A stretch of DNA of 64,000 nucleotides, from positions 1 through 64,000 of the forward strand of contig JALBWU010000009.1 in assembly GCA_022678445.1 (NCBI GenBank). Reading direction: 5' to 3'. This document shows, piece by piece, positions 1-64,000 of the stretch. The DNA comes from Candidatus Aramenus sp. CH1. GTDB lineage: Archaea; Thermoproteota; Thermoprotei_A; Sulfolobales; Sulfolobaceae. Every line of letters begins with the position of its first letter. The first letter of the stretch is position 1. The position numbers and the translations under genes are program-made. The notes under the pieces are model-generated. The model saw only the letters and a program-made list of their open reading frames with translations. It ran no database searches and was not told where the DNA came from.

Positions 1-14
1 TCAATTTCCTCTGT

Positions 15-134
15 TTACCCACTTGGGAAGAGCCTCACAACTGCGGTTTTGACGCTTCCGGAATTGCGGGAGTAATCGGGGCTCCTCATCTTTAGTTCGC
101 CAAAGAAAGCGCCATAAAAGGAAATCGTTTTCAT
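15..134 (-). CDS. short ORF of unknown status near an IS-like hairpin
   Basis: A 39-codon reading frame starts with ATG at 134 and ends in TAA at 15-17. It is short, polar and basic near its end. It lies directly beside a hairpin resembling the ends of the tnpB element at 46-47 kb, so it could be a remnant of a mobile element or the tail of a decayed gene. I do not recognise the sequence. It may not be translated. Confidence 0.2.
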   Translation of the reverse strand: MKTISFYGAFFGELKMRSPDYSRNSGSVKTAVVRLFPSG

Positions 135-147
135 GTTAAAACCTTAA

Positions 148-162
148 CCCCGCCAAGCGAGG
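148..162. repeat. IS200/IS605-type subterminal hairpin (solo)
   Basis: The sequence CCCCGCCAAGCGAGG can fold into a 6-bp stem (CCCCGC with GCGAGG, one G-T pair) with a tiny loop. Near-identical motifs in the same orientation flank the decayed tnpB gene at 46188-46203 and 47352-47365. IS200/IS605 transposases recognise such subterminal hairpins rather than inverted repeats. Seen here alone, it suggests the end of an element mostly outside the window or a scar. Confidence 0.4.
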
Positions 163-240
163 TTTGTCTTCTTATTTATAACGTCTACGCTATTCTATTT
201 ATTTTATAGCTTCTAGACGGAAACTAGCGATATTCTATTA

Positions 241-556
241 CTAGCCTAGGCTCCACTTCCTTAATTGCGAAAAATCCTTATCATTTGTCACTACCGTTAG
301 CCCTCTGTTTATCGCAATGGCTGAAATTAGGACCTCTACAGAGCCTACAGGCTTTCCAACTTTTCTCAGATTTATCATTATCTCAAGGGAAAGTTCGTAG
401 TCTTTCTTATTTAGGATATATTATGATTAGTTTATCCCTTAGCTCTATTACTGGAGGGTACTCAATCACGTTAAAGATGGTGGTTATTAAATAGCTAACC
501 TTTTGAAGAAAGCTTTTATCCTTATATATCTCGATCAGTACGCTTGTGTCATAGAT
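241..556 (-). pseudogene. vapC: VapC-type PIN-domain toxin, frameshifted
   Basis: Minus-strand translation gives a PIN-domain ribonuclease. The first acidic site (IYDTSVLIE) directly follows and overlaps the end of vapB. A second acidic segment (FNVIEYP) comes next, and the C-terminal motif VVTNDKDF ends just before the stop. Two defects are visible. No ATG, GTG or TTG lies in frame upstream of IYDTS after the previous stop. Near 408-412 the frame runs into TAA and resumes in another frame, as if one base had been added. The usual Asp before the conserved LI-AAIA-like helix is Glu here. Toxin function is probably lost, although vapB is intact. A sequencing error would explain the frameshift but not the missing start. 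Confidence 0.7.
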
Positions 557-798
557 CTTTTCCCTCTCAGCTCCCTCTGGAATTCTTCCTCACCTTGAGG
601 AGGTTCAATGCTAATCTCTTCCTCTTTTACGCCTAATCTTTTTAACATCTCGATTAGCTCACTCCCAGTTGTTACGCCCTCTAACCCTTCTAATTTATTC
701 TTGATAGCCCTCCTAATTACTTCACTCCAATTTATTTCTTTGTGGGCTTTCATCTTGTTATAAAGCTCTTCAGGGATCTTAACGGTAATAGTCTTCAT
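535..798 (-). CDS. vapB: VapB-type ribbon-helix-helix antitoxin
   Basis: This 87-residue protein begins with a ribbon-helix-helix strand (ITVKIPEELY) followed by two short helices (NWSEVIRRAIKNKLE), the usual DNA-binding half of CopG/VapB antitoxins. The acidic C-terminal half would bind and neutralise the VapC toxin. Its last codons overlap the downstream vapC frame, the normal VapBC arrangement, but that toxin gene is broken. A perfect 16-bp palindrome lies 5 bp upstream of the ATG and is a plausible autoregulatory operator. The reading frame has no defects. Confidence 0.8.
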   Translation of the reverse strand: MKTITVKIPEELYNKMKAHKEINWSEVIRRAIKNKLEGLEGVTTGSELIEMLKRLGVKEEEISIEPPQGEEEFQRELRGKRSMTQAY

Positions 799-803
799 GC
801 TAA

Positions 804-819
804 TATATACATGTATATA
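804..819. promoter_or_regulatory. palindromic operator candidate of vapB
   Basis: TATATACATGTATATA is a perfect 16-bp palindrome placed 5 bp before the vapB start. A further TATA-like run on the minus strand lies at about 840-849, which would put transcription start near the palindrome. Ribbon-helix-helix antitoxins commonly repress their own operon through such sites. Binding by this VapB is inferred from position only. Confidence 0.5.
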
Positions 820-958
820 AAGTTTCTAGGTGTAACGTACTATATATGTCATTCCATCTCATTGGAAATATGCTTGAAGATGTATATTATGTGATAAATA
901 ATAACCCAAAAAGGTATGATGACTTTAACGATTTAAGGGGAACCCCCTAACTACACAA

Positions 959-1043
959 CGCCGGGGGCGGGATTTGAACCCGCGCAGGGTGAATCCCTAC
1001 TGGCTCTCAAGGCCAGCCCCTTGGACCGCTCGGGCACCCCGGC
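959..1043 (-). tRNA. tRNA-Ser (anticodon UGA)
   Basis: The minus strand folds as a complete class II tRNA: acceptor GCCGGGG/CCCCGGC with G73, D stem CCC/GGG, anticodon stem CUGGC/GCCAG with loop CUUGAGA (anticodon UGA), a long variable arm with stem AGGG/CCCU, and T stem GCGGG/CCCGC with loop UUCAAAU. The long variable arm and anticodon UGA fit serine. No intron is seen and CCA is not encoded. Confidence 0.96.
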
Positions 1044-1078
1044 AACTAAAAATAATGTCCATGGAAGCTATTAATAAT

Positions 1079-1624
1079 TTACCTTCTGGCCAATATTAAC
1101 GAGTACCCCTTCTGCCTTTTTAATACTTCTACGCTGAAAAACTCGCCAAACGCCTTTACTGCGTTGCTCTCCCCCTTGTAAACTACTAGCTGGACAAACC
1201 CTCCCTCTTTGACCTTCTCGTTGCTCTGTTGGGCTAGCTTTTCTATGAACTCGACTCCCCTGGATAGGGGTGGGTTGGAGTACACAGCGTCTAGCTTTTC
1301 GTTTACCTCAGCTAATGCGTCGCTCTTCAGGACAGTGACGTTCTTAAGCCCGTACCTCTCTACGTTGTACTTAGCCGTCCTCACTGCTAAAGGGTTCACG
1401 TCTACCATGTAGACCTTCAAGTTGGGGTTCCTAAGGGAAACGTATATCCCTATGGGGCCGTAACCACACCCCACGTCTGCCACAGTACCGCTCTCCGGCA
1501 TTAACAAGTTCTCTAGGAGGACTCTAGTCCCTAGGTCGAGCTTCTTCTTGGAAAAAAGACCAGGGTGGCTGACTAGGCTCAGCGGGATACCGTTGACTAC
1601 TTCATTAACCACAAAGAAGCTCAT
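1079..1624 (-). CDS. RsmC-like class I SAM-dependent methyltransferase
   Basis: This 181-residue protein has the class I methyltransferase fold signature: motif I VADVGCGYGPIGIY, a following acidic strand end (YMVDVNP), and the motif IV-like YSNPPLSRG. N-PP(F/Y/L) at this place is typical of enzymes methylating exocyclic amino groups of RNA or DNA bases, as in the RsmC/MTS family. The ATG at 1624 overlaps the cbf5 stop as ATGA, so it is last in the L14e-cbf5 transcription unit. A TTG two codons upstream is an alternative. The substrate is unknown; location after cbf5 suggests rRNA or tRNA. Confidence 0.75.
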   Translation of the reverse strand: MSFFVVNEVVNGIPLSLVSHPGLFSKKKLDLGTRVLLENLLMPESGTVADVGCGYGPIGIYVSLRNPNLKVYMVDVNPLAVRTAKYNVERYGLKNVTVLKSDALAEVNEKLDAVYSNPPLSRGVEFIEKLAQQSNEKVKEGGFVQLVVYKGESNAVKAFGEFFSVEVLKRQKGYSLILARR

Positions 1625-2648
1625 TTCCAAGCTTTAGGATACACGTCTCTGGGTATTAAAACTCTCTTTAGCCGAGTGACCTCTCCCTTTTCCATATTTT
1701 CCAGCTCCTCTGAGCTTACCTCAGCCACTCCTATCGCTACCCCCTCCCCCTTAAGCGTTATTACCCCTACTAGATCTCCCTTGTTGAACTTTTGATACGC
1801 AACTACGCCTGGAGCCATTACTTGGGCCCCGTAAGCTACGGCGTTCACTGCCATGTCGTCCACTATTATCTTTGGCATACCGCATAGGGCGAACTCCATT
1901 GGCAACAGAATCCTCTTGAGCTCGCTTTCGTCCTTGCAGTTCCTCCACAAGTAGAGGGCCTCGGACACCTCCTGGAGGGTCACTAAACCTTTCTCTGTAA
2001 AGATCCCAGACCTAGTCCTCCTGAGCTCCCTCATGTGCGCCCCACAGCCCAGCAGTATCCCTGCGTCGTGACATATCTTCCTCATGTACGTGCCCGGGTC
2101 TGACTCTATCCTCAGCAACGCCAGCCTCCCCTTTACCTCTAATAAGTCTATTGCCTTCACTCTCCTTATCCTCAGCCTCCTCTTCACGGACGACCTAACG
2201 GGAGGCCTCTGGTAGATCTCTCCCTCAAACTTCTTGACTACCTCAACTAAGGTCTTTTCGTCTACGTCGCAGTGGACTTGCATTACGCAGATGTACTCCT
2301 TGCCGGCGTTGGTGGTGTAGCTCATTATCTTGGTGGCGTTCTCCAGGCCTATGGGAAGTACTCCAGTTACCTTGGGATTACCCCGCCCCAAGCGAGGGGC
2401 TCTAGGGTCCCTCCGTGACCTACCTTGTTAACGTTAAACATCTTCTTCACCCAGAACGCGACCTCGTGACTGGTGGGTCCAGGAGGTTTGTCCAAGTTGA
2501 TTATGGAGTTCTTTATCAGCTGTTCAACGTTCCTCTTGTCAGGGTAGACCCCGTACTTCTCTGACGTTTCCTCCTCCTTTCTTACCTTCCATGGGTTGTC
2601 GTACGAACAAAACTCGTCTATCTTGTAAATAAAGTTATAAAAATTCAT
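1621..2648 (-). CDS. cbf5: tRNA/rRNA pseudouridine synthase Cbf5 (intron-containing)
   Basis: Cbf5 is the catalytic subunit of the archaeal H/ACA ribonucleoprotein and also makes tRNA Psi55. Exon 1 (2402-2648) encodes the TruB-family segment INLDKPPGPTSHEV and ends within KVGHGGTLD. Exon 2 (1621-2378) resumes with PKVTGVLPIGLENATK, including the pre-motif loop and the C-terminal PUA-type region. Read straight through, the frame breaks at 2402. Removing the 23-nt intron at 2379-2401 restores a continuous 334-residue protein, about the family length, with the catalytic Asp codon formed across the splice junction (GHGGTLDP). The ATG directly follows the L14e stop. The gene is essential in other archaea, so a real intron is far more likely than a pseudogene. 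Confidence 0.93.
2379..2401 (-). other. 23-nt archaeal intron in cbf5 with bulge-helix-bulge motif
   Basis: On the coding strand the junction folds as outer helix GGGA/TCCC, central 4-bp helix CCCT/GGGG, two 3-nt bulges AGA and TAA on opposite strands, and inner helix GCCCC/GGGGC closed by loop TCGCTT. This is the canonical bulge-helix-bulge substrate of the archaeal splicing endonuclease. Cutting after the second base of each bulge releases 23 nt and joins CTAG to ATCCC, giving Leu-Asp-Pro-Lys in frame. cbf5 introns of this type are known in several Crenarchaeota. The catalytic EndA subunit is encoded at 39622-40173. Confidence 0.92.
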
Positions 2649-2939
2649 TTAAATCACTGGAATCCTTACCTTGACCTGCTCCTTCACAAAGTCCGCTAAC
2701 CCAGCTTCCTGGAGCTTCTTCTCTACTTCCTCGTCTGAGGCACCCTTCTGTATGTCTACCTTCTTGTCGGTCGGCTCCAAGTGGAGGATATTTACCCTCC
2801 TCCTCTTGACTCCTGACAACTTCTTTGGCCCAGTCACTAGAACAAAGTTGTTATCTACTATGTCGACTATGACGCACTTCTTCCCAGCTTCCCTACCTCT
2901 AGTTTTCACACATATCCTTCCTATTTCAATGACCGGCAT
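2649..2939 (-). CDS. rpl14e: large-subunit ribosomal protein L14e
   Basis: This 96-residue protein matches the archaeal L14e pattern: an N-terminal SH3-like KOW barrel (EIGRICVKTRGREAGKKCVIVD) followed by VTGPK and a basic KRRRVN-HLEPT segment. It binds the large ribosomal subunit. Its stop codon abuts the cbf5 ATG, a pairing that is common in archaea. A TTTAAATT run at about 2970-2979 could be its TATA box, giving a very short leader. Confidence 0.93.
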   Translation of the reverse strand: MPVIEIGRICVKTRGREAGKKCVIVDIVDNNFVLVTGPKKLSGVKRRRVNILHLEPTDKKVDIQKGASDEEVEKKLQEAGLADFVKEQVKVRIPVI

Positions 2940-2980
2940 TACGACTACCTAAAAATCAAATTCATGTCTGTAATTTAAAC

Positions 2981-5689
2981 TTACTGCCAGTACTTCCTAT
3001 TTCTAAGAAACCTTTTCTCCTCCCCTAACAACCCCTTAAGGAAGGCATCCTCTCCGTCTGAGAGCCTGCTTAAGGCCCTGCCCAAATTGGAGGGCCCTAC
3101 ACCCCTCACGGCTAGGGCTATGAGGGCTGATCTCTTGTACTGGGAGAATAGGGATGCCACGGTCCTCAGCTCTTCCAGCTTCTTTACCTCCCTCCTCTTC
3201 ATCTTCTCTCCCTTAATTGCCTTCCTCACAACTTCCAGGGCATCCTTGTCCTCGACGTACGTCGCAGTGAGGAAGACGGAACCGCATTTCTCGCACTTCT
3301 CTGGGGCGTTCTCTACTTTTACTTCCCTGTTCCACCCGCAGACTAGGCAGATTAGCTTGACCTGCTTCGACATCAACCTCCTCTTGAACACCTCGAGCAT
3401 TACGGGAGTCTCCTCTGCGTCTGTAACAAGGAGCCTCTCCAGGAACTCCTTTGCCAAGGGCGAGGGCGAGGGGGAGTTCACCACTATCCAGTTGTACTCC
3501 TTCACGTCGTGGATAACGCTCAAGTCGTGGCTCTTCACCATTAGCTCCTTTACGGCTTCCTCCCCAACCACCGTATCCGTGAACTGCTTGAGGAGCGTTG
3601 AACTCACTACAGCCTCGGAGTCTGGATCGATCGCGCCGAACCTCTTAGCCTCCGTGTAGAGCTTCCACTTGAATTGAGGTGACTCAATTACCGCCCTCTT
3701 GACTATCTCGACTACGTCTTCGTCCCTCAACGCATTTAAACGGCTTAAGGCCTCGACTACCTCCTCCCTGGAAATGGAGAGGACGGACGCTATTACGATG
3801 TGATACGGGTCATTCCTGTAGGAGGTCCTAATCCCCTTTATCCTGCTAAGGTAAAAGGAAAGGAGGGCTCCAAGGGTGTTATTGCCTTTACTGCCAAAGG
3901 GACTATGAACAACCAAGAGATCTCCCATCACTTCCACAAGTATGTCGTTAGACCTAAGCTCTGGGTAACCCCTCCTTTTGTACTCCTCCACTACCCTGTT
4001 GACTTCCTCCAGTTCACTCCCCTTTCCTGAAATTGTCTCAACTAGATAGGAGTATACCTTCTTCGCCACTTCCTTCTCAACTGGTATTGACTCCCCAAAC
4101 CAGCTCGGCAAGACTCCCTTTTTCAGCTCAGCCTTGTCCACGAATATCCTGCCGTTCTCCACTGACACTACCTTCCAGAGCTTTCCGCCCAAGATGAAAA
4201 CGCTGTCCTCCTCAAGCATTGCCACAAACTCCTCGTCCAGTTTTCCAAGCTCTACGTTGTTGGCTACATTGACGACGGAGTATCTCCTTATGGAGTCCGG
4301 GATCATATTTGTCCCGTAATAGTACTTCCAAAGCCTATATCCCGGGACTAGCCTGCCGTCCCTTTGTCTCACTATTCTAGCGGACTCCATGTAGTCGATC
4401 ACCTTTCTCACTTCCTCATCGGTAAGGCCCTTGAAGTAGACGCTCTCCTTTACCACGGAAATTATCTCGTATAGGTCGCTCGCCCCCTGGAGTACCATCC
4501 CGGCTATTTCATGCGCCAAGACGTCCAAGGGATTTTGCTCTATTGAGGGGCTCTCCAAGTACCCCTCCCTTGACAAGTCGATTATGGCCTTGCACTCCAA
4601 AACGTCGTAAACGTAGTCCCCAGGTATCACGATCCCCCTCGATACCTTGCCTACGGAGTGACCGCTCCTCCCTACCCTCTGCAGGAGCCTAATGACCTCC
4701 CTGGGAGACATGTACTGTATTACGAGACCTATTTTGCCTATGTCTATTCCGAGCTCAAGGCTAGACGTCGCCACTAAGGCGTCTAGGTTCCCCTCTTTGA
4801 ACTCCCTCTCTATGCCCTCCCTCACTTCCCTCGACAGGGAGCCGTGGTGGACGGCAACCTTGAGGTTGTACCTAGACTGTAGTTCGCTCGCCAGGAACTC
4901 TGCGGTCTCCCTGGTATTAGTGAATATGAGCACTGGCCTGTGCGACTCGACGATCTCCTTGACCTTCTCGAGCCTGGAGAACAAGTATGGGTCTGTATTC
5001 TCCATCTCTCCTACCTTCTCCTCGTCTACCTTAGGGACTACGAGGTCTATGCGGTACTCCTTGGCCATGTTAGCCTTAACTAACTCCACGTCCGAGTTAG
5101 AGAGGTACCTCTTGGCCAATTCCACGTCACCGATAGTGGCGGAAAGTCCTATCATCTGTACCTTGTTTTTAGATACTCGCTTTAGCCTAGAGAGTAATAC
5201 GGAGAGCTCATAGCCCCTCTTCTCGTCCAACATCTCCTGGAGCTCGTCCACTACGACCCACTTAACGTTCTCGAAGAGCTGTAGGTAGCTTTTGTTTACC
5301 AGTAAGTACTGGAAGGTCTCCGGCGTGGTTATTAGGGCGTCTGGAGGCGACTTCACTATTTCCTTCCTCTGCCTCTCTGTCGTGTCCCCGTGCCTCGTCA
5401 TCACAGTTATCCCAAGGGCGTTCCCTAGCTTCTTCAGCCTTGTCTCTAGATCCCTGTTGAGTGCCCTAAGCGGGGTAAAGTAGAGCAACGATATTTTGCT
5501 GGGCCTGTTCTCCCAGATCTTGTAAAAGAGGGGAATAACTGCTGCCTCAGTCTTCCCAGAGCCCGTGGGTGCTACTATGAGCGTGTCCTTCCCGGAAAGG
5601 ACCTTAGGTATAGCGAGTTTCTGGACTGGAGTGAGCGAGGTATAACCTATTTCCCTCAACACCTTTACGAAATCAGAAGGTGTCAGCAT
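2981..5689 (-). CDS. lhr: Lhr-family superfamily 2 DNA helicase
   Basis: This 902-residue protein has the SF2 motifs in order: Q-like LTPVQ, Walker A APTGSGKTEAA (residues 40-50), DELQ as motif II, SATIGD as motif III, then the second RecA domain ending with motif VI QRVGRSGH. The long region after the motor domains and a late Cys4 cluster (CLVCGW ... CEKCGS) fit Lhr-type helicases, which act in genome maintenance. It is divergent from the HerA-like gene with 38 bp between them. The exact archaeal Lhr subgroup is not settled here. Confidence 0.85.
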   Translation of the reverse strand: MLTPSDFVKVLREIGYTSLTPVQKLAIPKVLSGKDTLIVAPTGSGKTEAAVIPLFYKIWENRPSKISLLYFTPLRALNRDLETRLKKLGNALGITVMTRHGDTTERQRKEIVKSPPDALITTPETFQYLLVNKSYLQLFENVKWVVVDELQEMLDEKRGYELSVLLSRLKRVSKNKVQMIGLSATIGDVELAKRYLSNSDVELVKANMAKEYRIDLVVPKVDEEKVGEMENTDPYLFSRLEKVKEIVESHRPVLIFTNTRETAEFLASELQSRYNLKVAVHHGSLSREVREGIEREFKEGNLDALVATSSLELGIDIGKIGLVIQYMSPREVIRLLQRVGRSGHSVGKVSRGIVIPGDYVYDVLECKAIIDLSREGYLESPSIEQNPLDVLAHEIAGMVLQGASDLYEIISVVKESVYFKGLTDEEVRKVIDYMESARIVRQRDGRLVPGYRLWKYYYGTNMIPDSIRRYSVVNVANNVELGKLDEEFVAMLEEDSVFILGGKLWKVVSVENGRIFVDKAELKKGVLPSWFGESIPVEKEVAKKVYSYLVETISGKGSELEEVNRVVEEYKRRGYPELRSNDILVEVMGDLLVVHSPFGSKGNNTLGALLSFYLSRIKGIRTSYRNDPYHIVIASVLSISREEVVEALSRLNALRDEDVVEIVKRAVIESPQFKWKLYTEAKRFGAIDPDSEAVVSSTLLKQFTDTVVGEEAVKELMVKSHDLSVIHDVKEYNWIVVNSPSPSPLAKEFLERLLVTDAEETPVMLEVFKRRLMSKQVKLICLVCGWNREVKVENAPEKCEKCGSVFLTATYVEDKDALEVVRKAIKGEKMKRREVKKLEELRTVASLFSQYKRSALIALAVRGVGPSNLGRALSRLSDGEDAFLKGLLGEEKRFLRNRKYWQ

Positions 5690-5727
5690 AAAGCAATTAA
5701 AATGTAAAATTGGAGTGCTATAAAGGT

Positions 5728-7377
5728 ATGCAAGAAGTTAGGCACGCTATTGTAGTTTCAGTGATCGTTGCAGAGGTCCTTGGACTACACTACTTCTTCG
5801 CCTCGCCGGGGTTCGTGACCGTGGCAGAGAGAGAGGTTACAATAACGGTCCTGCTATTCCTGGACTCAATCATGGTCTTTGCTATATTTACCTCTATAAT
5901 TATTGATATCGCGTATTACTTTTCCCTGGCTGTGGCATTTAGCTATATAGGCATTGACGTCTCCTCTATTACCTACCTATCCTCTTTCATTGCAGGGATA
6001 TCGATATCCTCATTCATCTACTTTATTGTAAACAGGAGTTTCAGCGATTCCCTCGTGACCAACGCCAGAAACTTTAGACCTAAGTTCCACGTATCTACAA
6101 CTGCTGTAAGCGTGGGCTTTTGGTTGGCCCAGTTCCTCCTCTTCCGTTCTCCCTTTCTCTCACTGGGATCCCTCGTGGACGTGGTGCTGATATCCCTAGT
6201 GGGGGAGATCCAACTTTCCCCTCTTAGTGCGGCGAGTTGGCTTTCGCTACCTTACGTGTTCTCCCAGCTCGGCATGGTCAGGGAAGATAAAGGAGTGTGT
6301 ATAGGCGAGATACTGGGAGTATTAAGGAGGACGTCCTTCTCCAGGAGTAGGCTGAACGTGAAGTACAGCTGGCAAAAGGTAAAGGCAAAGTACTGCTTAA
6401 ACTTCGAAAACGCGAAGAACTACAACGTTGTCATATTGGGCACCAGCGGTTCGGGTAAGTCGCACCTGGCCAAGAAAATGATCGAGAAGCTAAACGTGGG
6501 CTACCTAGTCTTCGACGTCCACGGGGAGTACAAGTTTGAGAAGGCAAAGAGGCTAGACGCCTCTACCATTTCCGTAAACCCCCTGTCCTTGTTCGGCCAG
6601 TCGCCTAGGCAAAGGGCGCTTGAGGTCGCATACATGTTAAAGTCAGTGTTTAACCTAGGCAACCTCCAGACGATAGACGTGTATAACTTGATCTTCGAGT
6701 CCTACCAGGAGAAGGGAATCTACGAGGAGGACCAGAAGTCGTGGTCCATACAACCTCCAACGTTTAGGGACGTCATATTGCTCGCTGAGAGGAAGAAGAA
6801 GTTCATCGCGTCATCAGCTGAGCTCAACAAAATAACCGCCCTTGAGCCCTACCTCAACTTCGTCGCTAACAACATGTTCTTCTCCAACAGCGTAAACTTT
6901 GAAGAAATATTCGGCGAAAGCTACGTGATCGACTTCTCAAGGATAACCATACCAGAGGTAAAGTACATTATGGTGGAGACCTTCCTTCGCGCCCTCCTTT
7001 CCTATATCTACTTGAGTAAAACGTCTAACTTAAAGAAGGTAGTCGTCCTAGATGAGGCACCCTTCGTGTTGTCGAAGGAGAGCGGGGAACAGCTTGTGGA
7101 AAGGCTCTTCGCAGAGGGTAGGAAGTTTGGCCTTGGGTTCGTCGTGATCTCACAGACGACGGAGTACGTAAAAAAGCTGATCTCAAACTCAGCTTACGTA
7201 TTTGTACTGAACGTGGTTGAGCCGGGAGACGTGGAATACGTCTCTAGACTTATAGCTGGGGCGGATCAGGATGTATATAAAGCTATCTATGAGAATTTGC
7301 GAAAGTTGGAAAGGGGAATGATTATAACAAGAAATATATTGCACGATGAAATATTTTTGGTTCACGTGTGCGAATAG
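5728..7377 (+). CDS. membrane-anchored HerA/FtsK-like ATPase
   Basis: The first 175 or so residues contain about six hydrophobic segments, so the protein is probably anchored in the membrane. A HerA/VirB4-type ATPase follows, with Walker A GTSGSGKS (residues 238-245), the SSB-like strand YLVFDVHGEYKF, and Walker B VVVLDEAP (Asp442, Glu443). Such hexameric ATPases pump DNA or protein through membranes or along DNA. The ATG at 5728 was preferred; a TTG 18 bases upstream is possible. It lies two codons before rpo13. No nuclease partner such as NurA is visible nearby. The function is not known. Confidence 0.75.
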   Translation: MQEVRHAIVVSVIVAEVLGLHYFFASPGFVTVAEREVTITVLLFLDSIMVFAIFTSIIIDIAYYFSLAVAFSYIGIDVSSITYLSSFIAGISISSFIYFIVNRSFSDSLVTNARNFRPKFHVSTTAVSVGFWLAQFLLFRSPFLSLGSLVDVVLISLVGEIQLSPLSAASWLSLPYVFSQLGMVREDKGVCIGEILGVLRRTSFSRSRLNVKYSWQKVKAKYCLNFENAKNYNVVILGTSGSGKSHLAKKMIEKLNVGYLVFDVHGEYKFEKAKRLDASTISVNPLSLFGQSPRQRALEVAYMLKSVFNLGNLQTIDVYNLIFESYQEKGIYEEDQKSWSIQPPTFRDVILLAERKKKFIASSAELNKITALEPYLNFVANNMFFSNSVNFEEIFGESYVIDFSRITIPEVKYIMVETFLRALLSYIYLSKTSNLKKVVVLDEAPFVLSKESGEQLVERLFAEGRKFGLGFVVISQTTEYVKKLISNSAYVFVLNVVEPGDVEYVSRLIAGADQDVYKAIYENLRKLERGMIITRNILHDEIFLVHVCE

Positions 7378-7386
7378 GTGGGAACC

Positions 7387-7677
7387 ATGTCAGAAGAGGA
7401 CAGTGAGATTGACGTTTCGCAGGAGGAGACCGAGGAAAAAGTAGCGGAGGAAGAAGAGGAGGACTCAGAGTTCCCCGCAGTGTCATTACAAGATATAGAA
7501 CTGCTCATGAAGAACACGGAGATCTGGCACGAGCTATTAAAGGGGAAGATAAGCGTAGAAGAGGCCAAAAAGATCCTCGAGGAAAACGCCTCTCAACTTG
7601 AATCGCGCTCCACCTCAAAGAAACAGAGGAAGAAGAGCCCTGAGAAAAAAGTTAAAAAGGAAAGAGCCAAGAAGTGA
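7387..7677 (+). CDS. rpo13: RNA polymerase subunit Rpo13
   Basis: This protein of about 96 residues has the Rpo13 layout known from Sulfolobales: a strongly acidic N-terminus, a central helix-turn-helix (QDIELLMKNTEIWHELL then KISVEEAKKILEEN), and a lysine-rich C-terminal tail that contacts DNA. The central segment closely matches what I recall of S. solfataricus Rpo13. ATG at 7387 is preceded by AGGTGG; GTG at 7378 is an alternative. It overlaps the pcna1 region downstream, so polymerase and clamp genes are co-directional. Confidence 0.92.
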   Translation: MSEEDSEIDVSQEETEEKVAEEEEEDSEFPAVSLQDIELLMKNTEIWHELLKGKISVEEAKKILEENASQLESRSTSKKQRKKSPEKKVKKERAKK

Positions 7678-7682
7678 ACTTA

Positions 7683-8429
7683 ATGCTCAGGGCTAAGTAC
7701 TCAAATTCTAAGGATTTTTACCACTTGATAAACGCGATGAGTAAGCTTTCTGATAGCATCATCCTTAATTTCACTAAGGATGGCATAAATTCGAAATACC
7801 TCACTGAAGACAAGATATTAATGGGAATACTCAACTTGCCAAAGGACGTCTTGGAAGAATACGAGATAGAGAAAGACATGTCAGTGAAGCTGGACTTAAA
7901 CTACGTAAAGAAGTTCTTGGGAAAGGCTAGGTCTAGTAAGTCGAGCGTGGAAATAACCGAGACAGACGCCGGAATCAAGATCACAATAGTCGACAATAAG
8001 ACCGGCACTAAAAGCAACATATACGTCAAAGGCGAAAAGGGAGAACCTCAACCCCTTAAAGAGCCTAACGTCTCCTTGCCAGTGTTAGCTACTTTGTCAG
8101 GGGACGTATTTAAGACTGTAATAGACGACGCCGAAACCATCGGAGAGGAAGTTATCATTGAAGCGGAGGAGGACTCAGTTAAAATATCAGCTGAGGAGTC
8201 CGGGAAAAGCTATACAGCAATTCTCAGGAAGGACAAACCAATAACCGATTTAACGATAGACAAGCCCTCCAAGTCTGCGTATAGCCTCGAGGTTCTCAAG
8301 ACTGCCGCTTCGGTGTCCGGCTTTACAGATAACTTGAGGATGGGATTTGGGAGCAATCTACCTCTAAAGTTAGAGGCCTCCGGGGAAAACGGGGCTTCTC
8401 TGATATTCTGGATTGCCCCTAGAATATAA
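7683..8429 (+). CDS. pcna1: DNA sliding clamp subunit PCNA1
   Basis: The protein of about 248 residues has the two-domain PCNA fold, with N-terminal SIILNFTKDGINSKYLTEDKILM and C-terminal FWIAPRI. It resembles the S. solfataricus PCNA1 subunit as I recall it, including the start (MLRAKYSNSKDF). PCNA1 forms a heterotrimeric ring with PCNA2 and PCNA3 around DNA and recruits replication enzymes. The GTG at 7674 would add three residues. Its last 60 bases are antisense to the end of the convergent amidohydrolase gene. Confidence 0.92.
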   Translation: MLRAKYSNSKDFYHLINAMSKLSDSIILNFTKDGINSKYLTEDKILMGILNLPKDVLEEYEIEKDMSVKLDLNYVKKFLGKARSSKSSVEITETDAGIKITIVDNKTGTKSNIYVKGEKGEPQPLKEPNVSLPVLATLSGDVFKTVIDDAETIGEEVIIEAEEDSVKISAEESGKSYTAILRKDKPITDLTIDKPSKSAYSLEVLKTAASVSGFTDNLRMGFGSNLPLKLEASGENGASLIFWIAPRI

Positions 8430-9488
8430 CACGTTATTTCCCCTTTTTATTATTCCTGTGTACAAGTCCTTGGCATTAAAGATTCCCGACCTTTCGCCTT
8501 CTACTATAACAAAGCTAGCCCTATTGCCTTCTTCAAGGTAATTCCTTATAGAAAGGGCATCCACATTTGTGGTTGCAGCCTTAAGAACCTCCCTGGAGAA
8601 GTTTGACATTGGTCTCCTCAGCCTAGTTATCAGTAAGGCGGTCTCCATTTCTTTCCACACGTCTGGACTTACCCACGCCCCGTTATCCGTCCCCAGGAGG
8701 AGGTTAACTCCACTCTCTATCATTTCGTCTATCCTGGGTATACCTACCGAAAACCACATGTTACTCCTTGGGCAAGCCACTACGCTTATCCCGTGCTCTC
8801 TCAGATGTAAGAAGTCGTCGAAAAACAAGTTGGTACCGTGCACTATCGCGTTTGGCCTTAGGGAAGAAATAACTTGATCCAGGCTGTCCCTCAGACCTTG
8901 TTTAAGGGTCTCCGCAAAGTGCACCGCCACGATTTTCCCCTTGAAGATCTTTCCGATGCTCTTTAACTCGTCCTCGTTGTGTCCACTCATGCTCGGGACT
9001 CCGTAACCGTCTGCAAACTTTGAAAGCTTCAATAGCCTCTCCTCCCTGAGCTCACCGTCGAGCCTCCCCAAAATTACGTAAGTTAACCCCTTTACCCTCT
9101 CCTTAACTTCTCTGGCGATCTTGCTTCCTAAAATGTCCTGCTCCCTGAAGTCTATAACCGTCCTTACTCCGATGCTCTTCGAGTACTCTAGGAATTTGAA
9201 TATCCCCTCCGCTACTTTCTGTGGCGTAAGCCCCTTGAGCATGAAGTACTTAAGGCTATTGGGGTCTCCCACGACCTCTGCAATTGGCTTGTCGATTCCT
9301 GCCTCCGGAAAGGAGAAGTCTGCCGAGTGAACGTGGGCGTTTACTAAGGCAGGCATCATTATCCCAGTCCTAAAGTCCCTTCCCCTGCTATTAAATCCCT
9401 TGCCTATGTGCGTAATTACCCCGTCAGTTACCTCAACGTTGACTTCCTCCATTACCTCTAATTCCTTTCCTACTAGCGCGAGCCTCAC
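8370..9488 (-). CDS. amidohydrolase-superfamily deaminase-like protein of the riboflavin operon
   Basis: The protein has metal ligands of the amidohydrolase barrel: HVH (His52 and His54 from the GTG start), VHFAET (His190), HGTN (His217) and LGTDNG (Asp268). CPRSNMW resembles the CPxSN segment of nucleobase and nucleoside deaminases of the ATZ/TRZ type. GTG at 9488 overlaps the arfA stop as GTGA, so it is the last gene of the ribB-ribC-ribH-arfA operon; an ATG at 9515 would extend it by nine residues into arfA. In archaea the deaminase of the riboflavin/F420 precursor pathway is not well established, and the step after ArfA needs a deformylase. Either role is inference. Confidence 0.7.
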   Translation of the reverse strand: MRLALVGKELEVMEEVNVEVTDGVITHIGKGFNSRGRDFRTGIMMPALVNAHVHSADFSFPEAGIDKPIAEVVGDPNSLKYFMLKGLTPQKVAEGIFKFLEYSKSIGVRTVIDFREQDILGSKIAREVKERVKGLTYVILGRLDGELREERLLKLSKFADGYGVPSMSGHNEDELKSIGKIFKGKIVAVHFAETLKQGLRDSLDQVISSLRPNAIVHGTNLFFDDFLHLREHGISVVACPRSNMWFSVGIPRIDEMIESGVNLLLGTDNGAWVSPDVWKEMETALLITRLRRPMSNFSREVLKAATTNVDALSIRNYLEEGNRASFVIVEGERSGIFNAKDLYTGIIKRGNNVLYSRGNPEYQRSPVFPGGL

Positions 9489-10195
9489 GTTATATATCTC
9501 GGAACCATCTCCCATTTCGCGTTCCTCGACAGCCTTATCCTCTCCAAAGCCTCAGTAGCATTCATCATCGAGAACCTAGCGTTTCGCCCTACGCCTATAC
9601 CTACCTTTACGTTGTCGATGTAGTGAACTAAGTCTATTACGTCCTTAACGTTCTTCCTGCCGAAAAACGCTATTATGTTGTCCCCGCCCAAGTACTGGGA
9701 AATTCCCCCAAGCTCATATACCTTCTCTGAAAGGGACGAGTAAAGCCTGTTAACGTTAAGGAAGGCATCGTAAAACGACGTAACTCTTGTGAGGCTAGTA
9801 AACCCGTCTACGTCAAAGTGTGCAGATACGACCTCCTCGTCCTTGTAGTTCCCATCTTTCATCTCGCCCGGTAAGAGGTCTGACAGACACAGAGACGCAT
9901 GCCTTTGGGCCTCGGCGAAGCTCTCGCCGTACCCCAGGCATCCCCTGATGGGCACAGGGGCCACCCTTCCTATCTCCTTGAAGATAAAGCGCAATTCGCT
10001 CTCCCTAAGCCCGTCAACCAGAAGGGCGAAAAAGTCGTACCTTAATGGTAGAAGAAATGCGCCAAGCTCCGCGGATACCTTGTTTGCCCTCATGGCAACT
10101 TCGTGCTGAATGCCTTGGATAATCCACTCTCTGTCATAGCCTAGGCTTTCTGTCCACTCCTTGTACTTGTAGAGCTCTACCGCCAAAACTTTCAC
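9485..10195 (-). CDS. arfA: GTP cyclohydrolase III
   Basis: This 236-residue protein matches GTP cyclohydrolase III (ArfA), which converts GTP to the formylated pyrimidine FAPy, first step of riboflavin and F420 synthesis in archaea. Two GGDEF/cyclase-like halves are visible, with [14 protein letters not shown] at the start and the catalytic-type [11 protein letters not shown] ... GGDNIIAFF in the second half. It overlaps ribH by 4 bases and is followed by the amidohydrolase in the same operon. Confidence 0.9.
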
Positions 10196-10653
10196 TCAAC
10201 AACCACCCTCTCGTCGCCTTTAGCCTCCTTGAACTTCCTGAGCCTTTTCACCATCTTTACTGCGGATTCCACAGCCCTGGAGGCGTACTCCTCAATCCTT
10301 TCCACAGCTTGTTCGTGAGAAGCGCCAGGGCCTATTACTCCGAACCCTATTGGTTTCTCGTACTCCAGCTCCATGTCCGAAATGAGCCTCGCAATCTGGT
10401 TAGCTATCACCTCGTCATGTTTTGTCTCGCCCTTAATTATCGCTCCCAAGACTACAACAGCGTCTATGTCCCCTCTCTTGAGCAACTGCTTAGTGGCCAC
10501 TGGTATCTCGAACGACCCTGGAACCTTGAATACAACCTTTACTTGAGCTCCCAAGAACTCGGCGTGGGATAGGGCCTTCTGTAGCATCAGTGACGTTATA
10601 TCGTAGTTGAAGTCCGCTACCACTATTCCCAGTTTAATCGATTGGTCCTGCAT
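10192..10653 (-). CDS. ribH: 6,7-dimethyl-8-ribityllumazine synthase
   Basis: The 153-residue protein shows the lumazine synthase signature: VADFNYDIT near the start, [26 protein letters not shown] and PIGFGVIG. It joins the pyrimidine and butanone phosphate to make lumazine, the riboflavin precursor. It overlaps ribC by about 20 bases and arfA by 4, so translation is probably coupled. Confidence 0.95.
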
Positions 10654-11098
10654 CCTTATACCCCTGCCTCAGACCCTTTCCGGCCAAAGGAGTTAAAGCG
10701 TTTTTCCCGTCCCTCACCAGCTTAACTAAGTTTCTCGCGTGTTTCGCGGCCCTATCAATGGCGATCTCTTTCAGCTTCTCTAGATCCTCGCTCTCGTCCT
10801 CATGAACCGTGACGTCTATGACGTGCTTCGACGTTATGATCTGGACGGTGATTAGTCCTATGCTGGTTGCGAGGTAGCTGTACTTGTCGAGCATAGTCTT
10901 CCCGACCCAGCCCAAGGTTATGACCCCGTCGCACCCTTCTTCTATCAACCTCTTTGCGGCCACAGGGAGATCTTTTATCCCGGGCACGGTATACCTCACT
11001 ATTTCCGCCTCTGGGTCCTCCTTCTTTATCGTATTTATTGCCACGCTACCCATGTCCACTCTGGAGAAGGTAGTGTCCGCTACTCCGTACTTCCTCAT
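10634..11098 (-). CDS. ribC: archaeal-type riboflavin synthase
   Basis: This 154-residue protein belongs to the archaeal riboflavin synthase family, which is related to lumazine synthase rather than to bacterial RibE. Visible motifs are [27 protein letters not shown] and [13 protein letters not shown]. It dismutates two lumazines to riboflavin. ATG overlaps the ribB end by 4 bases. Confidence 0.94.
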
Positions 11099-11757
11099 GC
11101 CACCACCATTTTCAGGATTTCCTTCCCCTCAATTAGTATGAAACCATTGTTTTTGCTAAAGGCAATGGCCTTCTCCCTTTTTAGGCTTTCCTTTTCGTCC
11201 AACATCTCGGCGAACACGACGCTCCTCTCTAGACCCAAATACTCCATGAGGGCTATCGACAGCTCTGTGTGACCTCGTCTACTCCTTATATCCCTACTGA
11301 TCAGCACCGGGACGTGGCCTGGAGAATAGAAGTTGGAGTAGAAGTCCTCCTTGGCGGACTGGAGATCGTGTCTGACCTCTTGGATAACGTTGTGGAGCTC
11401 TTGCACAGTCTTAGCCCTGTCTGCGTCAGATATCCCCGTCCTTGTTTCCACGTGGTTCACCCAGAGCGAAAAGGCCGGTTCGTCCTTGTACGATGGGGCC
11501 TTTACAAGCGTTCTGTATAAGGGGTCTGACCTAAGGATGTCGGTCTGGAACTTGAGGCCCAATGCACTGGCTTCCCCGTTTCCAGTGGCGTAGCATATGA
11601 GCCCCCCCGCGGTAGTCCTCAACGTGTAAATGGTCTTCCAGCTAGTGGCTCCCGCGTAGAATACCATGTCAGTTTCCTCTTCCCTCCCGTCGAAGTCGTA
11701 GATCAAGACAGGCAGGCCGGACTCGAGAGCTCTTCTGATCTCTTCTTTTGATGCCAT
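11095..11757 (-). CDS. ribB: 3,4-dihydroxy-2-butanone-4-phosphate synthase
   Basis: The 220-residue protein matches RibB: acidic metal-binding DFDGREEETDM near residue 20-30, RTTAGGLICYA, and the RRGHTELSIALM motif. It makes the four-carbon unit for lumazine from ribulose 5-phosphate. It is the first gene of the operon, and a TATA box about 25 bp upstream predicts a leaderless transcript. Confidence 0.95.
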   Translation of the reverse strand: MASKEEIRRALESGLPVLIYDFDGREEETDMVFYAGATSWKTIYTLRTTAGGLICYATGNGEASALGLKFQTDILRSDPLYRTLVKAPSYKDEPAFSLWVNHVETRTGISDADRAKTVQELHNVIQEVRHDLQSAKEDFYSNFYSPGHVPVLISRDIRSRRGHTELSIALMEYLGLERSVVFAEMLDEKESLKREKAIAFSKNNGFILIEGKEILKMVVA

Positions 11758-11777
11758 AACGGAAATTCATTGGTTTA

Positions 11778-11785
11778 GTATATAA
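11778..11785 (-). promoter_or_regulatory. TATA box of the riboflavin operon
   Basis: TTATATAC on the minus strand is centred about 25 bp before the ribB ATG. In Sulfolobales transcription starts about 26 bp after the TATA centre, so the mRNA is expected to begin at or next to the start codon. No riboswitch-like leader fits in this space. Confidence 0.6.
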
Positions 11786-11791
11786 GCGTAT

Positions 11792-12310
11792 TTACTTATA
11801 TCGTTTAACGACAGTCAACAGTATACTAAATGCTATTGCACCTATTACAAGATAGATATACGAATAATTTACTGAGTGAGATGTTTCCGTTGAACTATTG
11901 AAAATTGGAAAAGATATTTTTTCTATCCTAGGAGTTTCATTAAGCTGAGTGACGTTTATCAATATTTTACCAACAATTGAAGAAGAATTAACTATGTATC
12001 CATAATATGTAGAATTAGTGTAAAAGTTGTAATATGGAAAGTTATAAGCCACTTGATCTCCTAAACTTATAGTGAAATTGTATAAAGAGATATTTTTTAT
12101 GGAGAAACCTTGAGGTAAACATACCCAAATACCGTTCGTCCTGTTAATAACCGAGAAGTTGAAGTAGTTAAGGGATATCACCTCAACGCTTATCTTAGAG
12201 TGAATGAACGTGCTCTGGGAGTACGTGAAAGTGTAGCTGTAAACGTACCCCATCGACGGGACGCACCAGAGAACCAAAACGATAAATGGCAGAACGGCGT
12301 ACCTACTCAT
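11792..12310 (-). CDS. secreted or surface protein with C-terminal membrane anchor
   Basis: I do not recognise the family. The protein of about 172 residues has an N-terminal hydrophobic signal (VLPFIVLVLW), an extracytoplasmic middle rich in Asn, Tyr, Ser and NxS/T glycosylation sites, and a C-terminal transmembrane helix (YIYLVIGAIAFSILLTVV) followed by KRYK. This topology suggests a glycosylated surface protein. ATG at 12310 was chosen because a TATATT run at about 12334-12341 lies about 27 bp before it; a TTG three codons upstream is less likely. Confidence 0.6.
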   Translation of the reverse strand: MSRYAVLPFIVLVLWCVPSMGYVYSYTFTYSQSTFIHSKISVEVISLNYFNFSVINRTNGIWVCLPQGFSIKNISLYNFTISLGDQVAYNFPYYNFYTNSTYYGYIVNSSSIVGKILINVTQLNETPRIEKISFPIFNSSTETSHSVNYSYIYLVIGAIAFSILLTVVKRYK

Positions 12311-12352
12311 ACATAACAATATAAATGCATAATTAATATAATTGAGATAAGT

Positions 12353-13108
12353 ATGTCTTCGACGACCATAAACCCGTACAACTGGAAATACGCGTTAGTT
12401 AGCCAAGTTTACCTTGTAGCGCTCTCTTTCGTACTGACGTATAGACCTCAGTACTTCATTGAGGTAGTAGCATTATATTTCGTGTTCTTCATAGGACTAA
12501 CGTTTTACATGATGTCCAAGTCAAACCCACTCTTAAGGGACAGGAAGCTATTATACGAGATCTCCAGCTCTAGGGTGTTGTACGAGGAAAAGAACGTTTC
12601 TGACATAATAAATAAGGATAAGGAGTACGTAGAAGAGTACACTAAGTTCGCCAAGAGGAGCTTTAGTATGCTGGGCATTTACCTCGTCTACTTAGTTGCA
12701 ATTTACTTTCTTTACTCAAACGTTACCAAGATTGCCGATGCTCAAGTAGCTCTATATAGGCTGTTAGTTTACTTGGTCTACTTTGAGGCGCTTTACTTGT
12801 TCGCGTTCTTCGTGTTCAGGAGGATAGTGAGGCCAGCGTCGTTAAGCGTAATGGCTCCAGTCTCTTACAAGATAACGGAAAAGGGCATCATGTCCTCCGG
12901 GGGTATGTCGATGTTCCTTCACGCAAAGCACTTGTTAAACTCCAACATAGTCGTGAATAAGGAGAAGCGCTTCGTCGAAATTGATTCCACTCAAGCCAAG
13001 ATGCCCTATAAGGTAAGGCTTTACAGTAACGACGTAGATAAGGTACTGGACTTTATAGAGAGAATTAAGAGGCTAGAGCTTAAAAAACAGTCCTCTTCTC
13101 AACAATAG
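12353..13108 (+). CDS. conserved membrane protein, possibly DUF2208 family
   Basis: This 251-residue protein has four predicted membrane segments in two pairs (about 15-52 and 104-158) and a C-terminal cytosolic part of about 90 residues. It resembles Sulfolobales proteins grouped as DUF2208, but that assignment is from memory and uncertain. It is divergent from the secreted protein and its last 29 bases overlap the convergent cbiA gene. Confidence 0.6.
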
Positions 13109-14426
13109 AGAAGTGGAAATGGGTGTAAGTGCCCAGCGTGTTTTTTGACATAACCCCATCTTTTCCGTTTAGAATGCCTTTACCCCTCTTGTTCTCGAAC
13201 GCAAACTCCCCTTCGTTTACCCTTACAGGGTAAGACACGTGGAACTCGTGACCCCTGATAGACTTTCCCCTGTCAGCTATGAAGGAGTCCTTGACTGCGA
13301 GAAGCTCAGTGTAACCCAAAGTGAGCCTGCTTGAAGTCTCTATGTCGATGTCAAATACCCCGGTCATTTTGAACTTCCTGCCGTCCTTTATCAAGTTACT
13401 GGAAAGGAACATTAGTCCGCCGCACTCCCCTAATATGGATTTCCCTCTTTCCGACTCCCTCTTTACCCACTCCTTCGTTCTAGACTTTTCTAGTTCTTCC
13501 ACGAACAGCTCTGGGTAGCCCCCTCCAATGTAAATGAAGTCTGCCCCTTCTACTACGTCGCCATTCAACGGGCTAAAGAACCTCAACTCATACCTTTTGC
13601 TTATCCTGTCCAAGTTCTCATAGTAGTAAAAGTTAAACGCCTCATCGTAAGCTATTGCGGCCACCTTTTTGCTGGTTTCTTGCGGATGGTCATCATCTGG
13701 GCACTCAATTTCCGGGCTTTCCTTGGCTATCTCAATTAGGGAGTCCACGTCCACGTAGTTTTCCACCATCTCAGCCACCTTTGATATGACCTTCTCAGCT
13801 TCCCTATTGCTCTCCACCGTGAAGAGTCCCAAGTGCCTTGAGGGTACGCTAAGTTCCTTGGAGAACGGCATATAGCCTAGAACCTTCACGCCTTCAATCG
13901 AGTTCCTACAATAACTAAAGTGGGTCTGGGAGGCTACTCTGTTCAGTATAACGCCCTTCACGTTGGCGTTCCTATAAGAGACGAGACCCTTCACTATGGC
14001 TCCAACGGTGCTCCCCACGTTGTAGCAGTCAATGACGAGCACTATAGGCGTTCTAGTAGCCTCTGAGAGCTTATAAGTGCTGTACTCCGTCTCAACTCCG
14101 TCGTAAAGCCCCATTACTCCCTCAATGACCGAAATGTCTTTATCCTTCGAGTACTTGCACAAGCTCTTTATCACGTTCTCCTTTCCCATGATGAATAAGT
14201 CAAGGTTGATGGAGGGCGATCCAGAGGCCAACTTATGATAGCCAGGGTCTATGAAGTCTGGTCCGGCCTTAAAGCCCCTGACCCTCATCCTCTTGCTCAG
14301 TGCCCTGAGTATTCCAGAAGTGATCAGCGTCTTCCCCGAGTCGCTCCTATCGGAGGAAATGATTAACCTAGGGATTCTCATCGATAATATGTCAATGACT
14401 TCTCTAATAATATTTCCGTACGCCAT
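13080..14426 (-). CDS. cbiA: cobyrinic acid a,c-diamide synthase
   Basis: The 448-residue protein has the CbiA layout: an N-terminal ATP-binding P-loop-like [35 protein letters not shown], and a C-terminal class I glutaminase domain with the nucleophile region GECGGLMFL and [11 protein letters not shown]. It amidates cobyrinic acid in cobamide synthesis; the same family also includes related amidases, but the motif set fits CbiA. The family usually begins near [10 protein letters not shown], so ATG at 14381 (residue 16) is a serious alternative start. Confidence 0.88.
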
Positions 14427-14466
14427 CCAAAAAAGATAATATAGGCCCTCAGGGAAATTCAGAGTG

Positions 14467-15204
14467 ATGAAAGTTTCCTACGAAGATGTGAGGAACTTTA
14501 AGACGATAATCTCTGTCCTCTCAAAGTTGGTGGACGAAGCCTCACTTAAGTTCAAGCCAGAGGGGATGGAGCTTGAGGCAATAGATAGAGCACGCGTCTC
14601 CTTGCTGAAGCTAAGCTTTCCTAAAGAGGAGTTCAAGGAATACGACGTAGAGCAAGAGGTAAACTTTGGATTTAACACTCAGTACCTGCTGAAGGTACTG
14701 TCCACCGCTAGGAGAAAGGAGGAACTTCAGATAGAGTCTACAGACGTGTCTCAAGTTGCTGTGAGGATCCTTGGAAGTTACCCTAAGGAATTCACGCTGA
14801 GGAACATTGACGTTTCCCCTCCAGAGCTACCACAGCTGAGCTTGGAGTTTGACGTTAAGGCAACTGTGCTGTCAAGCGCATTTAAGAAGGGGGTCGAGGA
14901 GATAGCTTCCGTGAGCGAGTTAATAGAGCTGGAGGCTGATGAGAACGGGATAAAGCTCAAGAGCAAAGGGGAAGCTGAGGCTGAGGTAGAGCTCTCTAAG
15001 GACGCCGGCAGTCTGCAGGATATCGAGATAACCAAGCCTACCCAGTCCGACTACTACTCTGACTACTTGAGCGACGTCATAAGCTTAACAAAGCTGTCTG
15101 GGAGCATGAAAGTTGCCTTCTCTTCCCAGAAGCCTTTACAGTTAGAGTTTAATACGGAGTCCGGGGGTAGTGTAATATACCTCTTAGCTCCACAGTTGGG
15201 GTGA
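14467..15204 (+). CDS. pcna3: DNA sliding clamp subunit PCNA3
   Basis: A second PCNA, about 245 residues, starting [11 protein letters not shown] and ending LLAPQLG. It resembles the S. solfataricus PCNA3 subunit as I recall it (KFGFNTQYL-like [12 protein letters not shown]). It is only distantly similar to the PCNA1 copy 6 kb upstream, as expected for a heterotrimer. GTG at 14464 would add one residue. The TGA overlaps the GTG of the following MetE-like gene. Confidence 0.92.
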
Positions 15205-16175
15205 TAAAGTTTAAGGTCTCTATAGTGGGGAGTTATCCAAAGCCAATTTCGTTAGGCAAGGCAATATCGAGGTATAGGTCAAACAAGATCAGCCAAGACA
15301 AGTTAGAGGAGTACATAAGCAAGCAGACGCAGAAGTTCTTCGAACTAGTGAAGAACGTTAATGCAGACTACACAACGGACGGGATGTTCAGATGGGATGA
15401 CGTAGTCGATGTAACCTTCTCGTACCTAGCTGGTGCAGAAAAAGGGGATCTAATGAGGTTTTACGACAACAACTTCTACTACCGGAGGCCCGTGATAAGG
15501 TCTAGGCTGGAGGCAAAGACGAGAGAGTACGTTGAGCACCTGCAAGCGTCTAAGAAGCTGATGAGCGAGTCTAAAGTCAGTTCAAGGCTGAAGGCCGTCA
15601 TCTTGGGACCATTAAGTTACTTACAATTTTCCGAGGACAAGTATTACAAGGATCCCGTAGAGCTCATGAAGGATTACGTTACGGAGACCAACAAGGTTAT
15701 CAAAGAGGCTGAAAAAGTAGTGGACGCGCTGGAAATCCACGAACCTGCGGTATTTGACAAAGGAATAAAGGGCGACGTCCTCCAGAAGGTCCCAGAGCTA
15801 TACTCCACGTTGTTTAATGGGATAAGGGCTGAAAAGCACTTGATAACATACTTTTACGTTAACTCCAGGAGGCTTGACCTCCTCTTCAGTTTGCCCGTAG
15901 ACGTAGTGGGGTTAGACGTAATAGAGAACAAAAACAAGCTAGGAGTAATTTATAAATATTTCAAGGGCAAGAAGGTCTTCCTTGGTGTGCTCAACACTAG
16001 GAACACGAAGCTGGAGAGGCCTTCCACTATAGTTAACTTGGCAAGGAAGGCATACGAAAAAGGAGTGGAGGAAGTACTGATAGGGAACTCAGCACCCATG
16101 GACTTCATCCCAGAAATTATAGCTAAAAGGAAGATAAACCTATTAGCCAAAGCGAGGTCGATGTACCATGGCTGA
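15201..16175 (+). CDS. MetE-like TIM-barrel protein lacking zinc ligands
   Basis: This 324-residue protein has the methionine-synthase start [18 protein letters not shown] and the HEPAVFD strand shared with MetE barrels. The His-x-Cys and final Cys zinc ligands seen in the next gene are missing (TYFYVN and IGNSAPM at those places). It therefore looks like a non-catalytic partner, comparable to the N-terminal half of two-domain MetE. GTG at 15201 overlaps the pcna3 stop and its own end overlaps metE by 8 bases, so both are co-translated. Confidence 0.75.
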
Positions 16176-17175
16176 GCTCCCAATATTGCCCACAACTGTG
16201 ATAGGAAGTTACCCAAGACCCAAGTGGTTAAGGGAAGCGATAAGGCTACATAAGGCAGGCAAGCTAGACGACGAGGAAATGACCGAGGCATTCAACGACG
16301 CTGCTCTCGCAGTAATGAGGGATCATCAGCTAGCAGGAGTCGACGTTCCTACTGACGGTGAGGTAAAAAGGGACGAAATGGTGGAGTTCTTTGCCGAAAG
16401 GCTTGACGGGTTCAGATTTTACGGGCCAGTGAGAGTCTGGGGAACTGCCTACTACGTTAAGCCAGCAGTAGTTTCAAAGGTGGAGTACAAGTCCCCATTA
16501 CTGGTGGACGAGTTCCTTTACACTAAGTCAATCTCGTACACTGAAAACGTAAAGATAACCATAACTGGGCCTTACACGCTGGCATATTGGTCTTATAACG
16601 AGTACTACAAGACTAGGCAAGACCTAGCCTACGACTTAGCTAAGGTCATAAATAAGGAACTTCACAACCTCGTTGAGGCAGGAGCCAAGATAATCCAGAT
16701 CGACGAGCCTGCAATACACTCGACAAAGGAAGACGTAGAGTGGGCTGTGGACGTAGTTAACGAGTCCTTAAAGGGGATAAACGCCAAGCTGGTAATGCAC
16801 GTATGTTACGGCGATTACAAGATCGTTGTACCTTACCTCAACGACTTTAAGGTGGACCAGATAAACTTCGCGTTAAAGATATACGACTACGAACCCCTAG
16901 AGCTCTTCAAGAAGTACAACTACTCTAAGGAGATAGGAGTTGGCGTTATAGACGTCCACAGTAAAAGACTGGAGACTCCAGCGGAAGTAATGAAGGACAT
17001 ACTTAACGCCCTAAATTACTTTGAGCCAGAGAAGGTATGGATAAACCCGGACTGCGGTCTCAAGCTCCTTCCAAGGAAACTAGCGTTCCAAAAGCTCGTC
17101 TCAATGGTCAAGGGGACACAGATGGCAAGGGAAGAACTTAAAAAGAGGGGCTATAAAGATACTATAAAGCTTTAG
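16168..17175 (+). CDS. metE: cobalamin-independent-type methionine synthase, catalytic domain
   Basis: This 335-residue protein matches the C-terminal catalytic barrel of MetE. Zinc ligands are visible as VMHVC (His211, Cys213) and NPDCG (Cys296), and the substrate-side IDEPAIH motif is present. It transfers a methyl group to homocysteine to make methionine. Short archaeal core MetE enzymes may take methyl groups from donors other than methyl-folate, so the donor is uncertain. It is paired with the zinc-less paralogue just upstream. Confidence 0.88.
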
Positions 17176-17189
17176 ATTAAGGTGATCCC

Positions 17190-17648
17190 ATGAACAAGAA
17201 ACGCGCTAAGGGCAGTTCGCACTCAACTAGACCGGCCAGGGCGGGAGCTCCAAAGTGGGTGAGGTTTACAAGAGAAGAGGTTGAGATGCTAGTTGAGGAA
17301 CTCTACAAGAGGGGCTACCCTCCGAGCATGATAGGCGTAATTTTGAGGGATCAATACGGAGTTCCTTTAGCTAAACAAGTAACCGGCAGGAAGATCAGCA
17401 AGATCTTAGAAGAGAAGGGTTTAGCTCCGCAGATACCCGAGGACTTATTCAACCTCCTCAGGAAGGCAGTAAACGTAAGGAGGCACATAACTGAGTATCC
17501 TGCCGATAAGTCGGCTAAGAAAGGCCTTGAGGAGATCGAGTCCAAGATAAGGAGGTTAGTGAGGTATTACAAGAGTATCGGGAAGTTGCCACAGAACTGG
17601 GCTTACGACCCAAGCAAGGCTGAACTACTAGTGGCCTCCACCAGCTAA
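17190..17648 (+). CDS. rps15: small-subunit ribosomal protein S15 (archaeal S13e-type)
   Basis: The 152-residue protein has the archaeal S15 form with an N-terminal extension, then [32 protein letters not shown] and the conserved S15 core [18 protein letters not shown]. It binds the 16S rRNA central domain. GGTGATCCC just before the ATG could serve as ribosome binding site. It is convergent with cbiX. Confidence 0.95.
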
Positions 17649-17656
17649 AGCAGTTT

Positions 17657-18049
17657 TTAACTTACGCTTTTTGTACTTTCATAAGCTTCTTCCACCCTTT
17701 CCTTCAGTATTTCTGCCACCCTAGGATCTACTCCTATTGGTCTAGCTATAATTACCTTTATCTTTCTCCCGTTGACTGATATAGTCCCGTCTTCGTCGAG
17801 CCCTAGTAGCTTCGGAATGTCCCTATAGAAGTGGGCACCCGCTGCGAAAAGCAGCGGAACAGCCGCTATTTCGTCAACGCCCTCTCGCCCTAACTTCTCG
17901 GCGCTCTCCCTTAACGTGGGCTTGTTAAACTCTATAAAGCCATACTCCACGTGGTCGAAGTACTTGGACAATAGACCGCTGTATTTCGTGGCGACTTCCT
18001 TCCACTCGTCCACCTTACTTCCATGGAGTACTAGTAGAACACCTCTCAT
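17657..18049 (-). CDS. cbiX: sirohydrochlorin cobaltochelatase, short form
   Basis: This 130-residue protein is the small archaeal CbiX, which works as a homodimer to insert cobalt (or iron or nickel) into sirohydrochlorin. Visible are the HGS motif near residue 9 and the second metal-site region [11 protein letters not shown]. Together with cbiA it indicates cobamide synthesis. Its ATG is 26 bp from the TATA box shared with rps6e, so the transcript is probably leaderless. Confidence 0.88.
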
Positions 18050-18071
18050 AAACCGTTTGATTGACTTCGAG

Positions 18072-18079
18072 TTTATATA
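18072..18079. promoter_or_regulatory. shared bidirectional TATA box for cbiX and rps6e
   Basis: TTTATATA within the near-palindrome GTTTATATAC lies 26 bp from the cbiX ATG on the minus strand and would start plus-strand transcription near 18101, about 17 bases before the S6e TTG. No other good TATA box lies in this short divergent region, so one box may serve both genes. Confidence 0.5.
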
Positions 18080-18117
18080 CTTGTGCTAACATTACCAAAT
18101 CTGAGGTAGATTTACAG

Positions 18118-18753
18118 TTGCCAGAATTCAAAGTTGTCATCTCAGACCCAGAAAGCAGGAACGTAAAGGAGGCAAAGGTCAAGGTCAAAGCAGTTGATAA
18201 CGTGCCTTCAGTGGAGGGAGAAAAGGAAGCCAAGGCACTCCCAATAGCCAAGGTAAGCCAGAAGCTAAAGGAGCAATTGAACGTTGACAACTTGATTACA
18301 TTGCAAGTCATTAGGCAAGAGGGAGACAAGAAAGTAAAAGTAAAAGTCCACTTCACAGTCCAAGTTGACGAGTCCGCAGGAGACGCAGTACTAATCTCTA
18401 AGTCATTGGCCGAGAAATTTGGAGCAGAGGAGTTCGAGGCCATAGCGTACAGAACTAAGGCGTTCCAGTTAAACGTAGACCAGGGGAAGCTCAACCTCAT
18501 GGGGCTAAAGATAGGCGACACCTTTAACTTGAACGTTAACGGCGTTAACTTAAAGCTCAAAATAACTGGAGGTTCAGACAACTCCGGGTTCCCAATGAGG
18601 CCTGACGTATCAGGAGCTGTGAAGAAGAAGGTTTTGCTGGCGGGGCCTCCAGGCTATTATCCCGTTGAAGACGGAGAAAGGAGAAGAAAGACCATACGTG
18701 GAAATACTCTAACAAACGATATAGTCCAAGTTAACTGCGTAATCGTAAGGTGA
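18118..18753 (+). CDS. rps6e: small-subunit ribosomal protein S6e
   Basis: The 211-residue protein carries the S6e signature [38 protein letters not shown] and an ending VQVNCVIVR. The frame is open back to 18061, but that part contains the TATA box. TTG at 18118 gives a start matching other Sulfolobales S6e proteins ([11 protein letters not shown]), and GAGGT lies 10 bases before it. This is one of the few genes here with a leader and a Shine-Dalgarno-like site. Confidence 0.92.
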
Positions 18754-18757
18754 TTTT

Positions 18758-20005
18758 TTGCCCTGGCCAAAGGTTCAACCAGATGTAAATATAGGCGTGG
18801 TTGGCCACGTTGATCACGGTAAGACTACCTTAGTCCAAGCTTTGACTGGCATTTGGACGTCAAAGCACTCAGAAGAGCTAAAAAGGGGTATGACGATAAA
18901 GCTAGGATACGCTGAGGCAAGCTTTGGGAGATGTAAGTCTTGCAAGGAACCAGACGCCTACGTTAACGAGGAGTCGTGCAGACAGTGCGGGAGTGATGAA
19001 GAGCCGGAGTTCATCAGGAGGGTGTCTTTCCTAGACGCCCCTGGCCACGAAGTACTAATGGCAACCATGTTATCTGGCACGGCAATACTGGACGGCGCGA
19101 TCCTAGTAGTAGCGGCAAATGAGCCTTTTCCCCAGCCCCAAACTAGGGAACACTTTTACGCATTAGGGATAATAGGAGTTAAAAACCTCATTATTGTCCA
19201 GAACAAGATAGACGTTGTAACAAAAGAGCAGGCAATTGAGCAGTACAGACAAATAAGGGAGTTCGTTAAGGGAACGTGGGCCGAAAACGCACCAGTAGTC
19301 CCTGTGAGCGCCCTCCATAAGGTAAATATCGACGCGTTGATCCAGACCATACTCAACCACATAAAGCCTCCGCAAAGGGACCCAAGCAAGACCCCAGTCC
19401 TGCTGGCAATACGGAGCTTTGATGTAAACAAGCCAGGTACTCCCTTTAACGAGCTAAAGGGAGGCGTGATAGGCGGAAGCGTAGTGCAGGGGCTGTTCAG
19501 AGTTGGAGACGAGATAAAAATTCTTCCAGGCGTCAGGATAGAGAACAGAGGTAAGGTCACCTATGAGCCCCTTTACACTACAGTTTCCTCTCTGAGGTTC
19601 GGAGACTTGGAAGTCAAAGAGGCGAGGCCAGGTGGACTAGTAGCCATGGGTACGTATCTCGACCCTTCAGTGACCAAGGCTGATTCTCTAGCTGGGAGCG
19701 TCATCACAACGGCAAAAAGCGACGTACCTGTGCTATGGCAAGTGAGGATAGCCTATAACCTACTTGAAAGGGTAGTGGGAAGCCAACAACTTGTCAAAGT
19801 CGAACCTATAAGGAATAAAGAGAGCTTGATGTTAACTGTGGGTTCCTCCACGACCCTAGGTACAGTGATCTCGGTTAGGTCGGACGAAATAGAAGTCGAA
19901 CTCAGGAGACCAGTAGCGATATGGAGCAACGACGTGAGGGTAGCAATAAGCAGGCAAATAGGGGGAAGATGGAGATTAGTGGGATGGGGACAAGTAAAGA
20001 TTTAG
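18758..20005 (+). CDS. eif2g: translation initiation factor aIF2 subunit gamma
   Basis: This 415-residue GTPase binds initiator tRNA within aIF2. It has G1 GHVDHGKT (residues 16-23), the switch region [11 protein letters not shown], a zinc knuckle (CKSC ... CRQC), G3 DAPGHE and G4 NKID, followed by EF-Tu-like domains 2 and 3. The start codon is TTG ([10 protein letters not shown]), which matches the family N-terminus. It follows S6e by 4 bases and overlaps the PIN-domain gene downstream. Confidence 0.95.
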
Positions 20006-20406
20006 GGGTACTAGTAGACACCAACATCCTGCTTTACATCTACGACAGACTAGACCCTTTTTGGAAGGTAATTTACTTCCTCGACTTTAAGCCAAGGTTC
20101 TTTGTGCACAAACTCGTCTTTCACGAGCTCTCAACGCTCGAGGCAAAGCACAAGAATTCAAGGGTTATGCAGTCCAGGGTAAGGTTGGCAAGACAATACC
20201 TTGAGGTGTACAAGAGCTATTGGGAGGAGATAAACTGTTGCTCGTGGATGGATACCGACAGCGCGATTTTAGAAACAGCCAAGAAATTTAACTTTTTAAT
20301 TTTCACCAACGATAAGGTACTAAAGAACAGAGCATTAAAGGATGGGATTGGAATAATTTTCTTGATGGATAAAGGTAAAATTATAAAGTCATTTTCTCTT
20401 ATCTAA
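19984..20406 (+). CDS. PIN-domain protein downstream of aIF2-gamma
   Basis: The protein of about 140 residues has a PIN nuclease pattern: [13 protein letters not shown] at the start, an acidic middle ([11 protein letters not shown]), a third Asp segment ([12 protein letters not shown]) and [12 protein letters not shown]. It is of the Fcf1/FEN-like PIN type rather than a clear VapC, with no antitoxin gene beside it. Position inside a ribosomal/initiation-factor block suggests a role in RNA processing; this is inference. ATG at 19984 overlaps the aIF2-gamma end by 22 bases. Confidence 0.75.
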
Positions 20407-20418
20407 CATAGGTTTACA

Positions 20419-20946
20419 ATGTTTAAACTTGTAAAGGCTAGAGGGGTAGTGAGAATACCACCAGAGGACTTTGGTCAGGAAATAGATCAAGTTGCCCTTG
20501 AAATCTTGAAGAGGGACTACCAGGAGAAGTTACTAAAGGACTTGGGATTTGTGTTGGCCATACTTAGCGCTAAGGCCAGCGAAGAAGGAATGATAGTGTT
20601 CGGAGATGGAGCGACCTACCACGAGGTAGAGTTCGAGTTATTGACCTACGTACCGCTGCTCCAGGAGGTAGTAGAGGGAGAGATAACCCAAGTAGATAAC
20701 TACGGCATTTACGTAAACCTCGGCCCAATGGACGGCCTAGTCCACGTGTCCCAGATAGGGGACGACAACTACAAGTTTGACCCAGTTAGGGGAGTGCTAG
20801 TAGGCGAAAAGACCAAGAAGGTATTCCAGAAGGGGGACGTAGTTAGGGCGAGGATAGTCACAGTTTCCTCTGCTTCAGCAGGTAAGTTGCCAAGGATAGG
20901 CTTAACAATGAGGCAACCAACGCTGGGCAAACTTGAGAAAAAGTGA
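20419..20946 (+). CDS. rpo7: RNA polymerase subunit Rpo7 (RpoE')
   Basis: This 175-residue protein has the Rpo7 two-part form: an N-terminal RNP-like tip domain and a C-terminal S1/OB domain ([29 protein letters not shown]). Rpo7 forms the polymerase stalk with Rpo4 and helps open promoter DNA. It is directly followed by spt4. Confidence 0.95.
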
Positions 20947-21147
20947 ATGGAAATGGCGAAGATATTTAAAGCTTGTAAAAACTGTAAGGCGCTAGTTCCA
21001 GAGGACCAAGAGGTATGCCCAGTATGTGGGGGATCTAGCTTTGCAGACGAATGGGAAGGCATGGTAATAGTAATAGACGAAAACTCAGAGGTTGCACACC
21101 TAATGGGTGTAAAGAAGCCTTGGAGATACACAATAAACTTGAAGTAG
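20947..21147 (+). CDS. spt4: transcription elongation factor Spt4 (RpoE'')
   Basis: This small 66-residue zinc protein has the Cys pairs KACKNCKAL and CPVCGGSS and the ending WEGMVIVIDENSEVAHLMGVKKPWRY typical of archaeal Spt4. It binds Spt5 and increases polymerase processivity. ATG lies right after the rpo7 stop; a second ATG two codons later is possible. Confidence 0.94.
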   Translation: MEMAKIFKACKNCKALVPEDQEVCPVCGGSSFADEWEGMVIVIDENSEVAHLMGVKKPWRYTINLK

Positions 21148-21644
21148 ACCTCTGTTTTGAGGTGCCGTGTGAGCTAAGAAAAGAGCTGTCAAGGCCATAC
21201 GGCATCCTTTTCACTAAGGTAATACCGCTTTTGAACTTCCTCGAAGGAAAGAGGAGAGTCATAACGATTGGGGACGTGGTAACTGAAACCTTGTTAGAAA
21301 ACAATTTTTCTCCCTTCATTGCAGTGGTTGACGGAAAGACCAAGAGGACAATATCTACTGGACAGAAAGTCAAGCCTTCTTTCCTCGTTAAGAACGAGCC
21401 TGGGCTACTCCGCCTAGAGTCAATTAAGTTGGTTGAGAGGTTACTCAACAGCGAAACTCCTTCCGTGCTATTTGTGGACGGCGAGGAGGATCTATTTGTC
21501 ATCCCATTTGTCATATACGGGAGATTAGATGACGTAATAGTCTATGGCCAGCCAAACGCAGGAGCAGTTGCGTTAGAGGTAACTGAGGCCATGAAGTGGA
21601 GGGTAGAGGACATCTTCAAGAGATTTACGGTAAAAAAGTGCTAA
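21120..21644 (+). CDS. GTP-dependent dephospho-CoA kinase (DUF359 family)
   Basis: The protein has the DUF359 pattern: IGDVVTETLL, FIAVVDGKTKR, VKNEPGLL, VDGEEDLFVIPFVI and VYGQPNAGAVALEV. This family was shown in Thermococcales to phosphorylate dephospho-CoA with GTP, the last step of CoA synthesis. The open frame extends further upstream inside spt4; TTG at 21120 gives about 174 residues, near family length. A GTG in PCELRKEL is another possible start. Confidence 0.85.
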   Translation: MEIHNKLEVDLCFEVPCELRKELSRPYGILFTKVIPLLNFLEGKRRVITIGDVVTETLLENNFSPFIAVVDGKTKRTISTGQKVKPSFLVKNEPGLLRLESIKLVERLLNSETPSVLFVDGEEDLFVIPFVIYGRLDDVIVYGQPNAGAVALEVTEAMKWRVEDIFKRFTVKKC

Positions 21645-21696
21645 TATCAGTCCTGCGCGAGTTCTTCACCATTTCAGCCCTTTCGAGCCTCCTCAT

Positions 21697-22944
21697 CTAA
21701 GCCCCGTACTTCGTGGCTCTATTAGAGTAGTTCAGTAATATATTCATTACATCCAGCCCACTTATCCTTACGCTTCCCTTTCTCGCCTCCCTCTCGTTGA
21801 AGTCGGAAACACCATCTGGTATTATATTTTCTGAGACATGCAGGAAGAAAGGCACAGGGTCTCCTGCATGTTCCTTCAATTCAACTGGAGTCGCGTGGTC
21901 TCCGGTAAAGGCTATTACGAGCTCGGAAGAGTAGTTGTCTAGGATCCTGCCTATTACGTAATCGATCTTCTCTATTGCCCTCACTTTTTCTTCCGCTTTT
22001 CCGTCATGGGAGGCAGCGTCTGTTGCCTTAATGTGGAGGAACACTAGGTCGTACTTATCGGATTTCAGGAAGTCTATGACTGCGTTGGCCTTGGCGTCGT
22101 AATTGGTATCAATCCCCCCAGTAGCTCCCTTGGGAGTAACAACTTCCATACCAATGGCCTTACAGATGCCCTTTATTAACGGGGTCGCGGACACAGAAGC
22201 TGCGTTGAGCCCCGTGTAGTCACGTAGTTTTGGGAGTTCCTTATACTTGGCCGCTCCCCTCAGTAGGACTATGTTTGCCGGGGGCTTGTTCCTCTGTACC
22301 CTTAGCTTGTTTGCCTCTGACGACGAGAGAACCTCGTAGATCCTTTGAGTAAGCTTGTTTAGCACGTCAGCAGTCCTAATTGCCTCTTGAGACTCCTCGA
22401 GAGGCTTACTTTCCTTTACCTTAAGCCCAACCTCGTGCGGATCTGTATCGCTGACCTTATCGCTTAAGCCTTCCCCAGAAATCACAACTGATACCCGGTG
22501 TTCTGTTCCCTTATAGAACCTCACCTTTACTCCGTCGATCTCACCGATCTTAGAATTTAACTCCTTAACTAAGTCCTCCGCCTCCTCGATATTTCTCCCC
22601 GCCCTTCTATCGACCACTCTGAGCTCTGAGTCGACTGTAGCAAAATTGCCCCTAAAGGAGACGTCGCCTTCACTTAATTCTACTCCGCTCCCTAGAGCCT
22701 CGAAACTGCCCCTTCCAGAGTAATACTTCCTCGGATCTAGGCCAAAAATTGCCAAGTGGGAAGTGTCGCTTCCTGGAACTACACCCGGAGAGATCGGGTT
22801 CATCAACCCTACCAGTGAAGATCTCAGTAGAGACCTTATGTTCGGCTTGTCTGCAGCCTCTAATGGCGTACGATTGCCCAGGGCCTTTACCTGCCTGTCT
22901 CCAAGCCCGTCCGCGATTATCAGTAAGATCTTGTGTTTTCTCAA
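21697..22944 (-). CDS. apgM: 2,3-bisphosphoglycerate-independent phosphoglycerate mutase, archaeal type
   Basis: The 415-residue protein belongs to the alkaline phosphatase superfamily: metal-binding IADGLGD near the start, the catalytic serine region [25 protein letters not shown] and [10 protein letters not shown]. It interconverts 3- and 2-phosphoglycerate in glycolysis and gluconeogenesis. It overlaps cdc48 by 4 bases. Confidence 0.94.
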
Positions 22945-25256
22945 ACCACAACACTCCTCTTCAGTTCGTTGGCCATCCTCTCGTATCTCTGAATGTCGGC
23001 CTTAGTCAGGCTTGGCCCTACCACCTTTAGAGCGTCCTCGAAGTCCTTCATTGTGACCTTAGCGTTAACGTTGTTCATACACTCCTTCATTTGCTTGTCG
23101 TGACACACTGCGTCGTTCTTACACTCAGCCTTTGCCTTCGCATCACACTCGTAAGACACCCTCCTTAACATTATCATTGTGGCCTCCCTCACTACGGCCT
23201 CCAAGTCTGCTCCAGTGTAGCCTTCGGTTTTCTCTGCTAGTGCCTCGGCAATACAACGCTTGATTTCCTTGTCCTTACACATCTCGTCAGAACACTCTTT
23301 TGATGCTGCCTCTATACACTGGGATGTACCTTCCACTGGTACGCTTCTCATATGTATGAACAATATCTCCTTTCTGGCCTCCTTATCAGGTGGAGGAACG
23401 TATATGAGCCTGTCAAACCTCCCGGGCCTCAACAGCGCGGGGTCTAGGATGTCCGGCCTGTTGGTGGCTGCTATTACAACTACCTTACTTAATTGCGTTA
23501 TTCCGTCCATTTCCGCCAACATTTGGTTTACTATCCTCTCTGTTACCCCACTATCGTGGGAGAATCCTCTCATTGGAGCTATTGCGTCTATTTCGTCGAA
23601 GAACACCACAGTGGGAGCAGTTTGCCTAGCCCTCTTGAATATCTCCCTTATTGCCTTCTCGCTCTCCCCAACCCACTTGGAGAGCACCTCTGGTCCCTTC
23701 ACCGCTATGAAGTTGGCGCCGCTCTCAGTTGCCACAGCCTTAGCCAGCATAGTCTTACCGGTGCCAGGAGGGCCGAAGAGGAGTATGCCCTTGGGAGGCC
23801 TTATCCCTGTCCTCTCAAACATCCCGGGGTACTTCATTGGCCACTCAACCGCTTCCCTGAGTTGTTGCTTAACTTGGTCTAGCCCGCCAATATCGCTCCA
23901 ATGAACTGATGGAACTTCCACGTAGACTTCCCTTAATAGCGTTGGCTGCACCACTTTCATGGCCTCTAGGAAATCGTTCATGGATACCTTAAGTTCCTTT
24001 AAGGTCTCTGGAGGTATCTGCCCCGCGTCTAAGTTTATCTTCCCTGCGTTTGTCCTTAAGAACTTCCTCAAGGCGCTCATTGCCGCCTCCTTAGTTAACG
24101 CCGCCAAGTCTGCACCGGTATAACCGTTCGTCATCTCGGCTATGGCATCCAAGTTGACGTCTTCTGCCAGTGGCATGTTCCTCGTGTGGACTTGTAGGAT
24201 CTCCTTTCTTGCCTTAGTGTCTGGAGGCCTGATCTCGATTTCCCTGTCAAACCTCCCTGGCCTCCTTAGAGCCGGATCAAGGGCTTCCGGCCTGTTAGTG
24301 GCACCTATGACAACTACCTTACCTCTTCCCTTCATACCGTCCATCAAGGTCAAGAGCTGGGCCACTACCCTCTTCTCTACCTCCCCAGTTACCTCTTCTC
24401 TCTTCGGAGCTATGGCGTCTATCTCATCAATGAATATTATAGCAGGTGCGTTGTTCTCGGCTTCCTGGAATATCTCCCTCAACCTCTGCTCGCTCTCACC
24501 GTAGAACTTGCTCATGATCTCCGGGCCGTTTATTGTGTAAAACGACGCCCCGATCTCGCTAGCTAGGGCCTTTGCTAGGAGAGTCTTGCCTACCCCTGGT
24601 GGGCCGTAAAGCAACACTCCCTTGGGCGGTTCTATACCGAGTCTCTGAAAGAGTTCTGGGTGTTTCATTGGCAACTCTACTATCTCCCTAATCTTTTCTT
24701 TGACGTCTTCAAGGTCTCCTATGTCTTCCCAGCTGACCTTAGGATACGTTCTAACTTCCTTTACCGGTTCCTCCTTGATTTCAATTTGGGTATTAGACGT
24801 TACGTAAACGTAATTACCAGGGGAGGTGGAAACGACCACCAGTTCCAACTGCCCAGTGTAGACTGGGACGCTGATTACGTCTCCCTTACTCAAGGGCTTA
24901 TACATTAGGTAGTCCTTCACGTAGTCTACGAAGCTCTGATTGAACCTAATTGGCTCTGTTGGAGCTAGGACCACCTTCTTTCCCTCGTCAACCTTCACCT
25001 TCTTCACTGAGACCTCGTCGCCTATAGATACTCCTATTGCACTCCTAACGTAACCATCGATCCTTATTTCCCCGTCGTTTAGGTCAAAGCCAGGCATTGC
25101 TTGAAGAAGAGTTGAGCTTGAGGTTCCCTTAACCTCTATATAGTCACCGGTCTCTATACCTAGAGCCTTCATAGCGCTCTCAGACAGTCTCGCAATTTTC
25201 CTTCCCACGTCCTTCTGTCTGGCTTCAATAACTCTGAGCTTAATTTCGGTTGACAT
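22941..25256 (-). CDS. cdc48: Cdc48/VAT-type AAA+ ATPase with two Cys-rich inserts
   Basis: This 771-residue unfoldase has an N-terminal double-psi barrel region, then two AAA modules: D1 Walker A GPPGVGKT (218-225) and DEID (277-280), D2 Walker A GPPGTGKT (495-502) and DEID (554-557). It extracts and unfolds proteins, often feeding the proteasome. All eight cysteines lie in the D2 small domain: Cys647, 655, 660, 668 and Cys704, 712, 718, 726, each set in the form C-x7-C-x4/5-C-x7-C. This is not a standard feature of Cdc48. It is divergent from reverse gyrase. Confidence 0.94.
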
Positions 25257-25363
25257 TGTGAGATAGTATAGGTTATATAAGGAAATAAGTTTTTGTTGGG
25301 CTTAAAGATTCTAGTTGAGCTGACCTAAAGCTATTCTATTTAGAGGGAGACAACGCCCTCAAG

Positions 25364-28300
25364 ATGGAATTTTTAAATAATCCCTCTCTCAGAGTTCTAC
25401 TAATGGGTTCCGATTACGGCATCCCGGACATTATCTACATGGGGTCCTGCCCAAACTGCGGGAGAGACGTTTCCTCGAGGAGGCTTTACAGGGGTTCCCT
25501 TTGCGAGAACTGCGTGAGGGACGAGAGGGAATTTGGCTCACTCTTTGACTTAGTTGACTACTTAAAGAATTACGGAACGCTGAAGCAGTTAAGCGAATAC
25601 AAGAATATCCTAGAGGAATACAGCAAGGTCTCAGACCTTTTCGCTAGGATTCTGGGATCTCCTCCTCTGGGACCTCAGAGGTCTTGGATAATCAGAGCGT
25701 TGAAGGGAGAAAGCTTTGCCATCATAGCCCCTCCTGGGCTAGGAAAGACTACCTTTGGAATCCTCATGTCCCTCTATTTCTTCACGAAGGGGATCAAGTC
25801 TCTGATGATCTTTCCCACGAAGACATTAGTGAAGCAAGTAGTAGAGAAGATCCAACAGATGAGCAAAGACTTCGAGAAGGTACCTAAGGTCTCCTATTAC
25901 ATTTCGGGAATGACAAGTTCCCAGAGGGAAGAACTCAACAAGGTACTGGAATCCTCAGACTTCGACATATTCATGTCAACCTCGAGGTACATAATAAATA
26001 ACATCGATCACCTAAACACTTCCCAGTTCGGTTACGTATTTGTAGACGATGTTGACTCAGTCCTGAAGTCGAGCAAGAGCTCCGTTTCAGTTCTGAAGCT
26101 GATGGGGTTCACTGAGGATGACGTGAAAACTGTAAAGGAACTCCTTTGGAGGGCTAGGAGAGACGAATCGGCCTTTGGTGAAATAGAAAAACTGAGGGAG
26201 AAGAAGGTTGGGAACAAGGTGGCCATATTCTCCTCAGCAACCATAACAAAGAGCAACCCGGTTTTCTCCTCGCTCATGGGGTTCAGACCAGGCAGTGCGG
26301 TCATTTACCTACGTAACGTAATAGACTCCTACGTAAAGGGCGGAGACGTAGTTGACACAATTAGAAGGATCCTAAGAAAGCTTGGGCCCGGTGGCCTCGT
26401 CTTTGTGCCCGTAGATAAGGGAACTGCTTACGCAAAGCAACTGGCAGAGGAGCTAAATGGGGACTTGAGGGTGGACTTCATTTCGTCCTCTTCCACCTCC
26501 AAGCTAGACAAGTTCGTAAACGGAGAGATAGATGCTCTAATAGGCGTTGCAACGCACTACGGCATCCTCGTTAGAGGCATAGATATCCCGTGGAGGGTAA
26601 AGTACGCTGTCTTCACTGGAATACCCAAATTCCGGTTCAGGATAGGGGAGAACATACACCCCTTGGCAATGCTGAGGATGCTGAGCTTGATATCGCTGGT
26701 TACGAAGGACCAAGGAATAGCTAGCGTGCTTAGGCAGGTAAGAGCGAGGCTGAGGAACACGTCTCCTGCCGCCCTCAACGTGCTTGCGCAGAAGGTTAAG
26801 GAGGGACAAATTGACGACCAAGTTTTAGCTAAGGCATACAAGATCGTGAACGAAAATCTGAAAAAGAGAGACCTCCTGGAGAAGATAGCGGAAATAGGCG
26901 AGATATACGTCACGAGTGACGGTTTTATTTCGTCCCCTGACTACTTGACCTACATACAGGCTAGCGGAAGGACATCTAGGATATTTGGAGGAGAGCTTAC
27001 GACCGGTCTCTCCGTCCTCCTAGTTGACGACGAAAAGCTATTTGAATTGCTGACCAGAAAGCTCTCGTTAGTCCTCGACGAGGTGAAGTGGGAGCCACTT
27101 GACGTCGTCAACTGGAAATTAGGAGAAGCAGACCTGGCGAAAATAGTGGAAAAGTTAAACAGTGAGAGGGAGAGGATCAAGAAAATAAGGGAAAGCGGAG
27201 CCCTATCCGCGAACATGGTAGAGAAGATAAAGACCACTCTCTTTATAGTCGAGTCGCCAAACAAGGCTAAGACCATCTCCAATTTCTTCTCAAGGCCTAG
27301 CGTAAGGGAGTTTAAGGGGTTGAGGGTTTACGAGACAGTGATAGGGAATAGAGTGCTGATGGTGACCGCAAGCGGTGGGCACGTATATGACTTAACTACA
27401 AAGGACATAGGGATCCACGGAGTCGAGGTGAGAGGAGATGGAGAGCCGTCTTTCGTAGCCTATTACAATACGATAAAGCGCTGTTCAAATGGCCACCAAT
27501 TTACTGAGTACAAGGACGGCCGTTCCTGCCCCATATGCGGTAGCGAGAACGTCAGAGACAAGAAGGACGTAGTTAACGCGCTGAGGAACCTAGCGCTTGA
27601 AGCCGACGAGATATTCATAGGGACAGATCCAGATATAGAGGGGGAAAAGATAGCGTGGGACATATACCTTAACCTCAGACCGTATAACCCCAACATCCTG
27701 AGGGCGGAGTTCCACGAAGTGACGAGAAGGGCCATTACAGAGGCTTTGAACAACCCTAGGAAGTTCTCGCTCCCCCTTCTGCAGTCCCAGCTAGTGAGGA
27801 GAGTTGAGGACAGGTGGATAGGATTTAAGCTTTCCAAAAAGCTCCAGACAGAGTTTTGGAAGGAGGAGTGCAATAAACTAGGGAAGCCGTGTACGGAGAA
27901 CAGGAACTTGAGCGCTGGGAGGGTTCAAACGCCAGTCCTCGGTTGGGTAATAGACAAGTATAACCAGTACAACAATACAAGGAGGAAGGTTTACGTAATA
28001 CGGGCCTTCGACTCTATCTCGGTGTTGGTCACCCGCCAGTCCAAGATGAACAAGAACAGTAAGCTAATACTGACAATTGACCGCATAGAGGACGTCAAGG
28101 AAGAGTTCGGCCCCCTACCTCCTTACACCACAGACGCTTTACTCTCTGACTCCTCCAACTTTTACGGTATATCAGCGCAAGAGACCATGAGGATCGCGCA
28201 GGAACTCTTCGAGATGGGTCTTATAACTTACCACAGGACAGACAGCACCAGGATTTCGTCTGTTGGTATAAGCATTGCGGAGAGCTACTTAAAGCAAACT

Positions 28301-29071
28301 CTAGGAGAGAAATATAAGGAAGTCTTTAAGCCAAGGAGCTGGGGAGAGGGAGGAGCGCACGAGGCGATAAGGGTTACAAAGCCCCTGGACTCGGACCAGT
28401 TGAGGGCGATGATAGAGGAAGGAGAACTGGAGCTCCCAAGAAGGTTAACCGCAAACCACTACAAGATATACGACTTGATATTCAGGAGGTTTATAACGAG
28501 CCAGTTAGTTTCCTTAATAGTTGAAAAGGAAAGAGTGTACGTTAGCGTTAAGACCCATGACGGGACTGCGATGAACGTCGAGAACAACCCGGTAGAGAAC
28601 ATCTACAAGGTTTACTTGCCTTCCCAAGTGAAGTTTGAGAAGCTGTACTTGCCCATCAAGGGCACCAGTGAGCCCATAAGGCCGAAAATAAACTGCACAC
28701 CGGGGAAGGATTGCGAGTTCGAAGTTGACATAAAGTATTCCTTCATGAAGAGCGACGTCCAGTTGTACACACAGGGAAGCCTTATTACCGAGATGAAGAA
28801 CAGAAAAATAGGAAGACCTAGTACGTACGCCACAATAGTGTCAACCCTATTAAAAAGGAGGTACATATTTGAGAGCAGAAACACTAAGAGGCTTATTCCG
28901 TCAACCTTGGGCATAGACGTTCACGACTTTCTAGTTAAGAGGTTCCAGAAGTTCGTGTCAGAAGAGCGCACTAGGGACTTGCTTGAACGCATGGACTTAA
29001 TTGAGGAGGGAAAGGAGGACTACAGACAAATATTAAAGCAATTATATGAGGAGATACAAGATATTGGGTGA
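25364..29071 (+). CDS. rgy: reverse gyrase
   Basis: This 1235-residue enzyme introduces positive supercoils and is specific to hyperthermophiles. It has a first zinc finger (Cys29, 32, 47, 50), an SF2 helicase half with Walker A APPGLGKT (122-129) and VDDVD, and a topoisomerase IA half from about residue 625 ([12 protein letters not shown]) with a second Cys cluster (CSNGHQF ... CPICG) and catalytic Tyr956 in [12 protein letters not shown]. Sulfolobales have two such genes; location next to cdc48 is what I remember for TopR1, so that identity is tentative. TATTTA near 25336-25342 predicts a leaderless start at 25364. Confidence 0.96.
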
Positions 29072-29078
29072 AAATGTC

Positions 29079-29954
29079 ATGCTAATTTCACTAACTTATT
29101 TGAAAATTAGGGAGATGTCAAGAAAGTATAACATTGAGAAGGCAAAGAAGCTCATAAAGGCGTCAAAAGAAAAGGGAGCAAAGCTTGTTATCTTGCCTTC
29201 TTTGTTCCCAGTAGGGAACTCCTTTGAGTTATATAACAACGAGAAGAAGATGCGCAGTATGGTAAGAAACTTGGCTGAGAAGATACCTGGGAGCTCAACT
29301 GACGTACTCGTAAAGTTGGCTATGGAAGGGGAAGTCCACCTAATAGCTGGCCCCCTTCTAGAGCAAGCTGGGCCCAAAATATTCCTGACAACGTTGGTTA
29401 TCTCCCCAGATGGCGAAATAATAGGAAAATACAGGAAGGTAGTTGTGTCGGAGAAGGACATAAGACTTGGGATATCCGGCGGGAAAGAACCAATAAACGT
29501 CGTCTTAGATAACAAGTACGGCATTATATCCGAAGAGGACTTGATGTCTCCCGAGATCAACAAGCTACTATCGCTTGGTGGCGCGCAAGCAATAATAGGT
29601 ACAATGAGGGCCCTTGGCAAAAAGCAGGACCTAGTTAAGAACCTTGCCATAGCGAGAAGCGTTGAAAATGGAATTCCATACCTCATTACCGGTGAACTAA
29701 TAGAAAACGAGAACGGGGAGATAATAGGTTACTCACCTACCTTTATAGTAACACCGGACTCACTCATCTATAAGGAAGCTGAAGAGGAAGACTCAATTCT
29801 GTTGGCAGAGACATCAGTCATCACCCAAAGCGCCAAGGAAAGCGTAATAAGCAAGTTGGCAAATGTTGAGTCTGTGATAAATGTGCTATGCAAGAGCGTA
29901 AAAAAGTCAAGGAGTTTAGGCGAGAAGACGGTAATAAACAAAAACGAGGACTAA
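29079..29954 (+). CDS. nitrilase-fold protein lacking catalytic Glu and Cys
   Basis: The 291-residue protein follows the carbon-nitrogen hydrolase fold: an N-terminal strand, helix [20 protein letters not shown], and the GEIIGKYRK segment with the catalytic-type Lys120. The catalytic Glu, normally right after the LP of the first strand, is Ser41, and the Cys region reads [13 protein letters not shown] without cysteine. It probably has no amidase activity and may bind a ligand or partner. ATG at 29079 lies 8 bases after the reverse gyrase stop; a longer frame starts inside that gene. It overlaps the end of convergent rps25e by 4 bases. Confidence 0.7.
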
Positions 29955-30277
29955 GGCGCCACGTATATAGCGGTTCTCCTGTTCTTAAATTGCTCCTTAA
30001 CTATTCCCTGACTACTCAGTTCCTTCAGTATCCTTTTTGCCACGCTAACGGTGACGTTGGTTTTAGTGGCTAACTCGTACGGCGTTATTATCTTTTCCTT
30101 CTTTATTTCCTCTTGAACCTTCTTGATCATCTCGTTGGAGATCGTAATGTTCTTAGATATGACCTCGCTTCCGGTTTTTGACGTCTTCTTGCCCTGTGCC
30201 TTCTTCTGCTGTGCCTCCATTTCCTTCTTCATTCTCTTCTCAACGTTCGATATGGGCTTCTTTGTTGCTCCTCCCAC
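29951..30277 (-). CDS. rps25e: small-subunit ribosomal protein S25e
   Basis: This 108-residue protein matches archaeal S25e: basic N-terminus ([15 protein letters not shown]), a winged helix with [33 protein letters not shown] and the RRTAIYV end. The start is GTG, preceded by AGGTGA at 8-13 bases, so it has a short leader with a ribosome binding site. It is divergent from the TrmB-like regulator. Confidence 0.94.
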
Positions 30278-30323
30278 GTAACTTCACCTAATAATCTTTT
30301 ATGTAGTTAAAGAATATATATTT

Positions 30324-31055
30324 GTGACTGAGAACCTCATAGAGGACATCCTATCAAGGGTTTCAAGGTTCGCGTCAATTCTTGGAATCTCAAAGTCTGA
30401 GCTCAGAATTTACGCCACCCTCCTCCTCGAAGGCCAGATGACGGCAAGACAGATCTCGGACAAGCTGGAGATTTCGTACACAAAAGTCTACAGCATACTC
30501 ACCAAGCTTGAAGAGAGGGGTTGGATAAGGAAGACAGGAAAGAAACCCTCTTACTACTACGCCATTCCGATAAGAGACTTGTGGGCAAACATAAAAAAAC
30601 TCCTAGAGGAGAAAATAAACGAGTTCGAGAAGCAGTTCATCGAGCCCATCTCCGCAATGCTGTCGTCCTCGTCCTCCTACACTATAATGGTGATTCCGAC
30701 GGTCGACTTGAAAAAGACCATTTTCGAGATACTCAACGAGAACAGCAAGAGGTATTACGTTGTGCTCTCTTACCCGGAACTCGTTACCAATGACGTTATC
30801 GAATTACTTTCCACAAAGGTTTTTAACTCAGAGGTGAGGTTGTTGGTGACCTCAAGTGTAAGCGTCACCAAAATTCCGCCCGAAAGCATTAAAAGGTCAG
30901 ACAACATGTTTGGCAGCGGAATCATAACGGCCTCGTCCGTCCTCCTTATCGTTAAAAACAACGATAGGCTCTCCGGCATACTTTCAAACCACAAGTACTT
31001 TGTCGACATAGCCACCGTCTACTTCAACCACCTGTGGGAAAGTTCGTCAAAATAG
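30324..31055 (+). CDS. TrmB-family transcriptional regulator
   Basis: The 243-residue protein begins with a winged helix-turn-helix (GISKSELRIYATLLLEGQMTARQISDKLEISYTKVYSILTKLEERGWI) as in TrmB regulators. A coiled segment (NIKKLLEEKINEFEKQF) and a C-terminal alpha/beta domain follow, where sugar-sensing members bind ligand. The ligand here is unknown and no transporter or sugar gene is nearby. The start is GTG at 30324. Confidence 0.78.
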   Translation: MTENLIEDILSRVSRFASILGISKSELRIYATLLLEGQMTARQISDKLEISYTKVYSILTKLEERGWIRKTGKKPSYYYAIPIRDLWANIKKLLEEKINEFEKQFIEPISAMLSSSSSYTIMVIPTVDLKKTIFEILNENSKRYYVVLSYPELVTNDVIELLSTKVFNSEVRLLVTSSVSVTKIPPESIKRSDNMFGSGIITASSVLLIVKNNDRLSGILSNHKYFVDIATVYFNHLWESSSK

Positions 31056-31111
31056 CACCACGCAAAAATACTTAAAAGGATTATACTGGCAATTCCATAA
31101 AACGATCTTAG

Positions 31112-31258
31112 ATGAAAATAATAACCGTTAAGCTACCAGAGCAATTTCTGGAAGCAATAGACGAGCTGGTCAACACTGGAAGGTATGAGTCCAGGAGCGA
31201 AGTAATAAGAGCTGCGATAGGAGAGTTTATTAGAAAAGAACTCTGGATTAAAGAGTAG
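31112..31258 (+). CDS. small CopG-type ribbon-helix-helix protein
   Basis: A 48-residue protein starting [20 protein letters not shown] then [19 protein letters not shown]. It is a complete ribbon-helix-helix unit and would bind DNA as a dimer. There is no toxin gene next to it, so it is more likely a regulator than an antitoxin. TACTTAAAAGG about 40 bp upstream is a possible promoter. It lies just before trmI, on the same strand. Confidence 0.75.
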
Positions 31259-31351
31259 TGCGTGATGACGGCTGGTATTTATGAACGGTGAATTAAGACA
31301 CCAATGCTGACAAAGATAAGATTTTTTAAATGTGGGAGCCTTCAATGTAGC

Positions 31352-32122
31352 GTGGTACTTAACGAAGGAGACGTAGTGACCATATGGATCGACCCCAAGA
31401 GGGTTTTTCTGGCAAAGCTTGTAAAGGGCAAGAGGCTGGACACCGACAAGGGTTACATCCTACACGACGACATAATAGGCAAGGAATACGGTGACGTGTT
31501 AAAGCTCTCGAGGGCTACAGCGTACCTCCTTAGGCCTATTCTAGAGGACATTTACCTCGACTTAAGGAGGCCATCTCAAGTCTTGTACCCTAAAGACGTA
31601 GCTTACATGATTTACTCGTCGAGCGTGGAGCCCGGGAGCGTTGTAATAGAGGCGGGCACGGGGTCAGGGTTCCTGACCATTTCCCTGGCACACTTCTTGG
31701 GAAAGGAAGGGAAGGTAATAACTTACGACGTAAGGAGGGACATGCAGGAAACGGCAAAGTTTAACGCCAGCGTCCTAAATTTGCAGGACAGGATAGAGTT
31801 TAAGCTTAAGGATATAAGGGAGGGCTTTGACGAGAAGGGCGTAGACGCGGTGTTTTTAGACATGCCAAGCCCTTGGGAAGTTGTAGAGAAGGCCTATGAA
31901 GCCTTAAAGCCATCGGCGACTCTGATCGTTTTCGTTCCTACCGTAAATCAAGTGGAGAAGACTTACTTGGAAATGGAAAGGAAGGGGTTCGTGGAGATCC
32001 ACGCAGAAGAGCTAATCCTGAGAGAGTACAAGGTCAAAGAGGGCGCCACTAGACCAAAGAACGTCGGTATTACCCACACTGGATACATAATAAGGGGAAG
32101 GAAATCAATAAAAACCTCATGA
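31352..32122 (+). CDS. trmI: tRNA (adenine-N1)-methyltransferase TrmI
   Basis: The protein has the TrmI plan: a small N-terminal barrel ([19 protein letters not shown]), [12 protein letters not shown], then class I motif [18 protein letters not shown] and motif [13 protein letters not shown]. It methylates A57/A58 in the T loop of archaeal tRNAs. The frame is open from ATG at 31304, but the family begins just before EGD. GTG at 31352 lies about 25 bp after a TTTTTTAAA box at 31321-31329, so a leaderless start there was preferred. Confidence 0.88.
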
Positions 32123-32147
32123 ATTCTATCTATATAGTGGCTGGATT

Positions 32148-32480
32148 ATGAGCGAGGCAAAGCTCAGCGTTTACGCTAGGCTGATCGTCAACTTTGAGAA
32201 CGACATCAAGAACGTGAAATCTGAGGTAGCTACAGACGCGAAAAACCTCATAATGCTATCCCAGACTCTCTCCCAGCAGTTGTCGGCAATAGCAGAGGAG
32301 GCTTTAAAGGAGATCTCGAAGTCCATTGAGGACGAAAAAGCTACTGAAATAGACAAGATAAGGAAACAATACATGAACGAAAGGGAACAGAAACTGAGGC
32401 AAATAAAGACGTCGGCGGAGAAAAACCTCGAGAAGGCCATCTCTGAGGTAATATCTGCCCTAGGTGAAGCATTCAAATGA
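32148..32480 (+). CDS. A-type ATP synthase peripheral stalk subunit (E/H-like)
   Basis: This 110-residue protein is almost all charged coiled coil (ALKEISKSIEDEKATEIDKIRKQYMNEREQKLRQI). Coupling by a 4-base overlap to the A-ATPase subunit C gene supports a peripheral-stalk subunit of the archaeal ATP synthase. The sequence alone does not tell E from H. The rest of the ATPase operon is not in this window. Confidence 0.65.
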   Translation: MSEAKLSVYARLIVNFENDIKNVKSEVATDAKNLIMLSQTLSQQLSAIAEEALKEISKSIEDEKATEIDKIRKQYMNEREQKLRQIKTSAEKNLEKAISEVISALGEAFK

Positions 32481-33442
32481 GTGTTCCAGCGCTGGCTTAC
32501 TTGACGTCAATCTCGCGTAACTTTAAGGCAAAGACGCTGACTAAGGGAACGATAAACGAGATACTCTCGGAGTCAGACTGGAAAAATGCTGTAAACATTC
32601 TGAAGGAGAGGAACTACTTAGAGGAGACAAGTGACAACTTTGAGGAAATGGAGTTCTTAATAAAGAAAAATACGATCGAGAACCTCCTCCAACTGGGAAA
32701 CCTCAGCATGTCAGTAAAGACCTCTCACGATATAGTCAACTTGTACTATTACGCTGTCACGTTAGACGAGTTTGAGAGCCTAATAGCGTCAGTGGAGAAC
32801 GGAGTAGAACTTAGGTCAAGGTTTTTCCCAAAAGTCGTAGACGCAAAGCCCACAAACGTAAACGAGTTATTGAACGTAGTTAGGGATACGATTCACGGTA
32901 AGGCCCTTCAATACGCACTGGGCAAAAACCCAAAGAACTTGTCGCAGTTAAACTCTTATTTAGACTACTTCTTCATCTCGGAACTGACTAAGATAACAGA
33001 AGGGTTAAGAGGTGACTGGAAGTCCTTCGCTGACGGCATTTTGTGCGGATACAAGGACTACTACACGGTTAGCTTGGCTTTAAGGCAGAAGGTCCAAGAG
33101 GAGATTCACTGTAAGGTAAGCGTAGACACTATTAAGGACTTGATGAACGCTAGGTCCAACGAAGAGGCTTTGGACACCCTTAGGAGGTTACCTTACGCTA
33201 GGTCAATGGACTTCTCCAGCGTTTACACTGCACTTTCAACGTTACACAGAGTGGCTAGAGTCCAGGCCAGAAATGCCTCGCTGAACGCATTTATGGGCTC
33301 CCCCTTTACTCCAGTTACAGCTCTAGCAATAGCCGAGTTACTGAAGCTGGACATGGAAGACCTAATAACGATACTCAATGGACTCAAGCTAGGACTACCG
33401 CAAGAGAAAATAAAGGCAAAGTTGTCACTGGAGCTAGTCTGA
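32477..33442 (+). CDS. atpC: A-type ATP synthase subunit C
   Basis: This 321-residue helical protein fits the V/A-ATPase subunit C/d (AC39) family, with an early AYLTSISRNFKAKTLT segment, repeated helical bundles and an ending ARVQARNASLNAFMGSPFTPVTALAIAELLKLDMEDLITILNG. It connects the rotor stalk to the membrane ring. Overlap by 4 bases with the coiled-coil gene indicates coupled translation. Confidence 0.85.
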   Translation: MSVPALAYLTSISRNFKAKTLTKGTINEILSESDWKNAVNILKERNYLEETSDNFEEMEFLIKKNTIENLLQLGNLSMSVKTSHDIVNLYYYAVTLDEFESLIASVENGVELRSRFFPKVVDAKPTNVNELLNVVRDTIHGKALQYALGKNPKNLSQLNSYLDYFFISELTKITEGLRGDWKSFADGILCGYKDYYTVSLALRQKVQEEIHCKVSVDTIKDLMNARSNEEALDTLRRLPYARSMDFSSVYTALSTLHRVARVQARNASLNAFMGSPFTPVTALAIAELLKLDMEDLITILNGLKLGLPQEKIKAKLSLELV

Positions 33443-33778
33443 CAGAACAGATGCCCTCAATTCCTTAAATATTTTGTCGTCCACGATGTACTTGTTTTCT
33501 GCCTTTATGATTGTTACCTCCGGAAACCTTGGAGGTTCGGGCATTTCTTTTATTGGCTTTTCTTTGCCAAGGTATATCCACTTCAGCTTACCGTTTATCC
33601 TTTCCAACTTGTACCAGTACTTTCCTATGTAGAAATACCTCTTACCACCCTTGTTGACCACGTGGAAGGGCTTCAAGTAGACGTTATACTCCTTAATCTT
33701 TGAGTTATACTCGTACACAAGTTCCTTGAACCTCGTTATCACGTCGTCAAATTCTCTCTCATTCAATGCAACAAACAT
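33434..33778 (-). CDS. hypothetical protein
   Basis: I do not recognise this 114-residue protein. It is basic and aromatic, with a beta-rich middle ([30 protein letters not shown]). It has no signal peptide or membrane helix. It converges on atpC with a 9-base overlap and abuts the aldo/keto reductase frame at its start. Confidence 0.6.
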
Positions 33779-33835
33779 ATGAAGGGATATACGCTTATTT
33801 TCAAAAGGTTTGAGAGTTATATATGTGGTATAACT

Positions 33836-34810
33836 ATGAACTATAGAGAACTAGGTACTACTGGCATTAAGGTCTCTGAAATAGGATTGGGGTTGTGGAG
33901 CGTAGTCACTGACTGGTGGGGAAACCCATACAAGGGGGAAGACCTACTTAGAGAGTCCTTCAGTAAGGGGATTACCTTTTACGACACTGGAGACATTTAC
34001 GGCGAAGGTAGGGCAGAGGAAATAATAGCGAAGGCTCTAGGTAATAAGAGGGACCAAATTGTAATCCTTACTAAGATAGGTTACGATTTCTACAATAAGG
34101 TTAACGGTAGAGCTGTCCACAACTTCTCAGTAGATTTCCTAGAGTTCGCCTTTTCCCAGTCGTTAAAAAGGTTGAACACAGATTACGTCGACGTTTTGAT
34201 GATCCACAACCCAAAGATGGAGATCATAAGGAGAAAAGATGTCTTCGGCTTTCTCCTTTCCTTAAAAAACGAAGGAAAGGTTAGGGCAATAGGGGTAGCC
34301 TTAGGCCCAACGTTGGGATGGGGAGAGGAAGGGAAGGAGGCGATAAGGATGGGATACGAGGCTCTGGAGCACATATACAACTTGATCGAACAGTACCCTG
34401 GGAGAGAACTCCTAAACTACCGCATAGGCCACGTAACGAGAGTGCCTCACGCGTCGGACGCGTTACTGGAGAGGAGGTGGCCAATTACCTACGACAAGAG
34501 CCTCCACAGAAGCCTCAAGAAGATCGAGTGGATTAGGACTGCAGTGGAGAGAAGCCAGAACCTCCTGAAGTTCGCCGGGGAAAAGGGGATGACCCTCTCC
34601 CAACTGGCCTTGAAGTTCGTACTTTACAATAGGAACGTATCCACGGTCGTGCCCAATATAACGAACCTTGACGAACTGAACGAGTTCCTAAAGGTGGAGG
34701 AGCTACCGGATCTAAAGGAGGACGACATGAACTTCATTGAGGACTACTACAAAAAGTACTACAAAGACCTTAACGAGGAGAGCATAGAGGAGACCAAGAT
34801 CTATAAGTGA
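33836..34810 (+). CDS. aldo/keto reductase
   Basis: The protein of about 324 residues has the aldo/keto reductase barrel: [19 protein letters not shown], the catalytic Asp-Tyr segment [21 protein letters not shown], Lys in ILTKIGYD, His in MIHNPKM, and the NADP-binding end [14 protein letters not shown]. The substrate is unknown. ATG at 33836 matches the family start; the frame is open 19 codons further upstream but that part holds the TTATATATG box. Confidence 0.88.
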
Positions 34811-34830
34811 GTGGTTCCCTATTTGTCTGT

Positions 34831-35397
34831 TCATTGACGTCCAGTGTAGTACTCTAAGAATTTCCTAAAAGCCCTGGCCCTATGCGAGTACTTATTTTTC
34901 TCATCCACGGTCATTTCAGCAAATGTCTTGTCACTTCCCTCAGGAGCAAATATAGGGTCGAAACCGAAGCCCTTCTCCCCTGAAGGCCTCTCGGTTATCC
35001 TTCCGTAGACTTTCCCGCTAAATGTCCTTACCTCCCTCTCATCGACGTAGCATATAACAGTCTCAAAGTACGCCTGTCTCTGCTTTACGCCGCTCATTAA
35101 CCTTAAAATCCCATCTATGTCGAGGGTTTTCTTCACGAAGTTGGTGTAAGGACCAGGGAATCCCTTTAGCTCTTCGATGAAGAGCCCACTGTCGTCAACC
35201 ACCAGTGGTACCCTATACATCTCGAAAAGGAGGAGGGCAGAGTAACGGGCCACATCCTCCAGCGAGTCGGTCTGTATCTCAATTTTCTGCGCGTTTAGCA
35301 TCTCTAGCTTTACTCCGTATTCACCTGCGATGTGAGACATCTCCTCAAACTTGTGCGCGTTACTTGTTACTAGCCTTACTACGTCTTTCCTCAACAT
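34831..35397 (-). CDS. XTP/dITP pyrophosphatase (Ham1/RdgB family)
   Basis: This 188-residue house-cleaning enzyme hydrolyses deaminated purine triphosphates. Visible are [22 protein letters not shown] with [19 protein letters not shown] and the final [11 protein letters not shown]. The ATG overlaps bud32 by 38 bases, with GAGG about 10 bases before it. It is the last gene of the kae1-bud32 operon. Confidence 0.92.
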
Positions 35398-36025
35398 ATC
35401 TTCCCCTCATCCTAATTTCCCTTACAGTATCGAGTACTTCCTTGTAATTTGGGATTTCGGTGGAGTAGCCTGTAACAAATCCCTCAAAGAGGTGATCCTT
35501 TGCTTCTGGGTGGACGCTCTCTAGCGACCTTAGCAGTACGTGAACGTCGGTCGCGAAGTCCTCTACGTCGTTCGTTCTCTTAGATAGGCCAAAGTCTATC
35601 ACGAATAGCTCACCGTTGTCCTTTAAGATCAAGTTGTTGGTGGTCAGATCTCCGTGTGCGATGCCTGCCCTATGTAGTTTACCCGCGATCTGCCCTATCT
35701 TCTCCCCCAGCGCTCCGAGTCCTTCCTCGTCCAATTTCCCCTCATTTATGTAGTCCCTGATTACAGCGCCTTCCACAAACTCCATGACTATAGTAAAGTT
35801 AGCTAGATCCACGAACAGTACAGCTGGGGCGTTTATCCCGGCCTTCAAAACGCTGTAAATTGTCCTAGCTTCGTACATGGTCCTCTGCTCGTTGATCTCC
35901 CTGTCCAACTTAGGATCCCTATACGACTTCGATACCCTCTTCTTGAAAATAGCGTGTATGCCCAGGAAATAGCCTTCGTATATTACAGACTCCGCCCCCC
36001 TTTTAATTAGTCTTAAGCCCTCCAA
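35360..36025 (-). CDS. bud32: KEOPS complex kinase/ATPase Bud32
   Basis: This small atypical kinase has a short N-lobe ([25 protein letters not shown]) and the motifs [11 protein letters not shown] and VIDFGLSK. Bud32 activates Kae1 for t6A tRNA modification; in some archaea the two are fused. TTG at 36025 was chosen: GAGGT lies 10 bases upstream and the protein then begins as other family members do. ATG at 36052 would add nine residues inside kae1. Confidence 0.92.
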
Positions 36026-37008
36026 GGTACGGGTACCTCGTCGATCCGCCATCTAGGCCTAATGTGGGAGTTCCCCACGTCCACGAAAACTCCGTGTTTT
36101 CCCGCTAGCAGTCCCGCATAGGCTATCATGGCGCCGTTATCACCTGCAAATGCCGGAGGCACAATCTTCACTTCTGCATCCCACTCCCTAGCTAAGTCCT
36201 CGAGCTTCTTCCTCAAACTCACGCTCGCTGCTACTCCACCTACTATCATGACCTCTCTTTTCCCAGTTAAAGCCATGGCTCTCTCAGTCGCCTCTAATAG
36301 CATGTCGAAGGCCACTTCCCTTATGCTGTAACACACGTCGTGGAGGTCGTATTTCCTTGCTGCCTTCAATGATGCAGTTAAAAGCCCAGAATACGACATA
36401 TCTTGACCCTTCACTACGTAAGGCAACTCAATTAGCTTTCCCCCTTGATCCGCGCATATGTCTATAACGTGTTTGCCGTTTACTACGTAAGGTGGAGCAA
36501 GTCCTACTTCCCTGGAGAAGACGTCAATTAAGTTCCCTAAGGCTATGTCCAGCGTCTCTCCAAAGACCCTGAACCTACCCTCGTAGAACGTAGTTATTAT
36601 AGTGTTACCTCCAGATAAATACAAAATTAAAGGGTCTTTCGCGCCAGTAGTCAAATACCCGATCTCTATATGCCCGATACCGTGGTTTACTGGGACTAGC
36701 TTTTTATCGAACTTGAGCGCCAAAGTCCTCGCCACTACTGCACCTACTCTCAACGCTGGGCCTATGCCTGGACCTAGAGCCACGGCAATGTAATCCACAT
36801 CTTTTATAGAAACGCTCGCCTCTTTAAGAGCCTGACTTATGACATCTGCTGCGACAGTAGCGTGGTGCCTCGCTAGGTCTGTAGGCTTCATTCCGCCATT
36901 TTTCGGGATGTAAGTGTCCCTAACGTTTGAAAGTATGTACGGTCTCTCGTCAGTTACTATTCCAACCCCAAAAGTGTGGGCTGTGGATTCAATCCCAAGA
37001 ACTAACAT
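36013..37008 (-). CDS. kae1: KEOPS complex threonylcarbamoyltransferase Kae1
   Basis: This 331-residue ASKHA-fold enzyme makes N6-threonylcarbamoyladenosine at tRNA position 37. Signature parts are [15 protein letters not shown], the metal ligands [17 protein letters not shown] and [14 protein letters not shown]. It lies between rps27ae and bud32 in one minus-strand unit, which agrees with the usual archaeal order. Confidence 0.95.
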
Positions 37009-37011
37009 ACC

Positions 37012-37197
37012 TTACTTTTTCCCCGTGACAAACTCTGTATACCCACACTTACCGCAGGCCCATCTCTCCCTGGGCTTCAAGTGGTGCCCCATTACACTTC
37101 CGCACCTTGGACATTTTTTGTTCTTCAGTTTGACCTTGCCGTCCACTATTTCGTAATAAGTCCTAACTGAGGCCTTAACCTTGTTTTTGCTCGCCAC
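37012..37197 (-). CDS. rps27ae: small-subunit ribosomal protein S27ae
   Basis: This zinc protein of about 61 residues has [26 protein letters not shown] and [11 protein letters not shown]. Its beginning overlaps the end of rps24e. GTG at 37197 is preceded by GGTGAGC and gives a normal family start; two more GTG codons lie 9 and 12 bases upstream. Confidence 0.93.
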
Positions 37198-37531
37198 TCT
37201 GCTCACCACCTTGCTTCTTTCCTGTTCCTCTCTCTAATAAATGCTTTGGTTCATACTTTTCTAAATTTTCTTTTTTATCGTAAATATGAACCCTAGCCTC
37301 GCTTATGCCAGCCCCATATTTGGTGAAGATCTTCCTCACAACCACTAGTTCCTCCGGCTTACCTAAAAACTGAGCTATCGCCTTCCTTAGTTCTTCCCTA
37401 GATGGAGTTCCCACACCTATGTGGAAAAGTTTAATCGCGATCTCCCTTCTCTCAATTACCTTGTTAAAGGTATCCCTCTCAACAACGCCCTGTACCTTGT
37501 CCGAAACCTTAATCTGCTGAGTTTGACTCAT
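37175..37531 (-). CDS. rps24e: small-subunit ribosomal protein S24e
   Basis: The 118-residue protein fits S24e: [51 protein letters not shown]. The C-terminal tail is a Gln/Glu/Gly-rich extension that overlaps rps27ae. CTTAAAAC centred about 28 bp before the ATG suggests a leaderless transcript for the S24e-S27ae-Kae1-Bud32-Ham1 unit. Confidence 0.94.
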
Positions 37532-37558
37532 ATCGTCATTAATACAAAAATGATGGTT

Positions 37559-38353
37559 TTAAGAGTTACGCAAGTCGTTTATTATGTCTTCGGCAACTTT
37601 CTTCCCTGAGAGAACCATGGCGCCGAATATAGGCCCCATTCTGGGCAAGGACTTCACCTCACACACTGCCATCCCAGTAGTGTACAGCCCCTCGGCAACC
37701 TTACCAGCGTTCTTTACCACCAGCTCCTCTGCGACCTCGCTGTATGCCGATTTTTCCCCTGGGATCACGATACCTAACTCCGGGATTTTCCTCGACGCCA
37801 CAGAGAGGATTTCCGCGTCATGTCCGGTCGCGTCTACTACTGCTTTAGCCGATACGAAGAGCGGATCCACGTGCAGCCCAGACATCTGCGTTGAGGTCCA
37901 CTCTACTGCCACTCCGGCCACCCTTAACGGGTTGTCCCTGAAGATCACGTCGTCTACGTTTATTCCATGTATAACCTTCGCCCCAGCGTCTATAGCTGCA
38001 GCTCCAAGCTTTGCCATAAACTCGGCTGTGTCTACAATGAAAACTCCCTCCTCTGCTTCCACAAGCTTCACTTTCCACTCCCTCAGTAACTCGTCTGCGG
38101 GGCTCTCTATTACTATCTTGTGGAAGTTCATGGCGCCACCCCCTATCCCACCGCCGAAGCTTAACCTCCTCTCGAAAACCACCGTTTTCAGTCCGGCCTT
38201 AGCAGTGAAGTAGGCTGTAGCCAGGCCAGAAGGTCCTGCTCCAACCACTATAACGTCGCTATCCACTATGCTGTACCAATCCTCAAAAGTGTACTTAAGG
38301 ATGTACCTGCTTATCTTCACTTCATCTACCTGCTTAATCCTAATGCTTTGCAT
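37559..38353 (-). CDS. thi4: thiazole synthase Thi4
   Basis: This 264-residue FAD-type Rossmann protein has [16 protein letters not shown], the [16 protein letters not shown] segment and [14 protein letters not shown]. It makes the thiazole part of thiamine from NAD and glycine. Eukaryotic Thi4 uses a sacrificial cysteine; here the matching loop reads SGLHVDP, with His in its place, as in archaeal enzymes that use sulfide and turn over many times. CTTATAAA at 38376-38383 lies 26 bp before the ATG, so the transcript is probably leaderless. Confidence 0.92.
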
Positions 38354-38442
38354 AAGTACTAATCGCTATAAGCATCTTATAAACTAATTTAAATTGACTT
38401 TATTGTGACAATACATAATAATGCTGTGGCTCACTTTAATGC

Positions 38443-38649
38443 ATGCCGTTTCAGATAAAGACTGGGATAGGAGGATTTAGATGCGACTGGTGCGGTAAGA
38501 TTGTGAGGGAAAACCCTATAGTTGTGAAGACGTGTTGCAACAATAAACCGTGGACTTTTTGTAGTAGGGAGTGTTATTCTCAATGGACAAGGGAATGGAT
38601 GAGAAGACAGGAACAGAGGACAGGGCAAAGAAAAAAGCAGTTGTTATAG
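38443..38649 (+). CDS. small zinc-ribbon protein upstream of ubiX
   Basis: This 68-residue protein has CDWCGK near residue 14, then TCC, then [10 protein letters not shown], the pattern of a treble-clef or TRASH-like zinc finger, followed by a basic Gln/Arg tail. I do not know its function. It overlaps the start of ubiX by about 55 bases, so the two are translationally linked. An 11-bp palindrome ATTGTGACAAT at 38402-38412 lies about 31 bp upstream. Confidence 0.65.
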
Positions 38650-39197
38650 GGATAACAGGGGCAAGCGGAATAGTATACGGATTAAGAGCAGTGGAGTCCC
38701 TCTCACTGATGGGCTACCCTGTGTATGCATTGATCACGAGGGGAGCGTTAAAGGTAGCAGAAAAGGAAAACTCCATGGACTTATTTAAGGAAGTATCCAA
38801 ACACACTAGAAACGTATTCATGGAAGAGGAGATAGACGCCCCTACCTCAAGCTCTAGCTTCCTCGTGAACTCCAAGGGAATGGCAGTAATTCCCTGTAGT
38901 ATTAGGACGCTAGCAGAGGTCGCCCACGGAATTGCCTCCAATTTAGTCACTAGAACCGCGATAAACTTCATAAGGATGAGAAAAAGACTAACCCTAGTCC
39001 TCAGGGAAACCCCACTTGGTCCTCTGGAACTAGAAAACGCCTTAAAACTTTCTAGGATGGGAGTTGTAATACTACCCGCTTCTCCCGGTTTTTACTCTAG
39101 GCCTAAGACTATTGACGACATGATAAACTTCGTAGTAGGCAAAACACTTGACTCCTTGAGGATAGAAAACGACTTGTACAAGAGGTGGTCTAGATGA
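38595..39197 (+). CDS. ubiX: flavin prenyltransferase UbiX
   Basis: The protein of about 200 residues matches Ubi[17 protein letters not shown], the [22 protein letters not shown] helix, and [31 protein letters not shown]. It attaches a prenyl group to FMN to make the cofactor of UbiD decarboxylases. Several ATGs lie in frame at 38571, 38583 and 38595; the last was preferred and overlaps the zinc-ribbon gene. No ubiD gene is in this window. Confidence 0.92.
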
Positions 39198-39588
39198 AGT
39201 CTACGTCTTTCTTACCTAGCTTCTTTGATAGGAGCTCCTTAAGCTTGTTATCGTAGTCCTCCTCCCTCAATTCCCTCTCTATGTCGTCCTTACTGCCGTC
39301 CCTCTTGTTCACGGCGAAAGCACACTTATTGCCAGGCAGTAAGGCCCTCTTTTCACAATAGGCGTACTGACAGTCTCCGGTTATGCACGTGTCTCCTACC
39401 CACCTGCAGTATCCAGCTTTATAGGGGTTTCCCTTGACGTACTTTGTCTGGATCATTAATGCCCTCTTGTTACACCTAAAATATGGACATAAGTAGTTAC
39501 ATTTATCTCCCAATGGAAGGGGTTTTGGCTCGTCTTCCACGTATTGACCTCTATGCCTTGACTCTCTCTCGTTAAAATTACTTCTCAC
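39190..39588 (-). CDS. cysteine-rich protein of unknown function
   Basis: This 132-residue protein has about nine cysteines in its first 90 residues ([42 protein letters not shown]), then a charged helical tail. The spacing suggests binding of zinc or iron-sulfur clusters, or disulfides. I do not recognise the family. It lies 33 bases after endA on the same strand and converges on ubiX with an 8-base overlap. Confidence 0.6.
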
Positions 39589-39621
39589 TACAAACCCCCA
39601 ACGCTATTGTCTATAATCTAC

Positions 39622-40173
39622 TTACATTTTCACCCATTTAAATATTATGTATCTTATGTTCCTAGTGTTTAAGTTAACTATGGCGAGAACCAGCTTTTTC
39701 CTGGTACTGTGGGAGACCCTGCCGAAGCTCATGAGCTCGTGGGCAAATAGCTTGGCGTTCTCGTCTAAGACTATTACCACGTATGGGGCATGCTCAATCC
39801 CCGGACCTAGGTTGTACACTGCGAAGTCGGCGCCGAACTTTATCCCGGACCTAACTACGAATCCCCTCTTCCTCAAATCCTCGTAGACCGCGTAGAGGAT
39901 CTCGAACTTGTTAATGATGTTCTTTGCATAGTCATATAGCTCCTTATCGCTCAAGGATTTCCCATCGGAGTACACTTCGAGTAGGTTCTTCTTTGCTAGG
40001 TAAACCCCCTCTATTAAGGACAGCTCGAGGGGTCTCTCTAACTCTTCCTCCTTTTTAGGCTTGGACACGCCTATCGGCTTACCGTAAAAACCTCCGTTGT
40101 AGATCCCCTTAGCCTCTTGTGGATCCGGAACGACGATCCTATCGTAAAGGAGGTACCCCTTAGCCGGCATCAC
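39622..40173 (-). CDS. endA: tRNA-splicing endonuclease catalytic subunit EndA
   Basis: This 183-residue protein carries the catalytic triad of the splicing endonuclease: Tyr120 in FAVYNLGPG, His128 in EHAPY, and Lys159 or Lys160 in STRKKLVLA. It cuts bulge-helix-bulge motifs in tRNA and other precursors, including the kind of intron seen in cbf5 at 2379-2401. In Crenarchaeota it works with a non-catalytic second subunit that is not in this window. It overlaps the PhoU-like gene by 4 bases. Confidence 0.9.
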
Positions 40174-40802
40174 ATCCTCCCAAAGGCTATGTAGGTAATG
40201 TCGTTCGCCACGTCCCTTATCAAGTCCTCGCTGTCCTCTAGTCTGTCTACAATGTCCTTCATAAGCATTACGTATATCAAGTCATCGTACTTGGCCTCGA
40301 ACAGCTTCAGCTCTACGTTTCTATACAAGTCGTCTACCTCTTCCTCTAGCTTAAGCACGTTCCTGGAACTCTCCACCGACTTCTTCGCGTTAATGGACAA
40401 GCTCTTTATAGCCTCGATAAGGTGGGTCAAGGAAGCCAATATCTTCTCCGACATCACTACGGTGAACTTGTAGACTATCTCGTTGAGTTCCGTACCCCTC
40501 GCCAGTAGGACGCTCAGCCTATACGCGCTAGCATCTATGTTCTGCGATATCTTTTCCAGCCTATCGAGGATGGCAAAGTACAGGTCCTTGTCGTCTAGGC
40601 CCTCCTTGACCTTTACGATGTACTCGCCCAGCAGGTACTTCTCGTTTTCCACGCTGTTCTTTATCCCGTTTATCTTAGCGTAGGCCTGCATGGGGTTCCG
40701 AGTCTTGACTGTGAGGAACTCGTAGAATACCCTGATCTCGTCTATTAGCTTAAGCGTTATCTGTTGCATCTTTTCCTCCAAGGTCATGTGGGCGATACTC
40801 AT
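40170..40802 (-). CDS. PhoU/DUF47-like helical protein
   Basis: The 210-residue protein is all alpha-helical with repeated acidic helices ([43 protein letters not shown]). This ending is typical of the DUF47 (PhoU-like) family, often linked to phosphate transporters. No transporter is nearby; instead it lies between two unknown genes and endA. An internal ATG five codons later is possible. Confidence 0.6.
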
Positions 40803-40825
40803 TGTGTAAGAAAAGTAATAATGGT

Positions 40826-41230
40826 TTAAAAACTAAGCTTAGAGAGGGAGCTCATAGCTTCGTTTAGTTGCTGTATATCCTCGTTTATGCCTAGGTCTTG
40901 CCCAGACTTTTTCATAACGTCGTTTAAGTTGATCAACAGTTCCCTCTCGTCTCTAAAGCCCACGGTAGAAAGGTAGCTCACTATGCCTATGCTCTCCTCC
41001 TTGACCTTTGGGTTGCTTACTTGGGAGATGTTCTCCATTATAATCATAGCCCCTTGGATTAAGCTCTTCCTGACCCTCCTTATCCTCCTTAACAGCCTGG
41101 TTGCCCTCTCGTAGTCTGGCCTATTTATGGCAATCAAGTTCTCAATCTCTTGTAGGTAGAGCGAATGATCCTCTACGTACTGCTCAAAGTCCTTGAGCAC
41201 CTTGAGGACCTTAACCTCGTTCTCGTTCAC
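40826..41230 (-). CDS. hypothetical helical protein
   Basis: I do not recognise this 134-residue protein. It is predicted to be entirely helical, with a basic turn [16 protein letters not shown] in the middle and an acidic C-terminus, and no membrane segment. It overlaps the preceding gene by 4 bases (ATGA type), so it belongs to the GlyRS operon. Confidence 0.6.
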
Positions 41231-41574
41231 TGTATTACCCTCAGAGTGACAGTGCTATTGTCCTCTAAACCCAGCTTTACCATGTCGTTTGGGTTTGCCC
41301 AGACCTCGATCTCCGGTAACCCCTCCTGAGTTATAGTACTTAACTCCAGCCTTTTGCCCTTTACCGATATTTCCACCTTCCCCTTAACGCCTATGTCCTT
41401 TGCCAACTTCACGGAAATTATAAGCGTTCCTTCCTCTACTTCTCCCTTCTTCCTAATCTTCACCCTCTTCTCCTTCAATGGGGCCTTCTTTTCGCCCTTC
41501 AAGGCAGAGGCTGGGGGAACTACGTTAACTAGGGCCTTTATGTTAACCTTCTCCTTCTCTTCTTTTTCGCTCAA
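41227..41574 (-). CDS. hypothetical protein, second gene of the glyS operon
   Basis: This 115-residue protein has a lysine-rich first half and a beta-strand-rich second half ([33 protein letters not shown]) that might form a small barrel. I do not recognise the family. It overlaps glyS and the next gene by 4 bases each, so it is translationally coupled to GlyRS. Confidence 0.6.
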
Positions 41575-43277
41575 CTACCCTCACCTGCTTTTTCGATAGG
41601 CTCTCCACTAAATAGTTTCTCCAAAGCGGTAGTTAACTTTTCCTCTTTAACTCTAACCTGCTTCCACGTGTCCCTATCCCTTATAGTAACCGTGCTGTCC
41701 TCTAAGGTCTGCGGGTCCACAGTCACAGCATAAGGCACTCCTATCTCATCCACTCTAGCATATCTCCTCCCTATGCTCCCCGAATCGTCGTAGACCGCGT
41801 CGAACTTCTCCTTAACCTTCAAGTAAATCTCCTTTGCCTTTTTCACCAAATTTTCTCTCTCAAGTAGGGGAAATACTGCAACTTCGTAGGGGGCTACCTC
41901 CCTGGGGAGGGAAAGGACTATCCTGCCCTTCTTTTCGCTGTAAGCGTTGAGGACGCTCAAGAAAAAGCACCTCTCCACTCCAAAGGAAGGTTCAACTACG
42001 TGTGGAATGAACCTCTTCCCAGTCTCCTTCTCTTCCCTCTCAGTCACTACGACGTAATCTGAGACCTTCTTTCCGTCTATGGTGAAACCAGTAGCGAGTA
42101 TCTGCTCTATTTCCTCTGGCGACTTGTTGGCCACCTTAGTCATGAACTCCTTCACGAACTCCTTGCTCTCGTTGTTCAACTTGTCCTTGTTTATTATCAC
42201 GGCCTTTCTCTTCACAGCCCTAGGCTCAAGGTACTTCTTGAACACAGAGAGGTCCTGACCACTGAACCTGGCGTGCCTACTTAAGTCGTAGTCTCCCCTA
42301 TATGCATGCCCAGATATCTCCACCCTCTCCCCCTTTACTACTGCTATTTGGTCAAAGGTCTGCCTTGAGTAGTGTGCCCTCTCCTGTGGAAGCTTCTCCT
42401 CGAAAAACGTGTTGGAGATTCCAAGGGCCTTTACAAACCTGTTGGCTGTTGCCATCCAATATGCCATCCAAGGGTTTACCACCACCTTTTCGCCCACTAG
42501 CTCCTTTACCTTGAACTTGGTGACCTTCTCCTCCCCCTTGGCCTTGTCCTCTGCTCTCCATATGTTGATTTCATCCTCCTCGAACCTGTACAATGGCACT
42601 TCGTCGTCTTCTGGGTCGAAGAAGAACTCTACTTCCATGATGGTGAACTCCCTCATCCTTATCAGCCCTTGCCTTGGGGATATCTCATTCCTCGCCACTC
42701 TCCCAACTTGGGCTATGCCCAGCGGTAGCCTCTCCCTACTTACCTCGTAGACCTTTCTGAAGGAAGTGAACATCCCCTGCGCCGTTTCGGGCCTAAGGAA
42801 ACCAGTGCTACCACTGTAGGGACCAATGTTGGTAGAGAAGAGGAGGTTAAACGCTCTAACATCTCCCAGATCCCCTCCACAAGAGGGACATTTGACGTTC
42901 TTCTCCTTTATTAGTTGGTTAAGTTCAGAGATAGATAGTCTCTCCACGTTTACCTTCAGTACGTCCTCTACTAAGTGATCCGCCCTGTAGATCCTGTGAC
43001 ACTTAGTGCACTCTACTATAGGGTCAGTAAAATTGTCTACGTGGCCGCTAGCTTCAAGCACCTTGTAAGGCGTTATAATCGGAGTCTCTACCTCTACCAC
43101 GAACTCCTTGTTGTCCTCCACAAAGTACTTTCTCCATAAGTTCACTATCTTGTTCTTTATCCTAACCCCAATAGGTCCTATGTCGTAGAGCCCCCCTACT
43201 CCGCCATATATCTCGTACGAGGGCCAGAAGAGCCCCCTCCTCTTTGCCAGTTCTATTACTTTCTCTACTTCGCTCAC
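41571..43277 (-). CDS. glyS: glycyl-tRNA synthetase
   Basis: This 568-residue class II synthetase of the archaeal/eukaryotic dimer type has the start [23 protein letters not shown], motif 2 with [50 protein letters not shown], a zinc site (CTKCHRIY ... CPSCGG), motif 3 EPSFGVERC and an anticodon-binding end. GTG at 43277 lies 28 bp from a TATA box, so the transcript should be leaderless. It heads a unit of at least five genes. Confidence 0.95.
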
Positions 43278-43301
43278 AAGCCTCTATGAGTGAAGCCAAA
43301 C

Positions 43302-43308
43302 TTATAAA
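43302..43308. promoter_or_regulatory. shared bidirectional TATA box for glyS and speB
   Basis: TTATAAA, centred at 43305, lies 28 bp from the glyS GTG on one side and 26 bp from the speB ATG on the other. Read on the minus strand it is TTTATAA. Both distances equal the usual spacing to a leaderless start in Sulfolobales, and no other TATA box is seen between the genes. Confidence 0.6.
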
Positions 43309-43330
43309 TTTCTTCAGCCCGAATAGTTGC

Positions 43331-44221
43331 ATGGACGACGCACGGCTTCTTTACTTAAATGAGACGTTGAGGAAGTTCGCTGGCTTTTCCAAAGCTAACT
43401 CTCCCTTTGTGATCTTGGGTATACCAATGGACGTGACCAGCAGCTTTAGGCCCGGAAGCAGGTTTGCCCCTAGCTCCATTAGAGAGGTAGCCCAATACAT
43501 CGAGTTCTTCTCCATTAGGACAGGGGTGGACATGGGAGAAATCGGCTTCAACGACGCAGGTGACGTAATTCTCCACCCCTCAGACGTTGAGGAGAACGTG
43601 AGGAGGATCTCAGAGGTCGCGAGCTACTTTAAGGACAGGGGAAAGGTGCTAATAACCATAGGCGGAGAGCACACGGTGACGGTAGGGACCACGAAGGGAG
43701 TGGACGCTGACTGCGTCCTCAGCTTTGACGCTCACCTCGACCTCAGGGACGAATACATGGGCTACAAGTACGACCACGCCTGCGTGATGAGAAGGATAAG
43801 CGAGAGGGGGGTGAAGGTCTTTGAGGTCGGTACTAGGGCGGTAGGCAGGGACGAAATAGAGTACGCAAACTCCGCCGGAATACCGTTCATGACCTCGCAC
43901 CAAGTGAAGCTAGTCGGGCCTAGGGAAGTGGCTAAAAAGGTCTCAACGCACTTCAAGGAATGTAAGAGGATATACGTAACGTACGATATGGACGGAATTG
44001 ACCCAGCATTTGCTCCCGGAGTTGCGACTCCAGAGCCTGAGGGCCTAGACCCATCAACGGTGCTCGACATAGTTAGCCTGGTTGTTGACAAAAGGGTTGT
44101 CGGGTTTGACGTGGTGGAGGTCTCTCCTCCCTACGACCCCTCTGGGATAACCTCAGTGCTGGGAGCAAAGCTAATAATGGAAACCGCAGCCCTAATAGCT
44201 AAGGCGTCTAAACAGCCTTAA
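43331..44221 (+). CDS. speB: agmatinase/ureohydrolase family enzyme
   Basis: The 296-residue protein has the ureohydrolase metal motifs: [21 protein letters not shown] and [22 protein letters not shown]. It would cleave agmatine (or a related guanidino compound) to a polyamine and urea. ATG at 43331 was chosen for its 26-bp distance to the TATA box; the frame is open 29 codons further upstream into the promoter. Its last 14 bases overlap convergent rpo12. Confidence 0.88.
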
Positions 44222-44357
44222 TTACCTTGACTGTTGGCCTCCTTATCATGTATATTATGTTATAACCGCAGTAGGGACACCTCACTCCGGGGAGGACCTT
44301 AAGCTTCTCTTCGTCGAAGGTCTTCCAACATCTACCACATCTGTATTTGTCCGCCAT
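44208..44357 (-). CDS. rpo12: RNA polymerase subunit Rpo12 (RpoP)
   Basis: A 49-residue zinc-ribbon protein: [20 protein letters not shown], then [21 protein letters not shown]. The two Cys pairs and the final RRP motif are typical of archaeal Rpo12 (eukaryotic Rpb12). It sits between speB, which converges on it with a 14-base overlap, and aIF1 on the opposite strand. TTTAAAAC about 30 bp upstream is a possible TATA box. Confidence 0.94.
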
Positions 44358-44445
44358 GGTAATATACACTCCGTTTTCATGTTTTAAAGCTAATTCTAAT
44401 AGAAAAGCTCAAAAAGGGGTTGTCACAGAAAGTATTATTGGCAAT

Positions 44446-44748
44446 ATGACAGATAACTTGTGTGGAGGACTTCCACCAGAAATATGTGAGCAGTTAAACA
44501 AAGAAGAACAATTTATTAAGGTAAAATTAGAAAAAAGGAGATACGGTAAAGAGGTAACTGTGATAGAAGGGATCTCTGACTCAGATGCGGAATTAAAAAA
44601 GATTGCCTCGGAACTCAAGTCCAGGTTAGCCGCAGGAGGTACAGTGAAAAACGGCAGGATAGAAATACAAGGCGATCACAGGGAGAAGGTAAAGGAGCTA
44701 CTAGTTAAGCTAGGCTTCCCAGAGAGCAATATAGTTGTGATAGAGTAA
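44446..44748 (+). CDS. translation initiation factor aIF1 (SUI1)
   Basis: This protein of about 100 residues has the SUI1 pattern: [67 protein letters not shown]. It guards start-codon choice on the small ribosomal subunit. ATG at 44446 matches the family start; the open frame upstream, into rpo12, is not needed. Confidence 0.94.
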
Positions 44749-44801
44749 AACACTGAGCTGGAAAACTAAGAACAATTTTAAAAAAGTGAAAGATTTTAAG
44801 G

Positions 44802-45737
44802 TTATTGATTCTGGATAGGTATCTTCAATTCTTGGGTTAACTCCTTGTACCTGTTCCTTACAGTAACTTCCGTCACTCCAGCTACTTGGGCTATCTCTTT
44901 CTGAGTCCTCCTCTCGTCGTTGAGGAGGGCAGCGATGTAGATCGCGGCTGCGGCAAGCCCAGCTGGATCTTTTCCGGCCGTGAGGCCCACGTTCTTTCCC
45001 TTCTCAAGGATCTCAGCTGCTAGCTTCATGGTGGCCCCGCTTAAGCCCAAAAGTGAGCCGATCCTGGTGACGTAGTCCTTGGGGTCTGACACTGGAACCT
45101 CCACGTCGAGTTCCCTCAACAACAGCCTATAGCACCTAGCGACCTCCTTCCTGTTAGCTTTGGTGTACTGGGCTATCTCGTCCAACGTCCTAGCTATCTT
45201 CATCCTCCTACACGAGGCATATATGGATGCGGCTACGACGCTCTCTATGGACCTTCCCCTCACTAGGCCCTTCTCTACCGCCTTCCTGTAAATCAGTGCA
45301 GCCTCGTCCTTGACGGACTTAGGGAGGCCAAGGAGATTGCCTATCCTCTCGAGCTCGTTCATGGCTTGGGCTAGGTTCCTGTCTATGGAGGACTGTATCC
45401 TTGCCCTTACTTGCCACTTCCTCCACCTAAGTACCTCCAGCCTCCTCTTTGGGTCTAAGTTTCTGCCTATGGCATCCTTGTCCTTCCAGTCAATCAGCGT
45501 CGAGAGACCTCTGTCGTGGATGGTGTTGTTTAAGGGTCCTCCTACCCTACTCCTTTTCTCTTTTTCCTCAGGGGTAAAGGCCCTCCACTCTGGGCCTTGG
45601 TCGACGATCCTGTCCTCTATTACCTCTCCTGTCTCAGTACATATGTACTCGCCTCTGTCTGCGTCGAAAACTATTTTATCCGGAGGACAGATTGACGTAT
45701 TGGACTTAGAATCCTGTTCGTTAACCACCTGACTCAC
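44802..45737 (-). CDS. tfb: transcription initiation factor B (TFB1-like)
   Basis: The 311-residue protein contains the B-finger region ([31 protein letters not shown]) and two cyclin repeats ending [14 protein letters not shown]. It recruits RNA polymerase to TBP at promoters. The N-terminal zinc ribbon keeps only Cys17 and Cys33; the partner cysteines are Asp20 and Thr36, as I recall for Sulfolobus TFB1. Two TATA-like copies lie upstream. Similarity to S. solfataricus TFB1 is very high in the core. Confidence 0.95.
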
Positions 45738-45770
45738 CCGATCTAAAAGAAGGGTTCAACAGACGAAACC

Positions 45771-45809
45771 CTTATAAATCTTTCTTTTTTCTCTCTTATA
45801 AATCTTTCT
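45771..45809 (-). promoter_or_regulatory. duplicated TATA segment upstream of tfb
   Basis: The 15-bp sequence CTTATAAATCTTTCT occurs twice, at 45771-45785 and 45795-45809. On the minus strand each copy reads as a TATA box (TTTATAAG) with an upstream purine-rich part. The nearer copy is 37 bp before the tfb ATG, giving a leader of about 10 bases. The second copy could be an alternative promoter or a binding site. Confidence 0.5.
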
Positions 45810-46187
45810 ATAAGTTTTTAAAGGATTTCCACTTAAATCTCTCGACAAATAGAAAGTATTGGAGTAAGGGTTATGTAGAGGAACCTCTCGAGAACGTGTA
45901 GGTTCTGATCGTTACTGGCAATGCCTTTCGATAGGACAGCTTGGAAATAATTGCAACGCCAACGTGGGCTTTTGCCACATTTCAATTTTTACATAAGCCT
46001 TGATGACAATCAATGTTTTTAGCTGTACGTCCTCCAAAAGCGTGCAAGAGACATAAGACTTTCTCAAAAGGACAAGGAATATTCGGTGGAGGTGCGCGTT
46101 TTTCCAGTCTAGAAGATCAAGGGGGCAGTATTAGGGAACCTTACATCAGCCATTTAAACGAAGTTGTGATGTTCTAACTGACTTCCT
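45810..46187. other. gene-poor stretch without recognised features
   Basis: No reading frame here looks like a gene: both strands have frequent stops and the longest pieces do not resemble a family I know. No tRNA, C/D box or CRISPR pattern was found. It lies between the tfb promoter and the end of a decayed insertion sequence, so it may hold old mobile-element debris. Confidence 0.4.
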
Positions 46188-47345
<1,158 letters not shown>

Positions 47346-47365
<20 letters not shown>

Positions 47366-47957
47366 CTTTCATTATTTTGTAACTCTCCTCTTGGAAGACT
47401 TTAATATAAGCAATTACACCGGAGATTGTCTTGAACGCCAGCCTCCCGTAACTGTGTAGCTCGACGCTGACGTGGGCTAGCCCACTGGCCTTTTCGACTA
47501 CCTTGTAGTGGTGTCTAGGGAGGACTGCAATGAGCCTTTCGTGTTGCGAAGAGACTTTCCTAAGGAACGGTACTAAAAGCTCTGAGAACTCCTCCTTTTC
47601 CGCCTCGCTCATCTTAGCAGGAGGATAATCGTAGGAGTTAAAGGGGTAGCACTCCTCCAACTCCTTTGGTACGAGTAACATGGGCTCAGAGACAGAATAC
47701 ACTTGAACCTTCTCTTCTAGCCCGTACTTCTTGAGTAGTGCATACGCTAGTCTGTGGGTGGCCGAACGGCTGTAGGGCTTCACTGAGGTGCAAGGTAAGA
47801 ACATTGCGACAGCTTTGTCGCTCTTCCACGTCGTCAAGAAGTACTCGTGCCACGCTTTTACGACGGGGTGCTTAAACAAGTCCACTCCGTTGACCTTGAT
47901 CACGGGGTCTCTAGTCGACGGTAAGTAGCTATAGAGCCTTTCGCAAGCAGAGCTCAT
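47346..47957 (-). CDS. ArcS-like domain protein (DUF5591 type)
   Basis: This 203-residue protein contains the archaeosine-synthase motif PC-x3-KPY-x2-S-x2-H as PCTSVKPYSRSATH (Pro55 to His68). In euryarchaeal ArcS this Lys-containing motif acts on preQ0 in tRNA. Here the domain stands alone, overlapping the TGT-like gene upstream by 29 bases. The last seven codons (KASQGGM and stop) fall inside the left-end hairpin of the tnpB element, so insertion probably changed the C-terminus. Function as split archaeosine synthase is inference. Confidence 0.7.
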
Positions 47958-48798
47958 TTACCTCCTCCTCTGGGTCTTCCAACTCTTTAGAGTACGCGAT
48001 TAAGGGGTTATCTCCCTCATATTCCGAGCGCAACAGTACCCAAGCATTGACCAAAGCCCTCCCCTTCCAGTGGTCCAACTTGGGAGTAAATGGGAACCTT
48101 GTCCTTTCCAGAAAGGAAAGCAACGCCTCTACCTCGTCATGAGTGGCCCTCTTAGCCTTCCACACTATCTTCTTGTCACCCACGTACCTCTCGCCTAGGC
48201 CAGGGATTAACACCATGCCGTGTATTGCCTTTATTCGATAAGTCGACGTGTCTACGCTGTCCGCGTCGTAGAATAACTTCCTCATGAAGGGCGAGCCTGC
48301 GCCTAGGACGTGTATTCTTCCTTTCCACTCATTTCTCAATAGCCTGTATGTCGCTATAGCTAGCTTCTTCCCTCCACCTCCATTCAACGAGGGCGGGATT
48401 ATTCCCCCAAAGGCTACTGTATCTGTATATTGGGAGTAAAAATCTATAGCTTTTCTAATTGACTCAACGTCGTAAGCGTGGATTACGGGTATTACCCTCT
48501 TTTCTAGTCTAGAGTATAAGTATTCAAAGTGTTTAAAGTTTAGGTTAGACGGTTTTTTACAAGGAGAAGAGGGTATGTCGAGGCTCATGTAGTAATGGGC
48601 ATCAAGCATCTTATATTTTTCGACGACACTGTCAAGATTTACAGAAATGCCTTTAACCATTATCTGATATCCACCAGAGTCCACCCATGTCTCGTTACTC
48701 CAAGAAATGCTATTCCAATTTAATTGGTTTATCATTAATGGAGTGTTAAATTCCCAAACAGGAACCCTTGTATCGGGGATACCTAGTATTACCTTCAT
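47929..48798 (-). CDS. archaeal tRNA-guanine transglycosylase-like protein
   Basis: The 289-residue protein has the TGT barrel motifs: WVDSGGYQIM (Asp40), MSLDIPSSP, VIHAYDVESI, AFGGIIPPS and ADSVDTSTYRIKAIHG, where the nucleophile Asp would lie. It lacks the PUA domain of full archaeal TGT. It could insert preQ0 into tRNA, or be the TGT-like half of an ArcS system together with the next gene. It overlaps that gene by 29 bases, which supports joint function. Confidence 0.75.
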   Translation of the reverse strand: MKVILGIPDTRVPVWEFNTPLMINQLNWNSISWSNETWVDSGGYQIMVKGISVNLDSVVEKYKMLDAHYYMSLDIPSSPCKKPSNLNFKHFEYLYSRLEKRVIPVIHAYDVESIRKAIDFYSQYTDTVAFGGIIPPSLNGGGGKKLAIATYRLLRNEWKGRIHVLGAGSPFMRKLFYDADSVDTSTYRIKAIHGMVLIPGLGERYVGDKKIVWKAKRATHDEVEALLSFLERTRFPFTPKLDHWKGRALVNAWVLLRSEYEGDNPLIAYSKELEDPEEEVNELCLRKAL

Positions 48799-49089
48799 TG
48801 CTAATTAGCCTGGTAATACTCTCGTCATAAATCCTTAGTCATACATAATACCATGGTTAAATATGTATAAAATAACGCACTAACATGTGAGAGAGAAGAG
48901 CTAAAGTTAGTGCTGATGCGTTTCCCCGTCCCATACTTTAAGCCCAACAAACTCGACCTTCAGGCAAACAACCCGTCATCACATCTCAGGTAAGGTCGAA
49001 TTCCACATCGGCAAGTCTATTAGCAAAAAAGGTTATAAGTCTTGTATATTCGGCAACGTGGGACTTCCTTTATTTTCGTCTTTCATACC
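48799..49089. other. intergenic region without recognised features
   Basis: Between two divergent genes there is an AT-rich part with TATA-like runs (GTTAAATATG near 48855; GGTTATAAGT near 49030) and a GC-richer middle around 48915-49010. A 36-codon open stretch there ends HLR and TAA but has no recognisable family. No structured RNA was identified. Confidence 0.35.
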
Positions 49090-49725
49090 ATGAAGGCACT
49101 ATCTCAATTCCTTTTCCTGCTTTTAGTGCTACCTTCAATTGCTTCCTCATATTCACTTCACGTAAACATCCACGGAAGCGGAATTACGGTAATGATAGAG
49201 GAAGGGGATAACGTAATAACAGCGAGCAGAAACGAAACAGTGGAAGTCCAAAACGGAACAGTCTACGTCATAGCTTACACCACCCAACTTGGATACCAAG
49301 TCGAGATAAACGGAAACACCACGTACGAGACGCAAATAAATCCAAACACTACCAATTACGTTAATGTTTCACTAGTCCCTATCTTCTCGTACGTTAACAT
49401 TACAATTGATGGTAACGGCGAGGTGATAGTTAAGTTCGACAACGGTTCATCTGAAATGGTCAGAAACTCAAGCTTAGTCAAAGTTATCCAGGGGACTTCG
49501 CTCTCCCTAACCCCCATACCAGGAAAGGGCTACTCGTTCTATTCTTGGTCTAACTTGTCTTCCATGTCTCCCATGTGGATTATCGCCTTTGGAAACCAGT
49601 CAATAATCGCAGTATTCGTAAAGGACAACGGATCCTCGTTTTCGTTACCCAAGTACGACGTAATGGGCTTTGGATTCCTAGGCTTGTTCGGCGCAATCTA
49701 CTTGTTAAACAGAAAGAAAACATGA
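49090..49725 (+). CDS. secreted, membrane-anchored surface protein
   Basis: I do not recognise the family. The 211-residue protein has a clear signal peptide (FLFLLLVLPSIASS), a beta-rich, Asn/Thr/Ser-rich extracellular part with many NxS/T sites, and a C-terminal transmembrane helix (YDVMGFGFLGLFGAIYLL) before NRKKT. A PGKGYSFYSW motif and a TTQLGYQVEINGN repeat-like region suggest two similar beta domains, as in some archaeal cell-surface repeat proteins. ATG at 49090 is where the signal peptide begins. Confidence 0.6.
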   Translation: MKALSQFLFLLLVLPSIASSYSLHVNIHGSGITVMIEEGDNVITASRNETVEVQNGTVYVIAYTTQLGYQVEINGNTTYETQINPNTTNYVNVSLVPIFSYVNITIDGNGEVIVKFDNGSSEMVRNSSLVKVIQGTSLSLTPIPGKGYSFYSWSNLSSMSPMWIIAFGNQSIIAVFVKDNGSSFSLPKYDVMGFGFLGLFGAIYLLNRKKT

Positions 49726-49766
49726 TATATTTTTGAACTTATATTCCTGCATTTATCGTATTATAT

Positions 49767-51713
49767 ATGAATAAGTTAGCTAACAGCAAGAGCGCTTTTC
49801 TAAGGGGGTCGGCTAATCATCCCATAGACTGGTTCCCTTGGGGAGAGGAGGCCTTTGAGAAGGCGAAGAGGGAAAACAAGCCCATCCTTGTTGACGTGGG
49901 GGCAGCATGGTGCCACTGGTGCCACGTGATGGACAAGAGCTACGAGGATCCGGAGGTCGTTAAAATAGTTAACGAGAACTTCGTGGCTATCAAAGTGGAC
50001 AGAGACGAGATGCCAGACCTAGACAGGACCCTCCAGAACTTGGTTTACTCGATAACCGGGGAGTCGGGCTGGCCCCTGACCGTGTTCATGACACCAGACA
50101 AAAAGGTGTTTTTCGGCGGTACGTATTTCCCTCCGGAGGACTCCTATGGTAGGATCGGACTGAAGAGGTTACTTAGGGAAATACTGAGGGCGTGGAACCA
50201 AAAGATGAGAAAAATAGAGTCCTCCTCCATTTACATCGCAAATTTGCAGACCCCCTTGCAGGGCAATGAAAAGGTGGACGTGGACGTCGTAGCTTCAACT
50301 TATTCCGCAATTGTCGGAGCTTACGACATCGAGTACGGTGGTATAGGAACCTCAGCTAAGTTTCCTCACCCCAAGATAGACCAGTTCCTTTTTGCGTATA
50401 CGGCTTGGACAGGCGAGGATCTAGGGAGGAAGCTGGCGTCCTTCACCCTAAGTAGGATGTACTACAGAGGTCTGTTCGACCAGGCAGGAGGCGGGTTCCA
50501 TAGGTACACAGTAGACAGGGAATGGACCACTCCACACTTTGAGAAATTACTAATAGATAACGCAGAATTAATTTACGACTACTTCAACGGGTACATTGCG
50601 ACTGGAGATGCTGTGACGAAAGACGCTCTTGGCCTCACAGTCCAGTTCCTTTTGAGAGATCTCATGAGAGAGGGCAGTTTTGCAAACAGCATCGACGCAG
50701 ATAGCGACGGCATTGAGGGAGGATACTACACTTGGACGGAGAAAGAGATGGACGAGGCACTAGGAGAGGAAAGCAGATACTACAAAAAGGTGTTTGGGAT
50801 TTTCGAGCCAGGGGGAGAAGTAGAGGGGAGGAAAGTGCTCAAGTTAACTTACGAGATAGGGGAGATAGCAAGGAGCACTGGCTCGTCCCCTGAACAGATT
50901 ATCATGAGATTACGGACGGTGAGGGAAAAGCTCAGGGAGTACCGGGACAGGACCAGGAGAAGGCCATTCGTAGACGAAAACGCCTATACTCATCCAAACT
51001 GCGTCGCCGCTGAGTCATTACTTTATGCATCCTTAATAACTGGAAAGGGAAGAGAAGAGGCTCTAGCCGTAGTCGACAAACTGGGAAAGAAAGCGAGTAG
51101 AAGGCTAGACGGCGGTGACGATGGCCTTCTCGAGGACTACGCATCAGCTCTAAACGCGTTAATTGCCGCATATGAGGTGACCTCAGACCGCAAGTACCTT
51201 CAGAGGGCCCTTGACGTGTACCAAGAGCTTAGCTCCTTTGAGGTAAACGGAAAGTTTGTGGACTCCTTAGGCAATATACCCAAGTACGACATGCCAAACG
51301 AGTCTCCGGTGTCCTCTGCGTTACGGGGGATATACAAACTAGAGCTACTCGGTTACGCCCAAGTTGGCAATAAACTAGACGTGATCTCAGGATCTGAGGA
51401 CTTTACCTTCCTAGCTGGGTTGGTAAATACTTTAGGCGCATACTTGAAGGGTGGGGCTCACGTAGTAGTTGTTGACGAGAAAGACGGAAAGGCTGATGAA
51501 CTGCACAGAGAAGCCCTACTTCTCTACTACCCATTCAAGGTAGTCGAGAGGGTGTCAGTGGACCACAAGGACGAGGTGAGCTCCACTGTAAGGTCCATGA
51601 TAAACGAGGGAAAGGGAAGGAGCAGGGCCTTTGTATGCGTGGGGAATACTTGTAGCCTTCCAGTTACAGACGGAGAAAAAGTAAAAGCGCTGTTACGCAC
51701 AAAATTAACGTGA
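49767..51713 (+). CDS. thioredoxin-domain protein of the YyaL/DUF255 family
   Basis: This 648-residue protein begins NHPIDWFPWGEEAF and has the redox motif WCHWCHVM (Cys49, Cys52), then ESGWPLTVFMTPD and GGTYFPPED, all typical of DUF255 (spermatogenesis-associated protein 20 family). The rest is an alpha/alpha-toroid like that of N-acylglucosamine epimerases. The reaction is not known. Its end overlaps the region just before the SDR gene. Confidence 0.9.
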   Translation: MNKLANSKSAFLRGSANHPIDWFPWGEEAFEKAKRENKPILVDVGAAWCHWCHVMDKSYEDPEVVKIVNENFVAIKVDRDEMPDLDRTLQNLVYSITGESGWPLTVFMTPDKKVFFGGTYFPPEDSYGRIGLKRLLREILRAWNQKMRKIESSSIYIANLQTPLQGNEKVDVDVVASTYSAIVGAYDIEYGGIGTSAKFPHPKIDQFLFAYTAWTGEDLGRKLASFTLSRMYYRGLFDQAGGGFHRYTVDREWTTPHFEKLLIDNAELIYDYFNGYIATGDAVTKDALGLTVQFLLRDLMREGSFANSIDADSDGIEGGYYTWTEKEMDEALGEESRYYKKVFGIFEPGGEVEGRKVLKLTYEIGEIARSTGSSPEQIIMRLRTVREKLREYRDRTRRRPFVDENAYTHPNCVAAESLLYASLITGKGREEALAVVDKLGKKASRRLDGGDDGLLEDYASALNALIAAYEVTSDRKYLQRALDVYQELSSFEVNGKFVDSLGNIPKYDMPNESPVSSALRGIYKLELLGYAQVGNKLDVISGSEDFTFLAGLVNTLGAYLKGGAHVVVVDEKDGKADELHREALLLYYPFKVVERVSVDHKDEVSSTVRSMINEGKGRSRAFVCVGNTCSLPVTDGEKVKALLRTKLT

Positions 51714-51718
51714 GAGCG

Positions 51719-52435
51719 ATGAGACTAAAGGGAGAAAATGTTCTGGTGATTGGAGTAAGCAAGGGTTTGGGTTACGCGTTAGCGTACTTCTTGGTTAGAG
51801 AAGGGGCAAACGTAATAGTAAACTCAGGAAACGTAGAGAAGCTAAAAGAGATAACCAACACGCTCAGCAAGTACGGTAACGTAAAGTACGTTGATGGTAG
51901 AATAGTAGACAAGGAGAGTGCACGTAACGTGATAGAGAGGGCTTATAAGGAGTTCGGGAACTTGGACGGGCTAGCTGTGCTCATAGGCGGCTACGTGGAG
52001 GACGACGTGCACAGCTTAAAGGGACTCGACGAGATGATAAACAACCACATAAAGTACCCGCTTTACGTGGCCTCAGAGGCCGTGAGGTTCATGAACCCTG
52101 GCTCAGCCATTGTTCTGGTGTCTGCCATAAGGGGAATAGACAAGGCGTTGCCAAACCAACTCTCCTATTCAATAGCTAAGGCTGGACTGGCCAAGGCAGT
52201 GGAAGTACTGGCTACGGAACTGGTGAAGAAGGAAATAAGGGTTGTTGGAATAGCTCCAAGCTGGATAGACGGGGAGTTTGAACCGGATAGGAATTGGAGG
52301 AAGTTGAGGAAACTAGGTGATCCAAAGGCACCTCCAGAGGACTTTGCCAGAGTAATAGTCTGGCTAATGACTGAGGAGTCCCAGTGGGTCAATGGAGTGG
52401 TAATACCAGTAGATGGGGGTGCAAGGCTATTGTGA
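51719..52435 (+). CDS. short-chain dehydrogenase/reductase
   Basis: The protein of about 238 residues is an SDR: a changed nucleotide-binding motif GVSKGLGYAL, the active-site Ser in VLVSAIRG, YSIAK as YxxxK, and the ending VNGVVIPVDGGARLL. The substrate is unknown. ATG at 51719 is preferred over GTG at 51710, which overlaps the previous gene. The stop overlaps the GTG start of tenA. Confidence 0.87.
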   Translation: MRLKGENVLVIGVSKGLGYALAYFLVREGANVIVNSGNVEKLKEITNTLSKYGNVKYVDGRIVDKESARNVIERAYKEFGNLDGLAVLIGGYVEDDVHSLKGLDEMINNHIKYPLYVASEAVRFMNPGSAIVLVSAIRGIDKALPNQLSYSIAKAGLAKAVEVLATELVKKEIRVVGIAPSWIDGEFEPDRNWRKLRKLGDPKAPPEDFARVIVWLMTEESQWVNGVVIPVDGGARLL

Positions 52436-53070
52436 ACTCCGACACTCTAAAAGAAAGCGTAGGAGAACTATGGGAGAAGTACGTCAAGCACGATTTTGTT
52501 AAAAGGATGAAAGATGGCTCCCTGCCGCTAGAGAACTTCAGATATTACCTCATCCAGGACTCCAAATACGTTAGGGTAATGCTCAAAAGCCTCTTAAACG
52601 CTTCATCAAAGGGACCTATAGACCAGGTCTCTAAAATCATACTTAAAGTATTCCAAACCACGGACAAGGGAAGCGAGGTCCATTCCTTTTTATTGAGCCA
52701 GCTCAAGGTAACCGAGAAGGAGATCCAAGATACTGGCTACTCGTTAGTTAACTACGCTTACACTAGGCACTTGTTTTATCACTCTAACTTGGGCTGGAAG
52801 CAGTTTCTCGTAGCGTGGACTCCGTGCATGTGGGGGTACATGGAGGTGGGGGAATACGTCCTCGGTTCCCCAAACCCCCTGTACAATAAGTGGGCGGAGT
52901 TCTATTCCTCTCCACACTACAGAACGAGGGTTGAAGCCATTCTTGATGCTCTAAACTTGATAGATCTAGATGAGGGCCTCTTCAAGGTGTTTATGGACAG
53001 CGTCAATTTCGAGATAATGTTCTGGGACTCTTCCATGAGAATGGATCCTACGCCTTTCCACGGCGACTAG
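52432..53070 (+). CDS. tenA: TenA-family thiaminase II-like protein
   Basis: The 212-residue helical protein matches TenA: YYLIQDSKYVRVM near the start, WTPCMWGYMEVGEYV with the catalytic-type Cys, and a final VNFEIMFWDSSM with the conserved Glu. TenA salvages thiamine breakdown products by releasing the aminopyrimidine. GTG at 52432 overlaps the SDR stop. With Thi4 at 37.6 kb it is the second thiamine-related gene here, but not linked. Confidence 0.85.
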   Translation: MNSDTLKESVGELWEKYVKHDFVKRMKDGSLPLENFRYYLIQDSKYVRVMLKSLLNASSKGPIDQVSKIILKVFQTTDKGSEVHSFLLSQLKVTEKEIQDTGYSLVNYAYTRHLFYHSNLGWKQFLVAWTPCMWGYMEVGEYVLGSPNPLYNKWAEFYSSPHYRTRVEAILDALNLIDLDEGLFKVFMDSVNFEIMFWDSSMRMDPTPFHGD

Positions 53071-53116
53071 TTAATCCCATGTTTTTATTAGCTTTCTTTT
53101 CGCTTTTCTAAGTTTG

Positions 53117-53764
53117 ATGGGACAGATGCAGTGGATAAAGGAGATGAGCTTCACCTTCAAGTGCGACCTCAACTCAATAACGTTTAGGTGTAACACCGGT
53201 TCCAACATACTTGAGCTAGAGTGGAGGGACAACAAGTTAAACGTCAGCCTCTTTAGCCCTACGCAAAGGGTAAACTACAGTTCTGGAAGGCTGTTTGACA
53301 TGCACAACCTCTCTGTGAAGAGGGGTAAGGAGGCAGAGGACTTCCTGCGGGAGGTCTTTGCCCAGCTATCGAAGGAAATCCAGGAAGGGGCAGAAGAGCT
53401 AAAAAGCACGTACGACCTTCCTGTAGCAATCATAAAGGAATTCGCAAGGGACATGTGCAACTTCGAGTTTAGACCGTCAAAGTTCTTCGACATAGGCATC
53501 AAAGAGCTGGAAATAGAGCTAAATAAGGAGTTCCTGAAGGACAGACCGGGTCTATACTCTGAAAGAAAGCTAAAGTTACTGATAAGAAAGGAGGACAACG
53601 TCTGCTTGAAGGTGGTGTTCTGGTTGGAATCCAGGAGGAAGGAGACACTCTATTCCCCAGACTGCGTTAACTACCAGGACGTTACATCCGAGGATATATC
53701 GAACTCGTTGAGGTCCTTAAACGAGTACGTGACGGAGATAAGGAATTTCGTGATCAACAGTTAA
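53117..53764 (+). CDS. hypothetical protein
   Basis: I do not recognise this protein of about 215 residues. It has a beta-rich first third, a helical middle (EAEDFLREVFAQLSKEIQEGAEEL) and a final helix, and four scattered cysteines. TTTTTATTAG about 25 bp upstream points to a leaderless start at ATG 53117; a TTG one codon before is possible. No membrane segment is present. Confidence 0.6.
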   Translation: MGQMQWIKEMSFTFKCDLNSITFRCNTGSNILELEWRDNKLNVSLFSPTQRVNYSSGRLFDMHNLSVKRGKEAEDFLREVFAQLSKEIQEGAEELKSTYDLPVAIIKEFARDMCNFEFRPSKFFDIGIKELEIELNKEFLKDRPGLYSERKLKLLIRKEDNVCLKVVFWLESRRKETLYSPDCVNYQDVTSEDISNSLRSLNEYVTEIRNFVINS

Positions 53765-53786
53765 AATCTTCTGAGCTAATGAGAAG

Positions 53787-53844
53787 TTAAGTGATGAGGT
53801 TCCACCCCATATGAGCGGTGAAATTGACCTCGATCTCTGACTAC
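53787..53844 (+). ncRNA. C/D box sRNA candidate 1
   Basis: Between two genes lies box C GTGATGA (53791-53797), a 13-nt guide, D'-like ATGA (53811-53814), C'-like GGTGAAA (53817-53823), a 13-nt guide and box D CTGA (53837-53840). A GTTAAAAT run centred about 26 bp before fits a promoter. This is the layout of archaeal sRNAs that guide 2'-O-methylation. The rRNA or tRNA target could not be determined. Confidence 0.6.
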
Positions 53845-53898
53845 TCGTTGCTTCGGTATGCTCAGATTTTATTTACCTATAGAAGAAAAAGTATATGA

Positions 53899-53955
53899 CA
53901 TAATGATGAGGTCGAGCACTACATGAGCTATGATGAGAGGACCACCTCTGAAGCT
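53899..53955 (+). ncRNA. C/D box sRNA candidate 2, overlapping a CDS start
   Basis: Box C ATGATGA (53903-53909), 13-nt guide, D' ATGA (53923-53926), C' ATGATGA (53930-53936), 11-nt guide and box D CTGA (53948-53951). It shares the C-to-D' spacing and the ATGAGC core with candidate 1, 112 bases upstream. TTTTATTTA centred near 53871 would start transcription near 53898, four or five bases before box C, the usual sRNA 5' end. The D' box coincides with the annotated ATG of the next gene. Confidence 0.65.
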
Positions 53956-54501
53956 GTTATAGAAATCAACTTCAACTTGTACGCCTTTAGGGAATCCGTT
54001 TCCAATTACCAAGTGGACTATCAAGGTGGATGGATCGTACTTAAGGGAAAGGAGGGAGAATACCTCAGTAGGGAGTTTGATAACTACGCTGTACTAGTGT
54101 ACCCAGTTAACGCTCCAGAAGACCTCCTTGAGGCCTTATCCGTTAAAAACGAGAAAATAGATAAGTTCAGGGAGGTTCTATACAAGCCAAGGTATTGGAG
54201 GGAGTCGGTAACAATCCACTTGGTGAAGGATAAGCTAGTAACGGGGACCGACATAGAGCTGGTTCCGTTCAACGGAGTTGACCTCGTAAACGACATATTG
54301 AGGACAGAAGGTGCAGAATTCAAGACCATTGACGACAACCTAGCAATCTCGGTTGCAGTGGAAAGGCCGTTGACTGCCCAGAATTTAGGGAAGGCGCTAT
54401 ACAAGTTGTCGGTCTGCCTATCGTTATATTTCAGGATCAAAGAGGCACAAGAGGACATCGCACTAAAGATAGCACAAGAAGCGCTCTCAGAACTTCAGTG
54501 A
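53923..54501 (+). CDS. hypothetical protein
   Basis: I do not recognise this 192-residue protein. It is mixed alpha/beta with an acidic character and no membrane segment. Its first nine or so codons lie inside the sRNA candidate at 53899-53955, so either one transcript serves both or the true start is further downstream. Its end overlaps a convergent membrane protein gene by 7 bases. Confidence 0.6.
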   Translation: MSYDERTTSEAVIEINFNLYAFRESVSNYQVDYQGGWIVLKGKEGEYLSREFDNYAVLVYPVNAPEDLLEALSVKNEKIDKFREVLYKPRYWRESVTIHLVKDKLVTGTDIELVPFNGVDLVNDILRTEGAEFKTIDDNLAISVAVERPLTAQNLGKALYKLSVCLSLYFRIKEAQEDIALKIAQEALSELQ

Positions 54502-54929
54502 GATCTTAGCTCCACGTAAACGGCAATAACTATGGACGAGAATATTAAAATTGCCCCTAGGAGTATTGCCCCAAACACAGCGTATAGTGAGTCGTTGAGC
54601 TTGTATATGCCAACTACCGTACCGTTGTTAGATGGCTGCACATCTAGGGAAACAACAGTACTTGTCGGCACTACGATAAAGTTTTGGCCAACGGTGTAGA
54701 CATCACCGCCCTCTACGTTCAAGTCTGCTGGAGATTGAACCTCTAACGCTATCGAGTGGGAAACAGTTAGTTCTGTGTTGAGGTGATGGTTAGGAGATAG
54801 AGTTATTTTGTAGTTGTTGTTTCCCAACGCAATGTCCCCAACAATTACGCTAGCTAATAGTACTATTATCCCTGCGACGAAGAGGTTCTTGCTTATCTTC
54901 ATCATCTTTCGCTTCTCCATATTACTCAT
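54495..54929 (-). CDS. small membrane protein with extracytoplasmic domain
   Basis: This 144-residue protein has an N-terminal transmembrane segment (LFVAGIIVLLASVIVGDIAL), a soluble beta-rich part of about 80 residues, and a C-terminal transmembrane helix (YAVFGAILLGAILIFSSIVIAVYV). I do not recognise the family. Starts at residues 1, 4, 9 or 10 are possible. Confidence 0.6.
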   Translation of the reverse strand: MSNMEKRKMMKISKNLFVAGIIVLLASVIVGDIALGNNNYKITLSPNHHLNTELTVSHSIALEVQSPADLNVEGGDVYTVGQNFIVVPTSTVVSLDVQPSNNGTVVGIYKLNDSLYAVFGAILLGAILIFSSIVIAVYVELRSH

Positions 54930-55101
54930 CTTTATTGTGTTAGCAAATTTATTTTTCTATAAGTCTTAACGTTAATCAGTCCACTTTCAACTGCTCTCTA
55001 AACAACAGAAGTTAACGTCGGCTAGGATAGAAACCTCTTCATATAGAAAACGTCCACATCCATAAACTTAGCTTATTAATGCCTACACAGATGACACCCA
55101 A

Positions 55102-56154
55102 ATGCTATGGCTAGTGATGACCACGGGTAAATGCAACTTAGTTTGCGACTATTGTGGAGGCTCTTTTCCTAAGGACGTAGTTCCTTGGAAAATCGGGTAC
55201 AACATTGAAAAGTTAAAGAAGTTGATAGAGTTGGATCCAGAAGCTACAGTCATTTTCTACGGTGGCGAACCCCTGAATAACCCCAAGCTCATCATGAACT
55301 TTATCGATAGGGTAAGGGCTAAGAGGATAGGGATCCAGACAAACGGAACCTTGGTAAAGCTTTTGCCACAAAAATATTGGAAGAAGATCAACGTAGCCCT
55401 TATGTCAATTGACGGGAGGCCAGAAATAACCGACAAGCATAGGGGTAAAAACATCTATAAAGTTGTCACAGAGAACACAAGGTTACTGAAGTCCTTGGGC
55501 GTTGAGATAATAGCCAGGATGACAGTTACGGAGGACACTGACATTTACGAGGACGTCACACACCTCTTAAGCCTAGGAATATTTGACAAGGTTCACTGGC
55601 AACTCAACGTTGTGTGGACTGAGAGGTGGAACGTCGAAAAGTGGGCCAAAGAGAGCTATCTACCGGGAATTAAGAAGCTCGTGGAGCTGTTTGTGGACAA
55701 CGTGCGGAGGGGAAAAGTTGTCAAGATCATACCGATCTTAGGGGTGATCTCTGCCCATTACTTTGAGGGCTATAGAGGGTCTCCTTGCGGTGCTGGTTAC
55801 AAGTCTGTGACTGTCACCCCTGAAGGGAGAATATTGTCCTGTCCCATCGCAGTCAGGGAAAAATGGGCAGAGCTAGGGACTGTGGATGGGTTTAAGCTCC
55901 TCGAGGACCCGCTTCCTGAAGAGTGTAAGACGTGTGAGTTCAAGAGGTATTGTGGTGGTAGATGTCTATACGCCTCAAAGGAGAAGTACTGGGGGGAAGA
56001 AGGGTTCAAGGTGGTAGATCAAATTACCAAGGAGTACCTAAGGATAGTGCTCTCCTCCATCCCTGAAATAGACGACGCAATCAAGAAGGGCGCAATTAGG
56101 CTGAGCGACCTCAAGTACGACCCGACGATGGACTCTACGGAGGTTATACCATAA
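55102..56154 (+). CDS. radical SAM/SPASM enzyme, possible peptide-modifying (AF1577-like)
   Basis: The 350-residue protein has the radical SAM cluster CNLVCDYC (Cys11, 15, 18), FYGGEPL, QTNGTL, and a C-terminal SPASM region with cysteines in SPCGAGY, ILSCPIA and [17 protein letters not shown] for extra iron-sulfur clusters. This resembles the archaeal AF1577-type enzymes thought to modify peptides; the assignment is from memory. No obvious precursor peptide gene is seen next to it. TATA-like runs precede the ATG. Confidence 0.8.
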
Positions 56155-56196
56155 GGGAACATGAGAAGATATAATTCCCTCGAGTAAGTTTATATT

Positions 56197-58989
56197 GTGA
56201 CTGAGACTTTCTTTAACTCAATTGCTGAAAAGTGGATAAAAGAGTTCGAGAACGCCTTTGAGGCCAACGTAGATAGCAGACAGAAGTTCCTCGTTACTGT
56301 GGCCTTCCCTTATACGAATAGCCCTTTTCACATAGGCCATGGAAGGACTTACGTAACTGCTGACATATACGCTAGGTATATGAGGATGAAGGGGTACAAC
56401 GTCTTATTCCCGTTGGGGTTCCAGTTTACCGGTACTCCTATCCTTTCCATTTCTGAGGCGCTGAAGAGAGGAGATAAGGACATAGTCAAGGAATTCATGG
56501 AGGTCTACAGGATCCCCCAAGAGAAGCTTAAAGAGCTTGAGGACCCTTTGAAGCTGGCGGAATACTTCAGGGAGGACATGAAGAAGACGGCTAAGAGGTT
56601 TGGGTTAAGCATAGATTGGAGGAGGGAGTTCACCACCGTAGATAGGGGTTTTGAGAAGTTCGTCCAATGGCAGTTAAAGACGCTCAGGAATAAGGGATAC
56701 CTTGTAACTTCCACAGAGGCCGTAGGTTATTGCCCCAACGACGGTTTCCCAGTGGGCATGCACGACACTAGGGGCGACGTTGAGCCAGAGATAGTGAGCG
56801 AAGACGTAATACTCTTCGAGGACGGAGAACTAGTGTTCCCAGTTGTGACCTCGCGCCCTGAAACCGTCTTTGGCGCGACTGCCATCATGATCAACCCTGA
56901 AAGCAAGTACGTTGTCGCCATAAAGGGCAACCTGAAGTGGGTAGTGTCTAAGGAAGCGTACGATAAGCTCAAGTACCAAGTACCCTTCGGAGGGGTAAAA
57001 GAGATCGACAAGGCCAAACTGCTATCCGCAAGCCCTATGAACCCAGTGACAAGAGAAAGGTTAAAGGTAATTGAGAGCAAGTACGTAGAGCCAAAGGTAG
57101 GTACTGGCGTTGTAATGGCTGTTCCAGCTCACGAGCCCCTCCACTTTTTGAGGTACTTAGAGGAAGGAGAAGAGGTAAGGCCCAGGACGGTCATAATCTC
57201 AAGCGAGTACGAGGGAATCCCAGCGGAGGAAGTGGTCTCCCTAGCTGGTACTAGGAACCCGAGCGAGTTAAAGGATTACATAGAGACGTTGTATAGGACA
57301 GAGTACTACAAGGGCGTTATGGCGTCAGACCTCGAGGATCACGTGCCCGACTATCTTAAGCAGTTCGTAAAGGAGGAGATCTCTGGAAGGCCCGTTAAGG
57401 ACGCTAGAGATAAGGTTATCGAGCTCTTAAAGAAGATCAACGCGCACGACACCGTCTACGAGATCTCCAACGCCCCAGTTTACTGTAGGTGTGGGGCGGA
57501 AATAGTGGTCAAGGTTATACCTAACCAGCTCTTCATAAATTACGAGGATCCAGCGTGGAAGTCCATTGCTCTGAAGTCCCTTGATAAGATAAGGTTCGTG
57601 CCTAAGGACGTGAGGAGCGACTTTGAAAAGGTAATTTTTTCCATGGGGAAAAGGGCATGCTCGAGGTCTAGAGGGCTAGGGGCTAGGATCCCCTGGGACG
57701 AGAGCCAAATAGTGGACAGTTTAAGCGACTCCACAATTTACACAGCCTTCTACACAATTTCTCACCTGTTACCCAAGGATAGCGAGAGGCTCGACGACGA
57801 CTTTTGGAACTACGTGGTTCTAGGCGAGGGGGACAAAAGCTTTGTAGCCAAAAAGACTGGGATAAGCGAGGAACTGCTTACAAAGATGAGAGAGGAGTTC
57901 GAGTATTGGTACCCGGTAGATTCTAGGCACAGTGGAAGGGACCTCGTTAGAAACCACTTACCCTATTACATTTACAACCACGTGGCAATATTTGGCGAGA
58001 AGTATCTCCCTAGGCTTATCGTGGTCAACGGCTTTGTAAGGGTGGGAGGCAAAAAGATGAGCAAGAGCTTCGGCAACGTCTATCCCTTGGAGAAGGCCAT
58101 GGACGAGTACGGCCCAGATCCAGTTAGATTAGCATTAGCGACAAGCTCGGAAATTTCCGAGGACGTTGATTTCAGGCAAGACGTCCTAAATTCGATTTAC
58201 CTCCAGTTAAAGAAGATATACGATGTGGTGTCCCGCGTGGGTTCGATAAGCACGGACAGCGCGATGAGAAAGGAGGACTTGTGGTTCTCGTCCATTGTGA
58301 GTTTCAAGATAAGGGAGGCAAACAGACTAATGGATAACTTGGAATTCAGAAAGGCCTATAATATTGTCCTTTACGAGCTCTACGACCTCTTCAGGGATTA
58401 CATAGAGATTAGGGAAAGGCCAAACAAGGATGTCGTGACCAAGTTCGTGGACGCGTGGATAAAACTACTGTCTCCTGGTGCACCTTTCACCGCTGAGGAG
58501 CTCTGGCACCAATATCACTCCTCTCTAGTCGCCAAGGAGAACTTCCCGTCAGGGGACGAGTTCACAGTGGACACCTATGCTCTACTGCAGTTCGAGTACG
58601 TAAGGTTCGTGATAAGCTACGTAAAGCAACTTGAAGAGGAGGTGAACAAGAAACCAGAGAGAATAGTCATTTACGTGGCTAAGCCAGAACAGCTTGAAGA
58701 TTTTAGGACTGTGCTCAACGCGATAAGATCCCACAAGGAACTACCGGAGTCAGAGTACTTCCTCAGAATCCGTAACAACTTGTCAAAGATCCCCACGCTC
58801 ATTAAGGAGTTAGCTCTGACCACCGACCTCGACGAGTTTGAAGCCATAGCCGAGAACACAATGTTCATGTTAAACCAGCTCGACGTGGACGAGATAAGGG
58901 TATACTACTACGACGACCCGAACGCCCCTGACATAAAGGGGAAGAAGAGTTACGCCCTACCTCTCCTGCCCTCAATAGTGCTCCTTTAG
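56197..58989 (+). CDS. leuS: leucyl-tRNA synthetase with altered editing site
   Basis: This 930-residue class Ia synthetase has HIGH at residues 45-48, KMSKS at 620-624, SRSRGLGARIPWD, YPVDSRHSGRDL and a CP1 editing domain (TSRPETVFGATA). In the editing loop, archaeal enzymes read PAHxPxDY; here it is PAHEPLHF, with His316 replacing the Asp that guides mischarged amino acids. Sulfolobales are reported to have a second, divergent LeuRS; this could be that copy or a natural variant of the main one. The start is GTG at 56197. Confidence 0.9.
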   Translation: MTETFFNSIAEKWIKEFENAFEANVDSRQKFLVTVAFPYTNSPFHIGHGRTYVTADIYARYMRMKGYNVLFPLGFQFTGTPILSISEALKRGDKDIVKEFMEVYRIPQEKLKELEDPLKLAEYFREDMKKTAKRFGLSIDWRREFTTVDRGFEKFVQWQLKTLRNKGYLVTSTEAVGYCPNDGFPVGMHDTRGDVEPEIVSEDVILFEDGELVFPVVTSRPETVFGATAIMINPESKYVVAIKGNLKWVVSKEAYDKLKYQVPFGGVKEIDKAKLLSASPMNPVTRERLKVIESKYVEPKVGTGVVMAVPAHEPLHFLRYLEEGEEVRPRTVIISSEYEGIPAEEVVSLAGTRNPSELKDYIETLYRTEYYKGVMASDLEDHVPDYLKQFVKEEISGRPVKDARDKVIELLKKINAHDTVYEISNAPVYCRCGAEIVVKVIPNQLFINYEDPAWKSIALKSLDKIRFVPKDVRSDFEKVIFSMGKRACSRSRGLGARIPWDESQIVDSLSDSTIYTAFYTISHLLPKDSERLDDDFWNYVVLGEGDKSFVAKKTGISEELLTKMREEFEYWYPVDSRHSGRDLVRNHLPYYIYNHVAIFGEKYLPRLIVVNGFVRVGGKKMSKSFGNVYPLEKAMDEYGPDPVRLALATSSEISEDVDFRQDVLNSIYLQLKKIYDVVSRVGSISTDSAMRKEDLWFSSIVSFKIREANRLMDNLEFRKAYNIVLYELYDLFRDYIEIRERPNKDVVTKFVDAWIKLLSPGAPFTAEELWHQYHSSLVAKENFPSGDEFTVDTYALLQFEYVRFVISYVKQLEEEVNKKPERIVIYVAKPEQLEDFRTVLNAIRSHKELPESEYFLRIRNNLSKIPTLIKELALTTDLDEFEAIAENTMFMLNQLDVDEIRVYYYDDPNAPDIKGKKSYALPLLPSIVLL

Positions 58990-58998
58990 GGGAGTTAC

Positions 58999-59697
58999 TT
59001 GAAGGTTCTAAACTCCAGATACCTCTACAACGACATAAGGTCGATGATCAATAACGCCACTTCCGAGATCCTAATAGTGACTGACGAACTGTCCCACGGC
59101 TTCGCAGAAGAACTTGAAAGAAAGGCGATCAGTGGGGTTAAAATGAAGGTCATGAGCTCCGACACGGAATGGGTAAGGTGGCTGGAAAATAGATTCAAGT
59201 CTTACGGGTTAGATGAAGAGAAAAGGCTTGAAGAGGACGTAAAGGAAATTTCCAGCGCACTCACGTTATATAAAAGGATCCCTTTTCTAGTGTTAACTGC
59301 TTTTTTGGCGCTAATCGTTGTGGAACTAGTCCGTGTTCTTGAACTAGATTTACTTCTGGAGGCTACTTTAGTCACAGGAGTTGTAGCCACAGCCTTTTCC
59401 TCTGTTTACTTCAGAAGGAAAAGCAAGGAGTTAGAGTACGAGATCTCGTTAAAGCAACAGGAACTTGAGAACGTAAGGGCTAAAATAGAGGATTCTAGGA
59501 AGAGGCTTTCCAAGTACCTTAGTGTGGTCGAACTGTCTACCAAGGTAAATTTCTCTCTGATTATGGCAGACGACAAGGTCATAGTCACTTCCATGTCCCT
59601 AAAATACGACGAAAAGGAGAGTAAAAATCTAGATTTCGTCGAGGAGGTCTCAGGAGATTTCGTAAAAAGTTTAGTTGAGAAGTTAGCCCCTGGCTAA
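58999..59697 (+). CDS. membrane protein with N-terminal alpha/beta domain and coiled coil
   Basis: I do not recognise the family. The 232-residue protein has an N-terminal part resembling the first strand-helix units of phospholipase D-like folds ([30 protein letters not shown]), but no HKD motif. Two transmembrane segments at about 93-135 and a coiled coil ([27 protein letters not shown]) follow. The start is TTG, 10 bases after leuS. Its end overlaps the convergent aminopeptidase by 15 bases. Confidence 0.6.
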
Positions 59698-62022
59698 CCT
59701 AGAGTAAGCCTTCAACAGCTCTAAGCCTTGCAATATGCCTTTTTCAGCCTCTGGTAGCTTATTCTCTTTGAAGAACTTCTCCACTTCCTCTTCCCTGCCT
59801 ACGCCTATTATGGGTATTATAGTAGATAGCGTCCTACCCAAGATCCCAGTACCTTGGTATATCCTCCTAACGAACTGCAAGTTGGTCTTCAGCCATATCC
59901 ACACTGAGTCCCTCACTTCTGGGTAAGTAATGGAGTAGCGTATTGCCGTAAGTACGTCCTGCTTCTTTATCTCGTTTGTCAACGCTAGGCTTAACGCGTT
60001 AAGTATAAGGTAGTTCTTTTTGAACGACAGCAAGCCCTTGAGATAAGTCAACTTATCCTCGTCGAATTTGGACTGCCGATACTTCGATAGTAGGACGTCA
60101 AAACCTCTATCTTCGTTTACTACAGCATATGCCTCAACTACTGCATCCCTTAAGTTAGGATCTACGTTTTCAAGGTTGCTGAAATCGCGCGACAGCTTGC
60201 TTGCATAATCCTCGTCCATCCTAACGAGGTTCTCCGAAAGGACGCCGTAAGTCATCTTATTTAATGGATCCTCAGAGCCCGCGAAGTTGCCTACGACGCT
60301 CCGGTGGAACTCAAGGGCAAGTTTTCCAAACTTGCTCGGGTTTATCGTAAACAACGTGAACAACTGAGCAGCTATTTCCGTTGCCGGCAGATAGTTCCTC
60401 TCTTCCATCTCCCTCTCAACAATCTTAGCGTAACTTGTGTAGTCTATCATTCCAGCCAACAGGAAGTTGAAGTAATCATCTACCATCCCAAACCTCTCCA
60501 TGTGGTTCGGATTGGAGTTCCAGAAGACCTCAAGGTCGCTGTAGTATACCCTATAGAAGCCCGTCCTGTCTAAGTTGAGCTTCAGCGACCTGACTTCCTC
60601 CCCTGCGTCAATTACCATTTCTCCCTTGTCGAACAGGGTAGATACCACCTTTCCGTTAACGTGAATGGTCAAGGGCACTGGGTAAACTCTGTCCTCAAGC
60701 CCAGAGATGGTAAACCTCTTTTGCGTCATGCGGATTTTCTTGCCCACCACTTCTACCTTAACTACTGGGTAACCCTCAGTAGTCAACCACGCGGGCATTA
60801 TGCTGGAGACGGGCTTCCCTGAGGCTTTCTCTAGGCTGTTCCAAAGATCTCTGCCTTCAGCGTTAGAGAACTTGAACTCTTCAAGGTATTTGGCTATCCC
60901 CTGCCGGAAGTCCTCCTTTCCTATGTACGCTTCTATCATCCTCAATATACTAGCCCCCTTGCCGTAGCTGATGTCGTCAAATATCTGTTCTATTTCGGAC
61001 ACCGACTTCACTTCTACCTCAATTGGATGCGTAATGCGTAAGGAGTCCTTTAGCATAGCCCCAGACGTCTCGTCTGAGATAAATTGGCCCCAGAAGTCCC
61101 ACTGTGGAAACACCGAGTCCACGGCCTTGTAGCTCATAAACGTAGCGAAGCTCTCGTTAAGCCATAGGTCGTTCCACCACTTCATTGTGACGAGGTCTCC
61201 AAACCACTGGTGCGCTAGCTCGTGGGCTATGACCTCTGCCACCCTTCTGATCTGCCTAAAGGAGGACTTCTCATCAGCCAATAGAGCAGTCTCTCTGAAC
61301 GTTATGGCACCCCAGTTCTCCATGGCGCCGAAGGCGAATTCGGGAACGGCTATTAGGTGAACTTTGGGCAACACGTACTTTATCCCGAAGTAGCCTTCGT
61401 AAAACTTGATGAACTTCACCGCTAGGTCTGCTGGCATTTTAGCTTTTGATATCTTTCCTGGAACTGTGGCAACTATTACCTTTGGAGTGGAATCAACAGC
61501 GTACTCCTCGAACTTTCCTATTCCCAGGTAGAGAAGGTAGGTTGACATCTTAGGCGTCTTGGCGAACTCTACTACCTTCTTGTTTCCTTCTTCCCTTACG
61601 CTTTCGATAGGCATGTTTGAAATAACGTCTAGGTCCTTTGCGACCTTCACCGCTAGTTTGAACTCGGCCTTATACGCTGGATAGTCCACGCATGGAATGA
61701 ACTTCCTGGCATGAGACGACTCGAACTGCGTGGTAATCAGATAAGAACTATCGTAGGGAGCCTTGTAGATGCCAACTAGATCGTCCTTTACTCTACCCTC
61801 AAACTCCACCTCTAAGGTTCCGGAAAACTTCCCCGTTTTGACTACGAGCTTGTTCTCCTTGACCTCGTATTTTACCTCCTTTCCGTTGACCATCACTGAG
61901 GTGACCTTTAGACCCTCTAGGTCAAGTTCTACAAGGTCTTCAGTCTCAACGCTGATCTTTTCGTGTCCTTTATAATCTAGATCGTCGAAATCTAGAAAAA
62001 TTTCGTACGACTTAACGTCCAT
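59683..62022 (-). CDS. M1-family zinc aminopeptidase
   Basis: This 779-residue enzyme has the M1 motifs [12 protein letters not shown] and [27 protein letters not shown], with the zinc ligands HExxH and the downstream Glu, and a C-terminal helical domain. It belongs to the group of tricorn-interacting factors F2/F3 and Sulfolobus aminopeptidases, which trim short peptides after proteasomal cleavage. No signal peptide is seen, so it is cytosolic. Confidence 0.93.
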
Positions 62023-62074
62023 GAAGTTTAAACTGAAACTTAATTTAAAAATCTACTTTCTCCTTCTATCAAGT

Positions 62075-62929
62075 ATGGAAATAACGGTCTATTACAAGGG
62101 AAACCAGATCGAAATAAAGGACAAGATCGTAACCCTTATGGGAGGTACTGCTAGGTACGAGATAGGAAGGGCGGTATATTACGTGCTAAAGGCGCTTTAT
62201 TCCATTCCAAGACTGTATGGCAGTCCTCCTAAAGGCGATGTCATAGACTCCTGGAAGAACTCCTTTGAAAGGGAGATGTCTAGGCTTATTACTTCGGAGA
62301 TAGAGGTGGAGAAAATAGTGTTTCCTGAAGCTACAATAAGAGTTGAATTTAAGAAACTCGCTGTGAACGTGGCCCTAAACCAGAGGCAGTTCTCAGTTAA
62401 CGTTGAGCTGAAGGAGAGACTCAACGCGGAAAACTCCCTCGCCGGTCTGATCAAGGTGGACTCCTTTTACTTCGATTCGATTGAGAAGGTAAGGCCATTT
62501 GTCGTCCTCGGCAATAGGTCAGGGCTAATCGCTGCGTTCAATAGGTTTCTGATCTTGAGGAACGAAGGAGCACCAGGGATACCTAAGACTTTGGGGGTTA
62601 TCTCTGAGTTCGTAAACTCTATAGTGTTAATGGAAGGAAGCGTTTACGACTTCTACGGGAGGAAGATAACTACTAGTCCAGAGGGTCTAGTACTCGACGG
62701 GAGTCTCCTATACAACGCTGACCCAGAGACTCTCAGCCTATTCCCGCTGAAGTTCCTCTTGGAGGGCTCTAAGGGTTTCTTTGTAATAGAAGACCCTGAG
62801 GCAAACTTGAGCAAGGAGAATAAGGAAAAGGTAAAGGAGTTGATCCTAGGTAATCCTTCCACTTTCCTTATATCAACCAACGACGAAGACTTCGCACTAG
62901 GCAAGGTGTTTAGGGTACCTCAGTCTTGA
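62075..62929 (+). CDS. AAA/ABC-like ATPase fold protein with degenerate P-loop
   Basis: The 284-residue protein starts like ABC/SMC-type ATPases: two strands (EITVYYKGNQIEIKDKIVTLMGG) where a P-loop would follow, but the sequence GGTARYEIGRA has no GKS/T. Near the end is a Walker B-like GFFVIEDPEANLSKENKEKVKEL and FLISTNDEDFALGKVFRV, as in AAA15/21 ATPases. It probably does not hydrolyse ATP in the usual way. ATG at 62075 is preceded by TTTAAAAATC at about 26 bp; an upstream start exists in frame. Confidence 0.6.
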   Translation: MEITVYYKGNQIEIKDKIVTLMGGTARYEIGRAVYYVLKALYSIPRLYGSPPKGDVIDSWKNSFEREMSRLITSEIEVEKIVFPEATIRVEFKKLAVNVALNQRQFSVNVELKERLNAENSLAGLIKVDSFYFDSIEKVRPFVVLGNRSGLIAAFNRFLILRNEGAPGIPKTLGVISEFVNSIVLMEGSVYDFYGRKITTSPEGLVLDGSLLYNADPETLSLFPLKFLLEGSKGFFVIEDPEANLSKENKEKVKELILGNPSTFLISTNDEDFALGKVFRVPQS

Positions 62930-63998
62930 GGATCCCATAGATGGCGTCTACTAGTACACTCTTCGTGGACTCTATATCCCCCCTAATTCTCACCCTTAGA
63001 CACTTGTTGCAAGTGATACATAATACCTTAATATAGCTGTCCTCCCTCGATAGCTCAAAGACGTAAGAGAGATCGAGAAGTTTTACCTCTATTGTTTCTT
63101 TCCCCCTGGTTGCTCCTTTTACCACTTTATTACTCACAACTAAACTTGCTGCCTTTTTGAGGTCAATCTCTTTAAGCGCCTCAACGTAGTCTCTTGAAAG
63201 CAAGAACGCCTCAAAGGACATTCTGAGGCAGAGGTCCTTGTTCCTTTCTACCTCCATACATGCCGTAAAAACGCTACATCTGCCTGATGACTGAGGGAAA
63301 AGGAAGTGACCTAAGGAAAGTTGAGCAGAGGAATAGAGGGTCTCTTCCTTGCACTTCACGTTAAGGTTAACTCGCTTTTTCGCCACGTATAGTTCTCCTA
63401 GCTCTCTTCCCCCGGCAAGCACCTTCCCTCCGATTAGCTTAACCTTAGTAACGTCACGCCTGGGCGTTACGTTAAACTCCTCTTCTAATTTTAGGGAGAA
63501 GCCCTTTACGGAGTTGAGTTGCTCCGTGTCGTATCCCTTAAAGTCCCTCTGACTTAACTTGTAAAAGCCGAGCTCCCCTAGTCTTACCTTCTCCCATTCC
63601 TCGTAGAGCTTGGTAGTGTTGGTCAAGTCCACTAAAACCCCTCCCCATAGCTTGTTCCTCAAGTAAAGGTAAGCCGGCATGGTAGTTATTTCCCTGCTTA
63701 ATATCACCCTATTGTCCTTTACTTCCCTTAGATCCGTAACTGCCTTAATCCCGTAGTGCCTAAGCATGTCCCTTTCCTTGGAGTTAGGTGCCACAACGGT
63801 GAACCCGCCGAACCTTTCGTAAATTTCCTTTACCTTCTCCACCCTTTCCTTAAATGCCCTGCTCTGAGGCAAGCGTCTACTCGCGGAGTACCTTATCACC
63901 TTAAACGAAGGCAGGTACTTTTCCCTTATCAAGTCCTCTGAATAGTAAACCCTAAGTAGTTTGTTTCTGAGGACAAGTGCCCTACTAGGTGCCTCCAC
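62910..63998 (-). CDS. protein of unknown function with Cys cluster, reaches window edge
   Basis: I do not recognise the family. The visible 362 residues begin at a GTG at the very edge, so the gene may extend beyond the window. The first 140 residues look like a RecA-type alpha/beta domain (FTVVAPNSKERDML, GGVLVDLTN). The C-terminal half has cysteines in GRCSVFTACMEV, DLCLRM and CITCNKCLRV that could bind a metal or iron-sulfur cluster. It converges on the degenerate ATPase gene with a 20-base overlap. Confidence 0.5.
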   Translation of the reverse strand: MEAPSRALVLRNKLLRVYYSEDLIREKYLPSFKVIRYSASRRLPQSRAFKERVEKVKEIYERFGGFTVVAPNSKERDMLRHYGIKAVTDLREVKDNRVILSREITTMPAYLYLRNKLWGGVLVDLTNTTKLYEEWEKVRLGELGFYKLSQRDFKGYDTEQLNSVKGFSLKLEEEFNVTPRRDVTKVKLIGGKVLAGGRELGELYVAKKRVNLNVKCKEETLYSSAQLSLGHFLFPQSSGRCSVFTACMEVERNKDLCLRMSFEAFLLSRDYVEALKEIDLKKAASLVVSNKVVKGATRGKETIEVKLLDLSYVFELSREDSYIKVLCITCNKCLRVRIRGDIESTKSVLVDAIYGILKTEVP

Positions 63999-64000
63999 GA

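Follow-up and report, generated by a model that had tools for sequence, protein, structure and literature searches.

Two small RNA genes in tandem on the plus strand of the window (that is, the whole 64,000-nt stretch of Candidatus Aramenus sp. CH1 DNA analysed here) very probably encode two C/D box guide RNAs, of which the first (A) uses its D′ guide on 16S rRNA and the second (B) probably acts on tRNA, the 3′ part of B being at the same time the start of an open reading frame (ORF) in Aramenus (genus g1 of our set) and in the related genus g10. Both are of a kind already known in archaea, including the overlap with an ORF start; here, the overlap is conserved across eight species.

about 53788..53843, plus strand: C/D box sRNA A (sR16-type), recognized by its boxes, its guide and an Rfam-matched homologue
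about 53899..53954, plus strand: C/D box sRNA B, recognized by its boxes and its presence across the family

In each gene the boxes C, D′, C′ and D follow one another in this order, with guides of approximately 10–14 nt and a total length of 50–60 nt. In A, box C (GTGATGA, 53791-53797) is followed after 13 nt by D′ (ATGA, 53811-53814), GC, C′ (GGTGA, 53817-53821), the second guide and D (CTGA, 53837-53840), D′ and C′ being degenerate; in B, box C (ATGATGA, 53903-53909) is followed after 13 nt by D′ (ATGA, 53923-53926), GC, C′ (TATGATGA, 53929-53936), the second guide and D (CTGA, 53948-53951). An earlier sequence-only reading had described two tandem plus-strand genes of this type, 112 bases apart and with different guides, and this description holds: the boxes are in place and kept across genera, the two C boxes are spaced 112 bases apart and the guides differ on direct reading.

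A protein start inside sRNA B

53923..54501, plus strand: 192-codon ORF with its start codon within the D′ box of B
53923..53952, plus strand: stretch of ten codons common to B and the coding sequence, marked by third-position conservation

sRNA B contains the start codon of the ORF that follows it, and the D′ box of B is, as had been claimed from the letters, the ATG of a 192-residue frame: ATG 53923 opens 192 codons and is the first usable start after the in-frame stop. The same D′ ATGA serves as the ORF start codon in two species of g1 and six of g10. Across these eight species, third-position identity is 0.789 in the first ten codons as compared with 0.370 in the rest of the ORF, and the same codon is used for the same residue at 0.788 as compared with 0.419 downstream; none of 181 ten-codon windows reaches 0.789, and no other exceeds 0.496. 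This excess means that both the RNA and the protein constrain the stretch and, as judged from comparative conservation, it serves the two at once, in agreement with the earlier proposal that guide RNA and mRNA share sequence.

Members of the same ORF family in genus g5 start after the sRNA, which would fit a reading in which B is a real sRNA but the protein begins elsewhere, the overlap being apparent only. We consider this very unlikely, given that no ATG, GTG or TTG other than ATG 53923 occurs between the in-frame stop upstream and codon 19, itself inside the conserved protein core, and that the ATG is kept in eight of the eight g1 and g10 species. The ORF family yielded no Pfam, NCBIfam or convincing PDB relative, and in the search made here it was seen only in Sulfolobaceae. 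Because B exists without the overlap in five genera, the best reading is that a start codon was recruited inside an existing sRNA gene, giving the protein a ten-residue N-terminal extension, a direction of change that we infer from this distribution.

According to a review (PMC7994747) that summarizes Tripp et al. 2017, approximately 7% of the C/D sRNA genes in six species hold the start codon of a downstream ORF, mostly in a guide or after box D, and such 5′ overlap lowered reporter transcription. B differs from the cases summarized there in that its start codon is the D′ box and is kept in eight species with a measured double constraint.

Conservation of A and B among Sulfolobaceae

Among 31 genomes of the family, a sequence model of B found matches in 24 (E values of 1e-5 to 1e-16), and a model of A matched strongly in 15 and more weakly in relatives in others; each model was built from 12 of these sequences, which therefore match by construction. 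Boxes and guides are kept in relatives, with the same A guide in 15 genomes. The ORF adjoining B was found in 27 genomes, and in 15 of these, the ones matched strongly by the A model, it is preceded by A and B in tandem. sRNAs of the A and B types lie next to each other in g1, g10, g5, g4 and g7; in g5 (seven genomes) A and B abut and the ORF begins after B, and in g4, g7, g9 and g11 B is found away from the 192-codon ORF, at another locus.

These arrangements bear on a rival reading, in which the B-like motif would chiefly serve the mRNA as a k-turn leader: L7Ae would bind at the 5′ end of the transcript to repress translation, and no free guide RNA would be made. L7Ae does repress its own mRNA through a k-turn in the 5′ untranslated region, and L7Ae pull-down in S. 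acidocaldarius yields mRNA fragments with C/D-like motifs (PMC5539422); however, both guides and all four boxes of B are kept where the sRNA is clear of the ORF (g5) or at other loci (g4, g7, g9 and g11), and conserved guides would be needless in a leader, which makes this reading extremely improbable. The box pattern is rare: a strict C–D′–C′–D pattern matches once in the 64-kb window, at B, and a relaxed one three times (A, B and a candidate at 31262-31310). Although ATGA and CTGA are short and common, a chance likeness of coding sequence rich in them to C/D boxes retains virtually no probability, with 0 matches of either pattern in 60 dinucleotide-preserving shuffles of the window, and the conservation seen in several genera and at several loci already rules it out.

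In the window, A and B lie below every Rfam gathering threshold, with sub-threshold C/D matches only, which is not disqualifying because the Rfam C/D models are guide-specific; A gives no match to sR16 (RF01143) even at E values of up to 10. Its homologue in g7 (genome G007), located in one cluster with a homologue of B, is Rfam sR16 (70.5 bits against a gathering threshold of 70). A shares with sR16 the D′ guide with its core GTTCCACCC, the box order and an orthologous position, but its D guide is unrelated to that of sR16; because D guides differ between genera, we call A sR16-type and not sR16. A fibrillarin gene is encoded in the genome. In a protein search of named genomes, Candidatus Aramenus sulfurataquae was matched at 96% identity. 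As the boxes and guides are kept across genera, the g7 homologue of A is sR16 and the 16S site of A is conserved (see below), the comparative data support the reading of A and B as C/D box sRNA genes.

Some loci of the family show further features. In g4, g7 and g9 (L107, L113 and L142), an extra C/D-like sRNA with a guide near GTGGGAAGA lies between or beside A and B, forming clusters of three sRNAs whose D and C boxes nearly touch. In g10 (L006, L008, L009 and L012, approximately 1395-1457 as oriented), sRNA A shares sequence with the 3′ end of the ORF that precedes it, its C box encoding MDDE-like residues, so that the A–B cluster there overlaps coding sequence on both sides.

Guides and predicted targets

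53797..53808, plus strand: paired part of the D′ guide of A, AGGTTCCACCCC, with 16S GGGGUGGAACCU as target
53822..53836, plus strand: D guide of A, without convincing target and variable in sequence between genera
53910..53922, plus strand: D′ guide of B, GGTCGAGCACTAC, pairing with tRNA-Ala in relatives
53937..53947, plus strand: D guide of B, core GGACC[A/G]C, with the tRNA variable region GUGGUCC as candidate target

The D′ guide of A forms 12 perfect Watson–Crick pairs with 16S rRNA, including the fifth base before D′; the 16S was read from the congener G001, as 2500 bases of rRNA are masked in the window’s genome. The site is identical in five genera (that of G001 and the other four read), and relatives with the guide GTTCTACCCC keep the pairing with one G–U. 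It ranked first in a joint scan over three genera (z 6.3; next 4.2), and 1 of 1000 shuffled guides attains 12 pairs. Pairing of at least 9 nt with rRNA or tRNA, which the sequence-only reading had put forward as the check on the guides, is present here, and the D guide of A gave no consistent target in the joint scan; its divergence agrees with the rapid evolution of guides reported for archaeal C/D sRNAs (PMC7994747). The D′ guide would direct ribose methylation in the 16S segment CACAAGGGGUGGAACCUGCGG, around GGGGUGGAACC, and the fifth-base rule would place it on the third G of GGGG in the window’s genome, although the exact base is uncertain because the D′ and C′ boxes of A are degenerate. 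An 11-nt match of this guide to 23S rRNA in G001 was rejected, the site not being conserved in relatives.

For B, the core of the D′ guide, CGAGCACU, is exactly complementary to tRNA-Ala AGUGCUCG (U25, G26 and anticodon stem), a sequence that most members of the family have in two or three Ala tRNAs. In five relatives (G004, G005, G009, G011 and G017) there are 9–12 continuous pairs to tRNA-Ala AGUGCUCGG as counted by eye, whereas the pairing has one mismatch, at G28, in the window’s genome and its congener (G000 and G001); other changes leave one mismatch in g10 too, and in g5 the pairing requires several G–U pairs. The fifth base falls on G26 where D′ follows CACUA. The core of the D guide fits GUGGUCC at positions 43–49 of the Trp, Tyr, Pro and His tRNAs. 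Each tested alone against the tRNAs of the window’s genome, the guides of B did no better than shuffled guides, so that these tRNA targets remain predictions, and agreement among the guides of relatives is not independent evidence because they share descent. We suggest that the probable ancestor of the D′ guide of B was one directed at tRNA-Ala around G26 and that B is a probable guide of tRNA methylation: for most members of the family, the D′ guide would be complementary to tRNA-Ala at the D-stem, G26 and the anticodon stem, and the D guide of B to the variable-region segment of the other tRNAs. The doubly modified nucleotide m22Gm26 has been reported in thermophilic archaea (PMC7668247). 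B would thereby resemble Pyrobaculum sRNAs and Sac-sR10 (PMC7994747, PMC5539422), with guides complementary to conserved tRNA regions common to several isoacceptors, but would differ from them in its predicted targets around tRNA-Ala G26 and in the variable region.

Other candidates for B were rejected: 23S GGTGCTCGA for the D′ guide, which changes in relatives without compensation; tRNA-Trp and tRNA-Met, also for the D′ guide, with which mismatches remain in several genera; an elongator tRNA-Met reading of AGAGTGCTCGGCT, these genes being tRNA-Ala according to ARAGORN; and, for the D guide, AGGTGGTCTT just after the 23S, which is not conserved.

The third C/D-like element of the window (31262-31310, plus strand; GTGATGA-ATGA-GGTGA-CTGA) has a D′ guide, GGCTGGTATT, that is a perfect 10-base complement of 16S AATACCAGCC. 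Its box D is overlapped by the ATG (31304) of an ORF for a TrmI/GCD14-type tRNA methyltransferase, as AATGCTGA, for which a later start is possible.

Putative promoters, proposed mechanism and significance

53761..53767, plus strand: TATA-like run TTAAAAT before A, putative promoter
53867..53875, plus strand: TTTTATTTA, TATA-like run ahead of B and the ORF, putative promoter

TATA-like runs precede both genes, as the sequence-only reading had noted, and its placing of transcription starts 3–5 bases before box C is right only roughly: reckoned at the usual 26–27 bp from the run, the start of B would fall 5–6 bases ahead of its box C, and that of A at box C itself. The run before B is kept in both Aramenus genomes even though the length of the A–B spacer differs; it is clear in this genus and weaker in g10, where, in five of six species, a TTTTTTA run ahead of A falls within the terminal part of the preceding ORF (frame followed by eye). 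A promoter shared by B and the ORF is plausible on this basis. B comes straight after A in G018 and in g5, the spacer being too short to hold a separate promoter, which suggests that A and B may be co-transcribed there. In g5 (L017-L020, approximately 1375-1480), the D box of A adjoins the C box of B (CTGAGATGATGA), and the pair suggests a dicistronic precursor.

Assuming that both genes are expressed, A and B would each fold around L7Ae at C/D and C′/D′ and then recruit Nop5 and fibrillarin, methylation being directed to the nucleotide opposite the fifth guide base upstream of D or D′. In Aramenus and g10, the 3′ part of B would also provide a conserved ORF with its first ten codons, the start codon included, and a single transcript could yield sRNA B by trimming or else be translated. 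It is further conceivable, although we hold this to be rather doubtful, that sRNP assembly on nascent B and translation of the 192-residue ORF are mutually exclusive, with the amount of L7Ae and fibrillarin setting the protein output.

The locus provides a clean comparative case of one sequence used both as a structured guide RNA and as the beginning of a protein, for which g5, with the same sRNA and ORF but without the overlap, is a natural control genus. It further links an sR16-type guide with a site in 16S rRNA, and B, an sRNA without an earlier name, with a probable target in the G26 region of tRNA. If sRNP assembly and translation do exclude each other, a guide RNA gene would in addition be a 5′ regulatory switch, together with an N-terminal extension that was gained in one lineage.
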